DNA of 64,000 bases, from positions 1 through 64,000 of the forward strand of contig DVLL01000006.1 in NCBI GenBank assembly GCA_018715525.1, given 5' to 3'. Positions within the stretch are counted from its first letter, which is position 1, and each line of letters begins with the position of its first letter. Position numbers and translations under genes: made by a program. Origin of the DNA: Candidatus Faeciplasma pullistercoris (lineage in GTDB: Bacteria; Bacillota; Clostridia; Oscillospirales; Ruminococcaceae). Positions 1 to 64,000 of the stretch are shown here, piece after piece. The notes under the pieces are model-generated. The model had not been told where the DNA came from and did not search any database. It worked only from the letters and a program-made list of their open reading frames with translations.

Positions 1-43
1 AGAGAAGAGTGAAAAGAAAATAGAGAAAAGTGAAGAGAACAAA

Positions 44-83
44 AAGAAACGACAATCTTCTGTCGAAAATTGTCGTTTCTTTT
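44..83 (-). terminator. Intrinsic terminator downstream of ssrA
   Basis: Long inverted repeat AAAGAAACGACAAT / ATTGTCGTTTCTTT immediately 3' of the tmRNA CCA end, with a T-run on the minus strand. Confidence 0.7.
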
Positions 84-432
84 TGGTGGAGGCGACGGGA
101 GTCGAACCCGTGTCCGAAAACCCCTTCGGAAAACCTTCTACGAGTGTAGCTTATCCTTTAGCTTCCCTCGGCAAGCGCTGACAAGCAAGCTCTATGCCTC
201 GGTATCCGGAAATGCACCGCATGGCTACCGGAGTCGCCGCGCGGCGTTCACTGCTAATCGACGCCCAAACCGGTGCCGCAGTACTCACCGGCAGGACGGG
301 CTGCTATTAAGCAGCAGCCAATTCTAAACTATTATTGTCGTTTAATTTTTAAGTTGCGTCATTTTAAGAGATTGGCGCTTTCTCTACTCGCTTATTCGCC
401 GTCAGAATCCCCGTCGAAACCTTTACGCCCCC
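84..432 (-). ncRNA. ssrA: tmRNA (transfer-messenger RNA)
   Basis: Minus strand 5' end GGGGGCGTAAAGGTTTCGACGGGGATTCTGAC, 3' end ...TTCGGACACGGGTTCGACTCCCGTCGCCTCCACCA, internal tag ORF ending GCTGCTGCTTAATAG; close to smpB. Confidence 0.95.
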
Positions 433-562
433 ATATTTCGGCGGCGTCCGATTTACCCCTGTCTCTGCTTACAGCAAGCACTCCGAGAAAAAGAGCTTTT
501 CAGACTCCGCCGCTGATATTATTTTTTGCTTTTACTTGTTGTGTCCGCGTCCGATTAGATAG

Positions 563-1072
563 TTATTCCAGATAAGTGACTACCTCGCAAAGCGGCTTTC
601 TCGGCTTCGCGGGAGCCTGTGCCGCGGGCTCTCCTATCGGCAAAAGAGCGACCGGAGCATACTTTTGAGGAATATCGAAAGCCTTACGGCAGCCCTCGAC
701 GTCAAAAGCGCCTATTATGCAGCCTCCGAGTCCCATATCAGTCGCCATAAGAAGCATATTCTCCATGGCAAGCGCGGTGTCCTGGAGCATCAGCCTTTCC
801 GCTCTGTCCGGGGACGCGGCGCGCAGCTCGTTGCCGTCAGTACATATTACAAACACGACCGGAGCAGACAAGACCCAATCAGCGCAGACGCCTGTGAGCT
901 TCGCCTTTTCAGCCTCGCCGGTTATCGCGTAAAAGTGCCATGACTGGATATTTCTCGCGTTGGGCGCGTTTATGCCCGCTGTGAGTATCTTATCTATCTC
1001 CTGACGGGAAAGCTTTCTTTCAGTATACGCCCTTATGCTTCTTCTGCCAAACAATACGTCGGTAAATTCCAT
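563..1072 (-). CDS. Nitroreductase family protein
   Basis: 169 aa, [47 protein letters not shown], typical nitroreductase N-terminus. Confidence 0.88.
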   Translation of the reverse strand: MEFTDVLFGRRSIRAYTERKLSRQEIDKILTAGINAPNARNIQSWHFYAITGEAEKAKLTGVCADWVLSAPVVFVICTDGNELRAASPDRAERLMLQDTALAMENMLLMATDMGLGGCIIGAFDVEGCRKAFDIPQKYAPVALLPIGEPAAQAPAKPRKPLCEVVTYLE

Positions 1073-1545
1073 TATCTCGTCCTCTCCTTTATCGCGCGTT
1101 CTATATCCCTCTGCGACTGACGTTTTGCCATATCGTCACGCTTGTCATACAGCTTCTTGCCCTTGCAGAGTCCTACCTCCATTTTCACCCTCGAGCCCTT
1201 ATAGTACAGCTTCATCGGTATCAGCGTAAGCCCCTCCTGCCGCACCTTGTCATACAGACGCCTTATCTCGGACTTGTGAAGAAGCAGCCTTCTCACTCTT
1301 CTCGGATCCTTATTGAAGATATTCCCTTTTTCGTATGGGCTGATATGCATACCGTTGACATAGATCTCTCCGTCGGCTATTTCGCACCAGCTGTCCTTGA
1401 GATTGACCCCGCCGCACCTTATAGACTTTACCTCGGTGCCGACAAGCTCTATTCCCGCCTCCAGCGCCTCAAGCACAAAGTAGTCATGCCTTGCCTGTCT
1501 ATTGTCCGCTATGATTTTTGTGCCGCCTTTCTCAGCCAAACCCAT
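1072..1545 (-). CDS. smpB: SsrA-binding protein SmpB
   Basis: 157 aa, [29 protein letters not shown]...NLKDSWCEI...[24 protein letters not shown]. Confidence 0.97.
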
Positions 1546-1636
1546 GTCACCTCGATTACTTTTCGGTATGAAAATTATACCCTCTAACTATGAAAATGTC
1601 AACTGAGGAAAGCTGTCGGATTACAGCGCAATATCG

Positions 1637-3148
1637 TCACTCGATGACAATGTCTACAACCTCGAGCGGGCTGAGCTTTTCGCTCTCCACACTCAAAAAC
1701 AGATGCCACTGCGCCATATCGTCTGTGCCTATCTCGGGTACGTTTCTTCTTATTGTCACAGTATAGCTTCCATCGTGGCTCTGGGTGACGCTTGCCACCT
1801 CATGTGTTATAGAGCCGCTCGGCTCGCTGAGAATTATCAGCACAAGATCGTTTTGCTCGAACCACTCATCGGTAAGCGCGTTCGCGAAGTCCAGCCATCC
1901 CACCTGACCGTACGCTGCCCTGCTCTCAAGGTCGTACAAGCTCTTATTCTTCTCGTAATACTCCATGAGCTCGCCTCTTGACCTTATAACAATATACTGA
2001 GGATACGGGATATCCTGCGCGGCTATGCAGTCCGTCCTTATAAACAGCGCGCCGTAGTTTACTCCCTCAGGCTCTCCCACCGCGTCATACGGCTCTCCGG
2101 CAAACTGAGGACCGTAATACTCATCGAGTATAGGAAGAAGCTCGGGAGTTGCGTCGCAGTAATCCGCCACCACTCCGCCCTTTCTGAACAGGTGCACGGG
2201 AGCTTTTCTTCCGAGCTCTATCGTCATATGGTCGTTGCCCTGGAAGCCGGTGTACGCTTTACCGTTTGCCGAGAACCTCGCCGCGTGATCTATCGCCCTT
2301 GTCTCGTCCGAGAAGTAGCTGAGAATTATCTCGTCTCCGTTTGAAACCATTATCCTGCACATGCTGTCCGGCTGGTACATATAAAGCTGCTGCAGCGGTG
2401 TTACCCATGTGGTGGCGCAGGTGAAGCCTGCGTCGGTGATGAGATTGACCAGCTCGGTAGCATAGGGTGGGAAGAAGTAATCGCTGCCCGCTCCCGCGAA
2501 CTCATAGCCGAAGATGCCGTTGAGAAGCTGCAAATCCTCTCCCACAGGGGAGTTGTACTGGATTATATACGAGCCGTATACCCACAGGTGCACCGGCGAA
2601 TTATAGTCTATTATCTTGGATTCTAAACCGGAATCAAAGCTGCTACCGTCAGAGCCGAAGTAGCCGGAATAGGCCTCGGCGGACTTTGAGCTGTCAAACC
2701 TGATGACGCTTATACCGCTGTTGCCCGAGCTCGCGTAGCTTGCCTCTACCTGACCGTACTCGCCGCTCATCTCCGAGGTTTCGGGCTCACCGTATTCCCT
2801 GCCGTTTTCCTCAAGAGTGGAAAGAATCAGCGCCATCGGGTCGCCCTCCTGCTCGGAGGCATCCTCGGGCTGCGTCTCCTCGCTCACCTGCGTTTGCGCA
2901 CCGTCCGGCTGCACAGCCTCGGTAGTCCCTGTGGCCTCGGTTATGCCGGCAGGCTGGGTAGTATCTTCCGTATCACCCTGCGGCTGTGTATTGTTTGTAG
3001 CCTCAGTCTCGCCGGTCGGAACCGTGGTCATGTCCTGATTGCGCTCTTCATCGGCCGTGCAGCCGAAAAGCGCAAGGCACATAGCTGCGGCGACCGCCGC
3101 TGCCGCTATTCTTTTTGAAATTCTCATTATTTTAACTTCAGCGTTCAT
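1637..3148 (-). CDS. Putative lipoprotein with Thr/Glu-rich linker
   Basis: Signal peptide and lipobox (ALFGC), long T/E/Q-rich low-complexity linker; start refined to the ATG preceded by GAAAGGA. Function unknown. Confidence 0.7.
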   Translation of the reverse strand: MNAEVKIMRISKRIAAAAVAAAMCLALFGCTADEERNQDMTTVPTGETEATNNTQPQGDTEDTTQPAGITEATGTTEAVQPDGAQTQVSEETQPEDASEQEGDPMALILSTLEENGREYGEPETSEMSGEYGQVEASYASSGNSGISVIRFDSSKSAEAYSGYFGSDGSSFDSGLESKIIDYNSPVHLWVYGSYIIQYNSPVGEDLQLLNGIFGYEFAGAGSDYFFPPYATELVNLITDAGFTCATTWVTPLQQLYMYQPDSMCRIMVSNGDEIILSYFSDETRAIDHAARFSANGKAYTGFQGNDHMTIELGRKAPVHLFRKGGVVADYCDATPELLPILDEYYGPQFAGEPYDAVGEPEGVNYGALFIRTDCIAAQDIPYPQYIVIRSRGELMEYYEKNKSLYDLESRAAYGQVGWLDFANALTDEWFEQNDLVLIILSEPSGSITHEVASVTQSHDGSYTVTIRRNVPEIGTDDMAQWHLFLSVESEKLSPLEVVDIVIE

Positions 3149-3332
3149 TTTTATACCATCCTTTCCGGAAGTATTCAAAGCCGTGCTTTTAGTATGCCTC
3201 ATGCCGGTTCAATTACGCCGGCACATCGCTCTACACAAGTAATACAATCAAGTAACTCAATATATTGCGCTTGGCTATACTTGGCTTTTTCGGGCTTTTC
3301 ATACAGGGCTATGTCCTGCTACTTTGAAGCAA

Positions 3333-3381
3333 AAAGCCGGAAAGGCAGCGCCCATTCCACAGGCTGTGCATTCCGGCTTGA
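3333..3381 (-). terminator. Intrinsic terminator downstream of the 3404-5869 gene
   Basis: AAGCCGGAA / TTCCGGCTT stem followed on the minus strand by a T-run. Confidence 0.6.
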
Positions 3382-3403
3382 GTGTAAACGCAGATAAATA
3401 CCG

Positions 3404-5869
3404 TCAGGTTCTCGCGGCAGACTGGGTTATCGCAGTCACAGCCGCCCATACGGCGTTATAGATTATTACAAAGCTGCCCGTAAGCACTCCCCCGAACGAG
3501 CCGGTGAACGCAAATATCACCGCGAGCACAACTCCGAGAAGCGCGGAAAGCGCCTGTATCCCCACGCCTACCATCGCAGAGCGCTGAAGCCTCTTCGCTC
3601 CTATGAGAAGCATGGCGAGCGAGGCGAAGCGCCCCGAATAGATCATCGGCGAAGACATCTGCGCCACATATGAGGTCTGAGCGTCATAGTCGGCATGGTA
3701 CCTGAACGGAAGCAGCTTGAAGGTGTTCGGAGATACCCCGAACAGCTCGGACAGCCTGGTTATGCTCAGAAGAGAATCCACCGAGCGAAGTATCACCGTG
3801 ATCTTCTCCTTCTCAAGCTGCCTGAGCGCCCTTGAGACCGACACAGACGGCTTGATCTTTACAACGAATATCATCGCGAGGCTTCCGCCTATCGACAGAT
3901 ATACAAGGCTGTCGCCCTTGGCATAGCCCGCTTCCTTTTCAAGCGAGGGCACGCCCTCTATCGAGTGGCTTTCCATCAGCGCGCGGTTTCCGAAGAGAAC
4001 CCGCTTGTTCTCTATCCAGCCGGAAAGCCCGAGACCGTCCTCGTAAATGTAGCTCTCAACCGGGTAAAGCATCTCTGTCTTGCCCTTTATCATCTTGTAG
4101 AACGCGGAGCGGAGTATGCTCTCGGTCTGGCAGCACAGCGAGGCCGCGTAAATTATTCCGTCCTCAATGGGAACCTTTTTGACCGGCTTGAGATTTATTA
4201 TATCCACCATTCCGTCGGGGAACAGGTCTACCGCGTCCGCCAAAACAGAATTAGTGTCCGCAAACTTGTCCACAGCCGAGTATCCGAGCATGACCGCCGA
4301 GGACTGAAGATATTTCTTCGACGCCTTGGCAAGAGGGATATTCGTCACCAGCATCATTCCCATCGCGGAGCATACAGCCATTGTTCCTGCGGCGCAGGAG
4401 AGCGCGTATAGCGCGCGGTCGGAGGTCTCGGTCACTCCCTCGGGACAGATGAACGCCGTTATGACCCCGACTATTATCGCTATTCCCGCAGCCACCGGCA
4501 CATATATCTTGGAAAATGCGTCGGTAAGGTCGGCGGAGTAGCTGTTTTTTATGAAATCGTTGACAAACTCGGTTTTTCTCGAGGTGGAAAGCGAGGGAAA
4601 GTCCGTAAGAGCTCCCTTTGTGAACCTTGCCGCGACGTCCTCGTCGTCTATGTGCATGGCGGCGTACTTTGAATAGCCGCCCGAAATGTACCTGAAGTTT
4701 CTCTCAGTCCTCGTAACTATCAAAAGCTTGCCCATCGTGTTGACCAGCAGCCCGATTATCGCCACGCTGACGTATACATGAGACAGCTTCATCTGAACAA
4801 GCTCGGTATCGGACAGCAATGCAATGGCGCTCACCAGGCTGAATATTACCGTCACCGCGGCAAGACTGTCGCTGTCCGCCTTGAGCGTAAAGAGCTTTTT
4901 GACTCCAACCGATAATACAGTGTAGGATACGAACGCCGCAACCAGACCGAGTAATACATTTGCGAAAACGTAGGATGTCGGCTGCGTAAGAAGAGGTATC
5001 AGGGCAAGACCCGAGTCTGTCGCCAAAGCCATATACGCGCTCACTATCCCCAAAACAAGCAGCACGCAAAGCCTTACCACAAGGCTGGACTTGAGAAAAG
5101 CTATGCTGTCAGCCATCTCCTTTGCTTGGTCGAAGCTCTCGAAGTCCGCCACAGAATCCTTTTCCGGCTTGGACTCGTCCTCAGACTCGGCTATAAACTC
5201 CTTGACACGCTCACGCCTCTTTGAGTTGAGATACGCAAGCCTCTCCTCCTCGGTGGCGTTTTCATCCAGACCCACCTCGGTGCTCGGTATTACTTTTTTC
5301 TCAATGCCGAGGTCGATATCGTTTATCGACGCGCGGTTTACCGGCGCGACCTTCTTTTGGGCGGGCTTCTGCGTCCCGCGCTCGCTCTTTAGCTTTAGGA
5401 GCCCCTGCATGATAACGTCGTCGGCGTTTCTGCCTGTGACCGCCCTGATCTCGGGCATCCCCGCCGGAGGCTTCGGTATATCCTCCTGAACCGGCTTTGA
5501 GGGCTTGGGCTTTGACAGAGTTTCCTCCAGCGCCTGAGTGCCCTGAGAAGTTCCGCTTCCGTGCCGTATAGTCTCGTCCGGGACTGTCTCAGCGGTTTTT
5601 TCAGCCGCGGCGCTCTTCTCAGCGGCTCCCTCGCCGGCATCCGCAGCTCCGCCCTCGGTCGTGAAGTCCTCACCCGGGTCAAATACAAAGCTGTTGTCCC
5701 CTATCTCGAGCACGTCCTCTATGACCTCGGTCTTTGTCGGCTGCGTGTGAGCATGACCCGCGCCGTCCAAAAGCGAGTCTATATCGACGTCCTCCTGAGG
5801 CTTTTTGACAGACGACTTGTGTGTGTACTCCTCAAGTATATCTTCTACCGATAAGTTTTTGTCAGCCAT
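3404..5869 (-). CDS. P-type ATPase-like membrane protein, degenerate catalytic motifs
   Basis: Multi-TM protein with N-domain-like segment GLGLSGWIENKRVLFGNRALM and P-type-like layout, but FADTNSVL where FDKTGTL is expected and no TGD or GDGxND motif. ~200-aa soluble N-terminal extension. Start refined to MADKNLSV. Confidence 0.7.
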   Translation of the reverse strand: MADKNLSVEDILEEYTHKSSVKKPQEDVDIDSLLDGAGHAHTQPTKTEVIEDVLEIGDNSFVFDPGEDFTTEGGAADAGEGAAEKSAAAEKTAETVPDETIRHGSGTSQGTQALEETLSKPKPSKPVQEDIPKPPAGMPEIRAVTGRNADDVIMQGLLKLKSERGTQKPAQKKVAPVNRASINDIDLGIEKKVIPSTEVGLDENATEEERLAYLNSKRRERVKEFIAESEDESKPEKDSVADFESFDQAKEMADSIAFLKSSLVVRLCVLLVLGIVSAYMALATDSGLALIPLLTQPTSYVFANVLLGLVAAFVSYTVLSVGVKKLFTLKADSDSLAAVTVIFSLVSAIALLSDTELVQMKLSHVYVSVAIIGLLVNTMGKLLIVTRTERNFRYISGGYSKYAAMHIDDEDVAARFTKGALTDFPSLSTSRKTEFVNDFIKNSYSADLTDAFSKIYVPVAAGIAIIVGVITAFICPEGVTETSDRALYALSCAAGTMAVCSAMGMMLVTNIPLAKASKKYLQSSAVMLGYSAVDKFADTNSVLADAVDLFPDGMVDIINLKPVKKVPIEDGIIYAASLCCQTESILRSAFYKMIKGKTEMLYPVESYIYEDGLGLSGWIENKRVLFGNRALMESHSIEGVPSLEKEAGYAKGDSLVYLSIGGSLAMIFVVKIKPSVSVSRALRQLEKEKITVILRSVDSLLSITRLSELFGVSPNTFKLLPFRYHADYDAQTSYVAQMSSPMIYSGRFASLAMLLIGAKRLQRSAMVGVGIQALSALLGVVLAVIFAFTGSFGGVLTGSFVIIYNAVWAAVTAITQSAART

Positions 5870-5975
5870 TTTCTCTAATCCACCCTTGCCTGGCAAAGGC
5901 TTCTCCTTTCGCTTTATCTGCTTGTCCCTCGGCAAAAAACATGCCGCCCGGGCATTATTCACCGAAGCACCAATA

Positions 5976-6872
5976 TCAGCCCTGACCTGCCTTTATATCT
6001 CTTTGTCTGACTATCTCGTACATGAATATCCCGGCCGCGACCGAGGCGTTGAGCGAGGTTATCTTACCTCTCATCGGAAGACTCAGCATAAAGTCGCACT
6101 TTGAAGCGACCAGCTTGCCCATTCCAAACCCCTCAGAGCCTATCACCAAGCCTATAGCTCCGGTGAGGTTCGCCTTATCGTATCTCTCGCCGGACGCGTC
6201 TGTTCCGTAAATCCACACTCCGCTCTGCTTAAGCTCATCGATGGCAGCCGGAATATTTGACACCCTCGCCACCGGCAGCCAGCTCGCAGCTCCCGCCGAG
6301 GTCTTATATACCGTGTGATTCAGGGACGCGCTCCTGCGCTTGGGAATGATTATTCCGTGCGCGCCGGCGCTCTCCGCAGTTCTTATTATGGCGCCCAAGT
6401 TGTGCGGATCCTCTATCTCGTCGCAAATTATAATAAACGGATCCTCGCCCTTTGAGCGCGCGATATCAAGTATATCCGACACGGAAACATACTCCGCGCA
6501 GCCGCCTACCGCTATAACTCCCTGATGAGCGCCGCCCATCGCCATCTGGCTCAGCTTCTGCTCGTTGACCTGCTTGACGAGTATCCCTCTGTCACGGGCG
6601 AGATTCATTATCTGCCCCAGCGATGCGACGCTTTCCCTGTTTACATACACCGAGTCTATCACCCTGCCAGACTTGAGCGCCTCTATCACCGGATTCCTTC
6701 CGATTATTATCTCGCCCTCCGAGTCGGCGTCGGAGTCTGTGCCCGCCGGCATGTCCCCGCTCCTTAGACGCTTGGACGGCTCCTCGCCGGCACGCTCCCT
6801 GCCGCCCGGTCTGTTAAACCCCGATTTTCCAAAGCTTTTGTTTCTTTTTTTGCTAAAATCCCTGTTATCCAT
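5976..6872 (-). CDS. rlmB: 23S rRNA (guanosine(2251)-2'-O)-methyltransferase, TrmH/SpoU family
   Basis: 298 aa; IIGRNPVIEALKSGR...ICDEIEDPHNLGAIIRTAESAGAHGIIIPKRRSASLNHTVYKTSAGAA...GLVIGSEGFGM...SLNASVAAGIFMYEIVRQR. Confidence 0.9.
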   Translation of the reverse strand: MDNRDFSKKRNKSFGKSGFNRPGGRERAGEEPSKRLRSGDMPAGTDSDADSEGEIIIGRNPVIEALKSGRVIDSVYVNRESVASLGQIMNLARDRGILVKQVNEQKLSQMAMGGAHQGVIAVGGCAEYVSVSDILDIARSKGEDPFIIICDEIEDPHNLGAIIRTAESAGAHGIIIPKRRSASLNHTVYKTSAGAASWLPVARVSNIPAAIDELKQSGVWIYGTDASGERYDKANLTGAIGLVIGSEGFGMGKLVASKCDFMLSLPMRGKITSLNASVAAGIFMYEIVRQRDIKAGQG

Positions 6873-7000
6873 ATCATACCTGTCAAAAACTCAATATCTA
6901 AACCCGCATCGCGGAGTATACAACTATATATACTGTGATTATACCATATCCCCGTTTTAAATAAAAGAGCTTTTTGCAGGAATATTTGACAAAATAATCT

Positions 7001-7336
7001 CTACATTTTTGTATAAAGAAGCAACAGAGCGGCTATCCCCACGCCGGCGGCCGCGAGGCAAAGTGACAATATTTTAACTGTCAGCATCAGCCGTCTCGCA
7101 TAAAGCTCACTTTTCCTGCGCTCAAGCTCAGATTTGGTATAATACACCTTCTCTAGCTCCGGCTCATCCTGCTCCGTTCCCTTCTCGATGGAGCATAGAT
7201 ACTCCCTCGCAGCGATTTTTTCGTCCGTTCCGACCGGCAAACTGCGCCCCGCCTTCAAAAACAAAAGCGCTTTTTCAAAATACTCGCTTTCCGGGTTGTT
7301 TATCTCGATTATCTGCCTGTTTACACCTTTTATCAC
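7001..7336 (-). CDS. Small membrane-anchored hypothetical protein
   Basis: C-terminal TM helix; GTG start with SD AAGGCGG. The upstream part of the long ORF is a translated tandem repeat and was excluded. Confidence 0.55.
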   Translation of the reverse strand: MIKGVNRQIIEINNPESEYFEKALLFLKAGRSLPVGTDEKIAAREYLCSIEKGTEQDEPELEKVYYTKSELERRKSELYARRLMLTVKILSLCLAAAGVGIAALLLLYTKM

Positions 7337-7383
7337 AGAATTACCGCCTTTCGCAGTGTGAACTTTTTTACCCCTGTGAGCAG

Positions 7384-7460
7384 GCGAAACGCCGCGAAAC
7401 GCCGCGTATCGCCACGTATCGCCGCGAAACGCCACGTATCGCCGCGAAACGCCGCGTACT
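7384..7460. repeat. 10-bp tandem repeat (CGCCGCGAAA / CGCCRCGTAT)
   Basis: At least seven consecutive 10-bp units readable directly: cgccgcgaaa cgccgcgtat cgccacgtat cgccgcgaaa cgccacgtat cgccgcgaaa cgccgcgtac. Confidence 0.95.
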
Positions 7461-7537
7461 GCCCCCGTGCTCAACACGGATTATAGGTGGATTTTACACC
7501 GAATATACAGAAGGTATACCCGAAAATCAACATAAGT

Positions 7538-7619
7538 GTTGAGAAATGCGTTGAAACTGTTGAAAACTTCGGCGCAGCAGAGTGTGAATTGTTGAAAACG
7601 CAGTTGAAAAGTTGAGAAA
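7538..7619. repeat. Iteron-like array of six GTTGARAA octamers
   Basis: Copies at 7538, 7550, 7559, 7591, 7603 and 7611; the two outermost read GTTGAGAAA, the inner four GTTGAAA(A/C). Confidence 0.85.
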
Positions 7620-7793
7620 GTACCAAAAATACGGGCTTGGACTTTTAACTTCCATAAAATAGAACTTATACGGCGGGTAGAAGATTTGTATTCACGTCTG
7701 ACCCCCGCGACGCAGGGGATTTTCCGTCGGTATCGCCGCTTTTTCCCCAAAAAAGAGCCTTACACGCGTTTTCGGTCTGTCTGGCATAAGTCA

Positions 7794-7842
7794 AAAAATC
7801 CGCCCTGATGCTCCCGTCAAGGGCGCAGCACAGCGGATTTAC
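7794..7842 (-). terminator. Intrinsic terminator downstream of the 7930-8613 gene
   Basis: AAATCCGC / GCGGATTT stem followed by TTTTTT on the minus strand. Confidence 0.7.
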
Positions 7843-7929
7843 GGCGTATATTCCAAACAGAGGTACTCTTTTTTGTACTTTTATGCGAAGCTTTCATACA
7901 GCTCCGCGGCGGCGTCAGTATGAACGCCT

Positions 7930-8613
7930 TTATCTCGAGGTGAGGAACTTTATCGCTCTCTCGATAGAATCCCGCGAATTTCCCCAGTCGGCATCCGCGC
8001 CTGAGTTGCGGTAGTCGAACATATTGCAGAAATGCGTGACGTCCTCATACAGGCTTTGTGAATATTTTTGCGAGAGCGAAAGGCAGGCGTCCTCGAAGTC
8101 TTGACGGTAGCGTTTATCCATACCGGTCTGGGCAAGCTCGCAGAGCATCCGGCAATGCGGCATGCAAATATACTCCTGCTCGGAAAACAGGGCCCTGAAC
8201 TCCTTAGAGTTCTGGTACATGTCAAATACCGTCACCATAAGCCTCTCCATCGCCCAGTCCACCTTTGAGCACACAAAGCAAGTGCCGCTCTTTTTTGCAA
8301 GCTCCTTCTGCTTTTTGGCTCTCGGCTCGAATATCCCCCTCTTTGAAAATACCTCCCGGTTGAGGGTCTCGATGTGGGTCTGGAGCATCAGCGCGAGCGA
8401 AAGACGATTTTTCTGCTTGAGCATCTGCTCGAAGTGAGTGCGGCAGAAGCCGAGCTTATTAGTCTCTATCCGCACATCAGGCTCCATCATCGCCGCGCCC
8501 ATTATATACTCCACAGTCCTCTTCTCAAGGACGTCCCTCATCCTGCATATCGGACAGCCGTCCTTAGGCTCGAATATCTCGCTTATCGGGACTGTTAAAA
8601 TGCTTTCTCTCAT
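7930..8613 (-). CDS. Cys-rich conserved hypothetical protein (resembles DUF6062)
   Basis: 227 aa with paired CPIC, CRTH, CFVC, CMPH motifs, consistent with metal binding. Confidence 0.65.
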   Translation of the reverse strand: MRESILTVPISEIFEPKDGCPICRMRDVLEKRTVEYIMGAAMMEPDVRIETNKLGFCRTHFEQMLKQKNRLSLALMLQTHIETLNREVFSKRGIFEPRAKKQKELAKKSGTCFVCSKVDWAMERLMVTVFDMYQNSKEFRALFSEQEYICMPHCRMLCELAQTGMDKRYRQDFEDACLSLSQKYSQSLYEDVTHFCNMFDYRNSGADADWGNSRDSIERAIKFLTSR

Positions 8614-8719
8614 AAGACGCTCCTTTATATTCGTTGTGATAAATTTATTATTGAAAAAAACTCTGACATAAGTATAATTGATTTAGACGCGGATTACAAG
8701 ACAATCGCTATGAAAACAG

Positions 8720-9541
8720 GTGATTTTTTTGAAATATGAGGTAAAATCGAAAGACATAATACTCTATGAAAGCGACCTGCGGTTAGGGCAGACCCTTGAC
8801 TGCGGACAGGCTTTTCGCTGGAATAAAATCGGAGAAAACACATACTCGGGCAGCTATCTCGACTGTCCGCTCGAGATATCCGGCTCTGACGGCGTGTTCA
8901 CCCTTAAAAATACCACCGAGAGCGAGTTTCTCAGCATATGGTACGACTACTTCGACCTCGGGACGGACTACTCGGCGCTAAAGAAAAGCTACGGCTGCGA
9001 CCCTGTCTTAAAGGCGGCGTGCCAATACTCTCCCGGCATGAGGCTTTTAAGGCAGGACAGCTGGGAGGCTCTGGTGTCATATATCTTCTCCCAGCACAAC
9101 AATATTCCGAGAATAAAGGGGATAATATCACGGCTGGTCGAGCATTACAGGCATTTTCCCACCCCTTACGAGCTTGCGGACGAGACGGTGGAATCGCTTG
9201 GCTTCCTGCGCTCCGGCTTCAGGGCAAAGTATGTTTTAGACGCCGCCGAAAAGGTAGCGAGCGGTCTGATATCCCTTTCGGTGTGCAAAAGAATGCCCTA
9301 CCCTGACGCAAAGGCGGAGCTGATGAAAATCAAGGGAGTGGGTCCTAAGGTGGCGGACTGCGTTCTGCTTTACGGCATGCACTTTACCGAGGCGTTTCCG
9401 ATAGACGTCTGGATGCGCAGGGTCATGCAGACCTATTATCCGGACGGGCTTCCCGAGTGCGTAACCGGAACCGAGGGAATAGCGCAGCTCTATCTGTTCA
9501 ACTACATAAGAAATCTTGAAAAGGACGATGCAAAGGGATGA
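8720..9541 (+). CDS. DNA glycosylase / 8-oxoguanine DNA glycosylase (OGG1-like)
   Basis: 273 aa; LDCGQAFRW, HhH-GPD region (ELMKIKGVGPKVADCVLLYGMHFTEAFPIDVWMRRVM). Confidence 0.88.
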   Translation: MIFLKYEVKSKDIILYESDLRLGQTLDCGQAFRWNKIGENTYSGSYLDCPLEISGSDGVFTLKNTTESEFLSIWYDYFDLGTDYSALKKSYGCDPVLKAACQYSPGMRLLRQDSWEALVSYIFSQHNNIPRIKGIISRLVEHYRHFPTPYELADETVESLGFLRSGFRAKYVLDAAEKVASGLISLSVCKRMPYPDAKAELMKIKGVGPKVADCVLLYGMHFTEAFPIDVWMRRVMQTYYPDGLPECVTGTEGIAQLYLFNYIRNLEKDDAKG

Positions 9542-10683
9542 GCGTTGCCGCGATCATCGCAGAATATAACCCGTTCCACTCGGGTCACGCCTATCAGATA
9601 AAAAAGACCCGGGAGCTCGGCTACGATAATATAATCGCAGTGATGAGCTCGGATACGGTTCAGCGCGGGGACATCGCGATTTGCGACCCCGGGTTCAGGG
9701 CACGCGAAGCTGTCAAAAACGGCGTCGATCTTGTAATAGAGCTTCCCACGCCCTACTCCTGCTCCTCGGCGCATGATTTTGCCTCGGCGGGAGTCCACAT
9801 AGTAAAAAGCCTCGGAGTGGCAAACGCCCTGTCCTTCGGCTCAGAGACAGGCGACGCCGGTCTTTTGTGCCGCTGCGCCGACATGGCAGGCTCGCTTGAG
9901 CCGGCTAAAATCAAGGAGCTTTGCTCGGCGGGGCTGACCTATCCGCAGGCGGTTTCAAGACTGCTGGGAGACCTCGGAAGCATTCTTGCGGGTGCGAACG
10001 ACACCCTCGCGATAGAATATATACTTGCCTTGAAAGGAACAGGCATCAAGCCTGTGGCTATAAAACGAACAGCCGCCCACGACTCGCCCGAGGCCTGCGG
10101 CGGATACCTCTCAGCCTCGGCGATAAGGCAGATGCTTGCCGGGGACGCCCGGGATAAGGCGGCACAGTTTCTTTCCGACCTGCCGGACGAGGATGACATA
10201 TCGCTTATTCAAAGGGTCGAAAAGGCGATACTTTTCAAGCTGATATCCTCCTCTGAGGCTGAAATAAGGTCGGCTCCGTATACCTCAGACGGCGTTGCCG
10301 AAAGAATCATGAGGTACGCGCACAGATCCTGCTCTCTTTCCGAGCTTTACGATAAAGTAAAGTCAAGAAACATCACCCACGCGCGGGTGAGACGGGCGGT
10401 TCTTATGTGCGCCTTGGGCGTAAAAGCGGATATGCTCAGGGCTGACCCGCCCTACGCGAGAGTGCTTGCGGCGTCCGCCGAAGGGATAAAGCTTCTGCGG
10501 GAATGCAAACGGCGCTCGGTTATCCCGATATCAAGCTCTCTTGCCAGGCTATCAAGAATATCCGAGCAGGCGGCGATCTGCGCTCAGATAACCGAAAAGG
10601 CGGCATGGCTCAGACGCGCGGCAAGCGCGGGAGGGCTCGCGGGACATTTGCCGGAGGCGTCAAGGAAATTTTCGGTCACCTGA
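9538..10683 (+). CDS. tmcAL: tRNA(Met) cytidine acetate ligase (TmcAL/YlbM) nucleotidyltransferase
   Basis: 381 aa; VAAIIAEYNPFHSGHAYQIKKTRELGYDNIIAVMSSDTVQRGDIAICDPGFRAREAVKNGVDLVIELPTPYSCSSA; overlaps the upstream gene by ATGA. Confidence 0.88.
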   Translation: MSVAAIIAEYNPFHSGHAYQIKKTRELGYDNIIAVMSSDTVQRGDIAICDPGFRAREAVKNGVDLVIELPTPYSCSSAHDFASAGVHIVKSLGVANALSFGSETGDAGLLCRCADMAGSLEPAKIKELCSAGLTYPQAVSRLLGDLGSILAGANDTLAIEYILALKGTGIKPVAIKRTAAHDSPEACGGYLSASAIRQMLAGDARDKAAQFLSDLPDEDDISLIQRVEKAILFKLISSSEAEIRSAPYTSDGVAERIMRYAHRSCSLSELYDKVKSRNITHARVRRAVLMCALGVKADMLRADPPYARVLAASAEGIKLLRECKRRSVIPISSSLARLSRISEQAAICAQITEKAAWLRRAASAGGLAGHLPEASRKFSVT

Positions 10684-10715
10684 GCCGCAATCTGCATGAA
10701 AAAGTGCGATATCCC

Positions 10716-10744
10716 TTGATTTTTCTTTGCAGCTGTAGTATAAT
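10716..10744 (+). promoter_or_regulatory. Sigma-70-type promoter for ackA
   Basis: TTGATT - 17 nt - TATAAT. Confidence 0.6.
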
Positions 10745-10791
10745 TCCATGGTAATTTTAACTTATTTTCATGTAAGAAAGGAATATGAAAG

Positions 10792-12009
10792 ATGAATTTG
10801 GTTTTGGTTGTTAACGCCGGAAGCTCATCGCTTAAGTACCAGCTTCTCGATATGGATGACGAGTCGGTCATCGCAAAGGGCAACTGCGATCGTATAGGGA
10901 TAGGCGGACATGTCTCGCACAAGATTCCCGCTACCGGCTACGACTATGAGGCGGACTGCGATTTTCCCACCCACACCGAGGCTTTTGAGAAGCTTGTAGA
11001 GGTTCTCACCACAGGAGACGGAAAGGTAATAGACTCTATGTCCGAGATTTCCGCGGTAGGACACAGAATAGTTCAGGGCGCGGAGATATTTGACAAGGCT
11101 TGCATGGTCACCGACGAGGTAATAGACCAGATCGACGGGCTCTCCGAGCTCGCTCCCGTTCACAATCACCCTCACGCTCTCGCTCTCAGAGCCTGCACAA
11201 AGGTTCTTCCCAAGGGCACTCCTCAGGTAGTTGTATTCGACACCGCCTTCCACCAGACCATGCCCCCAAAGGCATATCTTTTCGGACTTCCCTACGAGGA
11301 CTACAAGGAGTACCATGTAAGGCGCTACGGCTTTCACGGAACATCTCACCGCTTTGTTTCCCACTCCCTCGCCGACGCCATGGGCAAGGACATTAAGGAT
11401 CTTAAGATAGTTTCCTGCCACTTAGGAAACGGCTCCTCGATCACTGCGGTAAACGGCGGCAAGTCTGTAGACACCTCTATGGGCTTTACTCCCCTCGACG
11501 GCATCATAATGGGAACCCGCTGCGGAGCGGTAGACCCCTCGGCAGTGACCTTCGTAATGGCAAAGCATGGCTTTGACGCTCATCAGATGAGCGAATATAT
11601 GAACAAGAAGTCCGGCTTCCTCGGACTTTCAGGCGTCAGCTCGGATAACCGCGATATATGCGCGGCAGCAGAGCAGGGCAATGAAAGAGCAAAGCTCACC
11701 TCCGACATTCTCCAGTATCAGATCAAGAGGTACATCGGCGCTTACGCCGCGATAATGAACGGCATCGACGCTGTGCTCTTCACCGGAGGAATCGGAGAGA
11801 ACTCCTGGGAGGTCAGAGAGGCTGTATGCGCCGACATGAGCTACTTCGGCATCGAGATCGACCGTGAGCTGAACAAGACAGTCAAGGGAAAGCTCATGAA
11901 GATTTCCACTCCCTCCTCTAAGGTAGAGGTCTGGGTGGTGCCCACCAACGAGGAGCTCCTTATAGCGAGGGATACTCTTGCGGTGATCGCGGAAAACGCT
12001 AAAAAATAA
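10792..12009 (+). CDS. ackA: Acetate kinase
   Basis: 405 aa; LVVNAGSSSLKYQLLDM...VVFDTAFHQTMPPKAYLFGLP...RRYGFHGTSHRFVS...GIGENSWEVRE. Confidence 0.97.
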   Translation: MNLVLVVNAGSSSLKYQLLDMDDESVIAKGNCDRIGIGGHVSHKIPATGYDYEADCDFPTHTEAFEKLVEVLTTGDGKVIDSMSEISAVGHRIVQGAEIFDKACMVTDEVIDQIDGLSELAPVHNHPHALALRACTKVLPKGTPQVVVFDTAFHQTMPPKAYLFGLPYEDYKEYHVRRYGFHGTSHRFVSHSLADAMGKDIKDLKIVSCHLGNGSSITAVNGGKSVDTSMGFTPLDGIIMGTRCGAVDPSAVTFVMAKHGFDAHQMSEYMNKKSGFLGLSGVSSDNRDICAAAEQGNERAKLTSDILQYQIKRYIGAYAAIMNGIDAVLFTGGIGENSWEVREAVCADMSYFGIEIDRELNKTVKGKLMKISTPSSKVEVWVVPTNEELLIARDTLAVIAENAKK

Positions 12010-12294
12010 ATGCCCCAGCCTTGGATGATCTGTCTTGCGTGGCTGGGAGCTATGAGTATTGCCGCCTTCGCGGCTTACGGGATAGACAAGCGCAAGGCTG
12101 TAAGGGGAAGCCGCCGGATAAGCGAAAGGACTCTTCTTACGATGTCGCTGGCAGGCGGAGCTTTCGGCGGGCTCGCGGCAATGACAGCGCTCCGTCACAA
12201 GACACGACACAAATATTTTTGGGCTGTGAACTGTATGGCGGCGATGGTTCATATTTACATCCTTATTGCAGCGGCAAACGGAGGCTCGCTATGA
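12010..12294 (+). CDS. DUF1294-type small membrane protein
   Basis: 94 aa; AAYGIDKRKAVRGSRRISERTLLTMSLAGGAFGGLAAMTALRHKTRHKYF. Confidence 0.8.
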   Translation: MPQPWMICLAWLGAMSIAAFAAYGIDKRKAVRGSRRISERTLLTMSLAGGAFGGLAAMTALRHKTRHKYFWAVNCMAAMVHIYILIAAANGGSL

Positions 12295-12494
12295 CCGTAA
12301 AAGGGAAAAAGGCTCTCACAAACTGCGAGACCTGCTCGCACTATGTATACGACGAGGACTACGACCAGTACACCTGCGAGATAGACCTCGATGAGGACGA
12401 GATGGCAAGGTTTTTGTCCGGTGCGGAGTTTGACTGCTCGTATTATCAGCTCTACGATGAGTACGGGATAGTCAGAAGACAAAACGGGCTGTAA
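12291..12494 (+). CDS. Small Cys-containing conserved protein (resembles DUF6472)
   Basis: MTVKGKKALTNCETCSHYVYDEDYDQYTCEIDLDEDEMARFLSGAEFDCSYYQLYDEYGIVRRQNGL; ATGA overlap with the upstream gene. Confidence 0.75.
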   Translation: MTVKGKKALTNCETCSHYVYDEDYDQYTCEIDLDEDEMARFLSGAEFDCSYYQLYDEYGIVRRQNGL

Positions 12495-12511
12495 TATATC
12501 GGAGGAATAGT

Positions 12512-13249
12512 ATGGAATACCGCTTTGACGCCGAAAAGGCAGCCGGCGCATGTATAGAATGGATAAGAAATTGGTTTGACATAAACGGTAAGGGCTGCAA
12601 CGCCATAGTCGGGATATCCGGCGGCAAGGACAGCTCTACGGTCGCCGCGCTCTGCGTAAGAGCGCTCGGCCGCGATAGGGTCATAGGCATACTTATGCCC
12701 CAGGGAGAGCAGCCCGATATAGGCTGCGCCTATCAGCTGTGCGATCACCTCGGTATCAAGCGCTATGAGGTAAACGTCGGCGAGACAGTTGCCGCGCTCA
12801 AAAAGGCTCTGCCGATAGAGCCCTCCGTTCAGGCCTCTACTAACATCCCGCCAAGAGTCAGAATGGCTGTTTTATACGCCATGGCTCAGAGCCTGAACGG
12901 CAGGGTAGCCAACACCTGCAACCTCTCCGAGGACTGGGTCGGCTACTCAACCCGCTACGGCGACGCAGCAGGTGATTTCGGCGCGATATCTGATTTCACC
13001 GTTCAGGAGGTCAAAAGAATTGCAAGGTACCTCGGGCTGCCCGAAAACCTCGTGGAAAAGCCCCCGATAGACGGACTTTGCGGCAAGACCGATGAGGACA
13101 ACCTCGGCTTTACCTACGCCGTGCTTGACGCCTACATACGCGAGGGCGTTCTTCCGCCGGCTGAAATAAAGGAGAAAATAGACCGCCTGCACAGGCTCAA
13201 TCAGTTCAAATTAAGACACTTTGACACCTTCAAATATGAGGCGGATTAA
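12512..13249 (+). CDS. nadE: NAD(+) synthase
   Basis: 245 aa; AIVGISGGKDSSTVAALCVRALG...GTCNLSEDW-like (NTCNLSEDWVGYSTRYGDAAGDF). Confidence 0.93.
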   Translation: MEYRFDAEKAAGACIEWIRNWFDINGKGCNAIVGISGGKDSSTVAALCVRALGRDRVIGILMPQGEQPDIGCAYQLCDHLGIKRYEVNVGETVAALKKALPIEPSVQASTNIPPRVRMAVLYAMAQSLNGRVANTCNLSEDWVGYSTRYGDAAGDFGAISDFTVQEVKRIARYLGLPENLVEKPPIDGLCGKTDEDNLGFTYAVLDAYIREGVLPPAEIKEKIDRLHRLNQFKLRHFDTFKYEAD

Positions 13250-13283
13250 GAGCTGAATTTACCTTACCTCTTATCGAAAAAAC

Positions 13284-13318
13284 AAGCCCGGGCTTATGCG
13301 GTCCGGGCTCTCTTTGTA
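13284..13318. terminator. Bidirectional intrinsic terminator between nadE and proC
   Basis: AAGCCCGGGC...GTCCGGGCT stem with A/T flanks between convergent genes. Confidence 0.65.
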
Positions 13319-13327
13319 TCCATAGAC

Positions 13328-14152
13328 TTATCCTATCGACATCTTCTTCGACTTTGCGATGCAGGCGTCGACGGCTTTCTCGATTATTCCGTACAGGTCG
13401 TTTTCCTCAAAGACCTTTACCGCCTCGATGGTAGTTCCGCCCGGAGAGCAAACGTTTATCTTGAGCTGCTCCGGAGATATGTCGTTTTTAAGCACCATCT
13501 GCGCCGCTCCGAGCACCGTCTGCGCGGCGAACAGCTTTGCGTCCGACTCGCTCATTCCGTTTTTCACTCCCGCCTTCATAAGACCGTCGATAAACATAAA
13601 GGCATACGCCGGTCCCGAGCCGCTTATTCCTGTGACGGTGTCCATCATATCCTCATCTACAATCCTTGCCACTCCGAAGCTGCCGAATATCTTTCCCACC
13701 TCGGCTATTTCCTCGTCGCTGACGCTGGCGTTGAGGCATATTCCGCTCATTCCGCAGCCTACAAGCGCGGGTGTGTTGGGCATGACCCTTATCAGCTTGG
13801 CGCCCTCGCCAAACGCAGACTCAAGGGTCTTGAGCGTCTTGCCGGCAAGTATCGATACTATGACCGCATCGGCTGAGATATTTGCGCCTATCTCAGCCGC
13901 CACCGCATCGAACATATTCGGCTTTACGGCGAGGATTATGAGCTTAGCGTCCTTTACCGCCTCGCCCGACTCAGAGGTGACGGCAACCCCCTCGTTTGCG
14001 GCTCTTTGCCTGCACGCCTCGCTCTTGTCCGCGACCGTTATCGCACTTGGAGAAAATATCCCGCCGCCGGTTATTCCCCTGAGTATGGCATAGCCCATGT
14101 TTCCAGCGCCTATTATAGCAATTTTCTTCATATTACTTACAAACTCCCTCAA
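13328..14152 (-). CDS. proC: Pyrroline-5-carboxylate reductase
   Basis: 274 aa; IAIIGAGNMGYAILRG...VRVMPNTPALVGCGMSGI-like...GISGSGPAYAFMFIDGLMKAGVKNGM. Confidence 0.93.
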   Translation of the reverse strand: MREFVSNMKKIAIIGAGNMGYAILRGITGGGIFSPSAITVADKSEACRQRAANEGVAVTSESGEAVKDAKLIILAVKPNMFDAVAAEIGANISADAVIVSILAGKTLKTLESAFGEGAKLIRVMPNTPALVGCGMSGICLNASVSDEEIAEVGKIFGSFGVARIVDEDMMDTVTGISGSGPAYAFMFIDGLMKAGVKNGMSESDAKLFAAQTVLGAAQMVLKNDISPEQLKINVCSPGGTTIEAVKVFEENDLYGIIEKAVDACIAKSKKMSIG

Positions 14153-14217
14153 ACAGATTGCTTTTATTTATATTACCATGCCTACTTAAAAAAATAAAGA
14201 TAAAATTTACATTATTA

Positions 14218-14247
14218 TTGACAATCAGTCGGACTCTTTAGTACAAT
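14218..14247 (+). promoter_or_regulatory. Sigma-70-type promoter for the GH3 gene
   Basis: TTGACA - 18 nt - TACAAT. Confidence 0.5.
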
Positions 14248-14294
14248 GTAAATGACGGCTCGTCCGGTATTTTACATGTGAAAGGAAGTTTTAT

Positions 14295-16397
14295 ATGGAA
14301 ATTTATAAGGATAAATCCAAATCATGTGAGGAAAGAGCGAAAGATTTAGTTTCAAAAATGACGATTTTAGAGCGCTGCGAGCAGCTCAAGTATGACGCTC
14401 CCGCCATCGAAAGACTCGGTGTTCCCGCGTATAACTGGTGGAACGAGGGACTTCACGGCGTGGCGCGCGCGGGCGTCGCGACGATGTTCCCTCAGGCGAT
14501 AGGAATGGCGGCGTCCTTTGACGACACGCTTCTTTATGATATCGCCAACGTAATTTCTACCGAGGCAAGGGCAAAGTATAACGAATACTCAAGGCTCGGA
14601 GACCGCGACATCTACAAGGGTCTTACGCTCTGGTCGCCCAACATAAACATATTCAGAGACCCGCGCTGGGGCAGAGGTCATGAGACCTACGGCGAGGACC
14701 CGTACCTCACCTCAAGGCTGGGCTGCGCGTTCGTAAAGGGTCTTCAGGGCGACGGCAAGGTGATGCGCGCTGCGGCGTGCGCCAAGCATTTTGCCGTTCA
14801 CTCCGGTCCCGAGGCCATCCGCCACGAGTTTGACGCAATAGCCGACGCAAAGGATCTCGAGGAGACCTACCTTCCCGCCTTTGAGGCGCTCGTTAAAGAA
14901 GCTCATGTCGAGTCGGTGATGGGAGCCTACAACCGCACCAACGGAGAGCCCTGCTGCGGCAGCGAATACCTCAGCGGGAAGCTCAGGGAATGGGGCTTTG
15001 ACGGCTACTTCGTTTCAGACTGCTGGGCGATAGCCGACTTCCATATGCACCATCACGTCACCGCGACCGCGACAGAATCGGTGGCGCTCGCCCTCAAGAA
15101 CGGCTGCGACGTCAACTGCGGAAACACCTACCTCCACCTATACAAGGCGTACGAGGAGGGACTTGTCACCGAGGAGCAGATAACCACCGCCTGCGAGCAC
15201 CTCTTCAGAACAAGGATGAGGCTGGGTATGTTTGACGAGACCGAATATGACAGCCTCGGATACATGGACGTCGAGACCAAGAAGAGCCTTGCTCTGAGCC
15301 GCAAGGCAGCGGAGTCCGCATGCGTTCTTCTCAAGAACGACGGAATACTCCCTCTTGACGCATCAAAAATCAATACCATCGCGGTAATCGGCCCCAACGC
15401 CCAGAATATCGGCGCGCTCAGGGGCAACTACTACGGCACAGCCTCCCGCTATGAAACCATTCTCATGGGCATACAGGACTCCTTTGACGGAAGGGTTCTG
15501 TTCTCGGAGGGCGCGAATATCGTCAATGACAAGTGCGAATTCCTTGCTCTTCCAAACGACAGAATCGCCGAGGCAAAGGCTATTTCCGCACTCTCTGACG
15601 TCGTGATACTCTGCGTGGGACTCGACGAGGGTCTCGAGGGCGAAGAGGGCGATCAGGGCAACGAATACGGCTCGGGCGACAAGAGAAGCCTACTCCTGCC
15701 AAAATCACAGCAGAAGCTCGTTGAGGCTGTCCTCGAGGTCGGAAAGCCTACCGTCATAGTCCTCGTCAGCGGCTCCTCGCTCAACATAAACACAGACAAG
15801 GAAAACGCTCTCATTCAGGCGTTCTATCCCGGCTCGGAGGGCGGCAAGGCGGTAGCGGACATACTCTTCGGCAAGGTATCCCCCTCCGGTAAGCTTCCCG
15901 TCACCTTCTACAAGGATATCGATAAGCTTCCCGAGTTCACCGACTACTGCATGCGCGAAAGAACCTATCGCTATGACGACTACACTAAGAATCACATCCT
16001 CTACCCCTTCGGCTTCGGTCTTACCTACTCTGACATCAGGGTGGAAGCAGCCGACGCGCGCGTGGAGGGCGACTGCATAACCGCCGACGTCACCCTTTCA
16101 AACAAAGGAGTCGCCGGCAGCGATGTCATGCAGGTATACTTCAAGTCCTCGTCAAAGGACGCGGTAAGAAACCACGCGCTCTGCGCCTTCCTCAAGACAA
16201 AGCTTGAAAGCGGCGAAACAAAGAAGGTAACCGTAAAGATACCTCTTAAAAATCTCACCGTGGTAAACGATGACGGCGTCAGATATCTTGACAAGGAAGC
16301 GAAAACGGTGCTCTACTTCGGCACTTCGCAGCCTGATGAGCTGAGCTGCGCTCTCACCGGCAAGAAGCCGATAGCCGTAGAGGTATCGCTTGCCTGA
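14295..16397 (+). CDS. Glycoside hydrolase family 3 protein (beta-glucosidase/beta-xylosidase type)
   Basis: 700 aa; NWWNEGLHGVARAG...FRDPRWGRGHETYGEDPYLTSRLG...VMGAYNRTNGEPCC...FVSDCWAI...YPFGFGLTYS. Confidence 0.93.
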   Translation: MEIYKDKSKSCEERAKDLVSKMTILERCEQLKYDAPAIERLGVPAYNWWNEGLHGVARAGVATMFPQAIGMAASFDDTLLYDIANVISTEARAKYNEYSRLGDRDIYKGLTLWSPNINIFRDPRWGRGHETYGEDPYLTSRLGCAFVKGLQGDGKVMRAAACAKHFAVHSGPEAIRHEFDAIADAKDLEETYLPAFEALVKEAHVESVMGAYNRTNGEPCCGSEYLSGKLREWGFDGYFVSDCWAIADFHMHHHVTATATESVALALKNGCDVNCGNTYLHLYKAYEEGLVTEEQITTACEHLFRTRMRLGMFDETEYDSLGYMDVETKKSLALSRKAAESACVLLKNDGILPLDASKINTIAVIGPNAQNIGALRGNYYGTASRYETILMGIQDSFDGRVLFSEGANIVNDKCEFLALPNDRIAEAKAISALSDVVILCVGLDEGLEGEEGDQGNEYGSGDKRSLLLPKSQQKLVEAVLEVGKPTVIVLVSGSSLNINTDKENALIQAFYPGSEGGKAVADILFGKVSPSGKLPVTFYKDIDKLPEFTDYCMRERTYRYDDYTKNHILYPFGFGLTYSDIRVEAADARVEGDCITADVTLSNKGVAGSDVMQVYFKSSSKDAVRNHALCAFLKTKLESGETKKVTVKIPLKNLTVVNDDGVRYLDKEAKTVLYFGTSQPDELSCALTGKKPIAVEVSLA

Positions 16398-16419
16398 ATC
16401 TGAAGGAGGAACATTTATT

Positions 16420-17937
16420 ATGGAGAACAAGAACATCATAACCGGCACTAACCCGGTAATGAAGGGCGATTTTCCCGACCCTGACGTCATAAGAGTAGGC
16501 GACACCTACTACATGTGCTCTACAACCATGTACTATATGCCCGGCGGAGCAATGCTGCGCTCCTATGACCTGATAAACTGGGAGTTCTGCTCGCATATAT
16601 ATGAGACGCTTGAGGACACCCCGAGAGAAAACCTTGACGGAGAGTCGCACGCCTACGGAAACGGAATGTGGGCTCCCTGCCTCAGATACCACAACGGAAA
16701 GTTCTATGTGTTCTTTGTGGCAAACGACACCGGAAAAACCTACTGCTTCAGCGCGGATAAGCCGGAGGGACCTTGGACAAAGAGCTATGTCGAGGGCTTC
16801 TACCACGACTGCTCGGTGCTCTTTGACGACGACGGAAGGGTCTACATCATCTACGGCAACCGCAAAATATATCTGACCGAGCTTAAACCTGATTTGAGCG
16901 GCCCCAAGGAGGGCGGCGTGAACAAGCTGATAATAAGCGACCCCGAAGGCCCGTTCTTAGGCTACGAGGGCGCTCACCTGTATAAGATAAACGGCAAGTA
17001 CTACGCCTTCTTCATCCATACCAGCCCTGAAAAGTGGATAAGAATAGAGGCTGCGTTTATGGCTGACGACATCCGCGGTCCGTGGGTGGGCAAGGATGTG
17101 ATAAGCTACTACCTTGAGGATACCACCGGCGTGGCTCAGGGCGGAATAGTTGACACCCCCGAGGGAAAGTGGTACGGCGTCATATTCGGAGACAGGGGCG
17201 CGGTAGGACGTATACCGAACGTAGTTCCTATGCACTTTGACGAAACCGGCTTCCCGGTATTTGACACCCCGACAAAGGAAATCCAGACCGAATCCACAAG
17301 ACCCGGCTATATTTACGACAGTCTCTTCAAATCTGACGACTTCAATTATATACCCGACGCCTCGGGAAAGATAAAGCTCGACGAGGTCTGGGAGTTCAAC
17401 CACAACCCCAAGCCGGATTACTGGACGGCGGGAGGCGGCAAATTCACTCTCACCACCGAGAAAATAGCTAAGAACGTCGAGTTCGCGAGAAACACGCTTA
17501 CCCAGCGCGCAAAATATCCCGAAACCGCCTGCCATGTCACCATTGACGGCTCTAAGCTCAACGACGGCGACTTTGCCGGAATGGTGCTCTTGCAGCACAG
17601 GTACGGAACAGTCGGAATAGCTAAGGAAAACGGCGGCTTCAAGCTTGTCATGAGAGCGAGAACCGGCGAGGGAGACCGCGCCGAGGAGGATGTCGAGTAC
17701 GCAAGCATTCCCTTGTCCGAGCCGACTGCGACCGTCAGGGTCACCGGCAAGTTCAGTCTTAACTCAAGCGAGGCAGAGTTTTATTACCTCGACGGCAGCG
17801 AGTGGAAAAAGCTCGGCGTTGCCCTGCACCCCACCTTCGACCTCAGGCACTTTGTCGGATGCCGTGTGGGACTCTTCGCCTACTCCACTCTCGTAACCGG
17901 AGGCAGCGCGTCGTTCAGCCGGTTCGTATACGAGTGA
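16420..17937 (+). CDS. Glycoside hydrolase family 43 protein (beta-xylosidase/arabinofuranosidase type)
   Basis: NPVMKGDFPDPDVIRVGDTYYMCSTTMYYMPGGAMLRSYDLINWE; start refined to the ATG after AAGGAGGA. Confidence 0.92.
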   Translation: MENKNIITGTNPVMKGDFPDPDVIRVGDTYYMCSTTMYYMPGGAMLRSYDLINWEFCSHIYETLEDTPRENLDGESHAYGNGMWAPCLRYHNGKFYVFFVANDTGKTYCFSADKPEGPWTKSYVEGFYHDCSVLFDDDGRVYIIYGNRKIYLTELKPDLSGPKEGGVNKLIISDPEGPFLGYEGAHLYKINGKYYAFFIHTSPEKWIRIEAAFMADDIRGPWVGKDVISYYLEDTTGVAQGGIVDTPEGKWYGVIFGDRGAVGRIPNVVPMHFDETGFPVFDTPTKEIQTESTRPGYIYDSLFKSDDFNYIPDASGKIKLDEVWEFNHNPKPDYWTAGGGKFTLTTEKIAKNVEFARNTLTQRAKYPETACHVTIDGSKLNDGDFAGMVLLQHRYGTVGIAKENGGFKLVMRARTGEGDRAEEDVEYASIPLSEPTATVRVTGKFSLNSSEAEFYYLDGSEWKKLGVALHPTFDLRHFVGCRVGLFAYSTLVTGGSASFSRFVYE

Positions 17938-17966
17938 TTTAATCTTCAAGACCTAAATTAAATACG

Positions 17967-18006
17967 CTGTGCCGGCGGTCAGAAATGACTGCCGGTGTTT
18001 TTTTGA
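17967..18006 (+). terminator. Intrinsic terminator after GH43
   Basis: CCGGCGGTCA-gaaa-TGACTGCCGG stem then TTTTTTT. Confidence 0.85.
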
Positions 18007-18092
18007 CAAAACGTAAGACCGGCAGCAGACACTTATATATGGTCGATAAGAATTTTATCTTAAATTCGGTTAAAAATAAAATATATTGTATT

Positions 18093-18121
18093 GATTATAT
18101 ACAAAAAAATTGGTATAATCA
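18093..18121 (+). promoter_or_regulatory. Sigma-70-type promoter for the LysR gene
   Basis: TTGATT - 17 nt - TATAAT. Confidence 0.55.
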
Positions 18122-18149
18122 GTTTGAAGTATGATCTTTAGCTTGGGAG

Positions 18150-19121
18150 GTGAGTTGCTTGAATGTCCTCCATATGAAATATGCGCTCGAGGTTGCAAAA
18201 ACGGGTTCTTTAAACAAAGCCGCCGCAAATCTGTTTGTCGGTCAGCCGAATCTGAGCCGCGCTATCAAGGATCTTGAGGCATCTCTCGGCATTACAATTT
18301 TTGACCGTTCGTCAAAGGGAATGATTCTCACCCCCGAGGGAGAGGTGTTTCTTGATTATGCGGAAAAGATTTTGCGCCAGATAGACGAAGTCGAGCAGAT
18401 ATACCGTGAAGGAGCTAACGAGGCGAAAATCAGGCAGCGCTTCTCTGTCTACGCTCCGAGGGCGGGGTATATTTCCGCCGCTTTTTCGGCGTTCTCCTCC
18501 ATGATAGACCGCTCGAGACCCTCAGAGCTTGAGTTCCGCGAGGCTACCGTACCTGAAGTCATCAGAGGAGTTCTGAACTCTGAATGCAAGCTGGGCATAC
18601 TCCGCTTCCCCATTGAGTCGGAAAAATACTACCGGGAGCTGACCGCTGAAAAGAATCTTCTTTGCGAGACGGTGGCGGATTTCAACTGCGTGCTTTCTTT
18701 CTCCACCGTTCACCCGTTTTCAAGGCTCGAAGAGATCTCGCCAGAGCTTCTGTGCGAGCACACCGAGGCGATATTCGCCAACGAAAGCTTCGCCCCCGCT
18801 CAGGGAACGATTTCAGTCGCGGGAGTAACCGTCACTCACCCGGTTCCACCTCTTGAATACCCTGAGCCAAAGCATAAAATTTTGGTCTACGACCGCGCGG
18901 GAATGCTTGAGCTGCTTCATAACAATCCGGACGTTTTCGCCTGGACCGGTCCCGCGCCAAAGCAGTGGCTTGAGCATCACGGGCTCGCTCAGAAAGCCTG
19001 CCGCGGAATAGCCAGAAGATATAAGGATTTGCTCATTTTCAAGAGCGATTACCGGCTGTCCTCGCTTGACAAGATGTTCATCACCGAGCTGACAAAGTAT
19101 AAGCGGGCATGGATAGAATGA
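18150..19121 (+). CDS. LysR family transcriptional regulator
   Basis: 323 aa; N-terminal HTH MKYALEVAKTGSLNKAAANLFVGQPNLSRAIKDLEASLGITIFDRSSKGMILTPEGEVFLDYAEKIL. Confidence 0.92.
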   Translation: MSCLNVLHMKYALEVAKTGSLNKAAANLFVGQPNLSRAIKDLEASLGITIFDRSSKGMILTPEGEVFLDYAEKILRQIDEVEQIYREGANEAKIRQRFSVYAPRAGYISAAFSAFSSMIDRSRPSELEFREATVPEVIRGVLNSECKLGILRFPIESEKYYRELTAEKNLLCETVADFNCVLSFSTVHPFSRLEEISPELLCEHTEAIFANESFAPAQGTISVAGVTVTHPVPPLEYPEPKHKILVYDRAGMLELLHNNPDVFAWTGPAPKQWLEHHGLAQKACRGIARRYKDLLIFKSDYRLSSLDKMFITELTKYKRAWIE

Positions 19122-19227
19122 TTGGAGTTTAATAGTTCTTGGTTATATCGATATGTATAATACCGATATGCCTACAATGTAATTTACAAATATCTTAAAA
19201 TATGATAGAATATGTTCGGAAAGCCAT

Positions 19228-19866
19228 ATGGAAAAGGAGGGGCGGACTTTGAATTCACATAATAACATCCCGAAGCCGACGCTCGGCAGGCTGCCTGCGT
19301 ATCTACGGTATCTCAAATCCCTCCCTCCGGAGTGCAAAACGATATCCGCAACCGCGATAGCAAGGGCTCTCGGCTTGGGAGAGGTTCAGGTCAGAAAGGA
19401 TCTCGGCTCGACCAGCGGAGAGGGCAGGCCGAGGGTAGGATACATAACCGGCGAGCTGATAACGAGCATCGAGACCTGCCTCGGGCAGAACGCCATGTGC
19501 AAGGCTGTAATAGTCGGCGCCGGCAAGCTTGGCAGCGCGCTTTTGGACTACGAGGGCTTCTCGGTATACGGAATAGAGATTGCTGCCGCTTTCGACTCAA
19601 GAGCAGGAGAATGGGAGTTCTCTCAGAAGGGAAAGCCTATTTACCCTATGGGGCACTTCTCAAACTTCTGCCGTCTCCAGGACATCAAGGTGGGCATTAT
19701 AGCCGTGCCGAAGGACGCCGCCCAGGAGGTGTGCAACCTTATGGTAAAAAACAACATACCGGCGATATGGAGCTTTGCGCCGGCGCAGCTGAGCGTCCCT
19801 GAGGGCGTGACCTTACAGCAGGAGGATCTCGCTCTGTCGCTGGCTCATCTGTGCAAGCAGATCTGA
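19228..19866 (+). CDS. rex: Redox-sensing transcriptional repressor Rex
   Basis: 212 aa; RLPAYLRYLKSL...SATAIARALGLGEVQVRKDLGSTSGEGRPRVGY...AVIVGAGKLGSALLDYEGF. Confidence 0.93.
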   Translation: MEKEGRTLNSHNNIPKPTLGRLPAYLRYLKSLPPECKTISATAIARALGLGEVQVRKDLGSTSGEGRPRVGYITGELITSIETCLGQNAMCKAVIVGAGKLGSALLDYEGFSVYGIEIAAAFDSRAGEWEFSQKGKPIYPMGHFSNFCRLQDIKVGIIAVPKDAAQEVCNLMVKNNIPAIWSFAPAQLSVPEGVTLQQEDLALSLAHLCKQI

Positions 19867-19967
19867 CGCCATGCGGTGTGCAGACGGCATTCGCTCGCGT
19901 TTGTGAAACGGCAGATATATAAGATAAAGCATAATAAAATACAGTAATACAAAAGGAGGCAATAGCT

Positions 19968-20717
19968 ATGAATTTGGACAGAGTTATAGCTGTAAGAAAC
20001 TCAAAAACAATTTATCGCGACGGAGATTTGTGTATCAAGGTATTTGACTCGGACTACTCCAAGGCGGACATCCTCAACGAGGCGCTCAACCAGGCAAGAG
20101 TAGAGGAGACAGGTCTCAATATCCCAAAGGTGATCGAGGTCGCGACTATCAACGGCAAGTGGGCTATTGTCTCTGAGTACATCAAGGGAAAGACGCTAGC
20201 CAGAATCATGGAGGAGGATCCGGACAACAAGGACAAGTACCTCGATCTGTTCGTAGACCTCCAGATAAAGGTGCAGTCGATGACCTGCCCGCTTCTGAGC
20301 AAGCTCAAGGACAAGATGAGCCGCAAAATAGGCGAGGCGGAGCTCGACGCCACCACAAGGTATGACCTTAGAACAAGGCTTGAGGGAATGCCGAAGCACA
20401 ATAAGCTCTGCCACGGAGACTTCAACCCCTCAAATATCATAATAACCGACAACGGGGTGCCCTATATCATCGACTGGTCGCACGCGACTCAGGGCAACGC
20501 CTCCGCGGACGCCGCGAGGACATATCTTCTGTTCTGCCTCAACGGCGACACGGAGACGGCGAAAAAATATCTTGACCTGTTCTGCAAAAAGAGCAACACC
20601 GCCAAGCAGTATGTGCAGAAATGGATGCCGATAGTAGCCGCTTCTCAGTCTGTCAAGGGCAACGCCCACGAGAGAGAGTTCCTTCTTTCCTGGGTAAACG
20701 TAGTTGATTACGAGTAA
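19968..20717 (+). CDS. Aminoglycoside phosphotransferase-fold kinase-like protein
   Basis: 249 aa; HGDFNPSNIIITDNGVPYIIDWSHATQGNASADAART (Brenner and DxD-like motifs of the APH/ChoK fold). Confidence 0.8.
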   Translation: MNLDRVIAVRNSKTIYRDGDLCIKVFDSDYSKADILNEALNQARVEETGLNIPKVIEVATINGKWAIVSEYIKGKTLARIMEEDPDNKDKYLDLFVDLQIKVQSMTCPLLSKLKDKMSRKIGEAELDATTRYDLRTRLEGMPKHNKLCHGDFNPSNIIITDNGVPYIIDWSHATQGNASADAARTYLLFCLNGDTETAKKYLDLFCKKSNTAKQYVQKWMPIVAASQSVKGNAHEREFLLSWVNVVDYE

Positions 20718-20780
20718 TAACGCTTAGGCAAAGCAAAACGCAAGACGGAATAAACTCTCAGATAAGAAAGGTTGTTTACT

Positions 20781-21023
20781 ATGAAAGTTACAGTATGTAT
20801 AGGCAGCTCCTGCCATCTTAAGGGCTCAAGACCGGTAGTGGAGCAGCTCCAGAGCCTTATAGCCCAGCACAGTCTCAAAGAAAAGGTGGATCTCGGCGGA
20901 ACCTTCTGCATGGGAGAGTGCAGCAAGGGGGTATGCGTCACGGTGGACGGTCAGCTCTTCTCGGTAAGCCCCGACACGGTGACCGAGTTCTTTGAAAAAG
21001 AGATACTTGCAAAGGTGGGTTAA
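20781..21023 (+). CDS. Thioredoxin-like [2Fe-2S] ferredoxin (NuoE-like), copy 1
   Basis: MKVTVCIGSSCHLKGSRPVVEQLQ...GTFCMGECSKGVCVTVDG; four-Cys thioredoxin-like 2Fe-2S pattern. Confidence 0.85.
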   Translation: MKVTVCIGSSCHLKGSRPVVEQLQSLIAQHSLKEKVDLGGTFCMGECSKGVCVTVDGQLFSVSPDTVTEFFEKEILAKVG

Positions 21024-21026
21024 GCG

Positions 21027-21287
21027 TTGATAGTTCAGATTTGCGTCGGAAGCTCATGCCACCTCAAGGGCTCTCAGGCTATAGTTGAAATGCTCCAGCA
21101 GGCGATATCCGACAACCACCTTGACAACGACGTCACGCTTGCGGGAAGCTTCTGCACAGGCAAGTGCAACCGCTACGGCGTGACGATAACGGTAGACGAC
21201 GAGATTTACACCGGTATCACCCGTGAGAATTTCAGCGAATTTTTCCAGGAAAAAATACTTAAACCCATTCAAGCAACAGGAGTATGA
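21027..21287 (+). CDS. Thioredoxin-like [2Fe-2S] ferredoxin (NuoE-like), copy 2
   Basis: MIVQICVGSSCHLKGSQAIVEMLQ...GSFCTGKCNRYGVTITVDD; clear paralog of the preceding gene. Confidence 0.85.
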   Translation: MIVQICVGSSCHLKGSQAIVEMLQQAISDNHLDNDVTLAGSFCTGKCNRYGVTITVDDEIYTGITRENFSEFFQEKILKPIQATGV

Positions 21288-21291
21288 TAGT

Positions 21292-22965
21292 ATGGCAAAA
21301 TGCTTAACGCTCAAAAAATCCAACTGCAAAAACTGCTATAAATGCATTCGCCATTGCCCGGTCAAGTCGATAAGATTTTCGGGAAACCAGGCGCACATAA
21401 TAGACGACGAGTGCATACTCTGCGGACAGTGCTTTGTTGTCTGCCCTCAGAACGCAAAGCAGATAGTCAACGAGACTGAAAAGGCAAAGGTGCTTTTAGA
21501 GAGCGGCGAGCCGGTAATCGTCAGCCTTGCTCCCTCCTTTGTAGCCAACTACAATGTCGGGATAGGCGCGATGAGAGAAGCGCTCAAGAAGCTCGGCTTC
21601 TTCGACGTTGAGGAGACCGCGATAGGCGCCTCGATAGTAAAGACGGAGTATGACAGGATGCTCAGGGAGGATCACCCCGACATAGTGATCTCCTCCTGCT
21701 GCCACTCGGTCAATCTTCTCATACAGAAGTATTTCCCGAACGAGCTCCAATACCTCGCCGACGTCCTCTCCCCCATGCAGGCTCACTGCGCTGACATCAA
21801 AAAGAGATATCCCAACGCCAAGACGGTATTTATAGGCCCCTGCGTCGCAAAAAAGGACGAGGCGGATCACTACGCCGGCATCGTAGACGCCGTTCTGACC
21901 TTCGAGGAGCTGACAAACTGGCTTGAAGAGGCAAAAATTACCCTTTCGCCCGAAATGGATCACGACGAGTACAGCCGCGCGAGGTTCTTCCCCACCACCG
22001 GCGGAATACTCAAGACAATGGATACCTCCAACCCGGAGTATACATACCTTGCCATAGACGGAGTCGAGAACTGCATCAGCGCTCTTAAAGACATTGAGAG
22101 CGGAAATGTCCACAAGTGCTTTATCGAGATGTCTGCCTGCGTGGGAAGCTGCATAGGCGGACCGGTAATGGAGAAGTACCACCGCTCGCCTGTCAGGGAC
22201 TATATGGCGGTCGCGGATTTTGCGGGCAAGAAGGACTTTAAGCTTGAGCCTACCGACCCGATATCGGTAAGAAAGCGCTTTTCGATCATCGAGCCAAACG
22301 CCGAGGTGCCTACCGAGGCGGAGATCACCGCGATCCTTAGGCAGATGGGCAAGTTCAAGCCCTCCGATGAGCTCAACTGCGGCTCCTGCGGCTACGACTC
22401 CTGCCGTGCCAAGGCGATAGCTATCTACCAGGGCAAGGCGGAGATATCCATGTGCCTGCCTTATCTCAAGGACAGGGCGGAGAGCTTCTCTGACAATATC
22501 GTAAACAACACTCCGAACGGAATAATAGTCTTGAACGAGAACCTCGAGGTTCAGCAGATAAATACCGCCGCGAGAAAGATAATGAACATTCGCTCAGCAT
22601 CGGATATCCTCGGAGATCAGGTAATAAGAATACTCGACCCCAAGCCCTTTATCGAGGTTCTTCGCACCGGAAGAAGCGTAAGGGACGAGCGCGTCTACCT
22701 TGCCGAGTACGACAAGTATGTCGAGCAGACCGTCATCCACGACAGCGAGTACCATGTACTTATCTGCCTGATGCGCGACGTAACCGATGAGGAGACTGAA
22801 CGCGAGAAGAAAGAAAGCATCAGCCGCCAGACGGTCGAGATCGCGGACAAGGTGGTAGACAAGCAGATGAGGATCGTTCAGGAAATTGCCTCGCTGCTCG
22901 GCGAGACCGCCGCCGAAACCAAGATTGCCCTCACAAAGCTAAAGGAGAGCATTTCAGATGAATGA
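21292..22965 (+). CDS. HydS-like sensory [FeFe] hydrogenase with Fe-S and PAS domains
   Basis: Two 4Fe-4S motifs at N-terminus, [FeFe]-hydrogenase L1 (SSCCHS), L2 (GPCVAKKDE), L3 (SACVGSCIGGP), Fe-S motif LNCGSCGYDSCRAKA, then a PAS-like segment (NTPNGIIVLNENLEVQQINTAARKIM). Confidence 0.87.
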   Translation: MAKCLTLKKSNCKNCYKCIRHCPVKSIRFSGNQAHIIDDECILCGQCFVVCPQNAKQIVNETEKAKVLLESGEPVIVSLAPSFVANYNVGIGAMREALKKLGFFDVEETAIGASIVKTEYDRMLREDHPDIVISSCCHSVNLLIQKYFPNELQYLADVLSPMQAHCADIKKRYPNAKTVFIGPCVAKKDEADHYAGIVDAVLTFEELTNWLEEAKITLSPEMDHDEYSRARFFPTTGGILKTMDTSNPEYTYLAIDGVENCISALKDIESGNVHKCFIEMSACVGSCIGGPVMEKYHRSPVRDYMAVADFAGKKDFKLEPTDPISVRKRFSIIEPNAEVPTEAEITAILRQMGKFKPSDELNCGSCGYDSCRAKAIAIYQGKAEISMCLPYLKDRAESFSDNIVNNTPNGIIVLNENLEVQQINTAARKIMNIRSASDILGDQVIRILDPKPFIEVLRTGRSVRDERVYLAEYDKYVEQTVIHDSEYHVLICLMRDVTDEETEREKKESISRQTVEIADKVVDKQMRIVQEIASLLGETAAETKIALTKLKESISDE

Positions 22966-24130
22966 TTTATGCGCAGATATAGGCTACAAAAGCGTAAACC
23001 ATTACGGTGAGCAGCTCTGCGGAGATCATGTGGACGTAGTCGAGCAGGGAGATAACTCGATAGTAATTGTCCTTGCCGACGGGCTGGGAAGCGGAGTCAA
23101 GGCGAGTATACTCTCTACCCTGACCTCTAAAATAATCTCGACAATGATGTCCGAGGGTCTTTCGATAGAGGACTGCGTTTCCACCATTGCCGCTACCCTG
23201 CCGATCTGCTCGGTAAGAGGAGTAGCCTATTCGACATTCACCATCATAAACATAATAGACAATCAGACCGCTGAGCTCATTCAGTATGACAACCCGAAGA
23301 TAATCCTCTTCAGGGACGGAAAGTACTACGACTATCCCACCACCGAGATAAATATCGACGGCAAGAAGATACTTCGCTCCTCTATAAAGCTCAAGGAGGA
23401 CGACATATTCGTCGCGATGAGCGACGGCTGCCCTCACGCCGGGATAGGCTCTGCATTCAACTTCGGCTGGAAGCGGGAGGACATTGCCTCCTTCCTCGAG
23501 CCGCTCTCAATAGTCGGCTACACCGCCAAGACCCTGTCTACCATTCTGGTTGACGAGTGCAACAAGCTGTACGGCGGTCAGCCCGGCGACGACGCCACCG
23601 CCTGTGTGGTCAGGATACGAAAGAGAGTCCCGATGAACATGCTCTTCGGTCCGCCGTCAAACCGAGACGACTGCAACAGAATGATGTCGCTTTTCTTCTC
23701 CAAGGAGGGAAAGCATATCGTCTGCGGAGGAACCACCTCGTCGATAGCCGCGAAGTTCCTCGGAAAGCCGCTCAAGGCGTCCTTGAACTTTGAACGCTCC
23801 GACGTTCCGCCGATAGCGGAGATAGAGGGAGTTGACCTCGTCACCGAGGGCGTTATCACAGTCAACAAGGTTGTCGAGTACGCAAAGGACTATCTCAAGA
23901 ACAACGAGAGCTACGAGCAGTGGAGCTATAAGCGCGACGGAGCGTCCCTTATCGCAAGGCTTTTATTCGAGGAAGCAACCGACATAAACTTCTTTGTCGG
24001 ACGTGCCATCAACCCCGCTCACCAGAACCCCGACCTGCCGATAAACTTCAGCATCAAGATGAACCTCGTCGAGGAGCTCTCAAAATGCCTGCGGCAGATG
24101 GGCAAGCGAGTCAAGGTCAGCTATTTCTGA
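22958..24130 (+). CDS. SpoIIE-type PP2C serine/threonine phosphatase with C-terminal extension
   Basis: 390 aa; VLADGLGSGVKASILSTLTSKIIS...VAMSDGCPHAG...GQPGDDATACVVRI. Confidence 0.88.
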   Translation: MNDLCADIGYKSVNHYGEQLCGDHVDVVEQGDNSIVIVLADGLGSGVKASILSTLTSKIISTMMSEGLSIEDCVSTIAATLPICSVRGVAYSTFTIINIIDNQTAELIQYDNPKIILFRDGKYYDYPTTEINIDGKKILRSSIKLKEDDIFVAMSDGCPHAGIGSAFNFGWKREDIASFLEPLSIVGYTAKTLSTILVDECNKLYGGQPGDDATACVVRIRKRVPMNMLFGPPSNRDDCNRMMSLFFSKEGKHIVCGGTTSSIAAKFLGKPLKASLNFERSDVPPIAEIEGVDLVTEGVITVNKVVEYAKDYLKNNESYEQWSYKRDGASLIARLLFEEATDINFFVGRAINPAHQNPDLPINFSIKMNLVEELSKCLRQMGKRVKVSYF

Positions 24131-24166
24131 CAAACAAAGAAATTATTATAGTAATAGAGGTAAACA

Positions 24167-25609
24167 ATGAGAAAGTTTGATACCAAAGTACAGCACTTGA
24201 AGTACAAGGTACTTCGCGAGGTTGCAAGACAGGCGTGGAAGGACACCCTTTACGACCACATCCTCGACATCCCGAAAATCATCGTCCCCGGAAACACCCC
24301 TACCATGCGCTGCTGCGTATACAAGGAGCGCGCTATACTTGCCGAGCGTGTAAAGCTCGCCATGGGCGGAAACAAGGATAACCCAAATGTCATCGAGGTA
24401 ATAGAGATCGCCTGCGACGAGTGCCCTGTCGGCGGATATGAGGTCACCAACGCCTGCCGCGGCTGCCTTGCTCACCGCTGCGAGGACGTTTGCAGAAGGG
24501 ACGCTATAAGCTTTGACGAGAACCATGTCGCGCATATAGACAAGTCCAAGTGCGTGGAGTGCGGAGCCTGCGCCAAGGTCTGCCCATATACCGCGATAGT
24601 TCACCGCATGCGTCCCTGCCAGAACGCCTGCAAGATAAAGGCGATTTCAATGAACGAGAACAAGGCCGCGTCGATAGACAACTCAAAGTGCATCTCCTGC
24701 GGAGCCTGCGTATATCAGTGCCCCTTCGGAGCGATAATGGATAAATCCTACATTCTTAATGTCATTGACCTGATCAGAAAGAGCGAGCAGGGCAGAGATT
24801 ATAAGCTTTACGCTTTAGTCGCCCCCTCGATATCCAGCCAGTTCACCTACGCCAAGCTCGGACAGGTCATAACCGGTCTTAAGCAGCTCGGCTTCCACAC
24901 AGTGGTCGAGGCCGCTCTCGGAGCGGACATGGTCGCGTGGGGAGAGTCAAAGGAGCTTGCCGAAAAGGGCTTCCTCACCAGCTCCTGCTGCCCGGCGTTT
25001 GTAAGCTACATCGAAAAGTCCTTCCCGACTCTCGCGCCGTTCATATCTCATAACCTCTCGCCCATGGCTACCATCGCCAAGTATATCAAGGATACCACCA
25101 AGGACGCCAAGATAATCTTCATAGGCCCATGCACCGCCAAGAAGATGGAGATCCAAAAGGAAAGCGTAAAGCCGTATGTTGACGCAGTCCTTACCTTCGA
25201 GGAGCTTCAGGCGCTCTTCGACAGCCGCGATATCGACATCACCACCCTTGAAGAGGGAGTTTTGGACAACGCGAGCTACTTCGGAAGAATATTTGCCCGC
25301 TGCGGCGGACTTGCTGACGCCGTTGCCGAGGCTCTCAAGGAGCAGGGCTTGGAGGACTTCCAGCTCAAGGCTTGCTCCTGCGACGGCATTGAGGAGTGCA
25401 GAATGGCGCTTCTCAAAAAGTCAAAAAATGTCCTTGACGCCAACTTCATAGAGGGCATGGCATGCGTAGGAGGCTGCATAGGCGGCGCCGGATGCCTTAC
25501 CCACGGAGAAAAGAACAAGGCTGAGGTCGACAAGTACGGCAAGGAGGCGTTTGAAAAAACGATTTCCGACGCCATATCCGTCCTTGGCATCAAGACAAGC
25601 GAGCACTGA
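24167..25609 (+). CDS. Monomeric [FeFe] hydrogenase (HydA2-like)
   Basis: 480 aa; two 4Fe-4S motifs, TSSCCPAFVSYIEKSFP, IGPCTAKKMEIQ, EGMACVGGCIGGAGCL. Confidence 0.88.
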   Translation: MRKFDTKVQHLKYKVLREVARQAWKDTLYDHILDIPKIIVPGNTPTMRCCVYKERAILAERVKLAMGGNKDNPNVIEVIEIACDECPVGGYEVTNACRGCLAHRCEDVCRRDAISFDENHVAHIDKSKCVECGACAKVCPYTAIVHRMRPCQNACKIKAISMNENKAASIDNSKCISCGACVYQCPFGAIMDKSYILNVIDLIRKSEQGRDYKLYALVAPSISSQFTYAKLGQVITGLKQLGFHTVVEAALGADMVAWGESKELAEKGFLTSSCCPAFVSYIEKSFPTLAPFISHNLSPMATIAKYIKDTTKDAKIIFIGPCTAKKMEIQKESVKPYVDAVLTFEELQALFDSRDIDITTLEEGVLDNASYFGRIFARCGGLADAVAEALKEQGLEDFQLKACSCDGIEECRMALLKKSKNVLDANFIEGMACVGGCIGGAGCLTHGEKNKAEVDKYGKEAFEKTISDAISVLGIKTSEH

Positions 25610-25631
25610 CCCTCTTATTACCTCTATATAT

Positions 25632-25668
25632 TTGCCGCCGGATGCTGTGAATAGCGCCCGGCGGTTTT
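25632..25668 (+). terminator. Intrinsic terminator after the hydrogenase gene
   Basis: GCCGCCGG...CCGGCGG stem followed by TTTTG. Confidence 0.6.
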
Positions 25669-25889
25669 GTCTGTAAAGCAGCGCTTAGCCCCATGAAAAA
25701 TACGGCGGAGCAGGGCGCTTTCCTTTAGTCTGATCAGTAAAGCACATTCCGCATTATAAAAGCGCTGTCTCATCGTAATATTTTGTAAAAAATTAAATTT
25801 TTTTGGCAGTATTGACCGGTCATTGTCTTACTGGTATACTTGATACAGGCGACGCAGCATTAAATCACAGACAACGGGGCGAACAGGAC

Positions 25890-27071
25890 ATGATGAAAAG
25901 GCTTGTTTATATTTGCATTGCAGCGATAATATTATCTTTTTGCATTCTGACCGGGTGCTCGTCCGACTCTCCCGAGACTGCTCCTACCGTTCCGGGACTG
26001 TATATCGAGACATCGGAGCTTCCTAAAAAGGTCACAAAGTACGCTCTGAGCGTTTTCTCCGGCTTTGATAGGACTACCTTCTCACAGCTTGGATTCACTC
26101 AGGAGGAAATCGAAGACATATCCCTCTCCCCCGGAATCAGAATGATAAACGCCTATACCGGAGAGTACTACGACAATAGCTACTACTTCTTCATAAAATC
26201 GGGCGGCAGCTTTATCGGCATACTTCTCATATCCGACACCGACGGCGACTATTCCTTCCAGATTCAAAGGTCAAGGCTGGCAGAAGGCTTTAACAGGCTG
26301 GAGCGCTCTGTCTCAAGCTACTTTATCTACCGCTCTGAGGCAGGATACTTCGGCAAGTGTGATTCCTCGGTTTACGCTATCAGCGCAGCGAGAGGAGATA
26401 TGCAGGGCACGGTCACCGAAATAATAAAAAACCTTACGAACGGAGTTATCCCGCCTCCGAGTAATGAAAGCACAAGCGTAGACATGCTTTCCTCCATAGC
26501 CGAATTTGACGCCTTGGAAAACAAAGAAAGCGGTAACCGCTCCAAGCTTCTCAAGGTGCCGCTGTGCGACAACGAAAACGGCACCTGCTGGGCTTCCTGT
26601 GTTGCCTCTACGGTCGTCTACCGCATGAAAGGAGAAGATTACGGCATCAACGAGACATGGGTGATGAGAGACAAAATAGTCTCAAACCGAATCTCAGTCA
26701 CAGGCTCAAGCGGCGGTACGATAGACACGGTCTGCCTGTATATAAACCTATTGCTCATGGAAAACTACCACAAAACCACCGACAAGCTCAGCTACAGGGA
26801 AATTGAGACGCTCATAGATAATTCCGCCCCGGCAGTCATCCAGCTTTCACCAAACCTGCCCGAGGGGCTGCACCACGCGGTCATTCTCGCCGGCTATTCC
26901 TATAACCCGAAAAGCTCTGACTCGAAGATGTACTTCATAATGGACCCGAACTATCCGTTTTCCTATGTCGGCATAAGCTACGACTCGCCCTATTGCCCGT
27001 ACGAATACTTCATATCCCAGACCGACTTCTACAGCTGGTCTATCACCGCTGTGGACAAGGATATTATCTGA
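25890..27071 (+). CDS. Lipoprotein with papain-like (C39-type) cysteine peptidase domain
   Basis: Lipobox ILTGC; Cys in NGTCWASCVAS, His in GLHHAVILAGY, Asp in FIMDPNYP, the order of a papain-like triad. Confidence 0.75.
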   Translation: MMKRLVYICIAAIILSFCILTGCSSDSPETAPTVPGLYIETSELPKKVTKYALSVFSGFDRTTFSQLGFTQEEIEDISLSPGIRMINAYTGEYYDNSYYFFIKSGGSFIGILLISDTDGDYSFQIQRSRLAEGFNRLERSVSSYFIYRSEAGYFGKCDSSVYAISAARGDMQGTVTEIIKNLTNGVIPPPSNESTSVDMLSSIAEFDALENKESGNRSKLLKVPLCDNENGTCWASCVASTVVYRMKGEDYGINETWVMRDKIVSNRISVTGSSGGTIDTVCLYINLLLMENYHKTTDKLSYREIETLIDNSAPAVIQLSPNLPEGLHHAVILAGYSYNPKSSDSKMYFIMDPNYPFSYVGISYDSPYCPYEYFISQTDFYSWSITAVDKDII

Positions 27072-27137
27072 CCGGTCTTGACAGAATAGTGATTTTTGTT
27101 ATATAATCAGACCTGCGCGTTCTTGCGCGGATATACT

Positions 27138-27186
27138 ATTGGGTGTTCCCCTTGATAACCACCCAAAATTTTAAAAAACAAGGTGA
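27138..27186 (+). promoter_or_regulatory. preQ1-I riboswitch
   Basis: TGGGTG-TTCCCCTTGATAAC-CACCCA stem-loop, A-rich tail AAAATTTTAAAAAA, then CAAGG able to pair with CCTTG in the loop (H-type pseudoknot) and sequester AAGGTG; precedes queT. Confidence 0.85.
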
Positions 27187-27192
27187 TTCTAA

Positions 27193-27669
27193 GTGAAAAA
27201 TCTATCCGCAACCCGCATTGTGAAGCTTGCCGCGGTGGCAGCTATATATGTTGTCCTCACGCTCGCGCTGGGCTTCATGTCATACGCGAACATACAGTAC
27301 AGAATAGCCGAGGCTCTCATGCTTCTCTGCTTCTACAAGAAGGACTACGGCATTTCCCTCATTCTGGGCTGCTTTATCGCAAACCTGTTCAGCCCGATGG
27401 CTCTGGATATGGTCTTCGGAACAGCCGCTACCGTTCTGGCGGTGCTGCTTATCTACATATCCCCCAACATATACATAGCCTCTCTCGCTCCGGTGGTGAC
27501 AAACGCGTTTATCGTCGGCTTCGAGCTTTACTACTTCCTCGATCTGCCGTTCTGGCTCTCCTGCTTCCAGGTAGCATTCGGCGAGTTTGTATGCGTGAGC
27601 GTTCTCGGAGTGATCCTGTTCAAGCTTTTCGAGAAGAACAAGCGTTTCATGGAGCTGCTTGTCAGCTGA
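27193..27669 (+). CDS. queT: QueT family queuosine-precursor transporter
   Basis: 158 aa; IQYRIAEALMLLCFYKKDYGISLILGCFIANLFSPMALDMVFGTAATVLAV; GTG start. Confidence 0.9.
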   Translation: MKNLSATRIVKLAAVAAIYVVLTLALGFMSYANIQYRIAEALMLLCFYKKDYGISLILGCFIANLFSPMALDMVFGTAATVLAVLLIYISPNIYIASLAPVVTNAFIVGFELYYFLDLPFWLSCFQVAFGEFVCVSVLGVILFKLFEKNKRFMELLVS

Positions 27670-27747
27670 CAAGCTTTCGCTCCGCGAACCGGTCAAATCA
27701 AGGGTGGCTCATGACGCGGAGCGGCATATTGCTCTGAATAACAACAA

Positions 27748-27781
27748 AAGCATGGAATCAAAAGTATTCCATGCTTTTTTG
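27748..27781 (+). terminator. Intrinsic terminator after queT
   Basis: AGCATGGAATcaaaAGTATTCCATGCTTTTTT. Confidence 0.88.
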
Positions 27782-27861
27782 CAATATATTATCCAGATAA
27801 ATTGTATTAAGATTGAAGGACTTCTGTCATACCTCTGACCGTTCTTCATTCAGGTTTCAGC

Positions 27862-27898
27862 CTTCCCGTGCAGCAATGCCGGGAAGGTATTTTTTTAC
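27862..27898 (+). terminator. Second plus-strand intrinsic terminator
   Basis: CCTTCCCGtgcagcaatgCCGGGAAGG followed by TATTTTTTT. Confidence 0.75.
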
Positions 27899-27920
27899 GC
27901 TTATTATCTATGCCGGGATA

Positions 27921-28403
27921 TCAGAATATAACCTCGAACAAGCCGTAGGAAACAGTGAGCATGATTATTCCCGCTATCAGCACGCCGATAAATATCAAAG
28001 GAAAAGCTATCTTCGGTCTTATCCCGAGCACCGTAGCAACCAGCGCGCCAGTCCACGCCCCTGTTCCGGGCAGAGGGATCGCCACCAGTATCATAAGCCC
28101 GAGCGAGCCGTACTTTTCTATCGTGTCCTTGTTCTTATATGCCTTGTTCTCTAGCCACAAGGCGGTTTTACCCAGAAAATTGTCCTGCGTCTTCATCCAT
28201 TTGAGTATGCCGTTCAAAAGAAGCAGAACGAATGGTATCGGCAGCATATTGCCGAGCACCGCAGCCGCGAACGCGACCAGCGGGCTGAGACCGAAGCCTA
28301 CTCCGTAGGGCAGTCCGCCTCTGAGCTCGACTATCGGCATCATCGAAATAATAAATGTCGCCACCAGCTTGCCTATATAGGTAGATGTCAGCCAAGAGAT
28401 CAT
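27921..28403 (-). CDS. Small multi-drug export (COG2426-type) membrane protein
   Basis: 160 aa; MMPIVELRGGLPYGVGFGLSPLVAFAAAVLGNMLPIPFVLL...AIPLPGTGAWTGAL. Confidence 0.85.
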   Translation of the reverse strand: MISWLTSTYIGKLVATFIISMMPIVELRGGLPYGVGFGLSPLVAFAAAVLGNMLPIPFVLLLLNGILKWMKTQDNFLGKTALWLENKAYKNKDTIEKYGSLGLMILVAIPLPGTGAWTGALVATVLGIRPKIAFPLIFIGVLIAGIIMLTVSYGLFEVIF

Positions 28404-28423
28404 CAGTTTTTCTCCTTTGTCTG

Positions 28424-29413
28424 TTATTCCGCATAAAGTGAGGATATCTCACCAAGCTTCTTTCTCGCCTCATTCCTCACCCACTCGGGCGAAATGACCT
28501 CGGCGTCGCTGCCAAACTGGAACAGCCAGCCCCAGAATGTCGGGCTTACCTGGATATCAAGTCTCACGCTGAATTTGTCCTCGGATACCCTGTTTATGTG
28601 AACGCCGTCTCCAAACCTGTCTATAAGGACATTTATCAGCGATGTGGACATCTCAAGAGTAACAGTTTCCTTTGTCCCGCCGTACATGCTGTATGTCCCC
28701 ATCAGCTCCTTTGCAAGCTCCTCCTCGCCTATACTCAGCTCGCGGCGCTTTTCATCCGTGAGGGCGACCCCGACCATTCTGTCTACACGATAGCGGCAAA
28801 GCTCGCCGTGCTTTTTGCAGTAGCAGACAAGATAGTAGCAGTCGCTTTCCCATATGAGATAGTAGGGCGAGACCTGATAAAGCTCTCCCTGATGGCGAAA
28901 TCTCTTCTTTTTGTCCAGTCCGTACTCAGTATACCTGAAGGTTATCTGCCTGTCGCGGTAAATGGCGTCGTGGATTACGTTTATCGAGTAGTATATCGCC
29001 TCGTTATAGTTCTTGACGCGGTTACCTACATATATGGTACGCCTGAGCTGCTGCGCTTTATACCTGCTTGTCAGAGTTTGAAGCTTTTTTATCAGCTCGT
29101 TTGACTTTTTCTTTGTCAAAAACTTGGAGGATGCAACGGCATCTGCGAGCACCGATAGCTCCTCGTCCTGAAAGGTCCGTGTGCTGACATAATAGTAGTT
29201 TGAATGCCCGACCTTTTCGGTAACTATATCAAGCCCGGCTTCAGAAAGCGTCGCGATGTCGTCATAGACCGTCTTTCTCTCCGAGCTTATGCCAAAGCCC
29301 GCAAGCCGCTGAATTATCTCGTTTCCGGACAGCTTGTGGTTCTCGTCGGTCTCGCTTAGAAGTATGTTCTGTAAAACAAGCAGCTTGTGCTTCTGCCTTG
29401 CCTGCATAGCCAT
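28424..29413 (-). CDS. WYL-domain HTH transcriptional regulator
   Basis: 329 aa; N-terminal HTH plus WYL region (HQGELYQVSPYYLIWESDCYYLVCYCKKHGELCRYRVDRM). Confidence 0.87.
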   Translation of the reverse strand: MAMQARQKHKLLVLQNILLSETDENHKLSGNEIIQRLAGFGISSERKTVYDDIATLSEAGLDIVTEKVGHSNYYYVSTRTFQDEELSVLADAVASSKFLTKKKSNELIKKLQTLTSRYKAQQLRRTIYVGNRVKNYNEAIYYSINVIHDAIYRDRQITFRYTEYGLDKKKRFRHQGELYQVSPYYLIWESDCYYLVCYCKKHGELCRYRVDRMVGVALTDEKRRELSIGEEELAKELMGTYSMYGGTKETVTLEMSTSLINVLIDRFGDGVHINRVSEDKFSVRLDIQVSPTFWGWLFQFGSDAEVISPEWVRNEARKKLGEISSLYAE

Positions 29414-29616
29414 CAGCTGTTCTCCACCGGCTTTGTCACCTTGCCGTCCGGCTCGACAAACTCGATCCTGTCAAGCTGCGCCCTGAGGTTGCCGACCACC
29501 GCCTCGCGGTACTCGTTTCTAAGGAGCTGCTGCTCCGCCTTCTCGGCGTCTGTCAGTCCCTCGGCACGGGATTTTTTAGCCAAAAAGTTTATTCTGTCTA
29601 TCTTAGCCTTTTCCAT
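29413..29616 (-). CDS. DUF896 domain protein
   Basis: 67 aa; MEKAKIDRINFLAKKSRAEGLTDAEKAEQQLLRNEYREAVVGNLRAQLD. Confidence 0.9.
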   Translation of the reverse strand: MEKAKIDRINFLAKKSRAEGLTDAEKAEQQLLRNEYREAVVGNLRAQLDRIEFVEPDGKVTKPVENS

Positions 29617-29737
29617 TTTTCGCTCCGGTCATTAAAAGCTTACTTTATTCGGCAAGCGCCGCATAAAGTAGTCCCATTATACTACAGCCGGTTGCAGAAT
29701 GCAAGCTCTTCTGTCCAAAAAATAGCCCTTTTCTTGG

Positions 29738-29765
29738 TTGACATTTTGGAATGAAATGGTATTAT
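29738..29765 (+). promoter_or_regulatory. Sigma-70-type promoter overlapped by a LexA-like operator
   Basis: TTGACA - 16 nt - TATTAT. Confidence 0.6.
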
Positions 29766-29771
29766 TAGTTT

Positions 29772-29793
29772 AAAAAGAACATATGTTCTTTTT
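29772..29793. promoter_or_regulatory. LexA (SOS) box candidate
   Basis: Perfect 22-bp palindrome AAAAAGAACATATGTTCTTTTT containing GAAC-N4-GTTC, positioned just after the -10. Confidence 0.75.
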
Positions 29794-29991
29794 GTGCATA
29801 TGCCGCCTGCGTTACCAAAGTCGCCTCGCCGGTCGAAACGCAGGACACACTCGTCTTGGCGGCGAGCCTCCGGCGGGCAGCATTATACGCTTGCCCGTGT
29901 TTGCGGATGGTACTACGCTCTTGGCATGACCGTATGCACAAGATAAAAGGCTCGGTGCCTGCCGGATGTAAAAGTATTGGAAGGAGAAAGA

Positions 29992-30186
29992 ATGAGAGAG
30001 CTTATTGAAAATTACAAGGCAGAGGTAGAGAGGCTGGAGCAGCACTCAAAAAAGCTGGCTCAAATGATCAAAACCGAAAGGGACATTGATATTGTGAACG
30101 GGCTTACAGCGCGCAAAAAGCTCATAGATATCGAAAAATTTGAGCTTCTTACCGACATTCGCAGTATGCAGGAGTACGTCGGCTAA
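29992..30186 (+). CDS. Small coiled-coil hypothetical protein (64 aa)
   Basis: MRELIENYKAEVERLEQHSKKLAQMIKTERDIDIVNGLTARKKLIDIEKFELLTDIRSMQEYVG; SD GGAAGGAG. Confidence 0.7.
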   Translation: MRELIENYKAEVERLEQHSKKLAQMIKTERDIDIVNGLTARKKLIDIEKFELLTDIRSMQEYVG

Positions 30187-30366
30187 AATTATTTGTGCAG
30201 GTTGAAATAAAATATTTGCATTTCTCGCGGGAATGTGGTAATATAATATTGTAAATTGTTATCTGCATACGCCGGCGCGCTTGAAGTTGGCATGTTTGCT
30301 AATATATTTACTATGACTATTCTTGCGAAAGGACCTTGGCAATAGCGAAGGGCGGGGTGAATTTTT

Positions 30367-30684
30367 ATGAAACTTATTATTGCTATCATCAACGACGACG
30401 ACTTCAGGGGCGTATCCGAAGCTCTTATCAAGGCTGAATTTCAGTCTACAAGGCTTTCTTCTACCGGAAGCTTTCTGAGAGCGGGAAATTCCACCCTGCT
30501 TATCTGCGTCGAGAACGACAGGCTTGACACCTGCATAGGAATCATCCAGAGCCACTGCAAAAAGCGCAAGCAGCTTGTTGCAACCCCTGCCATGCACGGC
30601 TCCTTTGCCTCCTATCCGGTAGAGGTGATAGTCGGAGGCGCTACCGTCTTTGTAACTGACGTCGAGAGGTTTGAAAAGTTCTGA
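30367..30684 (+). CDS. darA: Cyclic-di-AMP receptor (DarA/PstA/YaaQ family)
   Basis: 105 aa; MKLIIAIINDDDFRGVSEALIKAEFQSTRLSSTGSFLRAGNSTLLICVENDR; followed by holB and ricT as in the B. subtilis yaaQ-holB-yaaT region. Confidence 0.9.
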   Translation: MKLIIAIINDDDFRGVSEALIKAEFQSTRLSSTGSFLRAGNSTLLICVENDRLDTCIGIIQSHCKKRKQLVATPAMHGSFASYPVEVIVGGATVFVTDVERFEKF

Positions 30685-30686
30685 GT

Positions 30687-31646
30687 ATGAAGCTCTACTC
30701 AAAAGAGCATCCGGCGGGGCTCATCTCGTCGATGATAGCCCGCGACCGTCTGTGCCGTTCCTTTATCCTCATCGGAGACAAGGGAATAGGCAAAAAAACC
30801 TTTGCCGGATATATGTCTATGCAGGCTCTATGCGAAAGGGCAACCGGCGTTCCCTGCGGAGAATGCCGCTCATGCAGGCTCATAGAGCAGAATATCCACC
30901 CCGATGTTATAACCGTAAAGCCGTCCGGCAAATCCGCTAATTACAGGGTGGATGACCTCAGACCGATTATCTCGGACGCATATACAGCGTCAAACGAGGG
31001 AGGATATAAGATATATATTCTCCCCGAAATAGATAAGGCGCTTCCCGCTGCCCAAAATATCCTCCTTAAGATTTTTGAGGAGCCGCCGGAGCATGTTCTG
31101 TTTATAATGACTGCCGAGAGAAAGGAAAAGATCCTTGAAACCATCCTTTCAAGGGCTGTGGTGATAAATATTACCGAGGCCTCGGAGCAGGATTGCCTCG
31201 CAGCTCTTAAAGACAACGGCATAGCCCCTGACGACGCGGCGAGAGCGTACGACATATACGGAGGAAATATCGGAGCGTGCCTGGCTTACCTCAGCGGCGA
31301 GGGCATTGAAGCCGTAAGGGCTGCGGAAGCCGCGGTAAACGCCATAATATACGGCGACGAATATTCACTTTGCAAGGCGCTCTTTATATCCGACCGGGAG
31401 CTCGGTCTTCAGGTGGTAGCCGAGCTGTCAAAGGCGGTCTGCGCGGCAGCGTCCATGAAGCAGGGAGGACCAAAAACAAAATATCTTCACTCGCTGACCC
31501 GAGGACTTATGGAAAGCATAAGGCTGAGCGGTCTTATTGGTATGTATGAAGACCTGAAGCAGGCGGCGGACAAGCTTTCCGGCAATTCAAATGTCCTGCT
31601 CACAATGTGCGACCTCGGCGCTTCGCTGAGGACGGATTCAATATAG
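30687..31646 (+). CDS. holB: DNA polymerase III subunit delta'
   Basis: 319 aa; FILIGDKGIGKKTFAGYM...CGECRSCRLIEQNIHPDV...EIDKALPAAQNILLKIFEEPPEHVLFI. Confidence 0.88.
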   Translation: MKLYSKEHPAGLISSMIARDRLCRSFILIGDKGIGKKTFAGYMSMQALCERATGVPCGECRSCRLIEQNIHPDVITVKPSGKSANYRVDDLRPIISDAYTASNEGGYKIYILPEIDKALPAAQNILLKIFEEPPEHVLFIMTAERKEKILETILSRAVVINITEASEQDCLAALKDNGIAPDDAARAYDIYGGNIGACLAYLSGEGIEAVRAAEAAVNAIIYGDEYSLCKALFISDRELGLQVVAELSKAVCAAASMKQGGPKTKYLHSLTRGLMESIRLSGLIGMYEDLKQAADKLSGNSNVLLTMCDLGASLRTDSI

Positions 31647-31719
31647 TTTTTATGTAGAAAGGAAAAACACCGGCTTTACAGCCCCCACGAGGCTCAGTCC
31701 GGTATGGTAAAAGCATGGT

Positions 31720-32577
31720 ATGACCGAAATAATCGGAGTCAGATTCAAGAGCGTCGGCAAAATGTACTACTTCTCCCCCGACGGCAGAGAGCTGAAAATC
31801 GGAGACAAGGTGATAGTAGAGACCGCGAGGGGCGTTGAGTGCGGCGAGGTGGTGCTTGGCAACAAGGTTGTTGAGGATGACCAGATAGTAGCACCCCTCA
31901 AGCCGGTTATAAGGACCGCTACCGAAGAGGATCTGTGTCAGATAGAGAAGAACCAGCTCAAGGAAAAGGAAGCCTTTGGTATCTGCGAGAAAAAAATCGC
32001 TCAATACAAGCTTAACATGAGCCTTGTAGACGTGGAGTGCACCTTTGACAACTCCAAGCTCCTGTTTTACTTTACCTCGGAAAACCGCGTGGATTTCAGA
32101 GAGCTTGTAAAGGACTTGGCGTCGGTATTCCACACCAGAATAGAGCTTAGGCAGATAGGCGTCAGGGATGAAGCCAAAATGCTCGGCGGACTGGGAGTCT
32201 GCGGCAGGGAGTTCTGCTGCTCGAGCTTTTTAGGCGAGTTCCAGCCAGTGTCCATAAAGATGGCAAAGGAGCAGAGCCTGTCCCTCAATCCTACAAAGAT
32301 ATCCGGCACCTGCGGCAGACTGATGTGCTGTCTCAAGTACGAGCAGGACGGATATGAGGAGCTTCTGAGGCTTACGCCGAAGGTAGGCGCGGTAGTAGAG
32401 ACTCCGTCAGGAAAAGGCGTTGTCACCGACGCTAACCTCATCTCGGGCAAGCTTCACGTCAGGCTTGCCGACAGCGACGGCAGCACGGTATTTGACCGCT
32501 CGCAGGTAAAGCTCATCAAGGACTCTGTAATAAAGGTCAACAAGGATGAAATCAAGGCTCTGAAGGGTCTTGAATAA
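31720..32577 (+). CDS. ricT: PSP1 domain protein RicT/YaaT
   Basis: 285 aa; VIVETARGVECGEVVLGNK...ELVKDLASVFHTRIELRQIGVRDEAKMLGGLGVCGREFCCSSFL...KISGTCGRLMCCLKYE. Confidence 0.93.
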   Translation: MTEIIGVRFKSVGKMYYFSPDGRELKIGDKVIVETARGVECGEVVLGNKVVEDDQIVAPLKPVIRTATEEDLCQIEKNQLKEKEAFGICEKKIAQYKLNMSLVDVECTFDNSKLLFYFTSENRVDFRELVKDLASVFHTRIELRQIGVRDEAKMLGGLGVCGREFCCSSFLGEFQPVSIKMAKEQSLSLNPTKISGTCGRLMCCLKYEQDGYEELLRLTPKVGAVVETPSGKGVVTDANLISGKLHVRLADSDGSTVFDRSQVKLIKDSVIKVNKDEIKALKGLE

Positions 32578-32582
32578 TTGAT

Positions 32583-32619
32583 GAACCGATTGCCTTGGCA
32601 AGGCGGTCGGTTTTTTGTT
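32583..32619 (+). terminator. Intrinsic terminator after ricT
   Basis: AACCGATTGCCttggCAAGGCGGTCGGTTTTTT. Confidence 0.8.
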
Positions 32620-32650
32620 CGCTTTTTGTATGTAAGCGAACCGCTCCGCC

Positions 32651-33001
32651 TTAGTTCCCGGTGAGTCCAAAGCTTACCTGAAGCGCCGCGTTGATTTTAT
32701 TCATCGAGGTCTGGTCCAGCACGCCCATTCTCTCCTTGAGCCGCTGCTTATCGATAGTGCGTATCTGCTCCAAAAGCACTATGCTGTCCTTGGCAAGACC
32801 GCATGAGCCCGAGCCTATCTCGATGTGCGTGGGCAGGTGGCTTTTATCCCGCTGGCTGGTTATCGCAGCGGCAATCACGGTTGGCGAATGCCTGTTTCCG
32901 ACGTCGTTCTGGACTATCAGCACCGGTCTTACGCCTCCCTGCTCAGAACCCACCACCGGGCTCAGATCCGCGTAATATATTTCTCCCCTGTATATTGACA
33001 T
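32651..33001 (-). CDS. mazF: MazF/PemK family endoribonuclease toxin
   Basis: 116 aa; IYRGEIYYADLSPVVGSEQGGVRPVLIVQNDVGNRHSPTVIAAAITSQ...LLEQIRTIDKQRLKERMG. Confidence 0.92.
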   Translation of the reverse strand: MSIYRGEIYYADLSPVVGSEQGGVRPVLIVQNDVGNRHSPTVIAAAITSQRDKSHLPTHIEIGSGSCGLAKDSIVLLEQIRTIDKQRLKERMGVLDQTSMNKINAALQVSFGLTGN

Positions 33002-33158
33002 GGCTAACTCTCCTTATCTGAAATTATCGGGTAAAAATCTTTCATCTGTATTCTTGACAATAGTTTGTACATTATTCAGCTCTGAGGGGAGAAGAGCCTT
33101 GATATAGTGTATGCGGATTTGTCCTTCGGTGACTTAGCCATATGCGCATTACGCGTGC

Positions 33159-33199
33159 ATAAAAAATCCTCCAAAGCACAAGGCTTCGGAGGACTTTGT
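33159..33199 (-). terminator. Intrinsic terminator downstream of xylB
   Basis: TCCTCCGAAGCC...GCTTTGGAGGATTTTTT on the minus strand. Confidence 0.8.
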
Positions 33200-33214
33200 T
33201 TATAATCAAGAAAA

Positions 33215-34738
33215 TCAGATGCTTGCGAGCTTCTTGAAGGACGCCTTGAGTGCGGGATAGATCTCGGTGTAAAGCTGATAGTACTTCTCGTACTCGGGGA
33301 TATGCTCTGCTATCGGCTGCTGGATCTTGTCGGTCTTGATGACCTCGCGGCAGGCCTCGGGAACGCTTGAGTAGAGTCCCGCGCCCACGCCGGCAAGTAT
33401 CGCTACGCCCAGAGCAGGACCTTCCTTGGAGGAAGCGGTCTTAACAGGGCAGGCGTAGAGGTCTGCGAGCATCTGTCTCCAGATCGGGCTCGATCCTCCT
33501 CCGCCGCACGCCATCATGTCTGATACTGAAACATTCATCTGCTTGAACACCTCAACGCAGTCGCGCAAAGAGTAGGATACTCCCTCCATTACAGCCCTGA
33601 GCATATCCTTCTTGGTGTGCATAGCTGAAAGACCGAAGAATACGCCTCTTGCGTCAGGGTCGAGGTGAGGAGTTCTCTCGCCCATCAGATATGGCAGATA
33701 CAGAAGCCTGTTCGCTCCTATCGGGACGGTGTCCGTTTCCTTATCCATGAGGTAATAGGTGTCTACATCCATAAGCTTGGCGGTCTCCTTCTCGGCGTTG
33801 CAGAAGTTGTCCCTGAACCACTTGAGAGAAAGTCCCGCGCCCTGCGTGACGCCCATTACATGCCAGCATCCCGGAACAGCGGCGCAGCAGGTGTGCACTC
33901 TTCCGAGCTTATCGTACATCATCGAGGAGGTATGAGCGAATACTACGCCCGAGGTGCCTATTGTCGTGAACGCCTTTCCGTCCTCGACTACGCCTGTTCC
34001 GACAGCGGCGGCGGCATTGTCGCCCGCTCCGCCTACGACGGGAGTGCCCTCGCACAGACCGGTGAGCTCAGCCATTTGCTTGGTGAGTCTTCCTGTTATC
34101 TCGCAGGACTCATACACCTTGCCCAGCATAGACTTGTCGAGACCCAGGCGCTCTATTACCTCGTCAGACCAGTTCCTTTCGGCGATATTAAGAAGCTGCA
34201 TGCCGGAAGCGTCCGAAACCTCGGTGGCATATTCGTGTGTCAGGACAAACCTGATATAGTCCTTTGGCAGAAGAATATGACGGCATCTCTCGTAATTCTG
34301 GGGCTCATTGTTCTTTACCCAAAGTATCTTGGCAGCCGTCCAGCCGGTAAGAGCGGGGTTAGCAGTGATCTCGATGAGCTTCTCCCTGCCCAGAATCTCG
34401 TTCATCTGGTCTACCTCGTGAGCTGTTCTCTGGTCGCACCAGATTATTGAGCGGCGGATGACCTCGTTCTGCTTGTCGAGCATGACAAGTCCGTGCATCT
34501 GTCCGGAAAGACCGATGCCCTTTACATCCTCCTTGTTGACTCCGCTTATCTTCATTACCGCCTTGATGGTGTTTACGGCGGCGTTTGCCCAGTCGGCGGG
34601 GTCCTGCTCAGCGTAGCCGTTCTGAGGCTGATACATCGGGTACTCTATGGTATTCGATGCTATGACCTTGCCGGTCTCGTCAAAAAGAACCGTCTTGGTT
34701 CCGCTCGTTCCGATGTCTATGCCTATGATGTATGCCAT
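33215..34738 (-). CDS. xylB: Xylulokinase
   Basis: 507 aa FGGY kinase; YIIGIDIGTSGTKTVLFD...LSGQMHGLVMLD...GAGDNAAAAVGTGV...CGGGGSSPIWRQMLADLY. Confidence 0.93.
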   Translation of the reverse strand: MAYIIGIDIGTSGTKTVLFDETGKVIASNTIEYPMYQPQNGYAEQDPADWANAAVNTIKAVMKISGVNKEDVKGIGLSGQMHGLVMLDKQNEVIRRSIIWCDQRTAHEVDQMNEILGREKLIEITANPALTGWTAAKILWVKNNEPQNYERCRHILLPKDYIRFVLTHEYATEVSDASGMQLLNIAERNWSDEVIERLGLDKSMLGKVYESCEITGRLTKQMAELTGLCEGTPVVGGAGDNAAAAVGTGVVEDGKAFTTIGTSGVVFAHTSSMMYDKLGRVHTCCAAVPGCWHVMGVTQGAGLSLKWFRDNFCNAEKETAKLMDVDTYYLMDKETDTVPIGANRLLYLPYLMGERTPHLDPDARGVFFGLSAMHTKKDMLRAVMEGVSYSLRDCVEVFKQMNVSVSDMMACGGGGSSPIWRQMLADLYACPVKTASSKEGPALGVAILAGVGAGLYSSVPEACREVIKTDKIQQPIAEHIPEYEKYYQLYTEIYPALKASFKKLASI

Positions 34739-34792
34739 ATGCGTTCCTCCAAATCTAATATTTTTACCGGTTGTCCGGTTATGATCTACAGT

Positions 34793-35356
34793 TTATTCCC
34801 TGTCAGCCTTGTACATTCCCACTTCCGCGAGATTTTCAACTATGTTCATATAGCCCTCGTCGTCGCTTTCGACCGACTCTCTCATGCCTCGGTTATTTTC
34901 GCTTAGGATATCCCATATGCTCACGCAATCATCGTTTCTAAGGTATCCCAGCTCCTGCGCTATCTCGCAAAAGCCGTCTATGTATCTCGAATACACGCTC
35001 AGGAGCTGATATTCCCGCATATAGATCTCGCTGCCGTCCGAATGCGAGCCGAAGCCGAAGCGGATAACCCCGTCCGAGAAGAGTATCCCGCCGTATCTGT
35101 CGAGTATAGCCTCAGCTACGGGTATCGTGCAGTTGTCGAGATAGTAGGTGTCATATCCCTCGTCGTCATCCTCCCTCGGGATTTCAAGGAAGAAAAAGAC
35201 CGGCTCCGGCAAAAGTCTAACTGCCTGCTTGAAAAACTCCTTATAGTCCTCGGCGGAAAGAGTCAGCTCGATAGTCTCGCCGTCAAGCCGGTATTCCTTG
35301 CGAAGAGCCTGCGTATCGTCCACCGACACGCCGTGAATAAGCTTTATTTTCGACAT
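34793..35356 (-). CDS. Hypothetical protein
   Basis: 187-aa ORF, acidic, no recognised family. Confidence 0.6.
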   Translation of the reverse strand: MSKIKLIHGVSVDDTQALRKEYRLDGETIELTLSAEDYKEFFKQAVRLLPEPVFFFLEIPREDDDEGYDTYYLDNCTIPVAEAILDRYGGILFSDGVIRFGFGSHSDGSEIYMREYQLLSVYSRYIDGFCEIAQELGYLRNDDCVSIWDILSENNRGMRESVESDDEGYMNIVENLAEVGMYKADRE

Positions 35357-35498
35357 GTGCCGACATTCACCCCAATAACGACATTTTTAGTCCAAATAAT
35401 CGTACCATATATCCCGGCTTTGCGCCTTTGAGTCCGTATAAACGTACCCCTCGCCATATATAATGGAATCAGAAAACAAGTAAAAAGGCGGGATCAGC

Positions 35499-35732
35499 AT
35501 GTTAAATCTGTTAACCTACATCTCAATACTTTCCCTGGGTCTTATCGGGCTCTACCGTCTGAGGTCGGGACTTCTTATCATCCAGCGCAGACGGGACGCA
35601 GCCCAAAGGTTCTCCAAATCATCCGGCATATCCCAAGACATATGCTCAGGCACATGTGCAAGCGCAAATATATCCTCCGATATTATACCAAAAGAGGACG
35701 AACATTGCAAGCATTTTAAGTGCGCGGGCTGA
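35499..35732 (+). CDS. Small hypothetical protein with N-terminal TM
   Basis: 77 aa; MLNLLTYISILSLGLIGLYRL hydrophobic start then Cys-rich tail. Confidence 0.4.
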   Translation: MLNLLTYISILSLGLIGLYRLRSGLLIIQRRRDAAQRFSKSSGISQDICSGTCASANISSDIIPKEDEHCKHFKCAG

Positions 35733-35797
35733 GTTATTTCATCAGCTTCTGGACATTTTTCCGAATTTGTTGTATTATATAGCTGTCGGGACACAGA

Positions 35798-37009
35798 TTG
35801 TCCCAAGCTATGGAGGTTAAAATGGAGTATCTTATGCTTGCGCTGCTTATTGCGGCGATAATTTTAATGATAATCATACTGCTGCGGCAGATCAGAAGCG
35901 AAAAAAATGAAAACAGCGCGCAGCGTTCTCTTGAAATTGAAATGCTCGGCTCAAGGCTTGACGACCTGCGCCGCGACTTTCAAAGCGGCTCGAAGCTTCA
36001 GCGAGAGGAGCTGAACGCAGCTATTGAGTCAAACCGCAGGGCTACCACCGACGCCGTGGGCAGAGAGCTCAGCGATGTCAGGGTAGTCCTAAACGAAAAG
36101 CTTGACGCAATACGCGGAGTGGTGGACGAAAAGTTGACCAAGGCGCTTGACGAGAGGCTTGACACCAACTTCAAGCAGGTCGCGGACAGCCTTGGAAAGC
36201 TTTACAGCTCGCTCGGGGAGCTGAGTAAGCTCAGCGGCGGAGTTCAGGACCTTAACCGCACGCTCTCAAATGTAAAAACAAGAGGAATATGGGGAGAGCA
36301 GCAGCTCGGTGCGATTTTGGAGGACATCCTCACCCCGTCCCAGTATGACACAAACGCCATAACCAAGCGCGGCTCGTCCGACAGAGTAGAATTTGCCATA
36401 AAGCTTCCGTCCAAAACCGGAGACAGGGGGTATACCTACCTGCCGATAGACTCAAAGCTCCCTGCCGACATATACTCAAGACTTTGCGACGCAGCCGACA
36501 GGTGTGATCCTGACGGAGTAGCGGCGGCCTCAAAGGAGCTTGAGCAGAGGATCAAGGCTGAGGCAAAGTCGATAAGCACCAAGTACATAGACGTCCCTCA
36601 GACCACCGATTTCGCCGTGATGTTTCTCCCCACCGAGGGGCTCTACGCGGAGGTGCTCAGGATAAGGGGCTTAAGCGAGTGGTGCCAGAGCAGCACAAGG
36701 GTGATGATAGCAGGACCCACGACGATCACCGCGCTGCTTACCAGCCTGCGGGTAGGCTTTGACAACTTCACTCTGAACGAAAAGAGCGCGGAGGTCATGA
36801 AGCTCCTGAGCGCGATAAAGTCGCAGTACGCCAAGTTCAGCGACCAGATAGACTTAGTTCAGAAGAGACTCATCGCCGCAAGTCAGTCGGCGGACGAGCT
36901 CAAGCACCGCTCGGATATAATCCAGAGAAAGATGAAGGCCGTCAGCGAGCTGAGCGACGCCGAATCAAGAGCGCTGCTCGAAATCGGGCTTGACGGCTCG
37001 GAGGATTAG
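35798..37009 (+). CDS. rmuC: DNA recombination protein RmuC
   Basis: 403 aa; N-terminal TM and coiled coil, then GIWGEQQLGAILEDILTPSQYDTN...PIDSKLPADIY...FAVMFLPTEGLYAEVL. True start may be a few codons downstream. Confidence 0.92.
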   Translation: MSQAMEVKMEYLMLALLIAAIILMIIILLRQIRSEKNENSAQRSLEIEMLGSRLDDLRRDFQSGSKLQREELNAAIESNRRATTDAVGRELSDVRVVLNEKLDAIRGVVDEKLTKALDERLDTNFKQVADSLGKLYSSLGELSKLSGGVQDLNRTLSNVKTRGIWGEQQLGAILEDILTPSQYDTNAITKRGSSDRVEFAIKLPSKTGDRGYTYLPIDSKLPADIYSRLCDAADRCDPDGVAAASKELEQRIKAEAKSISTKYIDVPQTTDFAVMFLPTEGLYAEVLRIRGLSEWCQSSTRVMIAGPTTITALLTSLRVGFDNFTLNEKSAEVMKLLSAIKSQYAKFSDQIDLVQKRLIAASQSADELKHRSDIIQRKMKAVSELSDAESRALLEIGLDGSED

Positions 37010-37033
37010 GCTCGTTGGATCAAAGGATAAAAT

Positions 37034-37082
37034 AACCGCTTCTCGGGAGCTTCAAGCAATCCCGAAAAGCGGTTGTTTTTTT
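37034..37082 (+). terminator. Intrinsic terminator after rmuC
   Basis: AACCGCTTCTCGGGA...TCCCGAAAAGCGGTTGTTTTTTTT. Confidence 0.88.
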
Positions 37083-37114
37083 TCAAACCGGGCGCTGCGC
37101 CGGCAACGACGGGG

Positions 37115-39400
37115 TCATTTTCTACTTGTCCTATTCTTTTTGCGTTCCTCTCTTCGCAGCGCTATCTCACGGCAGCGGTTATACAGGTCGTCGCGGCTGA
37201 GATCAAGTCTGCTGATTCTCGAGGTATTGAGTGCGATGACAACGGCGGACAAAAGTATGCAGGCGGCAACAAGAGCCTGATAAGCCACCCCGACATGGAG
37301 AGCATGAAGTATCCCGGTCGCGGCTGTCAGAAGCACCGCCTGGAAGCTGATAGTCCAGAAAATGTTCTCCGAGATAATCCTCGAGGAGACGCCAGAAAGC
37401 GCTATAGCCGCAGCCATATCCCTAAGATCGTTTCGCACAAGCACTATCTGTCCGAGGCTTACCGCTATTGGCGAGCCCGTTCCTATGGCAACGCTTATGT
37501 CAGATGCAGCGAGCGCTACGGAATCGTTGACGCTGTCGCCTATCATAGCGACCGTGTTGCCCTTTTTCTTTAGCTCAAGTATAGCCTCCGCCTTCTTTCC
37601 GGGAAGAACATTGGCGGAGTAGCCCGAAAATTCCAGTTCCTGCGCCGTCCTGCGCGCTGCGATCTCGTTGTCTCCCGTGAGTATCATCGTTTTCAGACCC
37701 ATGCTGTTGAGCTTGGCGACAGCCGACTTGCTCGTCGGCTTGAGCTTGTCGCTCATGGCTATGACGCCTATCGGAAGCTCATTCTTCATAACCGCCATAA
37801 CCGTCTTGCCGTCCTTTACAAGCGGCTCGCACACCGAGTAATAGCCCTCGTTCTCCTCGCGGAAGGCAATATCTATGCCGCACACCGAGACGTCCGTGCC
37901 GTCTATTCTTCCGGTGATTCCGTAGCCGGCGAACGCCTTTATATCCGCGGCATCGGTAAGCTCTATATCGTTCTTGGCAGCATAGTCGAGTATCGCCTCA
38001 GCAGCGGGATGGGCGGAGTTGTTTTCAAGAGATGCCGCCAGCCTTATCACCTCTTTCTCATCGGTCCCAAACGGCAAAACATCGGTGACAAAGAGCTTTC
38101 CTACGGTAATTGTACCGGTCATGTCCATTACCACTGTGTTGACCAGCCTTGCTCTCTCAAGCGAGCGTATATCCTTATAGACTACTCCCGCCTGGGTCGC
38201 CTTGGCTGACGCAAACACCGACACAACAGGCGCTACAAGCCCGAGAGCGCAGGGGCAGTATATCACAAGTATTGAGATAAATAGCGCTGACGCTGCCTCA
38301 AATCCTCTTCCTGCCGCAGCTGTCACGCCTAATGCTATAAAAGCAGCCAGAAGCAGAAGAGCGGAATAGATTTTTTCTGCCCTGCCTACTATCTCCGAGG
38401 TGTGCTGCTTGGTTCCCGATAAGCTCTTTACCGAGCGTATCATTCTTGATAAAGCGGTGTCCTTGCCTACTCTTTCCGCTCTTATTGTGATAAATCCGCT
38501 TGTATTAACCGTTCCCGCGAACACTCTCTCGCCTGCCGTTTTAACCGCGGGGGTTATCTCGCCGGTGAAAAGCACCTCGTTGACGCTCGTCCTGCCGGCT
38601 TCTATCACGCCGTCGCACGGAAAGCTCTCCATAGGCTTTACCAAAACGCTGTCTCCAACCGTTATCTCGTCAAGCTTTACCGAGACCTCGCTGTCGTCGA
38701 TAATTACGGTAGCGGTCTTGGGAAACAGCTCGCTGAGCTTTTTGACAGGCTCGTCCGTCCTGCCCCTCGACTTCTCCCTGAGCAGCCCGCATAGCATGAC
38801 TACCGAGACTATTATCGCGCAGGCGTCAAGGTGTATCCTTGACATGTACTCAGGTTCTCCGGAGATTATCCTTGCTGTCGAATACAGCGCGAAGATTACA
38901 GCCGCCAAAGAGCCTATCGCCGCGATGCTGCCGGTGTCAGGACGAAGCTTCAAAACCGCGATAACACCGTCGCGGAACATCTTTCTGGCAAACCATGCAA
39001 CGAACGCAAATAGGAATATCTCCGCCATCGCGCGAAGTATCGGGCTGCCGTCAACAAGCGGTATTCCCATGTCGAAAAGGTTCAAAACCCGCAGAAGCAA
39101 AATCACCGCGCTGAGCGCCAGTACCGCAGCCGTTCTGCCGGCTACTCCCAGCCCCTTTTGCTTTTTCTTCTCTTCCCGGTATATATGATCGCCGGGGCGT
39201 ACCCTTACTCCGGACAGCCTCGAAATCTCGTTACATATATCCGAAACAGACAGCTTTGTCTCGTCGAAGGAGATGCTCGCGAGCTTGGTCTTACGGTCTA
39301 TCTCCGCTTCCACGCCGGGCATACCGTTGAGCGTCTGCTCACATTCGTCAAGCAGCTCCTCGCCTATCACCCCATCGAGGGACATTTTCGTTTTAATCAC
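37115..39400 (-). CDS. Heavy-metal (P1B-type) P-type ATPase with non-canonical DMTGT motif
   Basis: 761 aa; YCPCALGLVAPV, TGE, SAHPAAEAI, MILTGDN; phosphorylation site reads MDMTGTITVGK and hinge reads GDSVNDSVAL. Confidence 0.88.
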   Translation of the reverse strand: MIKTKMSLDGVIGEELLDECEQTLNGMPGVEAEIDRKTKLASISFDETKLSVSDICNEISRLSGVRVRPGDHIYREEKKKQKGLGVAGRTAAVLALSAVILLLRVLNLFDMGIPLVDGSPILRAMAEIFLFAFVAWFARKMFRDGVIAVLKLRPDTGSIAAIGSLAAVIFALYSTARIISGEPEYMSRIHLDACAIIVSVVMLCGLLREKSRGRTDEPVKKLSELFPKTATVIIDDSEVSVKLDEITVGDSVLVKPMESFPCDGVIEAGRTSVNEVLFTGEITPAVKTAGERVFAGTVNTSGFITIRAERVGKDTALSRMIRSVKSLSGTKQHTSEIVGRAEKIYSALLLLAAFIALGVTAAAGRGFEAASALFISILVIYCPCALGLVAPVVSVFASAKATQAGVVYKDIRSLERARLVNTVVMDMTGTITVGKLFVTDVLPFGTDEKEVIRLAASLENNSAHPAAEAILDYAAKNDIELTDAADIKAFAGYGITGRIDGTDVSVCGIDIAFREENEGYYSVCEPLVKDGKTVMAVMKNELPIGVIAMSDKLKPTSKSAVAKLNSMGLKTMILTGDNEIAARRTAQELEFSGYSANVLPGKKAEAILELKKKGNTVAMIGDSVNDSVALAASDISVAIGTGSPIAVSLGQIVLVRNDLRDMAAAIALSGVSSRIISENIFWTISFQAVLLTAATGILHALHVGVAYQALVAACILLSAVVIALNTSRISRLDLSRDDLYNRCREIALRREERKKNRTSRK

Positions 39401-39449
39401 ATGCTCACCCCCTGCTTTGGCTTATGAGTTTTCCCTGTTTTCCGCTCGC

Positions 39450-39680
39450 TTACCTATGAGCCTTGAAGCCGCAGGCGTTTACAGCCGCAACGACCTCGTC
39501 CAAAACCGCTTCCGGAGCATCCTTGTCAATAGTGAGCGTGAGCACGCCGCCTGACAGCTCTGCCTCCGCTTTCTTTACGCCCTTTACCCCCACGGCGGCA
39601 TTCTCTACGCTCTTCTTGCAGTGAGCGCACTTCATTCCCTCTACGCAAAGAGTCTCAGTTTTTCCTGGTGAAAACAACAT
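39450..39680 (-). CDS. CopZ-like heavy-metal-associated (HMA) protein
   Basis: 76 aa; CVEGMKCAHCKKSVENAAVGVKGVKKAEAELSGGVLTLTI. Confidence 0.88.
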   Translation of the reverse strand: MLFSPGKTETLCVEGMKCAHCKKSVENAAVGVKGVKKAEAELSGGVLTLTIDKDAPEAVLDEVVAAVNACGFKAHR

Positions 39681-39816
39681 ATATATTACCTCTTTTCATT
39701 TTTTTATTGCAGAAATACCTGCGCCGCGCCAAAAAGCACCGTATAATAATTGTATCAGATTTTTTTACATAAATCAACCTCCCGCTGCCGCACTGACGGC
39801 TTAAATCCTGCAAAAA

Positions 39817-39850
39817 ATCCCCCCGCCGGTCAAGCCGGCAGAGGGAATAT
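39817..39850 (-). terminator. Intrinsic terminator downstream of the ABC transporter gene
   Basis: CCCTCTGCCGGCttgaCCGGCGGGGGG then ATTTTTTG on the minus strand. Confidence 0.75.
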
Positions 39851-39888
39851 TGCACAACCAAGCTGTAGTAAACAGCCTGCCTTTAATT

Positions 39889-42840
39889 TTACTCTGTCCT
39901 CAGCGCCTCTACGGGATCCTTCTTCGCCGCGATTCCGGAGGGTATAAGACCTGCTATCAGAGTCAGCGCCATACTGATTATTACCAGTATTACCGCTCCG
40001 CCAACCGGCAGTATCGCAGAAAGCGACTCTATTCCGGTGAGCGTATGCAAAATAAGGTTGATAGGTATCAGAAGCAGCAGCGAAACGCCTATTCCTATGG
40101 CTCCGGCCGCGAAGCCCACAATAAGCGTCTCCGCATTGAATACCCTCGAAATATCCTTCTTTGACGCTCCGACCGCGCGGAGTATTCCTATCTCCTTCGT
40201 TCTCTCGAGAACCGAGATATAGGTGATTATGCCTATCATTATCGAGGACACCACCAGTGATATCGCGACAAACGCTATCAGCACATAGGAGATCGCGTTT
40301 ATTATAGTGGTTATCGAGGACATGAGTATCTTTACATAGTCGGTATAGGATATCTTATCCTCCTCGGAGACGGTTTCGTTATAGTCGGTTATGATATCGG
40401 CTATTGCGTCCTTGTCCTCGAAGGTCGGGGTATAAATATATATCGCCTTCGGAGCGTCCCTGTTGACGTCCCCAAGAAGCCCGAGAACCTCTTCATAGGT
40501 AGACTCGGAGACATTTGACGGAACACTGTTTTCAAACAGATAGCGGTACTGCCCGGATGTGAGCTCCATTGCGTCAAACGCAGCCGCAAGCTCCTCCTGG
40601 GTGTAGCCCGAAAGCTGCTCTGTGACCTGAGCCGCGTACTGCTGGATGACTGAGGCTGAAATAACATCGCTGAGGTAGCCCTCCTTCTCAGCCTCGTCCA
40701 TATCGGCTACATAGCTGCGTATGGTGTCCTCGTCCATCTGGGTCTGGCTCATTATTGCCTGCACAAGCATCTCGGTCTCAGACTCGGGCGTCAGCGTCCC
40801 TCTGAACTGCTCTACCCCAGAAGCGAGGTAAGCGTCGTCAGGGATAGAGAGAAGTTCGGTATAAACGGACGCCTTTTCCGAAGCGTCAAGCCCGCTCTCC
40901 CACTCGTCTACAGCGGCGATGATGTCATCTTCGGTAGGCTCTTCGCCCTCAACCTTGAACTTGAGTCCGGAAAGAACATCCACCTCGGGGTTTTCCTTCT
41001 GAGCGGTGATAAGCTCGTTATTTTCTACCCTGTCTATAAGGTAATCGGTAAGGGCGGATGTATAGCCTACCGCGCTGCTCATGAACGCAGACACCGCAGT
41101 ATCGCTCTGCCTGATTATACCTACCACCTTGAGCTTTACCGACTTATCAGAGTCGTACAGATACTTAAGACCTGCTTCGGTCTGGGTGGCGTCGGTATAG
41201 CCGCTTCCGCTCTTCTGATATTTGTCGCAGTCAAGTATTATCCTGAAATCAATTCCGAGCACATCCTCATAGCTCCATGAGGACTCGGATATCTGCTCGC
41301 CCTCACCCTCGGCAGCCATTTCCATATCGTCGATGATCTCATCGATGGTTTTAAGACCGAGTGTATAGAGCATCATATCGCTTATCTCGTTGTTTTCGTC
41401 TACTACAACGACGACCTCGTCATAGTTCTCCGGCCAACGACCGTATACGACGTCGTACTGCTCCTGCATGAGCGGGCTTATCATCTCTCCGTCCATTCCG
41501 GAAAGAAGCTCCTGCCATGCCTCTATCTGTATCATATTCGATAAAGTCGAGGTCGGAGCGCTTACTCCCATCTCGGAATACAGCCTTGATATCAGCTCGA
41601 GCACGTTTGAATTTACTATTTGGCCGTCCTTATCGGTGACATAGATATTCATGCCGGTGTCGTACACATACTGGAGCGAGCTGACATGCTCCTTGATATC
41701 CCCGGAGCCGTCAAGATACTCCTTGAAGCTGACAAGGTTGTTTTCACGAGTCTCCATCTTTGACATCGTATCCATGATGTCGGACATTACCCTGTTCTCA
41801 TACACCTTGTCGAGCTCATGCGAAAGCTCTCCTGAGCTGCCGTTGGCGTCCATAAACGTGGTGAGCATGCTCGACATGTCGATCTCCTCAGCGTTTATGG
41901 TTATCGGATATGACGTCAGCGCGTCCTCCTGGACACGGTTTATATAGGTTTGAAATCCTGTAGACACAGACAGTATCAGGGCGATTCCTATTATGCCTAT
42001 GCTTCCGGCGAAGCTGGTGAGCACAGTCCTGCCCTTCTTGGTCATCAGGTTGTTGAGCGAGAGGGAAAGAGCGGTGCCGAAGGACATAGAGGTTTTCTTG
42101 CTCTTTTGATGCTTTTTACCTACTACCCTCATCTGCTCAGCGTGGGATTCCTCACCCTCGGAGGAGTATGGCATAGAATCGCTCTGGATCTCGCCGTCAA
42201 GAACCCTTACTATCCTGGTCGCGTATTTTTCCGCGAGCTCAGGATTATGGGTTACCATTATTACCAGCCTGTCTCTGGCTATCTCCTTGAGGATATCCAT
42301 TATCTGGACGCTTGTAGTCGAGTCAAGCGCTCCCGTGGGCTCGTCTGCCATAAGTATCTCAGGGTCGTTGACAAGCGCTCTCGCTATTGCCACGCGCTGC
42401 ATCTGTCCGCCTGACATCTGATTCGGCTTCTTATGGAGCTGGTCTCCGAGTCCTACCTTCTTCAGAGCCTCGATAGCTCTTTTCTTTCTTTCCGTCTTTC
42501 CCACGCCGGAGAGCGTCAGCGCAAGCTCTACGTTAGACAGAACGGTCTGGTGAGGGATGAGATTGTATGATTGAAAGACAAAGCCTATGGAGTGATTTCT
42601 GTAGCTGTCCCAATCGGAATCCTTGAACATTTTCGTCGATCTGCCGTTTATGGACAGGTCGCCTGAGGTGTATTTGTCAAGTCCGCCTATGATATTCAGA
42701 AGCGTCGTCTTGCCGCAGCCTGAAGGACCCAATATGGCGACAAATTCGTTTTTGCGGAATTCTATGCTTATTCCCTTGAGCGCCTTGACGGTGTCGTCAC
42801 CGACATTGTAATTCTTTACAATATTTGTTAGCTTAAGCAT
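39889..42840 (-). CDS. ABC transporter, fused ATP-binding and FtsX-type permease (MacB-like)
   Basis: 983 aa; N-terminal ABC domain (GPSGCGKTTLLNIIGGLD...SGGQMQRVAIARALVNDPEILMADEPTGALD), C-terminal FtsX TM region (LERTKEIGILRAVGASKKDI). Confidence 0.93.
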   Translation of the reverse strand: MLKLTNIVKNYNVGDDTVKALKGISIEFRKNEFVAILGPSGCGKTTLLNIIGGLDKYTSGDLSINGRSTKMFKDSDWDSYRNHSIGFVFQSYNLIPHQTVLSNVELALTLSGVGKTERKKRAIEALKKVGLGDQLHKKPNQMSGGQMQRVAIARALVNDPEILMADEPTGALDSTTSVQIMDILKEIARDRLVIMVTHNPELAEKYATRIVRVLDGEIQSDSMPYSSEGEESHAEQMRVVGKKHQKSKKTSMSFGTALSLSLNNLMTKKGRTVLTSFAGSIGIIGIALILSVSTGFQTYINRVQEDALTSYPITINAEEIDMSSMLTTFMDANGSSGELSHELDKVYENRVMSDIMDTMSKMETRENNLVSFKEYLDGSGDIKEHVSSLQYVYDTGMNIYVTDKDGQIVNSNVLELISRLYSEMGVSAPTSTLSNMIQIEAWQELLSGMDGEMISPLMQEQYDVVYGRWPENYDEVVVVVDENNEISDMMLYTLGLKTIDEIIDDMEMAAEGEGEQISESSWSYEDVLGIDFRIILDCDKYQKSGSGYTDATQTEAGLKYLYDSDKSVKLKVVGIIRQSDTAVSAFMSSAVGYTSALTDYLIDRVENNELITAQKENPEVDVLSGLKFKVEGEEPTEDDIIAAVDEWESGLDASEKASVYTELLSIPDDAYLASGVEQFRGTLTPESETEMLVQAIMSQTQMDEDTIRSYVADMDEAEKEGYLSDVISASVIQQYAAQVTEQLSGYTQEELAAAFDAMELTSGQYRYLFENSVPSNVSESTYEEVLGLLGDVNRDAPKAIYIYTPTFEDKDAIADIITDYNETVSEEDKISYTDYVKILMSSITTIINAISYVLIAFVAISLVVSSIMIGIITYISVLERTKEIGILRAVGASKKDISRVFNAETLIVGFAAGAIGIGVSLLLLIPINLILHTLTGIESLSAILPVGGAVILVIISMALTLIAGLIPSGIAAKKDPVEALRTE

Positions 42841-43053
42841 AACGTCTCCTTTGTGTAAAAATTATTACCGCACATACATTTTCCAGTCTCAAGTATATCA
42901 CAATTCATGAACTTATCAAGCAAAAAAAGTGATAGCAATGTGAAATTACGCTATGTCAGAGCTAAGCCTGCTTTTACACGCAAAAATCTGCCGCTTCTCA
43001 CGCCTAAAAGGCGCGAAAAAAGGCGGAATCCGCAAAATATATTACATCCAAAA

Positions 43054-43482
43054 TCAGATGCCGTGGATACCTTCCTGATTAAGGGTGGGTATCCCGTTCG
43101 CGTGGAGCACGCTTTCAGCCGCCGCGTTGTCGTTGACTCTTATAACGACGTACGCTCCGAGGTCGGTGGAGGCTGTGAAAGCGTACATATACTCGATGTT
43201 TATCTTCGCGTCGCCGAGTATCTTGAGAATGTTGTAAAGAGACCCCGCCTCGTCGCTCATCTCGACCGCTATGACCTCGTTGACCGATACCAGCGACTCA
43301 GAGCCGATAATCTCGCGCGCTTTGTCTGCGTCTGCCACGATAATGCGGAGTATTCCGAAATCCTTGGTGTCCGCCACGCTCATGGCGCGAAGGTTTACAT
43401 TCTGCTCAGATAGCTTTTTGACCAGTCCCAAAAGCGAACCGGTCTTGTTCTCCACGAATACGGACAACTGTTTTATTGCCAT
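43054..43482 (-). CDS. ACT domain protein
   Basis: 142 aa with two ACT-like repeats: IKQLSVFVENKTGSLLGLVKKLSEQNVNLRAMSV. Confidence 0.88.
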   Translation of the reverse strand: MAIKQLSVFVENKTGSLLGLVKKLSEQNVNLRAMSVADTKDFGILRIIVADADKAREIIGSESLVSVNEVIAVEMSDEAGSLYNILKILGDAKINIEYMYAFTASTDLGAYVVIRVNDNAAAESVLHANGIPTLNQEGIHGI

Positions 43483-43495
43483 AATTTACCCTCCT

Positions 43496-44803
43496 TTAAT
43501 CATGAAGCTTGCGCTTGTCTATTACTCTTACCGCCTTGCCCTCGCTTCTTACCACAGTCTTGGGCGGCACAAGGTGAATGACCGGCTTGATTCCGAGCAT
43601 AGTCCTCATAGCCTCGCCGAGCTGTATTTCTCTGCGCTGGTTGTCGCCGACCTTATCCGAGAACTGCTCGGGCGACAGCTCGACGTTTATGTCCAAGGTG
43701 TCTGAATTGTTGACTCTGTCCACTATTATCTGATAGTTTGGAGTGTAGCCCTCGTTCAGAAGAACTGTCTCTATCTGGCTGGGGAATACGTTTACGCCCC
43801 TGATGATAAGCATGTCGTCGCTTCTTCCTAAGGGCTTGCTCATTCTGACATGAGTCCTGCCGCAGGAGCACTTCTCACGGGAAAGGATGCAGATGTCCCT
43901 CGTGCGGTATCTCAGCAGCGGGAACGCCTCCTTATCCAAAGAGGTGAACACCAGCTCGCCCTTCGAGCCCTCGGGAAGCACCTCGCCGGTCTCGGGGTCT
44001 ATGATCTCGGCGTAAAAATGATCCTCGTTGATGTGCATTCCGCGCTGCTCCTCGCACTCGAACGCCACGCCGGGACCGCTTGTCTCGGTCAGACCGTAGA
44101 TATCATACGCCTTGATGCCGAGGCTCTTTTCTATACTCCTGCGCATTTCCTCCGTCCAAGGCTCCGCGCCGAATATTCCGGCTTTGAGCTTATTGTCCTC
44201 CGGCTTGTAGCCCCGCTCAGCCAGCGACTCGCCGATGTAGGCGGCATACGACGGAGTGCAGCAAAGGATCGTCGAGCCGAGATCCATCATGAACTGTATC
44301 TGGCGCTCGGTATTTCCCGAGGACATGGGCAAGGTAAGGCAGCCGACCTTGTGAGAGCCGCCGTTGAGACCGGGGCCCCCGGTGAAGAGACCGTAGCCGT
44401 AGCATACCTGGCAGACATCCTCGTTAGAGCCTCCAGCGGCGACTATCGCCCTCGCGCAGCACTCCTCCCACAGGTCTATATCGTGCTGGGTGTAGAACGC
44501 CACAACGCGCTTTCCGGTCGTGCCCGAGGTAGACTGGATTCTGACGCAGTTTTTGAGGTCTGTGCCTAAAAGTCCGTACGGATACGCCTCCCTCAGGTCA
44601 TCCTTTGAAAGAAAAGGGAGCTTCTTGATATCGTCAATGCTCTTGATGTCCTCCGGCTTGACTCCCTTTTTGTCCATAAGATTCCTGTAGTAGGCGACAT
44701 TGTCGTAAACGTGTCTTACCTGCCTGACTATCTTCTCGTTCTGAATTCTCACGATCTCTTCCCTTGAAGCAGTCTCGATTTCAGGCTGATAATATCTTGA
44801 CAT
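43496..44803 (-). CDS. paaK: Phenylacetate--CoA ligase family protein
   Basis: 435 aa; YNPEIETASREE-like start, LPFLSKDDLREAYPYGLL, IQSTSGTTGKRVVAFYT, GLTETSGPGVAFEC, LGRSDDMLIIRGVNVFPSQIE. Confidence 0.92.
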   Translation of the reverse strand: MSRYYQPEIETASREEIVRIQNEKIVRQVRHVYDNVAYYRNLMDKKGVKPEDIKSIDDIKKLPFLSKDDLREAYPYGLLGTDLKNCVRIQSTSGTTGKRVVAFYTQHDIDLWEECCARAIVAAGGSNEDVCQVCYGYGLFTGGPGLNGGSHKVGCLTLPMSSGNTERQIQFMMDLGSTILCCTPSYAAYIGESLAERGYKPEDNKLKAGIFGAEPWTEEMRRSIEKSLGIKAYDIYGLTETSGPGVAFECEEQRGMHINEDHFYAEIIDPETGEVLPEGSKGELVFTSLDKEAFPLLRYRTRDICILSREKCSCGRTHVRMSKPLGRSDDMLIIRGVNVFPSQIETVLLNEGYTPNYQIIVDRVNNSDTLDINVELSPEQFSDKVGDNQRREIQLGEAMRTMLGIKPVIHLVPPKTVVRSEGKAVRVIDKRKLHD

Positions 44804-44839
44804 TTTCTTTGACTCTCCCTTTTGATGATTTATTGCTGC

Positions 44840-45412
44840 TCAGGCGTTGTAGCCAAGCTCGAACGCCCTCTTGTTCATCTCAACGAACTGAGGCTTTACG
44901 CACTTCTCAATAGCCGCTATCCACTTGTCCTTTTCTATGTGGAAGTACTTTGCAAGCCTGCCCATAAGCACGATATTCACCGATTTTGCGCTTCCCGCCT
45001 GCTCGGCTAAGCTGAGCGCGTCTATTTCGTCTATGTACACGCCCTTAGCCTTGAGCTCCTTTAGAATATCGCTCGGATAGGAGGCTGCTCCCGTTATTAC
45101 CGGCATTGGGTCTATTTCCTGAGTGTTTACTATTATCTTTCCGCCCTTTCTAAGGCATACCGAATGCCTTGCAGCCTCAAGCTTCTCAAAGGACACTATG
45201 AAGTCCGCCTCACCCTCGGAAACGACCGGGGAGTAGACCTTGTCTCCGAACCTGACGTATGTGACTACCGAGCCGCCGCGCTGGCTCATTCCGTGAACCT
45301 CGCTCACCTTTACGTCATAGCCCTCGCCGGTAAGGAGAGTTCCCAAAAGCTTGCTCGCAAGTATGCTTCCCTGTCCGCCTACGCCGACTATCATGACATT
45401 TTTGGTCTCCAT
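44840..45412 (-). CDS. iorB: Indolepyruvate oxidoreductase subunit beta
   Basis: 190 aa; NVMIVGVGGQGSILASKLLGTLLTGEGYDVKVSEVHGMSQRGGSVVTYVRFGDKVYSP. Confidence 0.92.
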   Translation of the reverse strand: METKNVMIVGVGGQGSILASKLLGTLLTGEGYDVKVSEVHGMSQRGGSVVTYVRFGDKVYSPVVSEGEADFIVSFEKLEAARHSVCLRKGGKIIVNTQEIDPMPVITGAASYPSDILKELKAKGVYIDEIDALSLAEQAGSAKSVNIVLMGRLAKYFHIEKDKWIAAIEKCVKPQFVEMNKRAFELGYNA

Positions 45413-47158
45413 TTATCTCTCCCCTTTCTCTATGGCGTCAAACCTGCAAAGCTGCGTGCAGACGTCGCAGCCCACGCACTGCGTAAAGTCGATATGAGCC
45501 TTAGAGCCCTTGATGCTTATCGCCGGGCAGCCCAGCCTCATGCACATCTTGCAGCCTACGCACTTATCGGTATTCACCTTGACCGGAGGCTTCGCCTTTA
45601 CGTTCTTGAGCAGAACACAGGGTCTGCGGGAAATGATGACCGACGCCTCGTCAGCGGCGAGCTCCTCCTTTACGGCGCTCTCGCACTCCGCGAGATTATA
45701 CGGGTCAACCACCCTGACGCGCCTGATGCCTATCGCATGGCACAGAGCCTCGAGGTTTACAGCAGTAGCCGGGTCTCCCTTGATGTTATAGCCGGTGGTG
45801 GGGTTCTGCTGATGTCCGGTCATGCCGGTTATAGAGTTGTCGAGTATTATTACGGTCGAATTTGAGTTGTTGTAGGCTATGTCTATAAGACCGGTGACGC
45901 CCGAGTGGATAAACGTCGAGTCGCCTATCACGCAGACGCTATTATGCTCGTTTTCCGCTCCGCCGGCTTTATTGAAGCCGTGAAGCCCGGAAACGGAGGC
46001 TCCCATGCACAAAACAGAGTCGATAGCGTTGAGCGGGGCGGCGCTTCCAAGGGTATAGCAGCCTATATCTCCCAAAACGGTTATCTTGTTCTTTGCCAAT
46101 ACATAGAACATTCCCCTGTGTGGGCAGCCCGCGCACATAACGGGAGGTCTTACCGGCACAGGTGTGTCGGGAGTTATGCTCTGCGGCTCGGGAATGCCGA
46201 ACGCCGCGCGTATCACAGCCTGATTGAATTCGCCTACAGGCGGGAAGAGCTCCTTGCCTACGCACTCAATGCTAAGCGTTCTCACATGGTTCTCTACGAT
46301 TCCGTCAAGCTCCTCTATGACGTAGAGCTTACCGACTCTGCCGGCAAACTCCCTTATCAGGTTCTCGGGGAGCGGGTTGACTATCCCGAGCTTGAGCACC
46401 GGAACGCTGTCGCCGAACACCTCTTTTACATACTGGTAGCAGGTGCCGGAGCAGATTATGCCCATATCCGAGCCGCTGCCCTCTATCCTGTTGAGGGCGC
46501 TGACCTCTGCGAGCTCCTTGAGCTCATTCATCCTCTGCTCGACAAACGGGTGACGCTTCTGGGCGTTGGCGGGAGCCATTATATACTTCTGAGGCTTCTT
46601 TTCGTATGCTCCGGGCTCATGCTCCTCTCTGTCGCAGAGCTCGACCATGCACTGCGAGTGCGCCATTCTGGTGCAGCTCCTTACAATGACGGGAGTATCG
46701 TACTCCTCGGATATCCTGTATGCCTCGCGCACAAATTCCTTTGCCTCCGCCGCGTCTGACGGCTCAAGCATGGGGACCTTGGCGGCTATGGCGTAATGCC
46801 TTGAATCCTGCTCGTTCTGAGAGGAGTGCATAGCCGGGTCGTCGGCTACAAATATCACCATTCCGCCGTTTACGCCGGTATATGACAGCGTGAAAAGAGG
46901 GTCTGCGGCGACGTTGAGTCCTACGTGCTTCATCGCGCAGGCGCTGCGGACTCCCCGCAGCGACGCTCCGAACGCCACCTCCGCCGCCACCTTTTCATTC
47001 GGCGCCCATTCGCAGTAAATTTTATCATACTTTGCGGCAAATTCGGTGATTTCGGTGGAGGGTGTTCCGGGATAGCTGGAAACCACCCTTACCCCCGCTT
47101 CATAAAGTCCGCGGGCAATGGCCTCATTGCCGAGCATAAGTTTTTTCAAATCGGTCAT
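45413..47158 (-). CDS. iorA: Indolepyruvate ferredoxin oxidoreductase subunit alpha
   Basis: 581 aa; GNEAIARGLYEAGVRVVSSYPGTPSTEI...CAGCPHRGMFY...GDIGCYTLG...two 4Fe-4S motifs at the C-terminus. Confidence 0.94.
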   Translation of the reverse strand: MTDLKKLMLGNEAIARGLYEAGVRVVSSYPGTPSTEITEFAAKYDKIYCEWAPNEKVAAEVAFGASLRGVRSACAMKHVGLNVAADPLFTLSYTGVNGGMVIFVADDPAMHSSQNEQDSRHYAIAAKVPMLEPSDAAEAKEFVREAYRISEEYDTPVIVRSCTRMAHSQCMVELCDREEHEPGAYEKKPQKYIMAPANAQKRHPFVEQRMNELKELAEVSALNRIEGSGSDMGIICSGTCYQYVKEVFGDSVPVLKLGIVNPLPENLIREFAGRVGKLYVIEELDGIVENHVRTLSIECVGKELFPPVGEFNQAVIRAAFGIPEPQSITPDTPVPVRPPVMCAGCPHRGMFYVLAKNKITVLGDIGCYTLGSAAPLNAIDSVLCMGASVSGLHGFNKAGGAENEHNSVCVIGDSTFIHSGVTGLIDIAYNNSNSTVIILDNSITGMTGHQQNPTTGYNIKGDPATAVNLEALCHAIGIRRVRVVDPYNLAECESAVKEELAADEASVIISRRPCVLLKNVKAKPPVKVNTDKCVGCKMCMRLGCPAISIKGSKAHIDFTQCVGCDVCTQLCRFDAIEKGER

Positions 47159-47168
47159 CCTTTCAGTA

Positions 47169-48728
47169 TTATTTTCCGAGACTGTCGGTTATCTCAACAG
47201 TCTTTGTCAGACTGTAGCAGCTAAACATCTTCTCAACTTCGCGGGGGCAGGTCTTTTGAGTCAAAAGGCTGACAACAGGCAAAATTATCAGCCCGCCCAC
47301 CATAGCAAATACTCCCGAGTAAAGAGAGTTTGTAAATATAAAGTTTATCACAGGAACTTCTGATATGTCAACCCAGCCGACGGATACAAAAAGCTGGAAT
47401 ATCTCAAGACCGACGCCGTAAACAAAGCAGGTAAGAACCGCCGCCTTTGTGGTCTTTTTGTAGTACAGCCCGTACAGGAAGGGAGCCAGGAACGCTCCCG
47501 CGAGCGCTCCCCAGGAAACGCCCATCATCTGCGCGATAAACAGGTTCTTGCTGCTCGCCTGGACTATCGCTATCACAGAGGAGACGACTATAAACGCCAC
47601 GATAAACAGCCTCATTATCGTCATCTTGGTCTTTTCACCCAGCTCCCGCTTGAACATCGGTGCTATAAAGTCGAGCGTGACCGTCGAGCCGCTGGTGAGC
47701 ACCAGCGACGACAGAGTGGACATCGAGGCGGACAGCACCAGAACTATAACTATTCCTATGAGAACAGGAGAAAGCCCGGAAAGCATCCTCGGGATTATGG
47801 CGTCGTAGCCCTCTGACGCCACGTCCACCTCATAAAGCCTGCCGAAGCCTCCCAGGAAGTAGCAGCCGCCCGCTACAACTATCGCAAAGAGGGTGGAAAT
47901 TACGGTGCCCATCTTTATAGACTCCTCGTTTTTGATGGCGTAGAACTTTCCGACCATCTGGGGCAGTCCCCATGTGCCGAGCGAGGTAAGGATAACTACA
48001 AACAGCAAAAATACCGGATCTGCTCCCAAAAACGAGGCATATTCCCAGCCGCCGTTCTCGCCGGTGGCGAGCTCTTCCGTCGCCGCGGCAAGTCCGCCGT
48101 TGTCCCTAAGCACCGCCAATATGACCGCAACTATTCCCACGAGCATGATTATGCCCTGAATAAAGTCGTTTATGGCGGTTGCCATGTATCCGCCGACGAT
48201 TACATATATTCCGGTCAGAACGGCCATCACTATAACGCACACCGAGTAGTCTATGCCGTCAAACGCCATGGAAAACAGTCTTGAAAGTCCGTTATACAAA
48301 GATGCCGTATATGGTATCAAAAATACAAACGTGATTACAGACGCCGCAATCTTTAAGCCCTTTGACTCAAACCTTGCGCCGAAGAAATCCGGCATTGTCT
48401 TGCTTGAAAGGTGCTGAGTCATTATTCTCGTTCTTCTTCCGAGGACGCTCCACGCTAAAAGCGAGCCGATAAAGGCGTTGCCAAGCCCTATCCATGTCGA
48501 AGCGAGCCCGAAATTCCAGCCGAACTGTCCGGCGTAGCCGACAAATATCACGGCGGAGAAATATGAGGTTCCAAACGCAAATGCGCTCAGCCACGGTCCT
48601 ACCGAGCGCGAGCCGAGAACAAAGCCGTTTATGTCTGAGGCGTGCTTTCTCGAGCGTATGCCTATATAGATCATCAGCGCGAAAAAGCAGACTATCATGC
48701 AAAGTGTGATTATCATAGTTGCGGTCAT
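47169..48728 (-). CDS. Sodium:solute symporter family protein
   Basis: 519 aa, ~13 TM; GFVLGSRSVGPWLSAFAFGTSYFSAVIFVGYAGQFGWNFG. Confidence 0.9.
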   Translation of the reverse strand: MTATMIITLCMIVCFFALMIYIGIRSRKHASDINGFVLGSRSVGPWLSAFAFGTSYFSAVIFVGYAGQFGWNFGLASTWIGLGNAFIGSLLAWSVLGRRTRIMTQHLSSKTMPDFFGARFESKGLKIAASVITFVFLIPYTASLYNGLSRLFSMAFDGIDYSVCVIVMAVLTGIYVIVGGYMATAINDFIQGIIMLVGIVAVILAVLRDNGGLAAATEELATGENGGWEYASFLGADPVFLLFVVILTSLGTWGLPQMVGKFYAIKNEESIKMGTVISTLFAIVVAGGCYFLGGFGRLYEVDVASEGYDAIIPRMLSGLSPVLIGIVIVLVLSASMSTLSSLVLTSGSTVTLDFIAPMFKRELGEKTKMTIMRLFIVAFIVVSSVIAIVQASSKNLFIAQMMGVSWGALAGAFLAPFLYGLYYKKTTKAAVLTCFVYGVGLEIFQLFVSVGWVDISEVPVINFIFTNSLYSGVFAMVGGLIILPVVSLLTQKTCPREVEKMFSCYSLTKTVEITDSLGK

Positions 48729-48749
48729 GCCACGGTTACCTCCAAATGA

Positions 48750-50393
48750 TTATCCGATATTCTGGTCGAGCACAAGGTGCTCTGTGCCGTACATTTTGCG
48801 CAGCAGCGGCTTTTCTATCTTGCCGGTGGGATTTCTCGGCACCGAGGCGAAGATTATCTTTCTCGGCCGCTTGTATCTGGGCATTCCCGAGCAGAATTCG
48901 TCTATCTCCTCCTCGGTGCAGCTCATGCCCTCCTTTACCTCTATAATGGCGGCGGCTATCTCGCCGAGTCTCTCGTCCGGCAGACCTATTACCGCCACAT
49001 CGCTCACCTTGCGGTAGCCTCTTATGTAATCCTCTATCTGAACCGGGTAGAGGTTCTCTCCGCCGGTTATGATGACGTCCTTCTTTCTGTCAACTAAGAA
49101 TATAAAGCCCTCGTCGTCACGCATAGCCATGTCCCCGGTGTAGAGCCAGCCGTCCTTCAGAGCGGCAGCGGTGGCCTCGGGGTCGTTATAGTAGCATTCC
49201 ATGACCCCATCGCCCTTGAGGCAGAGCTCCCCTACCTCTCCGTCCGCGACGTCCTTTCCGGACTCGTCTACGATTCTGACCTGCCAGCCGTAGCCCGGAA
49301 CGCCTATAGCTCCGACCTTGCGTATATTCTCCACTCCTAAATGCACAGCGCCGGGACCTATCGACTCGGACAGACCGTAGTTGGTATCATACTGATGGTT
49401 CGGGAAATACTCCAGCCAGTGCTTTATAAGGCTCTGAGGAACCGGCTGAGCGCCTATGTGCATCAGCCTCCACGCCGAAAGATCGTAGTCGGAAAGCCTG
49501 AGCTTGCCGCTGTCCAGCGCGTTTAGTATGTCCTGCGCCCACGGCACGAGCAGCCAGACTATGGTGCATTTTTCCTTTGACGCGGCGGAAAGAATAAACT
49601 CCGGCTTGGTGCCCTTGAGCAAGACCGCCTTCGAGCCGCTTATGAGCGAGCCGAACCAGTGCATCTTCGCTCCGGTGTGGTACAGCGGAGGTATGCACAA
49701 AAAGACATCGTTATGGGTCTGGGAGTGGTGATTCTGCTCGACTCTGGCGGCGTGGATGAGCGCCCTGTGCCTGTGCAAAATCGCCTTCGGGAAGCCCGTC
49801 GTGCCCGAGGAGAAGTATATCGCGGCGTGATCCTCCTCGCCTATCTCTATACAGGGGTTGGTGCTCGCGCAGTCGGCGGCAAGGTGTGTATAGCTCTCCG
49901 CAAAGGATGGACAGCCGTCCCCTACATAAATCAGCAGCCTTTTTTTGCTTATCTGGTCGGCTATCTCCTCGACACGCCCTATAAACTCCGCCCCAAAAAC
50001 AAGCGCGTCCGCCTCGGCAAGATCCAGACAATACTTTATCTCATCCGATGAATAGCGGAAATTGAGCGGCACCGCCATAGCACCGGTCTTGAGTATGCCG
50101 AAATAAATAGGAAGCCACTCAAGGCAGTTCATCAGAAGTATAGCCACCTTGTCTCCCTTTCCTATCCCTCTGCCGATAAGCGCGTTGGCAAAGCGGTTCG
50201 CCTTCTCGTTAAAAACAGTCCAGGTTATCTCCCTGCGGTAGCTTGTTCTCACGGTCGGCTGGACCAGCTCGTACTCCCGCCATGTAAGCCTGCGGTCGTC
50301 GGGCAGCTCGGGGTTTATTTCTACCAGCGCCGTCTCGTTTCCGTAATCAACGCTGTTTCTTTCCAGTAAATCAATAATGGTCATATTTTTCAC
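48750..50393 (-). CDS. AMP-binding acyl-CoA synthetase family protein
   Basis: 547 aa; AIYFSSGTTGFPKAILHRH, YGLSESIG, GDMAMRDDEGFIFLVDRKKDVIITGGENLYPVQIED. Confidence 0.92.
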   Translation of the reverse strand: MKNMTIIDLLERNSVDYGNETALVEINPELPDDRRLTWREYELVQPTVRTSYRREITWTVFNEKANRFANALIGRGIGKGDKVAILLMNCLEWLPIYFGILKTGAMAVPLNFRYSSDEIKYCLDLAEADALVFGAEFIGRVEEIADQISKKRLLIYVGDGCPSFAESYTHLAADCASTNPCIEIGEEDHAAIYFSSGTTGFPKAILHRHRALIHAARVEQNHHSQTHNDVFLCIPPLYHTGAKMHWFGSLISGSKAVLLKGTKPEFILSAASKEKCTIVWLLVPWAQDILNALDSGKLRLSDYDLSAWRLMHIGAQPVPQSLIKHWLEYFPNHQYDTNYGLSESIGPGAVHLGVENIRKVGAIGVPGYGWQVRIVDESGKDVADGEVGELCLKGDGVMECYYNDPEATAAALKDGWLYTGDMAMRDDEGFIFLVDRKKDVIITGGENLYPVQIEDYIRGYRKVSDVAVIGLPDERLGEIAAAIIEVKEGMSCTEEEIDEFCSGMPRYKRPRKIIFASVPRNPTGKIEKPLLRKMYGTEHLVLDQNIG

Positions 50394-50500
50394 CTTTGGT
50401 TATATTGAAAATTATTTTGAATTTTACGCTTTCGTGTGCTATAATTACCCTCGTTGGCAAAATTCTTTTTTCAAGCAAATGCTGCGGAGGTTTCTAACAA

Positions 50501-51316
50501 ATGAATATTATAACAGACTTTCACACTCACACATTTCCTGACAGCGTCGCTCCCAGAGCGATAGCCAATCTGTCCAAAATGGGAAATATCCGCCCGTACA
50601 GCGACGGAACCCTCGCCGGTCTTAAGGCGTCTATGGCGAAAAACGGAATAACCTATTCGGTAATACTTCCGGTCGCCACGGCTGAACACCAGGTCGCGTC
50701 GATCAACCGCACCGCCGCCTCGTTCAGCGGCAAGGACGGAATAATATACGCGGGAGCTATTCACCCCGACTGCGAAAATGTCGATGAGGTTCTCGACAGC
50801 ATAAAAGAAGCCGGACTGTTCGGCATAAAGCTTCATCCCGATTACCAAAATACCCGCTTTGACGACATAAGGTATATTAAAATAATGGAAAAGGCGGCGC
50901 AAAGGGGACTTATCACCGTCACTCACGCCGGGGTGGATGTAGCCTACACGAACGACGTCCACTGCACTCCTGACATGGTCTTAAGGGTGCTCGACGAGCT
51001 CAAGGGGCTCATAGACGACAAGCTGGTGCTCGCTCACCTCGGAGGCTACGCCTTGCAGGACGAGGTCTTGGACAAGCTTGTCGGCAAGCCGGTATACATG
51101 GATACCGCCGCGGTTCTTGGGATGAATCCCGAAAAGAATACCAAGATAATCCGATGCCACGGAGCGGATAAAATCCTCTTCGCCACCGACTCGCCGTGGG
51201 CAGACCAGGGGGAATTTGTCCGGATTATCCAAGGCTTCGGGCTTGACGACGAGTCTCTCGAGCTGATACTCCACAAAAACGCCTGTAGGCTGCTCGGCGG
51301 CAGAACGGGCGCATAG
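50501..51316 (+). CDS. Amidohydrolase / TatD-like metal-dependent hydrolase
   Basis: 271 aa; IITDFHTHTFPD...GIKLHPDYQNT...LVLAHLGGY...ILFATDSPWADQGEF. Confidence 0.87.
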   Translation: MNIITDFHTHTFPDSVAPRAIANLSKMGNIRPYSDGTLAGLKASMAKNGITYSVILPVATAEHQVASINRTAASFSGKDGIIYAGAIHPDCENVDEVLDSIKEAGLFGIKLHPDYQNTRFDDIRYIKIMEKAAQRGLITVTHAGVDVAYTNDVHCTPDMVLRVLDELKGLIDDKLVLAHLGGYALQDEVLDKLVGKPVYMDTAAVLGMNPEKNTKIIRCHGADKILFATDSPWADQGEFVRIIQGFGLDDESLELILHKNACRLLGGRTGA

Positions 51317-51422
51317 TACCGCTTCGATTGAACGGTATAAAGCTTTAAATTGCTAAATCAAACATGATTATACCATACCGCCGCAAGGAAATCAAGTACG
51401 CTAAGTAAATTTCGCAAAAAAT

Positions 51423-51456
51423 TAAAAGCACCGCAGCCCTCGTGCCGCAGTGCTTT
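51423..51456 (+). terminator. Intrinsic terminator after the amidohydrolase gene
   Basis: AAAAGCACCGCAG...GCAGTGCTTTT hairpin. Confidence 0.55.
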
Positions 51457-51598
51457 TGGTTTTGCTTGTTAAGTTATCCGCAGATATCTATCGTCAACAG
51501 AATTTTTCCACTCCGTTTCCCCCCAACTGTGTTTGCTATTTCCCGCTTTCTGCCTGCTAAAGCAAGCCGCGCTTTATTACAGATCCTCGCACCGCTTT

Positions 51599-51640
51599 AT
51601 CAAAAATACCGACTGCCCGCAATAGAGCAATCGGTATTTA
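51599..51640 (-). terminator. Intrinsic terminator downstream of the CPBP protease gene
   Basis: AAATACCGATTG...CAGTCGGTATTTTT on the minus strand. Confidence 0.65.
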
Positions 51641-51662
51641 TTGTTTATCCGCATAAGCAGCG

Positions 51663-52973
51663 CTACATCCTTGTGACCTCGACGGTGGTCAGATAGCCCG
51701 CATTGCCCCCACCGGCTCTTGAGTAGTTGTACAAGGCGGATATCATGTAGCTTTTTCCGCCCTGAAGCTCGACGGGCAAGCTCACCGTCCCTGCTCCGTC
51801 AATCGTCAGGTAATGCCATTCGTCGGTGCCGTACGAATTGGGATCGTAAATATAGAAGGTAACGCTCGTATCGCTGATGTCCGGAGTATAACTTAAATCT
51901 ATCAGATACACGCCGTCCTCCCCGACCTCAAATTCCGCTATTTCCTCCGAGAACTCGGCTTCGCCGTTCCACTCTTTATACTCGTTGTAGTAAACGACCC
52001 TCGAGGCTATCTCAAAGTAGACGGCGACGCCGTACATGACGACGGACAGCAGCAAAGCGACAACTATCGCAATCACCGAGCCCTTCTTCGAGCGCTTTGA
52101 GGAAGGAAGCACCGCGGGAAGCTGCGAGGCGTCAATGCCGGCGCGGTAGGCTATGATTTCGCGCATCTTGGAGGGTCTGAGCAAAACAATAGTTACTATC
52201 AGGTACGGAACAGCGGATATGATCATCTCCGTGCCGTACGAGCTGATGATCGAAGTCATCGACGAGCCATAATCGAATATCCCCGCGCTGTACGAGCCGC
52301 ACAGGTTTACAAAGCTGTGTATAAATATCAGCACCCAGATATTTCGGCAGCGGTAGTAGATGGCGGTAAGAGCCATTCCCATCACCGACGCGCTCAATAC
52401 CTGCACAAGCACTCCGACCGGATTTGACGACAAGAGATTTATCAGGTGCATCGAGCCGAATATGAAGCCGGAGCCTATTACCGCCGTCCATACTCCCGCC
52501 GGGTCATAGGCATGCTTGTCATAAAACAAATTGGCTACGATTCCCCTGAAGAACACCTCCTCAGTAAAGCCTATAAGGAATATCGTTATCACAAAAGCGA
52601 TTATCTTCCAGACAGGCTGCAAGGCGGGCATATCTTCAGGAGTGAGCAGGATCGGGACTATACTTACAAGCGACAGGAGCGAAACTACTATAAAATACGC
52701 CGAGCAGCCAATCGCCCGAGTAACCTTCATGCTTCTCTCGTTCCATATGCCCATGTATCCGAACAGATATACGCAAAGTATCGCCGCAACCGCGCTGAAG
52801 CATTCCGCAGCTCCCTGGAAGACAAAATCTCCGTTATTGACAAGGAAATCAGGACCGAAAAGCCCGATCAGGACTCCTGCAGCATTCAGCGACAGCGTGA
52901 ACACCACCGCCACTATCAGGCTGTACACCAAAGGATGCTTTCTTGAGGTTCTCAGCTTGACTCCGTTTTCCAT
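51663..52973 (-). CDS. CPBP family intramembrane metalloprotease with C-terminal extracytoplasmic domain
   Basis: 436 aa multi-TM; FTEEVFFRGIVANLFY, FGSMHLINLL, LIFIHSFVNLCG; C-terminal beta-rich region after a late TM. Confidence 0.85.
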   Translation of the reverse strand: MENGVKLRTSRKHPLVYSLIVAVVFTLSLNAAGVLIGLFGPDFLVNNGDFVFQGAAECFSAVAAILCVYLFGYMGIWNERSMKVTRAIGCSAYFIVVSLLSLVSIVPILLTPEDMPALQPVWKIIAFVITIFLIGFTEEVFFRGIVANLFYDKHAYDPAGVWTAVIGSGFIFGSMHLINLLSSNPVGVLVQVLSASVMGMALTAIYYRCRNIWVLIFIHSFVNLCGSYSAGIFDYGSSMTSIISSYGTEMIISAVPYLIVTIVLLRPSKMREIIAYRAGIDASQLPAVLPSSKRSKKGSVIAIVVALLLSVVMYGVAVYFEIASRVVYYNEYKEWNGEAEFSEEIAEFEVGEDGVYLIDLSYTPDISDTSVTFYIYDPNSYGTDEWHYLTIDGAGTVSLPVELQGGKSYMISALYNYSRAGGGNAGYLTTVEVTRM

Positions 52974-53039
52974 ATGCTTCTCCTTTCAGAACGGATAAAA
53001 CCGCCGCTGTTTATTGTATGCTCAAAACCGAGCGGATAC

Positions 53040-55661
53040 TTACAGCGCAGAGATAGACTGTTCTATCTTGGCGAGCTTTTCGTTGGCGCGCTCAAGCTTA
53101 GCCCTTTCGGACTCCACAAGCTGTGCGGGAGCCTTGGCGAGGAATCCCTCGTTGCCCAGCTTCTTTGAAATTATTTCGATATCCTTCAGAACCGAAGCCT
53201 TTTCCTTGTTGAGCCTTGCAAGCTCCTTATCCTTGTCTATTATCTCACTCAGCGGAATAAACAGCCTTGCGCTGTCTGTTACTATCGTAACGGCGTCGGG
53301 TATATCTACCTTGTCGGATATCTCCACGCTTGAAGCGTAGCCAAGCCTCTCAAAGAACATCACGCCTTTTTCATAGACCTGCTTCTGCGCCGTCTCTATA
53401 AACAGCTCCGCCTTCTTTGACGGCGGCACGTTCATCTCGGCGCGGCGGTTTCTTATGCCCTTGATAGCGGTGATTATCTTTTCAAAGTCCGCTTCCTCCG
53501 CGCTGTAGCAAAGATCCTTCTCGTAAACGGGGAATTTCTCAAGCATAAGCGGAGTTCCTCCCTTGAGAGCCTGCCATATTTCCTCTGTTATAAACGGCAT
53601 GAAGGGGTGCAGGAGCTTGAGTATTCTTACAATCGCCCACACAAGGACCTTCTGAGCGCTCTTGGCAGTCTCTCCCCCGGCGTTTATGCGGGGCTTCGTC
53701 AGCTCTATATACCAGTCGCAGTATATATCCCAGATGAAATCATATAGCTTTGACACCGCAACGCCCAGCTCAAACTTTTCAAGGTTTTCGTTTACCTCCT
53801 TTGCAAGTGTGTTCAGCTTGGATACAAGCCACTTATCCTCAAGCTCAAGCTTTTCGGGAAGCTGGGCGGTTATCTCCATATCCTCGGGGAGATTCATCAT
53901 AATAAATCTTGTCGCATTCCAAAGCTTGTTGGCAAAGTTTCTCGACGCCTTTACCTTCTCGTCGGAATATCTCATGTCGTTTCCGGGAGAATTTCCGGAC
54001 GCCAGCATAAACCTCAGAGCATCCGCGCCGTAGCTGTCTATTATCTCAAGCGGGTCTATTCCGTTGCCTAAGGACTTTGACATCTTTCTTCCCTGCGAGT
54101 CCCTGACAAGACCGTGAATAAGCACGGTGTCAAACGGCTTTTTGCCCATATGCTCCATGCCCGCTACTATCATTCTGGATACCCAGAAGGTAATTATATC
54201 GTAACCGGTGACAAGCGTCGATGTGGGGTAAAAGTACTCAAGATCCTTTGTCTTATCCGGCCAGCCGAGCGTTGAAAACGGCCAGAGCGCGGAGCTGAAC
54301 CATGTATCAAGGGTGTCGGGATCCTGGCGCATGGGCTTATGGCACTTGGGGCAGAGCGGGTGCTCATCCTTTGTGACAACCATCTCGCCGCAGTCGTCAC
54401 AGTAAAACGCGGGTATCCTGTGTCCCCACCAGAGCTGACGTGATATGCACCAGTCGCGTATATCCTCCATCCAGTTGAAGTAGTTCTTCTCAAATCTCTC
54501 CGGGACAAACTTTATGTCCTTAGACCTCACCGCCTCTATAGCGGGCTTAGCAAGGTCAGCCATCTTGACAAACCACTGAAGCGACACCCTCGGCTCTATG
54601 GTTGTTCCGCAGCGGTAGCATGTGCCGACGTTGTGCTCGTGATCCTCTACCCTCACAAGATATCCTCCCGCCTCGAGGTCGGCAACTATGGCGGCTCTCG
54701 CCTCAAAGCGATCCATTCCCGCATACTTGGGGTAATCGTCTGTTATCTTGGCGTCGTCGGTCATGACGTTTATTACGGGCAGATTGTGGCGAACGCCGAC
54801 TTCAAAGTCGTTGGGGTCATGCGCGGGAGTTATCTTCACTACTCCCGTTCCGAACTCCATGTCTACATACGGGTCCGCAACGACCGGTATCTCGCGTCCT
54901 ACGAGCGGCAGGGTAACGGTTTTGCCGACATACTGCTTATATCTTTCATCCTTTGGATTTACCGCTACGGCGGTATCGCCTAAAAGTGTCTCAGGACGGG
55001 TCGTAGCCAGTTCCAGCCAGCCCGAGCCGTCTGTGAGCGGATACCTCAGATGCCAGAAGTGTCCCGCCTGATCCTCGTACTCTACTTCCGCGTTTGATAT
55101 GGATGTGCGGCAGTGGGGGCACCAGTTTATTATTCTCTCGCCTCTATAGATAAGCCCCTTCTCGTAGTACTTTACAAATACCTCTTTTACAGCTCTTGAG
55201 CAGCCCTCATCAAGGGTGAACCTCTCTCGTGACCAATCGCAGGACGAGCCGAGCTTTTTAAGCTGCTCTATTATCCTTCCTCCGTACTTTTCCTTCCATT
55301 CCCACGCGCGCTTCAAGAAGCCCTCTCTGCCTATGTCCTCTTTTGTTATGCCTTCTTTGCGCATCGCCTCAACTATCTTCGCCTCTGTGGCTATAGATGC
55401 GTGATCCGTTCCGGGAACCCACAGCGTGCAGTAGCCGGACATTCTCTTGTATCTTATCAGGATATCCTGCAAAGTGTTGTCGAGCGCATGGCCCATGTGC
55501 AGCTGTCCCGTTATATTCGGCGGGGGTATCACTATAGTGTAGGGCTTCTTCTTTGGGTCAGGCTCCGCCTTGAAGCAGTCGTTGTCGAGCCAGTACTTGT
55601 AGATCTTATCCTCTACTTCCTTGGGCTCATAAAGCTTGCCGAGTTCTTTTCTCATCTTCAT
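53040..55661 (-). CDS. valS: Valine--tRNA ligase
   Basis: IPPPNITGQLHMGHALDNTLQDILIRYKRMSGYCTLWVPGTDHA...KMSKSLGNGIDPLEII; start refined to ATG after AGGAAAGGAC. Confidence 0.96.
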   Translation of the reverse strand: MKMRKELGKLYEPKEVEDKIYKYWLDNDCFKAEPDPKKKPYTIVIPPPNITGQLHMGHALDNTLQDILIRYKRMSGYCTLWVPGTDHASIATEAKIVEAMRKEGITKEDIGREGFLKRAWEWKEKYGGRIIEQLKKLGSSCDWSRERFTLDEGCSRAVKEVFVKYYEKGLIYRGERIINWCPHCRTSISNAEVEYEDQAGHFWHLRYPLTDGSGWLELATTRPETLLGDTAVAVNPKDERYKQYVGKTVTLPLVGREIPVVADPYVDMEFGTGVVKITPAHDPNDFEVGVRHNLPVINVMTDDAKITDDYPKYAGMDRFEARAAIVADLEAGGYLVRVEDHEHNVGTCYRCGTTIEPRVSLQWFVKMADLAKPAIEAVRSKDIKFVPERFEKNYFNWMEDIRDWCISRQLWWGHRIPAFYCDDCGEMVVTKDEHPLCPKCHKPMRQDPDTLDTWFSSALWPFSTLGWPDKTKDLEYFYPTSTLVTGYDIITFWVSRMIVAGMEHMGKKPFDTVLIHGLVRDSQGRKMSKSLGNGIDPLEIIDSYGADALRFMLASGNSPGNDMRYSDEKVKASRNFANKLWNATRFIMMNLPEDMEITAQLPEKLELEDKWLVSKLNTLAKEVNENLEKFELGVAVSKLYDFIWDIYCDWYIELTKPRINAGGETAKSAQKVLVWAIVRILKLLHPFMPFITEEIWQALKGGTPLMLEKFPVYEKDLCYSAEEADFEKIITAIKGIRNRRAEMNVPPSKKAELFIETAQKQVYEKGVMFFERLGYASSVEISDKVDIPDAVTIVTDSARLFIPLSEIIDKDKELARLNKEKASVLKDIEIISKKLGNEGFLAKAPAQLVESERAKLERANEKLAKIEQSISAL

Positions 55662-55699
55662 TGTCCTTTCCTCTGTATACTTATGATAATTCTTGTATA

Positions 55700-56105
55700 A
55701 AAACAAAAACGCCTCAAAGCCCATTGCTTTGAGACGAGATTACCCGCGGTACCACTCAAATTACGCGTGAGGGCGCACCCCGCCGCGTCACTTATGCCGA
55801 CAGCGAAGCCGCTGCCCGCTGCGCTTAACGCGCGCTGTCGGGCGGATTCTACCGAGCAGGGCAAATGGCAAATGGCAAATGGCAAAGGGCAAATGGCAAG
55901 CCGTAAACCGCAAAACGCCATGCACGATGCGCAAATGCGCAAATGCGCAGGACCGTTTTCCCCGCTGTTCTTTCCGCCGGCTCGGAAGCTACAAAAAATG
56001 CCCGCCGGAAGCAGCTCGCACCGAGCGCCGCCTCTCTTTGTCCGGCAAAAACAGATTTCCTCTTCGTCACAGCCTATATTGCGTTTATAGTAGCACATAG
56101 CCGCA
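55700..56105 (-). promoter_or_regulatory. T-box leader of valS (5' limit approximate)
   Basis: Minus strand GAGTGGTACCGCGGGTAATCTCGTC (T-box core) followed by CTCAAAGCaatggGCTTTGAGGCGTTTTTG terminator, directly upstream of valS. Confidence 0.85.
55861..55951. repeat. Short tandem repeats GCAAATG (7 bp) and GCGCAAAT (8 bp) within the valS leader
   Basis: gcaaatg x3, gcaaagg, gcaaatg at 55861-55895, and gatgcgcaaatgcgcaaatgcgcag at ~55926-55950. Confidence 0.85.
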
Positions 56106-56232
56106 AAATTGTCAACCATGGAAGCCTTGCGCCCTTAAATTTGTGCAGCCCGGGAATTTTTCCCGAACTGTCGGAGATAATAACGTATGAATTTACGGTT
56201 TTGCGGCATCAAAGGAGGCAAGGGTAGGATAA

Positions 56233-56685
56233 ATGGCGAAACTTATAAAAAATTTCACCCTCTTTTGCACGGGAGGGCTCGGCTACGGTCTGATAGAGCT
56301 CATGTGGAGGGGCGGAACGCATATTTCCATGTTTTTCGCCGGAGGAATATGCTTTTTCATAATAGGCTCGCTGGACGAATTCGAGTACAAACCGAGTCTT
56401 TGGACTCAGGCAGTGCTCTCGGGAGCGTTGATAACCGCCGTGGAGTTTTTGTCCGGGCTTTTAGTAAACCTTTTGCTCGGACTGGACGTTTGGGATTACT
56501 CCGGACTGCCTATGAATGTTATGGGGCAGATATGCCTGCCTTTTTCGGCTCTGTGGGTGCTGCTTTCGGTGCCCGCGATATATCTTGAGGATTACCTTAG
56601 GCATGTACTGTTCCTTGAGCCGATGAAAAAGCAGAGGCTTTTGCCCGCGATTCCCGGAAAAATAAAGAGCGCACAGAGCCGTTGA
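56233..56685 (+). CDS. Putative ABC-transporter type IV-like membrane protein (PF06541-like)
   Basis: 150 aa; FTLFCTGGLGYGLIELMWRGGTHISMFFAGGICFFIIGSL, 4 TM. Confidence 0.72.
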   Translation: MAKLIKNFTLFCTGGLGYGLIELMWRGGTHISMFFAGGICFFIIGSLDEFEYKPSLWTQAVLSGALITAVEFLSGLLVNLLLGLDVWDYSGLPMNVMGQICLPFSALWVLLSVPAIYLEDYLRHVLFLEPMKKQRLLPAIPGKIKSAQSR

Positions 56686-56721
56686 GACCCTGTGCGTATT
56701 TTTTGGTATATGTTGCCGCCG

Positions 56722-57858
56722 CTACTTTTGAAGCGTGCCGTTTGAAAGCGCCTTGAGATAGGCGTTGATGAAGCCGTCAAGATCGCCGTCCATTACCGCC
56801 TGAACATTGCCGTTCTCAAAGCCGGTGCGGTGATCCTTTACAAGCGTGTAGGGCATGAATACATAAGAGCGTATCTGCGAACCCCACGCTATTTCCTTCT
56901 GCACGCCCTTTATGTCCTCTATCTTCGCCAGATGCTCCCTCTCCTTTATCTCAACCAGCTTGGAGATGAGCATTTTCATCGCGTAGTCCTTGTTCTGCAC
57001 CTGGCTTCTCTGAGTCTGGCAGGCGGTGACTATTCCGGTGGGTATGTGCGTGATCCTGACCGCCGATGAGGTCTTGTTTATATGCTGTCCGCCCGCTCCG
57101 CTCGCGCGGTAGGTGTCTATCTTTAGATCCTCCGGTCTTATCTGAACGCTCAGATCCTCATCAATTTCCGGAAGCACCTCGAGCGCCGAAAAGGAGGTAT
57201 GCCTTGAACCGGAGGCGTCAAACGGGGATATCCTGACAAGTCGGTGAACACCAGCCTCGCTCTTAAGATAGCCGAAGGCGTTCTCCCCCTCTACAATCAC
57301 CGACGCGCTCTTGATTCCGGCGTCTGTTCCTTCGAGCTCGTCCAGCACCGAGACCTTATAGCCGTGCTGCTCTCCCCAGTGTATATACATCCTCAAAAGC
57401 ATTTGAGTCCAGTCCTGAGCCTCTGTTCCTCCCGCTCCGGCATGGAAATGAAGAATAGCGTTTGCGTGGTCGTACTCGCCGGTAAGAAGCGTCGAGATGG
57501 TAAGCTTGTCTATTTTTGCGCAGAAGTCCTCAATCTCCGTCTTTATGTCTCCCAAGAGCTCCTCGTCGTTGTCCTCTGAGTACATCTCTATCATGGTGGC
57601 GATGTCATCAGCCTGGGAATTGAGCTTACGATCGTTTTCCACCGCGTTCTCAAGCGTCTTTGTTCTTTGCAGAACCTTCTGGGATTTCTCAAGATCGTCC
57701 CAGAACCCCGGCTCCGCAGCCTTGTTGTGAAGCTGCTCTATTTCCTCCTTGGAAGCCTCGATATTGAGCACCGAGTGAAGCTCCTTGAGCTTTGGGCGGT
57801 ACTCCGAAAGCTTCTGGCTAAGCTCGTCTATAAGTAACATATATTCCTCCATCAGCAT
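56722..57858 (-). CDS. prfB: Peptide chain release factor 2
   Basis: 378 aa; HFHAGAGGTEAQDWTQMLLRMY...YRASGAGGQHINKTSSAVRITHIPTGIV...SQIRSYVFMPYTLVKDHRTG. Confidence 0.96.
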   Translation of the reverse strand: MLMEEYMLLIDELSQKLSEYRPKLKELHSVLNIEASKEEIEQLHNKAAEPGFWDDLEKSQKVLQRTKTLENAVENDRKLNSQADDIATMIEMYSEDNDEELLGDIKTEIEDFCAKIDKLTISTLLTGEYDHANAILHFHAGAGGTEAQDWTQMLLRMYIHWGEQHGYKVSVLDELEGTDAGIKSASVIVEGENAFGYLKSEAGVHRLVRISPFDASGSRHTSFSALEVLPEIDEDLSVQIRPEDLKIDTYRASGAGGQHINKTSSAVRITHIPTGIVTACQTQRSQVQNKDYAMKMLISKLVEIKEREHLAKIEDIKGVQKEIAWGSQIRSYVFMPYTLVKDHRTGFENGNVQAVMDGDLDGFINAYLKALSNGTLQK

Positions 57859-58145
57859 ATTATCATGTCACACGTTGTCAGTATACCACAAATAAGCAGT
57901 TTATGCAATAGCCGACGGAGTTTTTGGGCGGCGCTCCCCGCTTTTTCCTTAAGGCTCCCCGCGCGCGCAGAAGGTCTTTAATTTAGTCTTATACCCGTCT
58001 ATGCCTCCCGGCCTTTTCTGCGCCGGGGACGGCGGATATCCGGAAACGCTCAGGAAGCCCGCAAAGCCGCGTCCCGACTGCCGCAACTCAGGATATTTTC
58101 ATATTATTTTTCAGGGAAAACGGTCAAAGTATATTTTCCCCAGCC

Positions 58146-58174
58146 TTGACATCGCGAAAAAAAAGATGTAGAAT
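58146..58174 (+). promoter_or_regulatory. Sigma-70-type promoter for mgtE
   Basis: Near-consensus TTGACA - 17 nt - TAGAAT. Confidence 0.75.
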
Positions 58175-58224
58175 TGATTCGTGTCTGTAGATACGAAAAA
58201 TGTAATTTTAAAGGAGTGAAATCC

Positions 58225-58308
58225 GTGGACTCAGGCAGTTGCCCTAACACACCCCGAGGGAAAACTTCATACCGGGAACAAGCAGCAGCTGCGAGTTTGC
58301 CCGGATGA
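58225..58308 (+). CDS. Candidate leader peptide (27 codons) upstream of mgtE
   Basis: SD AAAGGAG, 8-nt spacing, GTG start: (M)DSGSCPNTPRGKTSYREQAAAASLPG*. Stop codon lies in the 3' arm of the downstream terminator. Confidence 0.5.
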   Translation: MDSGSCPNTPRGKTSYREQAAAASLPG

Positions 58309-58316
58309 GCTTTTTT
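58267..58316 (+). terminator. Candidate attenuator/intrinsic terminator in the mgtE leader
   Basis: TCAT-a-CCGGG ... CCCGG-ATGA stem, GC, then TTTTTT; an alternative outer stem GAGGGAAAA (58256-58264) / TTTTCCCTC (58313-58321) would bury the T-run. Confidence 0.6.
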
Positions 58317-58348
58317 CCCTCTGATTCAACAGAAGATCGGAGGATACT

Positions 58349-59716
58349 ATGGAAAAGACCACTGTATTTGACATTGTCATCAAGCTCCTCGACCAGCGGA
58401 AGTTCGCGGAGCTCAAGGTGATAATGAATCAAATGAACCCGGCTGACATAGCCTCGATTTTTGACGAGGCTTCAAAAAAAGATATTCCGCTTTTGTTCCG
58501 GCTTTTGCCCAAGGAGCTTGCAGCCGAAACGTTTGCCTACCTTGACAGCGACCAGCAGGAGCAGCTTATTCTCGCCTTTACCGATGAGGAAATCAGGGAA
58601 ATGACTAACGAGCTTTTCCTTGACGACACGGTAGATATAATCGAGGAAATGCCCGCGAACGTAGTCAGCAGGATACTTAAGAACACTGATGAGGCGACAA
58701 GACGGCAGATAAACGAGCTGCTCGCCTATCCGGACGACAGTGCGGGAAGCCTTATGACCCCCGAGTTTGTCTATCTGAACAAATCCATGACCGTCAAGGA
58801 AGCCTTCATAAAGGTCAGACAGGTGGGCGTTGCAAAGGAGACCATTTACACCTGCTATGTCACCGAGCAAAGAAAGCTTATAGGAGTTGTCTCGCTTTTG
58901 GACCTTGTGACCGCGTCCGAGGACACAAGGATAGAAGAGATAATGGACGAAAACGTCATAAGCGTCAAAACCAAGGAGGACAAGGAAACCGTCGCGAAGA
59001 CGCTCGCCAAGTACGACCTGCTGGCGCTGCCGGTAGTTGACGGCGAAAACAGAATAGTCGGTATCGTAACCGTAGACGACGCCATCGACGTTATCCAGGA
59101 GGAGACGACGGAGGATATCGAAATCATGGCGGCTATTTTGCCTACCGACAAGCCCTACTTCAAGACGGGTGTGATTGAAACCTTCCTCAAGCGCATTCCA
59201 TGGCTTCTTTTGCTCATGGTTTCAGCGACATTCACAGGTATGATTATAACCGGCTTTGAGGAAAAGCTTGCCGCAAGCGTAGTTCTTACGGCGTTCATCC
59301 CTATGCTCATGGACACAGGCGGTAACGCCGGAGGACAGGCGTCAGCGACCATTATCCGCGGTCTGTCGCTTGGGAACATCGAGCTTAGAGACATAGCCAA
59401 GGTCATATGGAAGGAAATAAGGGTATCAATTCTGTGCGGCGCGGCGCTTGCGATCGTCAATTTTGCCAAGGTCATGTTAATAGACGGACTGCTTTTAGGA
59501 AACGCGGAAATAAACGCCGTCGTTGCGCTTGTCGTCTGCCTGACGCTGGTAATAGCAGTCTTTATAGCCAAGGTGATAGGCTGCACCCTGCCGATACTTG
59601 CTAAAACCATAGGCTTCGACCCTGCTGTAATGGCGAGCCCGTTTATTACCACCATCGTAGACGCCATCACGCTTTTGGCGTACTTCCTTATCGCCCAGGC
59701 GCTGCTTCACATTTGA
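58349..59716 (+). CDS. mgtE: Magnesium transporter MgtE
   Basis: 455 aa; MgtE N domain, two CBS domains, TM domain with PMLMDTGGNAGGQASATIIRGLSLG. Confidence 0.96.
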   Translation: MEKTTVFDIVIKLLDQRKFAELKVIMNQMNPADIASIFDEASKKDIPLLFRLLPKELAAETFAYLDSDQQEQLILAFTDEEIREMTNELFLDDTVDIIEEMPANVVSRILKNTDEATRRQINELLAYPDDSAGSLMTPEFVYLNKSMTVKEAFIKVRQVGVAKETIYTCYVTEQRKLIGVVSLLDLVTASEDTRIEEIMDENVISVKTKEDKETVAKTLAKYDLLALPVVDGENRIVGIVTVDDAIDVIQEETTEDIEIMAAILPTDKPYFKTGVIETFLKRIPWLLLLMVSATFTGMIITGFEEKLAASVVLTAFIPMLMDTGGNAGGQASATIIRGLSLGNIELRDIAKVIWKEIRVSILCGAALAIVNFAKVMLIDGLLLGNAEINAVVALVVCLTLVIAVFIAKVIGCTLPILAKTIGFDPAVMASPFITTIVDAITLLAYFLIAQALLHI

Positions 59717-59742
59717 TCCGGCAGGGCTCAACTGCATATCTG

Positions 59743-59778
59743 ATAAAAGGCGGAGCAGCTATTGCCCCGCCTTTTTTG
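59743..59778 (+). terminator. Intrinsic terminator after mgtE
   Basis: AAAAGGCGGagcagctattgcCCCGCCTTTTTTG. Confidence 0.75.
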
Positions 59779-59925
59779 TTGCAGCCTCCTGCAGCTCCGT
59801 TTGCAGCTAAATATTTTTTGACCGTGCAACGCCTACCAAGTAAAGTCGGGCAAGCTTTGCAAGCCATGTTGAAACCCCGCCGAAAGTATGCTAAAATATA
59901 ACCATATCCTTCGGAGGTAAACTGT

Positions 59926-60300
59926 ATGATCGTATATATAAATAAAAAATCCGGCAAAGGCGGGCTTGCGGCTGGCTGCAACCTGCTTACCGCCGAAAGG
60001 CTTTCCGCGCTCGCGGCGGCTTCGGCGTGTCTTATACTGACAGCCGTAGGTCTGCGCGCGAGTAACTCAAAGCCTAAACAAAAGAAAAAGCGCTCCCTTG
60101 CCCGCTCAGCCATGAAATTTACCCTTTTATACCGCATCGCAAAAGCGGTAATAGGAAGGGTGTGGCTCTCGGGGCTTGTAAAAAAAGCGGCTGAGCATAA
60201 GTCTGAGATTTGCGAGCAGGCTTCAGCCGGTGACGGCGTCGAGGTCATCTGCGCTATACCGATATCCTCGAAGGAGGAAGTATATGACCGAATCCTATGA
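59926..60300 (+). CDS. Hypothetical protein
   Basis: 124 aa, SD AGGAGG-like (CGGAGG) before ATG; overlaps the next gene start. Confidence 0.5.
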   Translation: MIVYINKKSGKGGLAAGCNLLTAERLSALAAASACLILTAVGLRASNSKPKQKKKRSLARSAMKFTLLYRIAKAVIGRVWLSGLVKKAAEHKSEICEQASAGDGVEVICAIPISSKEEVYDRIL

Positions 60301-61039
60301 TAAGCCAAAAGCCCTCGGCGGCAAGAGTAAGCCTTACCGCAAGCAAAAGCCTCGCGGCGCAAAGCCTGCTAAAAACGGCTGCGTCAAGCCTGAAAGCGGC
60401 AAAGGCGTCCGACAGAGAGAGGACACGGCTGAAGCCGTCATAACCGGCTTTTCACCTAAGCAGCCGTTTGGGATAGGGGCGGTATTGTCGCCCGTTCCCG
60501 CCGTGATAGTAAGCTGCGGAAGCGTCGAGGCTCCGAACGCCATGACCGCAGCCTGGACCGGCACCGTAAACACCATCCCGCCGAAGCTGTACATATCCCT
60601 GCGGAAAGAGAGATACTCCTACGAAATAATAAAGGCGACCGGCGAGTTTGTCGTTAACCTCACTACCCGTGAGCTTGTCAGAGCCGCCGACTACCTCGGC
60701 GTGCGCTCCGGAAGAAACGAGGACAAGCTGAGCAATCTGGGGCTGAGCGTCTCGCCGAGCCCGAAGCTCGGCGCGCCGATGCTGGATAAAAGCCCCGTCT
60801 CTATAGAATGCAGGGTGGACAAAATAATCCCTCTCGGCTCGCACGACATGTTTATAGCTGACATAGTCGGCGTGAACGTCTCGCCCGAGCTTATAGACGA
60901 GTCGGGACGGTTAAGGCTTGACAGAGCCGGGCTTATAGCCTACTGCCACGGGGAATACTACGCACTCGGTGAAAAGCTCGGCAGCTTCGGCTATTCGGTG
61001 AGAAAAAAGCAGCACGGGCACGGCAAAAAGATAAAATAG
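60284..61039 (+). CDS. Flavin reductase family protein
   Basis: VLSPVPAVIVSCGSVEAPNAMTAAWTGTVNTIPPKLYISLRKERYSYEIIKATGEFVVNLTTRELVRAADYLGVRSGRNEDKL; basic N-terminal extension. Confidence 0.88.
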   Translation: MTESYDKPKALGGKSKPYRKQKPRGAKPAKNGCVKPESGKGVRQREDTAEAVITGFSPKQPFGIGAVLSPVPAVIVSCGSVEAPNAMTAAWTGTVNTIPPKLYISLRKERYSYEIIKATGEFVVNLTTRELVRAADYLGVRSGRNEDKLSNLGLSVSPSPKLGAPMLDKSPVSIECRVDKIIPLGSHDMFIADIVGVNVSPELIDESGRLRLDRAGLIAYCHGEYYALGEKLGSFGYSVRKKQHGHGKKIK

Positions 61040-61049
61040 GTCATGAATA

Positions 61050-61087
61050 ATCAAATCCGGGCAGGCTGTAACCTGTCCGGATGCTTT
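61050..61087 (+). terminator. Intrinsic terminator after the flavin reductase gene
   Basis: ATCCGGGCAGGctgtaaCCTGTCCGGATGCTTTTT. Confidence 0.8.
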
Positions 61088-62272
61088 TTACTGCCAATTT
61101 ACACTCCAGCGCTCGGAATAATCTCCGCTGATTGTCCCGCGCGCGCTGCTTTTGAGCTTTGACGCCGCGATTTTCTCCCCGAGCAGTCTATCAAACTCCT
61201 CCGGGTCGATAGGAAGCCTTATCGGCAGATTTCCCTTCCACTGCGAAATATACGCAGCGTTTGATATCATCAGCTCGTTTATTCCCTCTCTGCCGTCCGC
61301 CACAAGCGGAGCGCCGCAAAGTATAGCGTCCGCGAACGCCTGTATGACGCCCATGTGAGCGGTCTCCCTCTCGTCCTCTCCGGGGGTATACTCGGTGTAG
61401 CCGGTCCGTATCTTGGCAAAGCTCTCCCTTGACTCATGGCAGACCTGCCTCTCGGAGGTCTCAAGCGTCCAGAGCCTGAGCGTTCCGCCCTCTATGACCG
61501 CTTTTCCGCGCTCGCCGGATATCTCAAGGCGATTTGTGCCGGGGTATTCCCCCGTCGAGGTGATGAACACTCCGGTAGAGCCGTCGGGGTACCTTGCAAA
61601 TATCGTCGCCGCGTCCTCCGTCTCGATATTATGATACCTTGCCGTGTCGCAAAAAGCGGTTATCTCACAGGGCATCCCGCATATCCACTGCCATATGTCA
61701 AGGTTGTGCACAGCCTGATTGAGGAGCACTCCTCCGCCCTCTCCCGACCATGTCGCGCGCCAGTCTCCCGAGTCGTAATAGCAGTCGGTGCGGTACCAGT
61801 TGGTTATTATCCAGTTTGAGCTCTTTATCCTGCCGAGAGAGCCGTTTAAGACTAATTCCTTAAGCCTCTTAAAGAGAGGGTTCATCCGCTGATTAAACAT
61901 TATGCCGAACACCCTGCCGCTTTTGTCTGCGGCATCGTTGAGGCTTTTCGCGCGGCTGACAGATATGTCCTCCGGCTTCTCGCAAAGAACATGCAGACCC
62001 TTTTCAAGAGCCTTCGCCGCTATCTCGGCGTGCAGCCTGTGGGGAACGGAAACTATCACGGCGTCGCAGCAGCCGCTTGACAAAAGCTCGGAATAGCTCT
62101 CAAATCTTGCTGCCCCCGCAAACGCAGACTCCGCGTACTCAAGTCGGGTCGGGCTTATGTCGCACACCGCCGCGAGCTCCATGCCGCAAATGCCGCCTGA
62201 GTAAACCCCCGCGGCGTGAGCCGTGCCGATATTCCCAAGGCCTATTACGCCTAATCTTACCTTACCTGACAT
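61088..62272 (-). CDS. Gfo/Idh/MocA family oxidoreductase, paralog 1
   Basis: 394 aa; VRLGVIGLGNIGTAHAAGVYSG...VLCEKPEDISVSRAKSL...WSGEGGGVLLNQAVHNLDIWQWICGMP. Confidence 0.92.
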   Translation of the reverse strand: MSGKVRLGVIGLGNIGTAHAAGVYSGGICGMELAAVCDISPTRLEYAESAFAGAARFESYSELLSSGCCDAVIVSVPHRLHAEIAAKALEKGLHVLCEKPEDISVSRAKSLNDAADKSGRVFGIMFNQRMNPLFKRLKELVLNGSLGRIKSSNWIITNWYRTDCYYDSGDWRATWSGEGGGVLLNQAVHNLDIWQWICGMPCEITAFCDTARYHNIETEDAATIFARYPDGSTGVFITSTGEYPGTNRLEISGERGKAVIEGGTLRLWTLETSERQVCHESRESFAKIRTGYTEYTPGEDERETAHMGVIQAFADAILCGAPLVADGREGINELMISNAAYISQWKGNLPIRLPIDPEEFDRLLGEKIAASKLKSSARGTISGDYSERWSVNWQ

Positions 62273-62282
62273 CTTATCCGGG

Positions 62283-63452
62283 TCACTTGCCTCCGTATGT
62301 TCCCGAGGTATCCGCGAACACAGCCTCCGAGGCGGCCTTTCTTCTTGAGGTGGCGACCCTCTTCATCAGCTCGTCCTTGAAGAGCTGCTCGTCAAATGGA
62401 AGCTCTACCTCACGGCCTAAGAACGATGAAAGGTGCATTGCGTTAGAAAGCATAAGTCCGTTTATGCCTTCCCTGCCGTCCGCCACGAGCGGCTCTCCTC
62501 TCAAAATAGCGGCAGCCCACGCGTTGAGCACTCCAACATGCTGCTCGTTTTTGCCGTCAAGCTCCACCTCGATTTGCGTTGCCTTCGGGCAGCCGAACGG
62601 AACCTTATTTGTCCTTGAGAACTCCTGCTCGCCCATCTCAAGCTCCCAGACTGAAAGCTTGCCGTACTCCGCGATTATCTTGGCGCGGTCGAGCTGGATC
62701 TCGAACCTGTTTGTGCCGCAGGCGTCGCCGGTTGTAGTTATAAATACCCCTGTAGCGCCGTTTTCGTACTCCACGTACGCTGTCACGTCATCCTCGACCT
62801 CGATGTCATGCCACTTGCCGTAGTGAAGGTGAGCCTCCACCTTTTTCGGCATTCCGCATATCCACTGCCACAGATCAAGCTGATGAGGGCACTGATTGAG
62901 AAGGACTCCTCCGCCCTCTCCCGACCATGTCGCGCGCCAGTTGCCTGAATCGTAGTACGCCTGAGGTCTGTACCAGTCGGTAATTATCCAGTTTGTCCTC
63001 TTGATCTGTCCGTAAGCCCCCGACTGAACAAGCTCCCTCATCTTTCTGTAGACGCAGTTTGTGCGCTGATTGAACATCATTCCGAATACTGCCTCCGGAT
63101 GCTTGTCAGCCTCCTCGATCATCTGCCTTACCTGGATGGTGTAAACCCCGGCAGGCTTTTCGCACATAACATGTATTCCCCGCTTCATGCACTCGATTAC
63201 ATACCTCGCATGGTCATAATGGGGCACGCTGACTATGCAGGCGTCGATTTTGCCGGAGTCGAGCATAGTCTCGGCATTGTCAAACAGCGCGACGTCCTCG
63301 CCGAGCTCCGCCTTCGCCCACTCGAGACGGGCGGGATTTATATCCGCGACCGCAGTCACCTCTATCTCAGGGCACATTCCCGCCTTTATGTTGCGGGCAT
63401 GACCCGATCCCATGTTTCCTATTCCTATAATTCCAAGCCTTACCTTTTTCAT
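62283..63452 (-). CDS. Gfo/Idh/MocA family oxidoreductase, paralog 2
   Basis: 389 aa; VRLGIIGIGNMGSGHARNIKAG...VMCEKPAGVYTIQVRQM...WSGEGGGVLLNQCPHQLDLWQWICGMP. Confidence 0.92.
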   Translation of the reverse strand: MKKVRLGIIGIGNMGSGHARNIKAGMCPEIEVTAVADINPARLEWAKAELGEDVALFDNAETMLDSGKIDACIVSVPHYDHARYVIECMKRGIHVMCEKPAGVYTIQVRQMIEEADKHPEAVFGMMFNQRTNCVYRKMRELVQSGAYGQIKRTNWIITDWYRPQAYYDSGNWRATWSGEGGGVLLNQCPHQLDLWQWICGMPKKVEAHLHYGKWHDIEVEDDVTAYVEYENGATGVFITTTGDACGTNRFEIQLDRAKIIAEYGKLSVWELEMGEQEFSRTNKVPFGCPKATQIEVELDGKNEQHVGVLNAWAAAILRGEPLVADGREGINGLMLSNAMHLSSFLGREVELPFDEQLFKDELMKRVATSRRKAASEAVFADTSGTYGGK

Positions 63453-63473
63453 TCTACATTAGCCTCCGAAAAA

Positions 63474-64000
63474 TCAGTCAAAGCCCCTTGACACAAGGTA
63501 CTCGTAGCTTCTTTTCAGGCACATAAACGGATCCTCGCCGCCGCAGTCGTCCTGCTCCACAAGCATATACTCGGTGCCTGCGTCCTTGGCGCACTCGAAT
63601 ACTCTGTCAAAGTTGATGTTTCCCTCTCCTATTACCGCCATTTTTCTGCCGTAGGCGAAGTCCTTGAGATGGATGCAGGGAACTCTTCCCCCAAGCCTTT
63701 CTATCCACATCGCAGGGTCGGAGCCGCCCGCCGTCACCCAGAAGGTATCTATGGTAAAGCCCATCTCGCCCGGCTCAAAATCCTCGGCAAGCCATTCGAG
63801 CACGAGTCTGCCGTCATACCTTTGGAACTCCTGATCGTGGTTGTGGTACATGAAATACTTGCCGCACTCTTTTATCCGCCTTGCCGCCGGCTTGAATTTC
63901 TCTCGGAACGCAGGAGGAGTGTCGGTGGGGTCGCTCAGGTTAAAGCTCGTCCAGCCAAGACCTATATACTTGCAGCCGAACACCTCATGCTCCGCTGCGA
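63474..64000 (-). CDS. Sugar phosphate isomerase/epimerase (TIM barrel), truncated by window end
   Basis: KYFMYHNHDQEFQRYDGRLVLEWLAEDF...FTIDTFWVTAGGSDPAMWIERLGGRVPCIHLKDF; 5' end lies beyond the window. Confidence 0.85.
   Translation of the reverse strand, partial: AAEHEVFGCKYIGLGWTSFNLSDPTDTPPAFREKFKPAARRIKECGKYFMYHNHDQEFQRYDGRLVLEWLAEDFEPGEMGFTIDTFWVTAGGSDPAMWIERLGGRVPCIHLKDFAYGRKMAVIGEGNINFDRVFECAKDAGTEYMLVEQDDCGGEDPFMCLKRSYEYLVSRGFD

Follow-up and report, generated by a model that had tools for sequence, protein, structure and literature searches.

Mg2+ sensing by leader peptides is well established in enteric bacteria. In E. coli, ribosomes translating the leader MgtL drop off at an acidic N-terminal motif (PMC11282234), and the M-box riboswitch was described upstream of corA, mgtA, mgtE and mgtE-nramp genes (PMC4072509). 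The leader considered here precedes an mgtE gene in the window, i.e., the whole stretch of 64,000 nucleotides that was analysed, and is present in one copy in the genome of the window. The initial annotation had described a promoter, an AAAGGAG site followed by a GTG-initiated ORF of 27 codons whose TGA stop falls in the 3′ arm of a hairpin, a run of six T's and an outer stem, and had found no match between the leader and the M-box. All these parts were found in the sequence where it had placed them (Table 1), and the leader is indeed no M-box: it has no Rfam match, and a search with the covariance model found no M-box (RF00380) in the genome.

Table 1. Features of the mgtE leader region, in positions of the window
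Feature	Start	End	Strand	Basis or remark
Sigma-A-type promoter TTGACA-N17-TAGAAT	58146	58174	+	TTGACA 58146-58151, TAGAAT 58169-58174; 11/12 consensus
Leader ribosome-binding site AAAGGAG	58210	58216	+	Sequence
Leader ORF (M)DSGSCPNTPRGKTSYREQAAAASLPG	58225	58308	+	GTG 58225-58227, 27 sense codons, TGA 58306-58308
Conserved codons 2-5 (D-S-G-S), peptide-level signature	58228	58239	+	Codon usage across 67 leaders
P-R-G codons and leader arm GAGGGAAAA (anti-anti-SD)	58252	58264	+	Complementarity, covariation
Terminator-like hairpin (58267-58308) and T-run (58311-58316)	58267	58316	+	Lineage-specific
3′ (anti-SD) arm TTTTCCCTCTGAT	58313	58325	+	Complements leader arm 58256-58264 and mgtE SD 58336-58343
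mgtE Shine-Dalgarno (SD) ATCGGAGG	58336	58343	+	Sequestered by 58318-58325
mgtE, Mg2+ transporter, 455 aa	58349	59716	+	TIGR00400, 471 bits (cut-off 232.75)

Promoter-like sites number 3 in the 600-nt region, compared with 0.6 in shuffles, and a TTGACA-N17-TAxAAT promoter stands at the equivalent place in most of the congeners whose upstream DNA was inspected. None of 200 shuffles folds as well as the whole leader (z -3.55). Its terminator-like hairpin pairs TCAT-a-CCGGG (58267-58276) with CCCGG-ATGA (58300-58308) ahead of the T-run, and folding of 58266-58316 gave -18.9 kcal/mol (z -3.4). A second hairpin, overlooked by the initial annotation, pairs CCTCTGAT (58318-58325) with ATCGGAGG and so covers the mgtE SD; it comprises 8-9 bp in the MFE fold and recurs in the genus. 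The mgtE product carries the Pfam domains MgtE, MgtE_N and CBS. Elsewhere in the window there is a tmRNA gene (84-432, minus strand, 165 bits) and, at 56722-57858 on the minus strand, a release-factor-2-like ORF, identified from its translation, which forms one continuous frame and so seems to do without the programmed frameshift that prfB typically has. Two tandem oxidoreductase-like ORFs of ~390 aa, apparently paralogous, lie at 61088-63452 (minus strand).

Genes for mgtE were searched in 60 relatives and in 295 genomes of the order, and the upstream DNA was inspected for 29 congeners and 60 loci from other genera. The leader ORF precedes mgtE in all 29 congeneric loci and in about 38 of the 60 others, a few of them borderline. 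Nearly all the homologous leaders have a site of the GGAG(G)TGA type in front of them. The congeneric leaders start with M-[D/G]-[A/S/G]-G/N-S/G/A and continue further on with [P/H]-R-G (29/29), the exceptions within this pattern being a Gly at position 2 (L024) and an Asn at position 4 (L008); the consensus in the other genera is M-[D/E]-[A/S/T]-G-S-S-x-G-x(n)-[P/G]-R-[S/G]. Past the R-[S/G] codons neither the leader sequence nor the stop is conserved: codons 15-27 vary, and in two leaders (L021 and L027) the stop already comes at codon 15 and the C-termini are frameshifted. The distance from the start to CGARGK is in frame in 50 of 51 leaders (9, 12, 15, 18, 21, 30, 33, 36, 39 or 54, with one further value out of frame). 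Codon 2 is GAC, GAT or GAA in 63/67 leaders, codon 4 is a GGN codon in 56/67 (GGC, GGA, GGG and GGT all occur), and the third base of codon 3 likewise varies freely over all four. Since codons 2-3 vary synonymously and are not part of the main pairing arm, the constraint on them would bear on the peptide or the early phase of translation, and not on the RNA alone. The conservation thus includes the start codon and the frame besides RNA structure, and by this comparative evidence (start, N-terminal codons and frame) the leader ORF is genuine; its translation is deduced from the same conservation. A small functional protein acting on the transporter, in the manner of MgtS or MgtR, would account for a conserved N-terminus beside transporter genes. 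This candidate was rejected for its unconserved C-terminus, i.e., the length, the stop and everything past the R-G/S motif, with frameshifts in L021 and L027; the product is also short and hydrophilic, and it is very improbable that such a peptide is what the ORF provides.

The range of the leader was followed with a model (R1) built from 26 leaders, which spans -16 to the R-codon and consists of leader DNA only, without transporter sequence. Within the class it matched 40 of 391 genomes at E <= 0.01; 28 of the 30 loci examined precede mgtE, and the other two (L092 and L113) precede an MgtA-type P-type ATPase. In a phylum-wide sample it found 8 genomes besides that of the window at E <= 0.001, and the best eight loci outside the window genome precede mgtE (six) or mgtA (two). 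A scan of about 85,000 genomes, one per species, with the pattern GGTGAN{3,7}ATGGANNCNGGNAGTAGT gave at least 80 loci. Among the 80 loci listed, 79 precede mgtE, mgtA, mgtE_N–Nramp (NrmT) or corA-type genes, and the sole non-Mg2+ locus (L180) is a chance match within coding sequence; by BLAST and Pfam, 59 of the 80 stand before an MgtE-matching protein and 16 before MgtA, and the five left unassigned (L123, L151, L170, L179 and L180) were classified by inspection. The hosts, by their record titles, include Clostridia, Pectinatus, Trichococcus, and MAGs of Coriobacteriia and Propionibacteriaceae, and also Clostridioides difficile strains CD160 and CD10-165, where the leader precedes mgtA. The link between leader and Mg2+ transport made by the initial annotation therefore stands, but its scope is wider than was estimated there and extends to mgtE, mgtA, NrmT and corA genes across the phylum.

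Several loci depart from the simple arrangement. In L123 and L133 the leader precedes operons of MgtE_N-CBS and Nramp genes (L133 was scored as mgtE by its N-domain only), and in L179 mgtE lies behind an inserted transposase-like ORF. In Clostridium sp. OS1-26 (L151) a first leader (MDAGSSMCSG...) is followed by an mgtC fragment, and a second copy (MDTGSSMGIEPDG...) lies directly before mgtA, the two copies standing at roughly +0 and +687 when counted from the first of them. In Trichococcus palustris (L170) the order is leader, small ORF and CorA gene; the small ORF, a 96-codon frame of unknown function in the region of about +190 to +840, may encode a protein newly linked to regulation by Mg2+. 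Just before the transporter, another short ORF that has a ribosome-binding site to itself was seen in L118/L135 (MDPVPLPVNFGKN...), L117 (MDSGPLPGYF...) and L184 (MDDGPAGREYGQF...); its stop overlaps the transporter SD region in L117 and L118, and the string MDPVPLP found in such an ORF resembles enteric MgtL (MEPDPTPLP).

The RNA feature shared by the leaders is an anti-SD arm upstream of the transporter (TACTTCC, TACCTCC or TTCCCTC), which complements both the leader codons (GGAAGTAGTnnCGGCACAA and/or CGAAGTA, CGAGGTA or GAGGGAAAA) and the ribosome-binding site of the transporter. In the window the leader arm GAGGGAAAA (58256-58264) is a perfect complement of TTTTCCCTC (58313-58321). In the set found by the pattern scan, pairing of leader codons 2-15 with the anti-SD arm gave -28.4 kcal/mol for native pairs, compared with -19.0 for shuffled and -22.2 for swapped pairs, the shuffles preserving base composition only; native beat shuffled in 39/43 mgtE and 12/12 mgtA loci, and beat swapped in 36/43 and 12/12, a conservative comparison in that relatedness was handled through the swaps alone and these take in close relatives. 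Pairing of the ribosome-binding site with the same arm gave -16.2 (native), -12.7 (shuffled) and -13.8 kcal/mol (swapped), native beating shuffled in 37/43 mgtE and 10/12 mgtA loci and swapped in 31/43 mgtE loci. The control segments of this set (transporter codons 5-18 and leader positions -57 to -16) had no pairing effect. In the first set, i.e., the genus and order leaders, both anti-SD pairings were likewise favoured, with a weak effect of the control transporter codons 3-12 in the order group. The anti-SD arm was also tried against the ribosome-binding site of the leader itself; outside the genus set this pairing gave no clear signal, with a null upstream control, and it was dropped.

That native pairs beat swapped ones means that the arms covary, and this can be seen in CGAGGTA/TACCTC in the genus of the window versus CGAAGTA/TACTTC in other genera, or in AACATAAGC/CTTATGT in C. 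difficile CD160. The arms also differ by clade, the second leader site being used in the window genus and the first in other clades. The outer stem of the initial annotation is accordingly a real alternative pairing: it is complementary in the window, and it covaries among relatives. The same pairing would explain the nearly constant use of AGT for the leader serines and of CGA for the arginine. Partition-function folds with ribosome footprints left the SD mostly paired in all states, with small and mixed effects on accessibility and no clean switch between on and off. Judged by complementarity and covariation, the anti-SD arm pairs alternately with the leader codons or with the transporter SD, and the three-arm RNA is conserved.

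A structure of this kind could also be a Mg2+-binding riboswitch with an incidental ORF, a reading that draws on the strong nucleotide conservation (GGNAGTAGT and CGA), on the long-range covarying pairing and on a gene set that is the same as that of the M-box (PMC4072509). It would leave unexplained the conserved start codon, ribosome-binding site and frame, the in-frame spacing (50/51) and the synonymous variation at codons 2-4, and the leader has neither an Rfam match nor a compact conserved junction, the loop between the arms being variable; an incidental ORF is thus considered unlikely. The near-universal rare CGA codon and the AGT codons raise a further alternative, namely that the leader senses a signal other than Mg2+ (general translation stress, or the decoding of Arg-CGA or Ser-AGT) with Mg2+ transporters as its output, and the coupling between Mg2+ and ribosome function would make such an output reasonable. 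Both codon preferences, however, can equally be put down to pairing with the anti-SD arm, and the fact that the leader goes with four families of Mg2+ transporters and with nothing else argues for Mg2+ itself as the signal, so that a different signal appears quite improbable.

The output is a separate question. The initial annotation had proposed transcription attenuation, in which translation of the leader controls the formation of the intrinsic terminator at 58267-58316. The hairpin and T6 of the window are present and fold well, the sister L002 retains both with T5, and the outer stem and the terminator overlap, as such a switch would have it. A strong hairpin (at most -10 kcal/mol) with five or more T's was found, however, in only 3/29 leaders of the genus (the window, L002, and L009 with an unrelated hairpin), 5/32 of the order and 7/26 of the class, and the codons inside the hairpin (15-27) and the stop position are not conserved, whereas the SD hairpin and the anti-SD arm are. 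The terminator switch was not supported by this comparison. The intrinsic terminator was rejected as the conserved output on account of its rarity, and the leader stop codon as the regulated position of the ribosome because it varies, to the point of lying at codon 15 in L021 and L027; it is quite improbable that attenuation at this terminator is the general mechanism, and in the window the hairpin may add a lineage-specific second layer. The output that is conserved is the pairing of the anti-SD arm with leader codons or SD, which places control most likely at translation initiation.

Taken together, the locus is likely a cis-acting leader for Mg2+ transport in which a translated ORF is fused to a three-arm RNA switch that works by translational attenuation. 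Arm A would consist of leader codons from about 4 to 15 (the P-R-G codons in the window genus), arm B of the anti-SD sequence just upstream of the transporter, and arm C of the transporter ribosome-binding site. As arm A mimics arm C and both pairings use arm B, A:B and B:C would be mutually exclusive. While the leader is being translated, arm A would be melted or covered, B would pair with C, and the transporter would stay untranslated; an early abort of leader translation would let A pair with B, which would free the SD and allow the transporter to be translated. Importers are needed at low Mg2+, and the sensible input would therefore be a loss of leader translation at low Mg2+. Most simply, the abort would come about because low Mg2+ makes the ribosome unstable on the nascent Met-Asp/Glu-x-Gly start, as in E. 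coli MgtL; a destabilisation of a related kind would agree with the acidic residue (Asp/Glu) conserved at position 2. The conserved ORF, its association with Mg2+ transporter genes and both pairings are established by the comparisons of sequences given above; from these we infer the response to Mg2+, the direction of the switch and the step that involves the nascent chain and the stability of the ribosome.

A search of the open-access literature (subscription papers lay outside it) found no earlier description of the leader, including the string MDAGSS, and it is rated as a leader family that is new and widespread, serves Mg2+ transport and works like a translational attenuator. The fuller proposal, for which the balance is judged even, is that of a widespread Mg2+ sensor, read by the ribosome on Met-Asp/Glu-x-Gly-Ser-Ser, whose leader codons mimic a ribosome-binding site and which serves at least four non-homologous transporter families in Bacillota and some Actinomycetota. 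If this is true, the sensing of Mg2+ through translation has more than one origin and commonly stands in for the M-box, and gut Clostridia and C. difficile strains would have a separate, conserved leader family in front of all the major classes of bacterial Mg2+ importers. The leader would then predict Mg2+ regulation, and Mg2+ as the substrate, for many transporter genes, and it offers a direct test of whether the stability of the ribosome serves as a Mg2+ gauge.

Among the known systems, MgtL of enteric mgtA, which acts by intrinsic destabilisation of the ribosome, is likewise a short leader ORF that precedes a Mg2+ transporter gene and has an acidic residue 2, and its translation has been proposed to set the RNA structure (PMC11282234). 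The shared sequence is limited to that acidic second residue: the EPDP motif of MgtL is absent from the 67 leaders, with a proline at position 3 only once (L048), and one acidic residue by itself makes a weaker motif than EPDP. The output of MgtL is Rho-dependent termination, whereas in the window-type leader it would be anti-SD pairing at the transporter ribosome-binding site, and MgtL is enteric, while the window-type leader occurs in Bacillota and some Actinomycetota before four transporter families. The translational attenuators of the erm/cat type also combine a short leader ORF with mutually exclusive hairpins that hide or expose a downstream SD; in the window-type leader, by contrast, the signal would not be an antibiotic, the leader codons mimic the ribosome-binding site, and in place of exposure induced by stalling, an untranslated leader is predicted to be ON, i.e., the reverse. 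The M-box element with the pe20 uORF in M. tuberculosis shares the link to Mg2+, the uORF and the SD, anti-SD and anti-anti-SD arms, but it is driven by an M-box aptamer and its conserved uORF2 is specific to mycobacteria (PMC12810186). The mgtE motif of Thioalkalivibrio, a strong riboswitch candidate (SRC-65-1), lies upstream of mgtE and includes the SD as well, but belongs to one proteobacterial genus and is a motif of RNA structure not reported as an ORF (PMC11109978).

The M-box (ykoK) Mg2+ riboswitch, RF00380, precedes the same genes as the leader (PMC4072509); the leader, in contrast, has no M-box aptamer and contains an ORF that, to judge from its conservation, is translated. In the order sample, an M-box lies before mgtE in L039, L070, L079 and L089, all of them without the leader, and the two elements alternate before mgtE orthologues. 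In one genome (G299, locus L042) the M-box and the leader ORF stand in series before a single mgtE, an arrangement that suggests either a two-layer control by Mg2+ or an evolutionary intermediate. Given its recurrence in many Bacillota and a few Actinomycetota before four unrelated kinds of magnesium transporter, the leader probably takes the place of the M-box as a translation-based magnesium switch.
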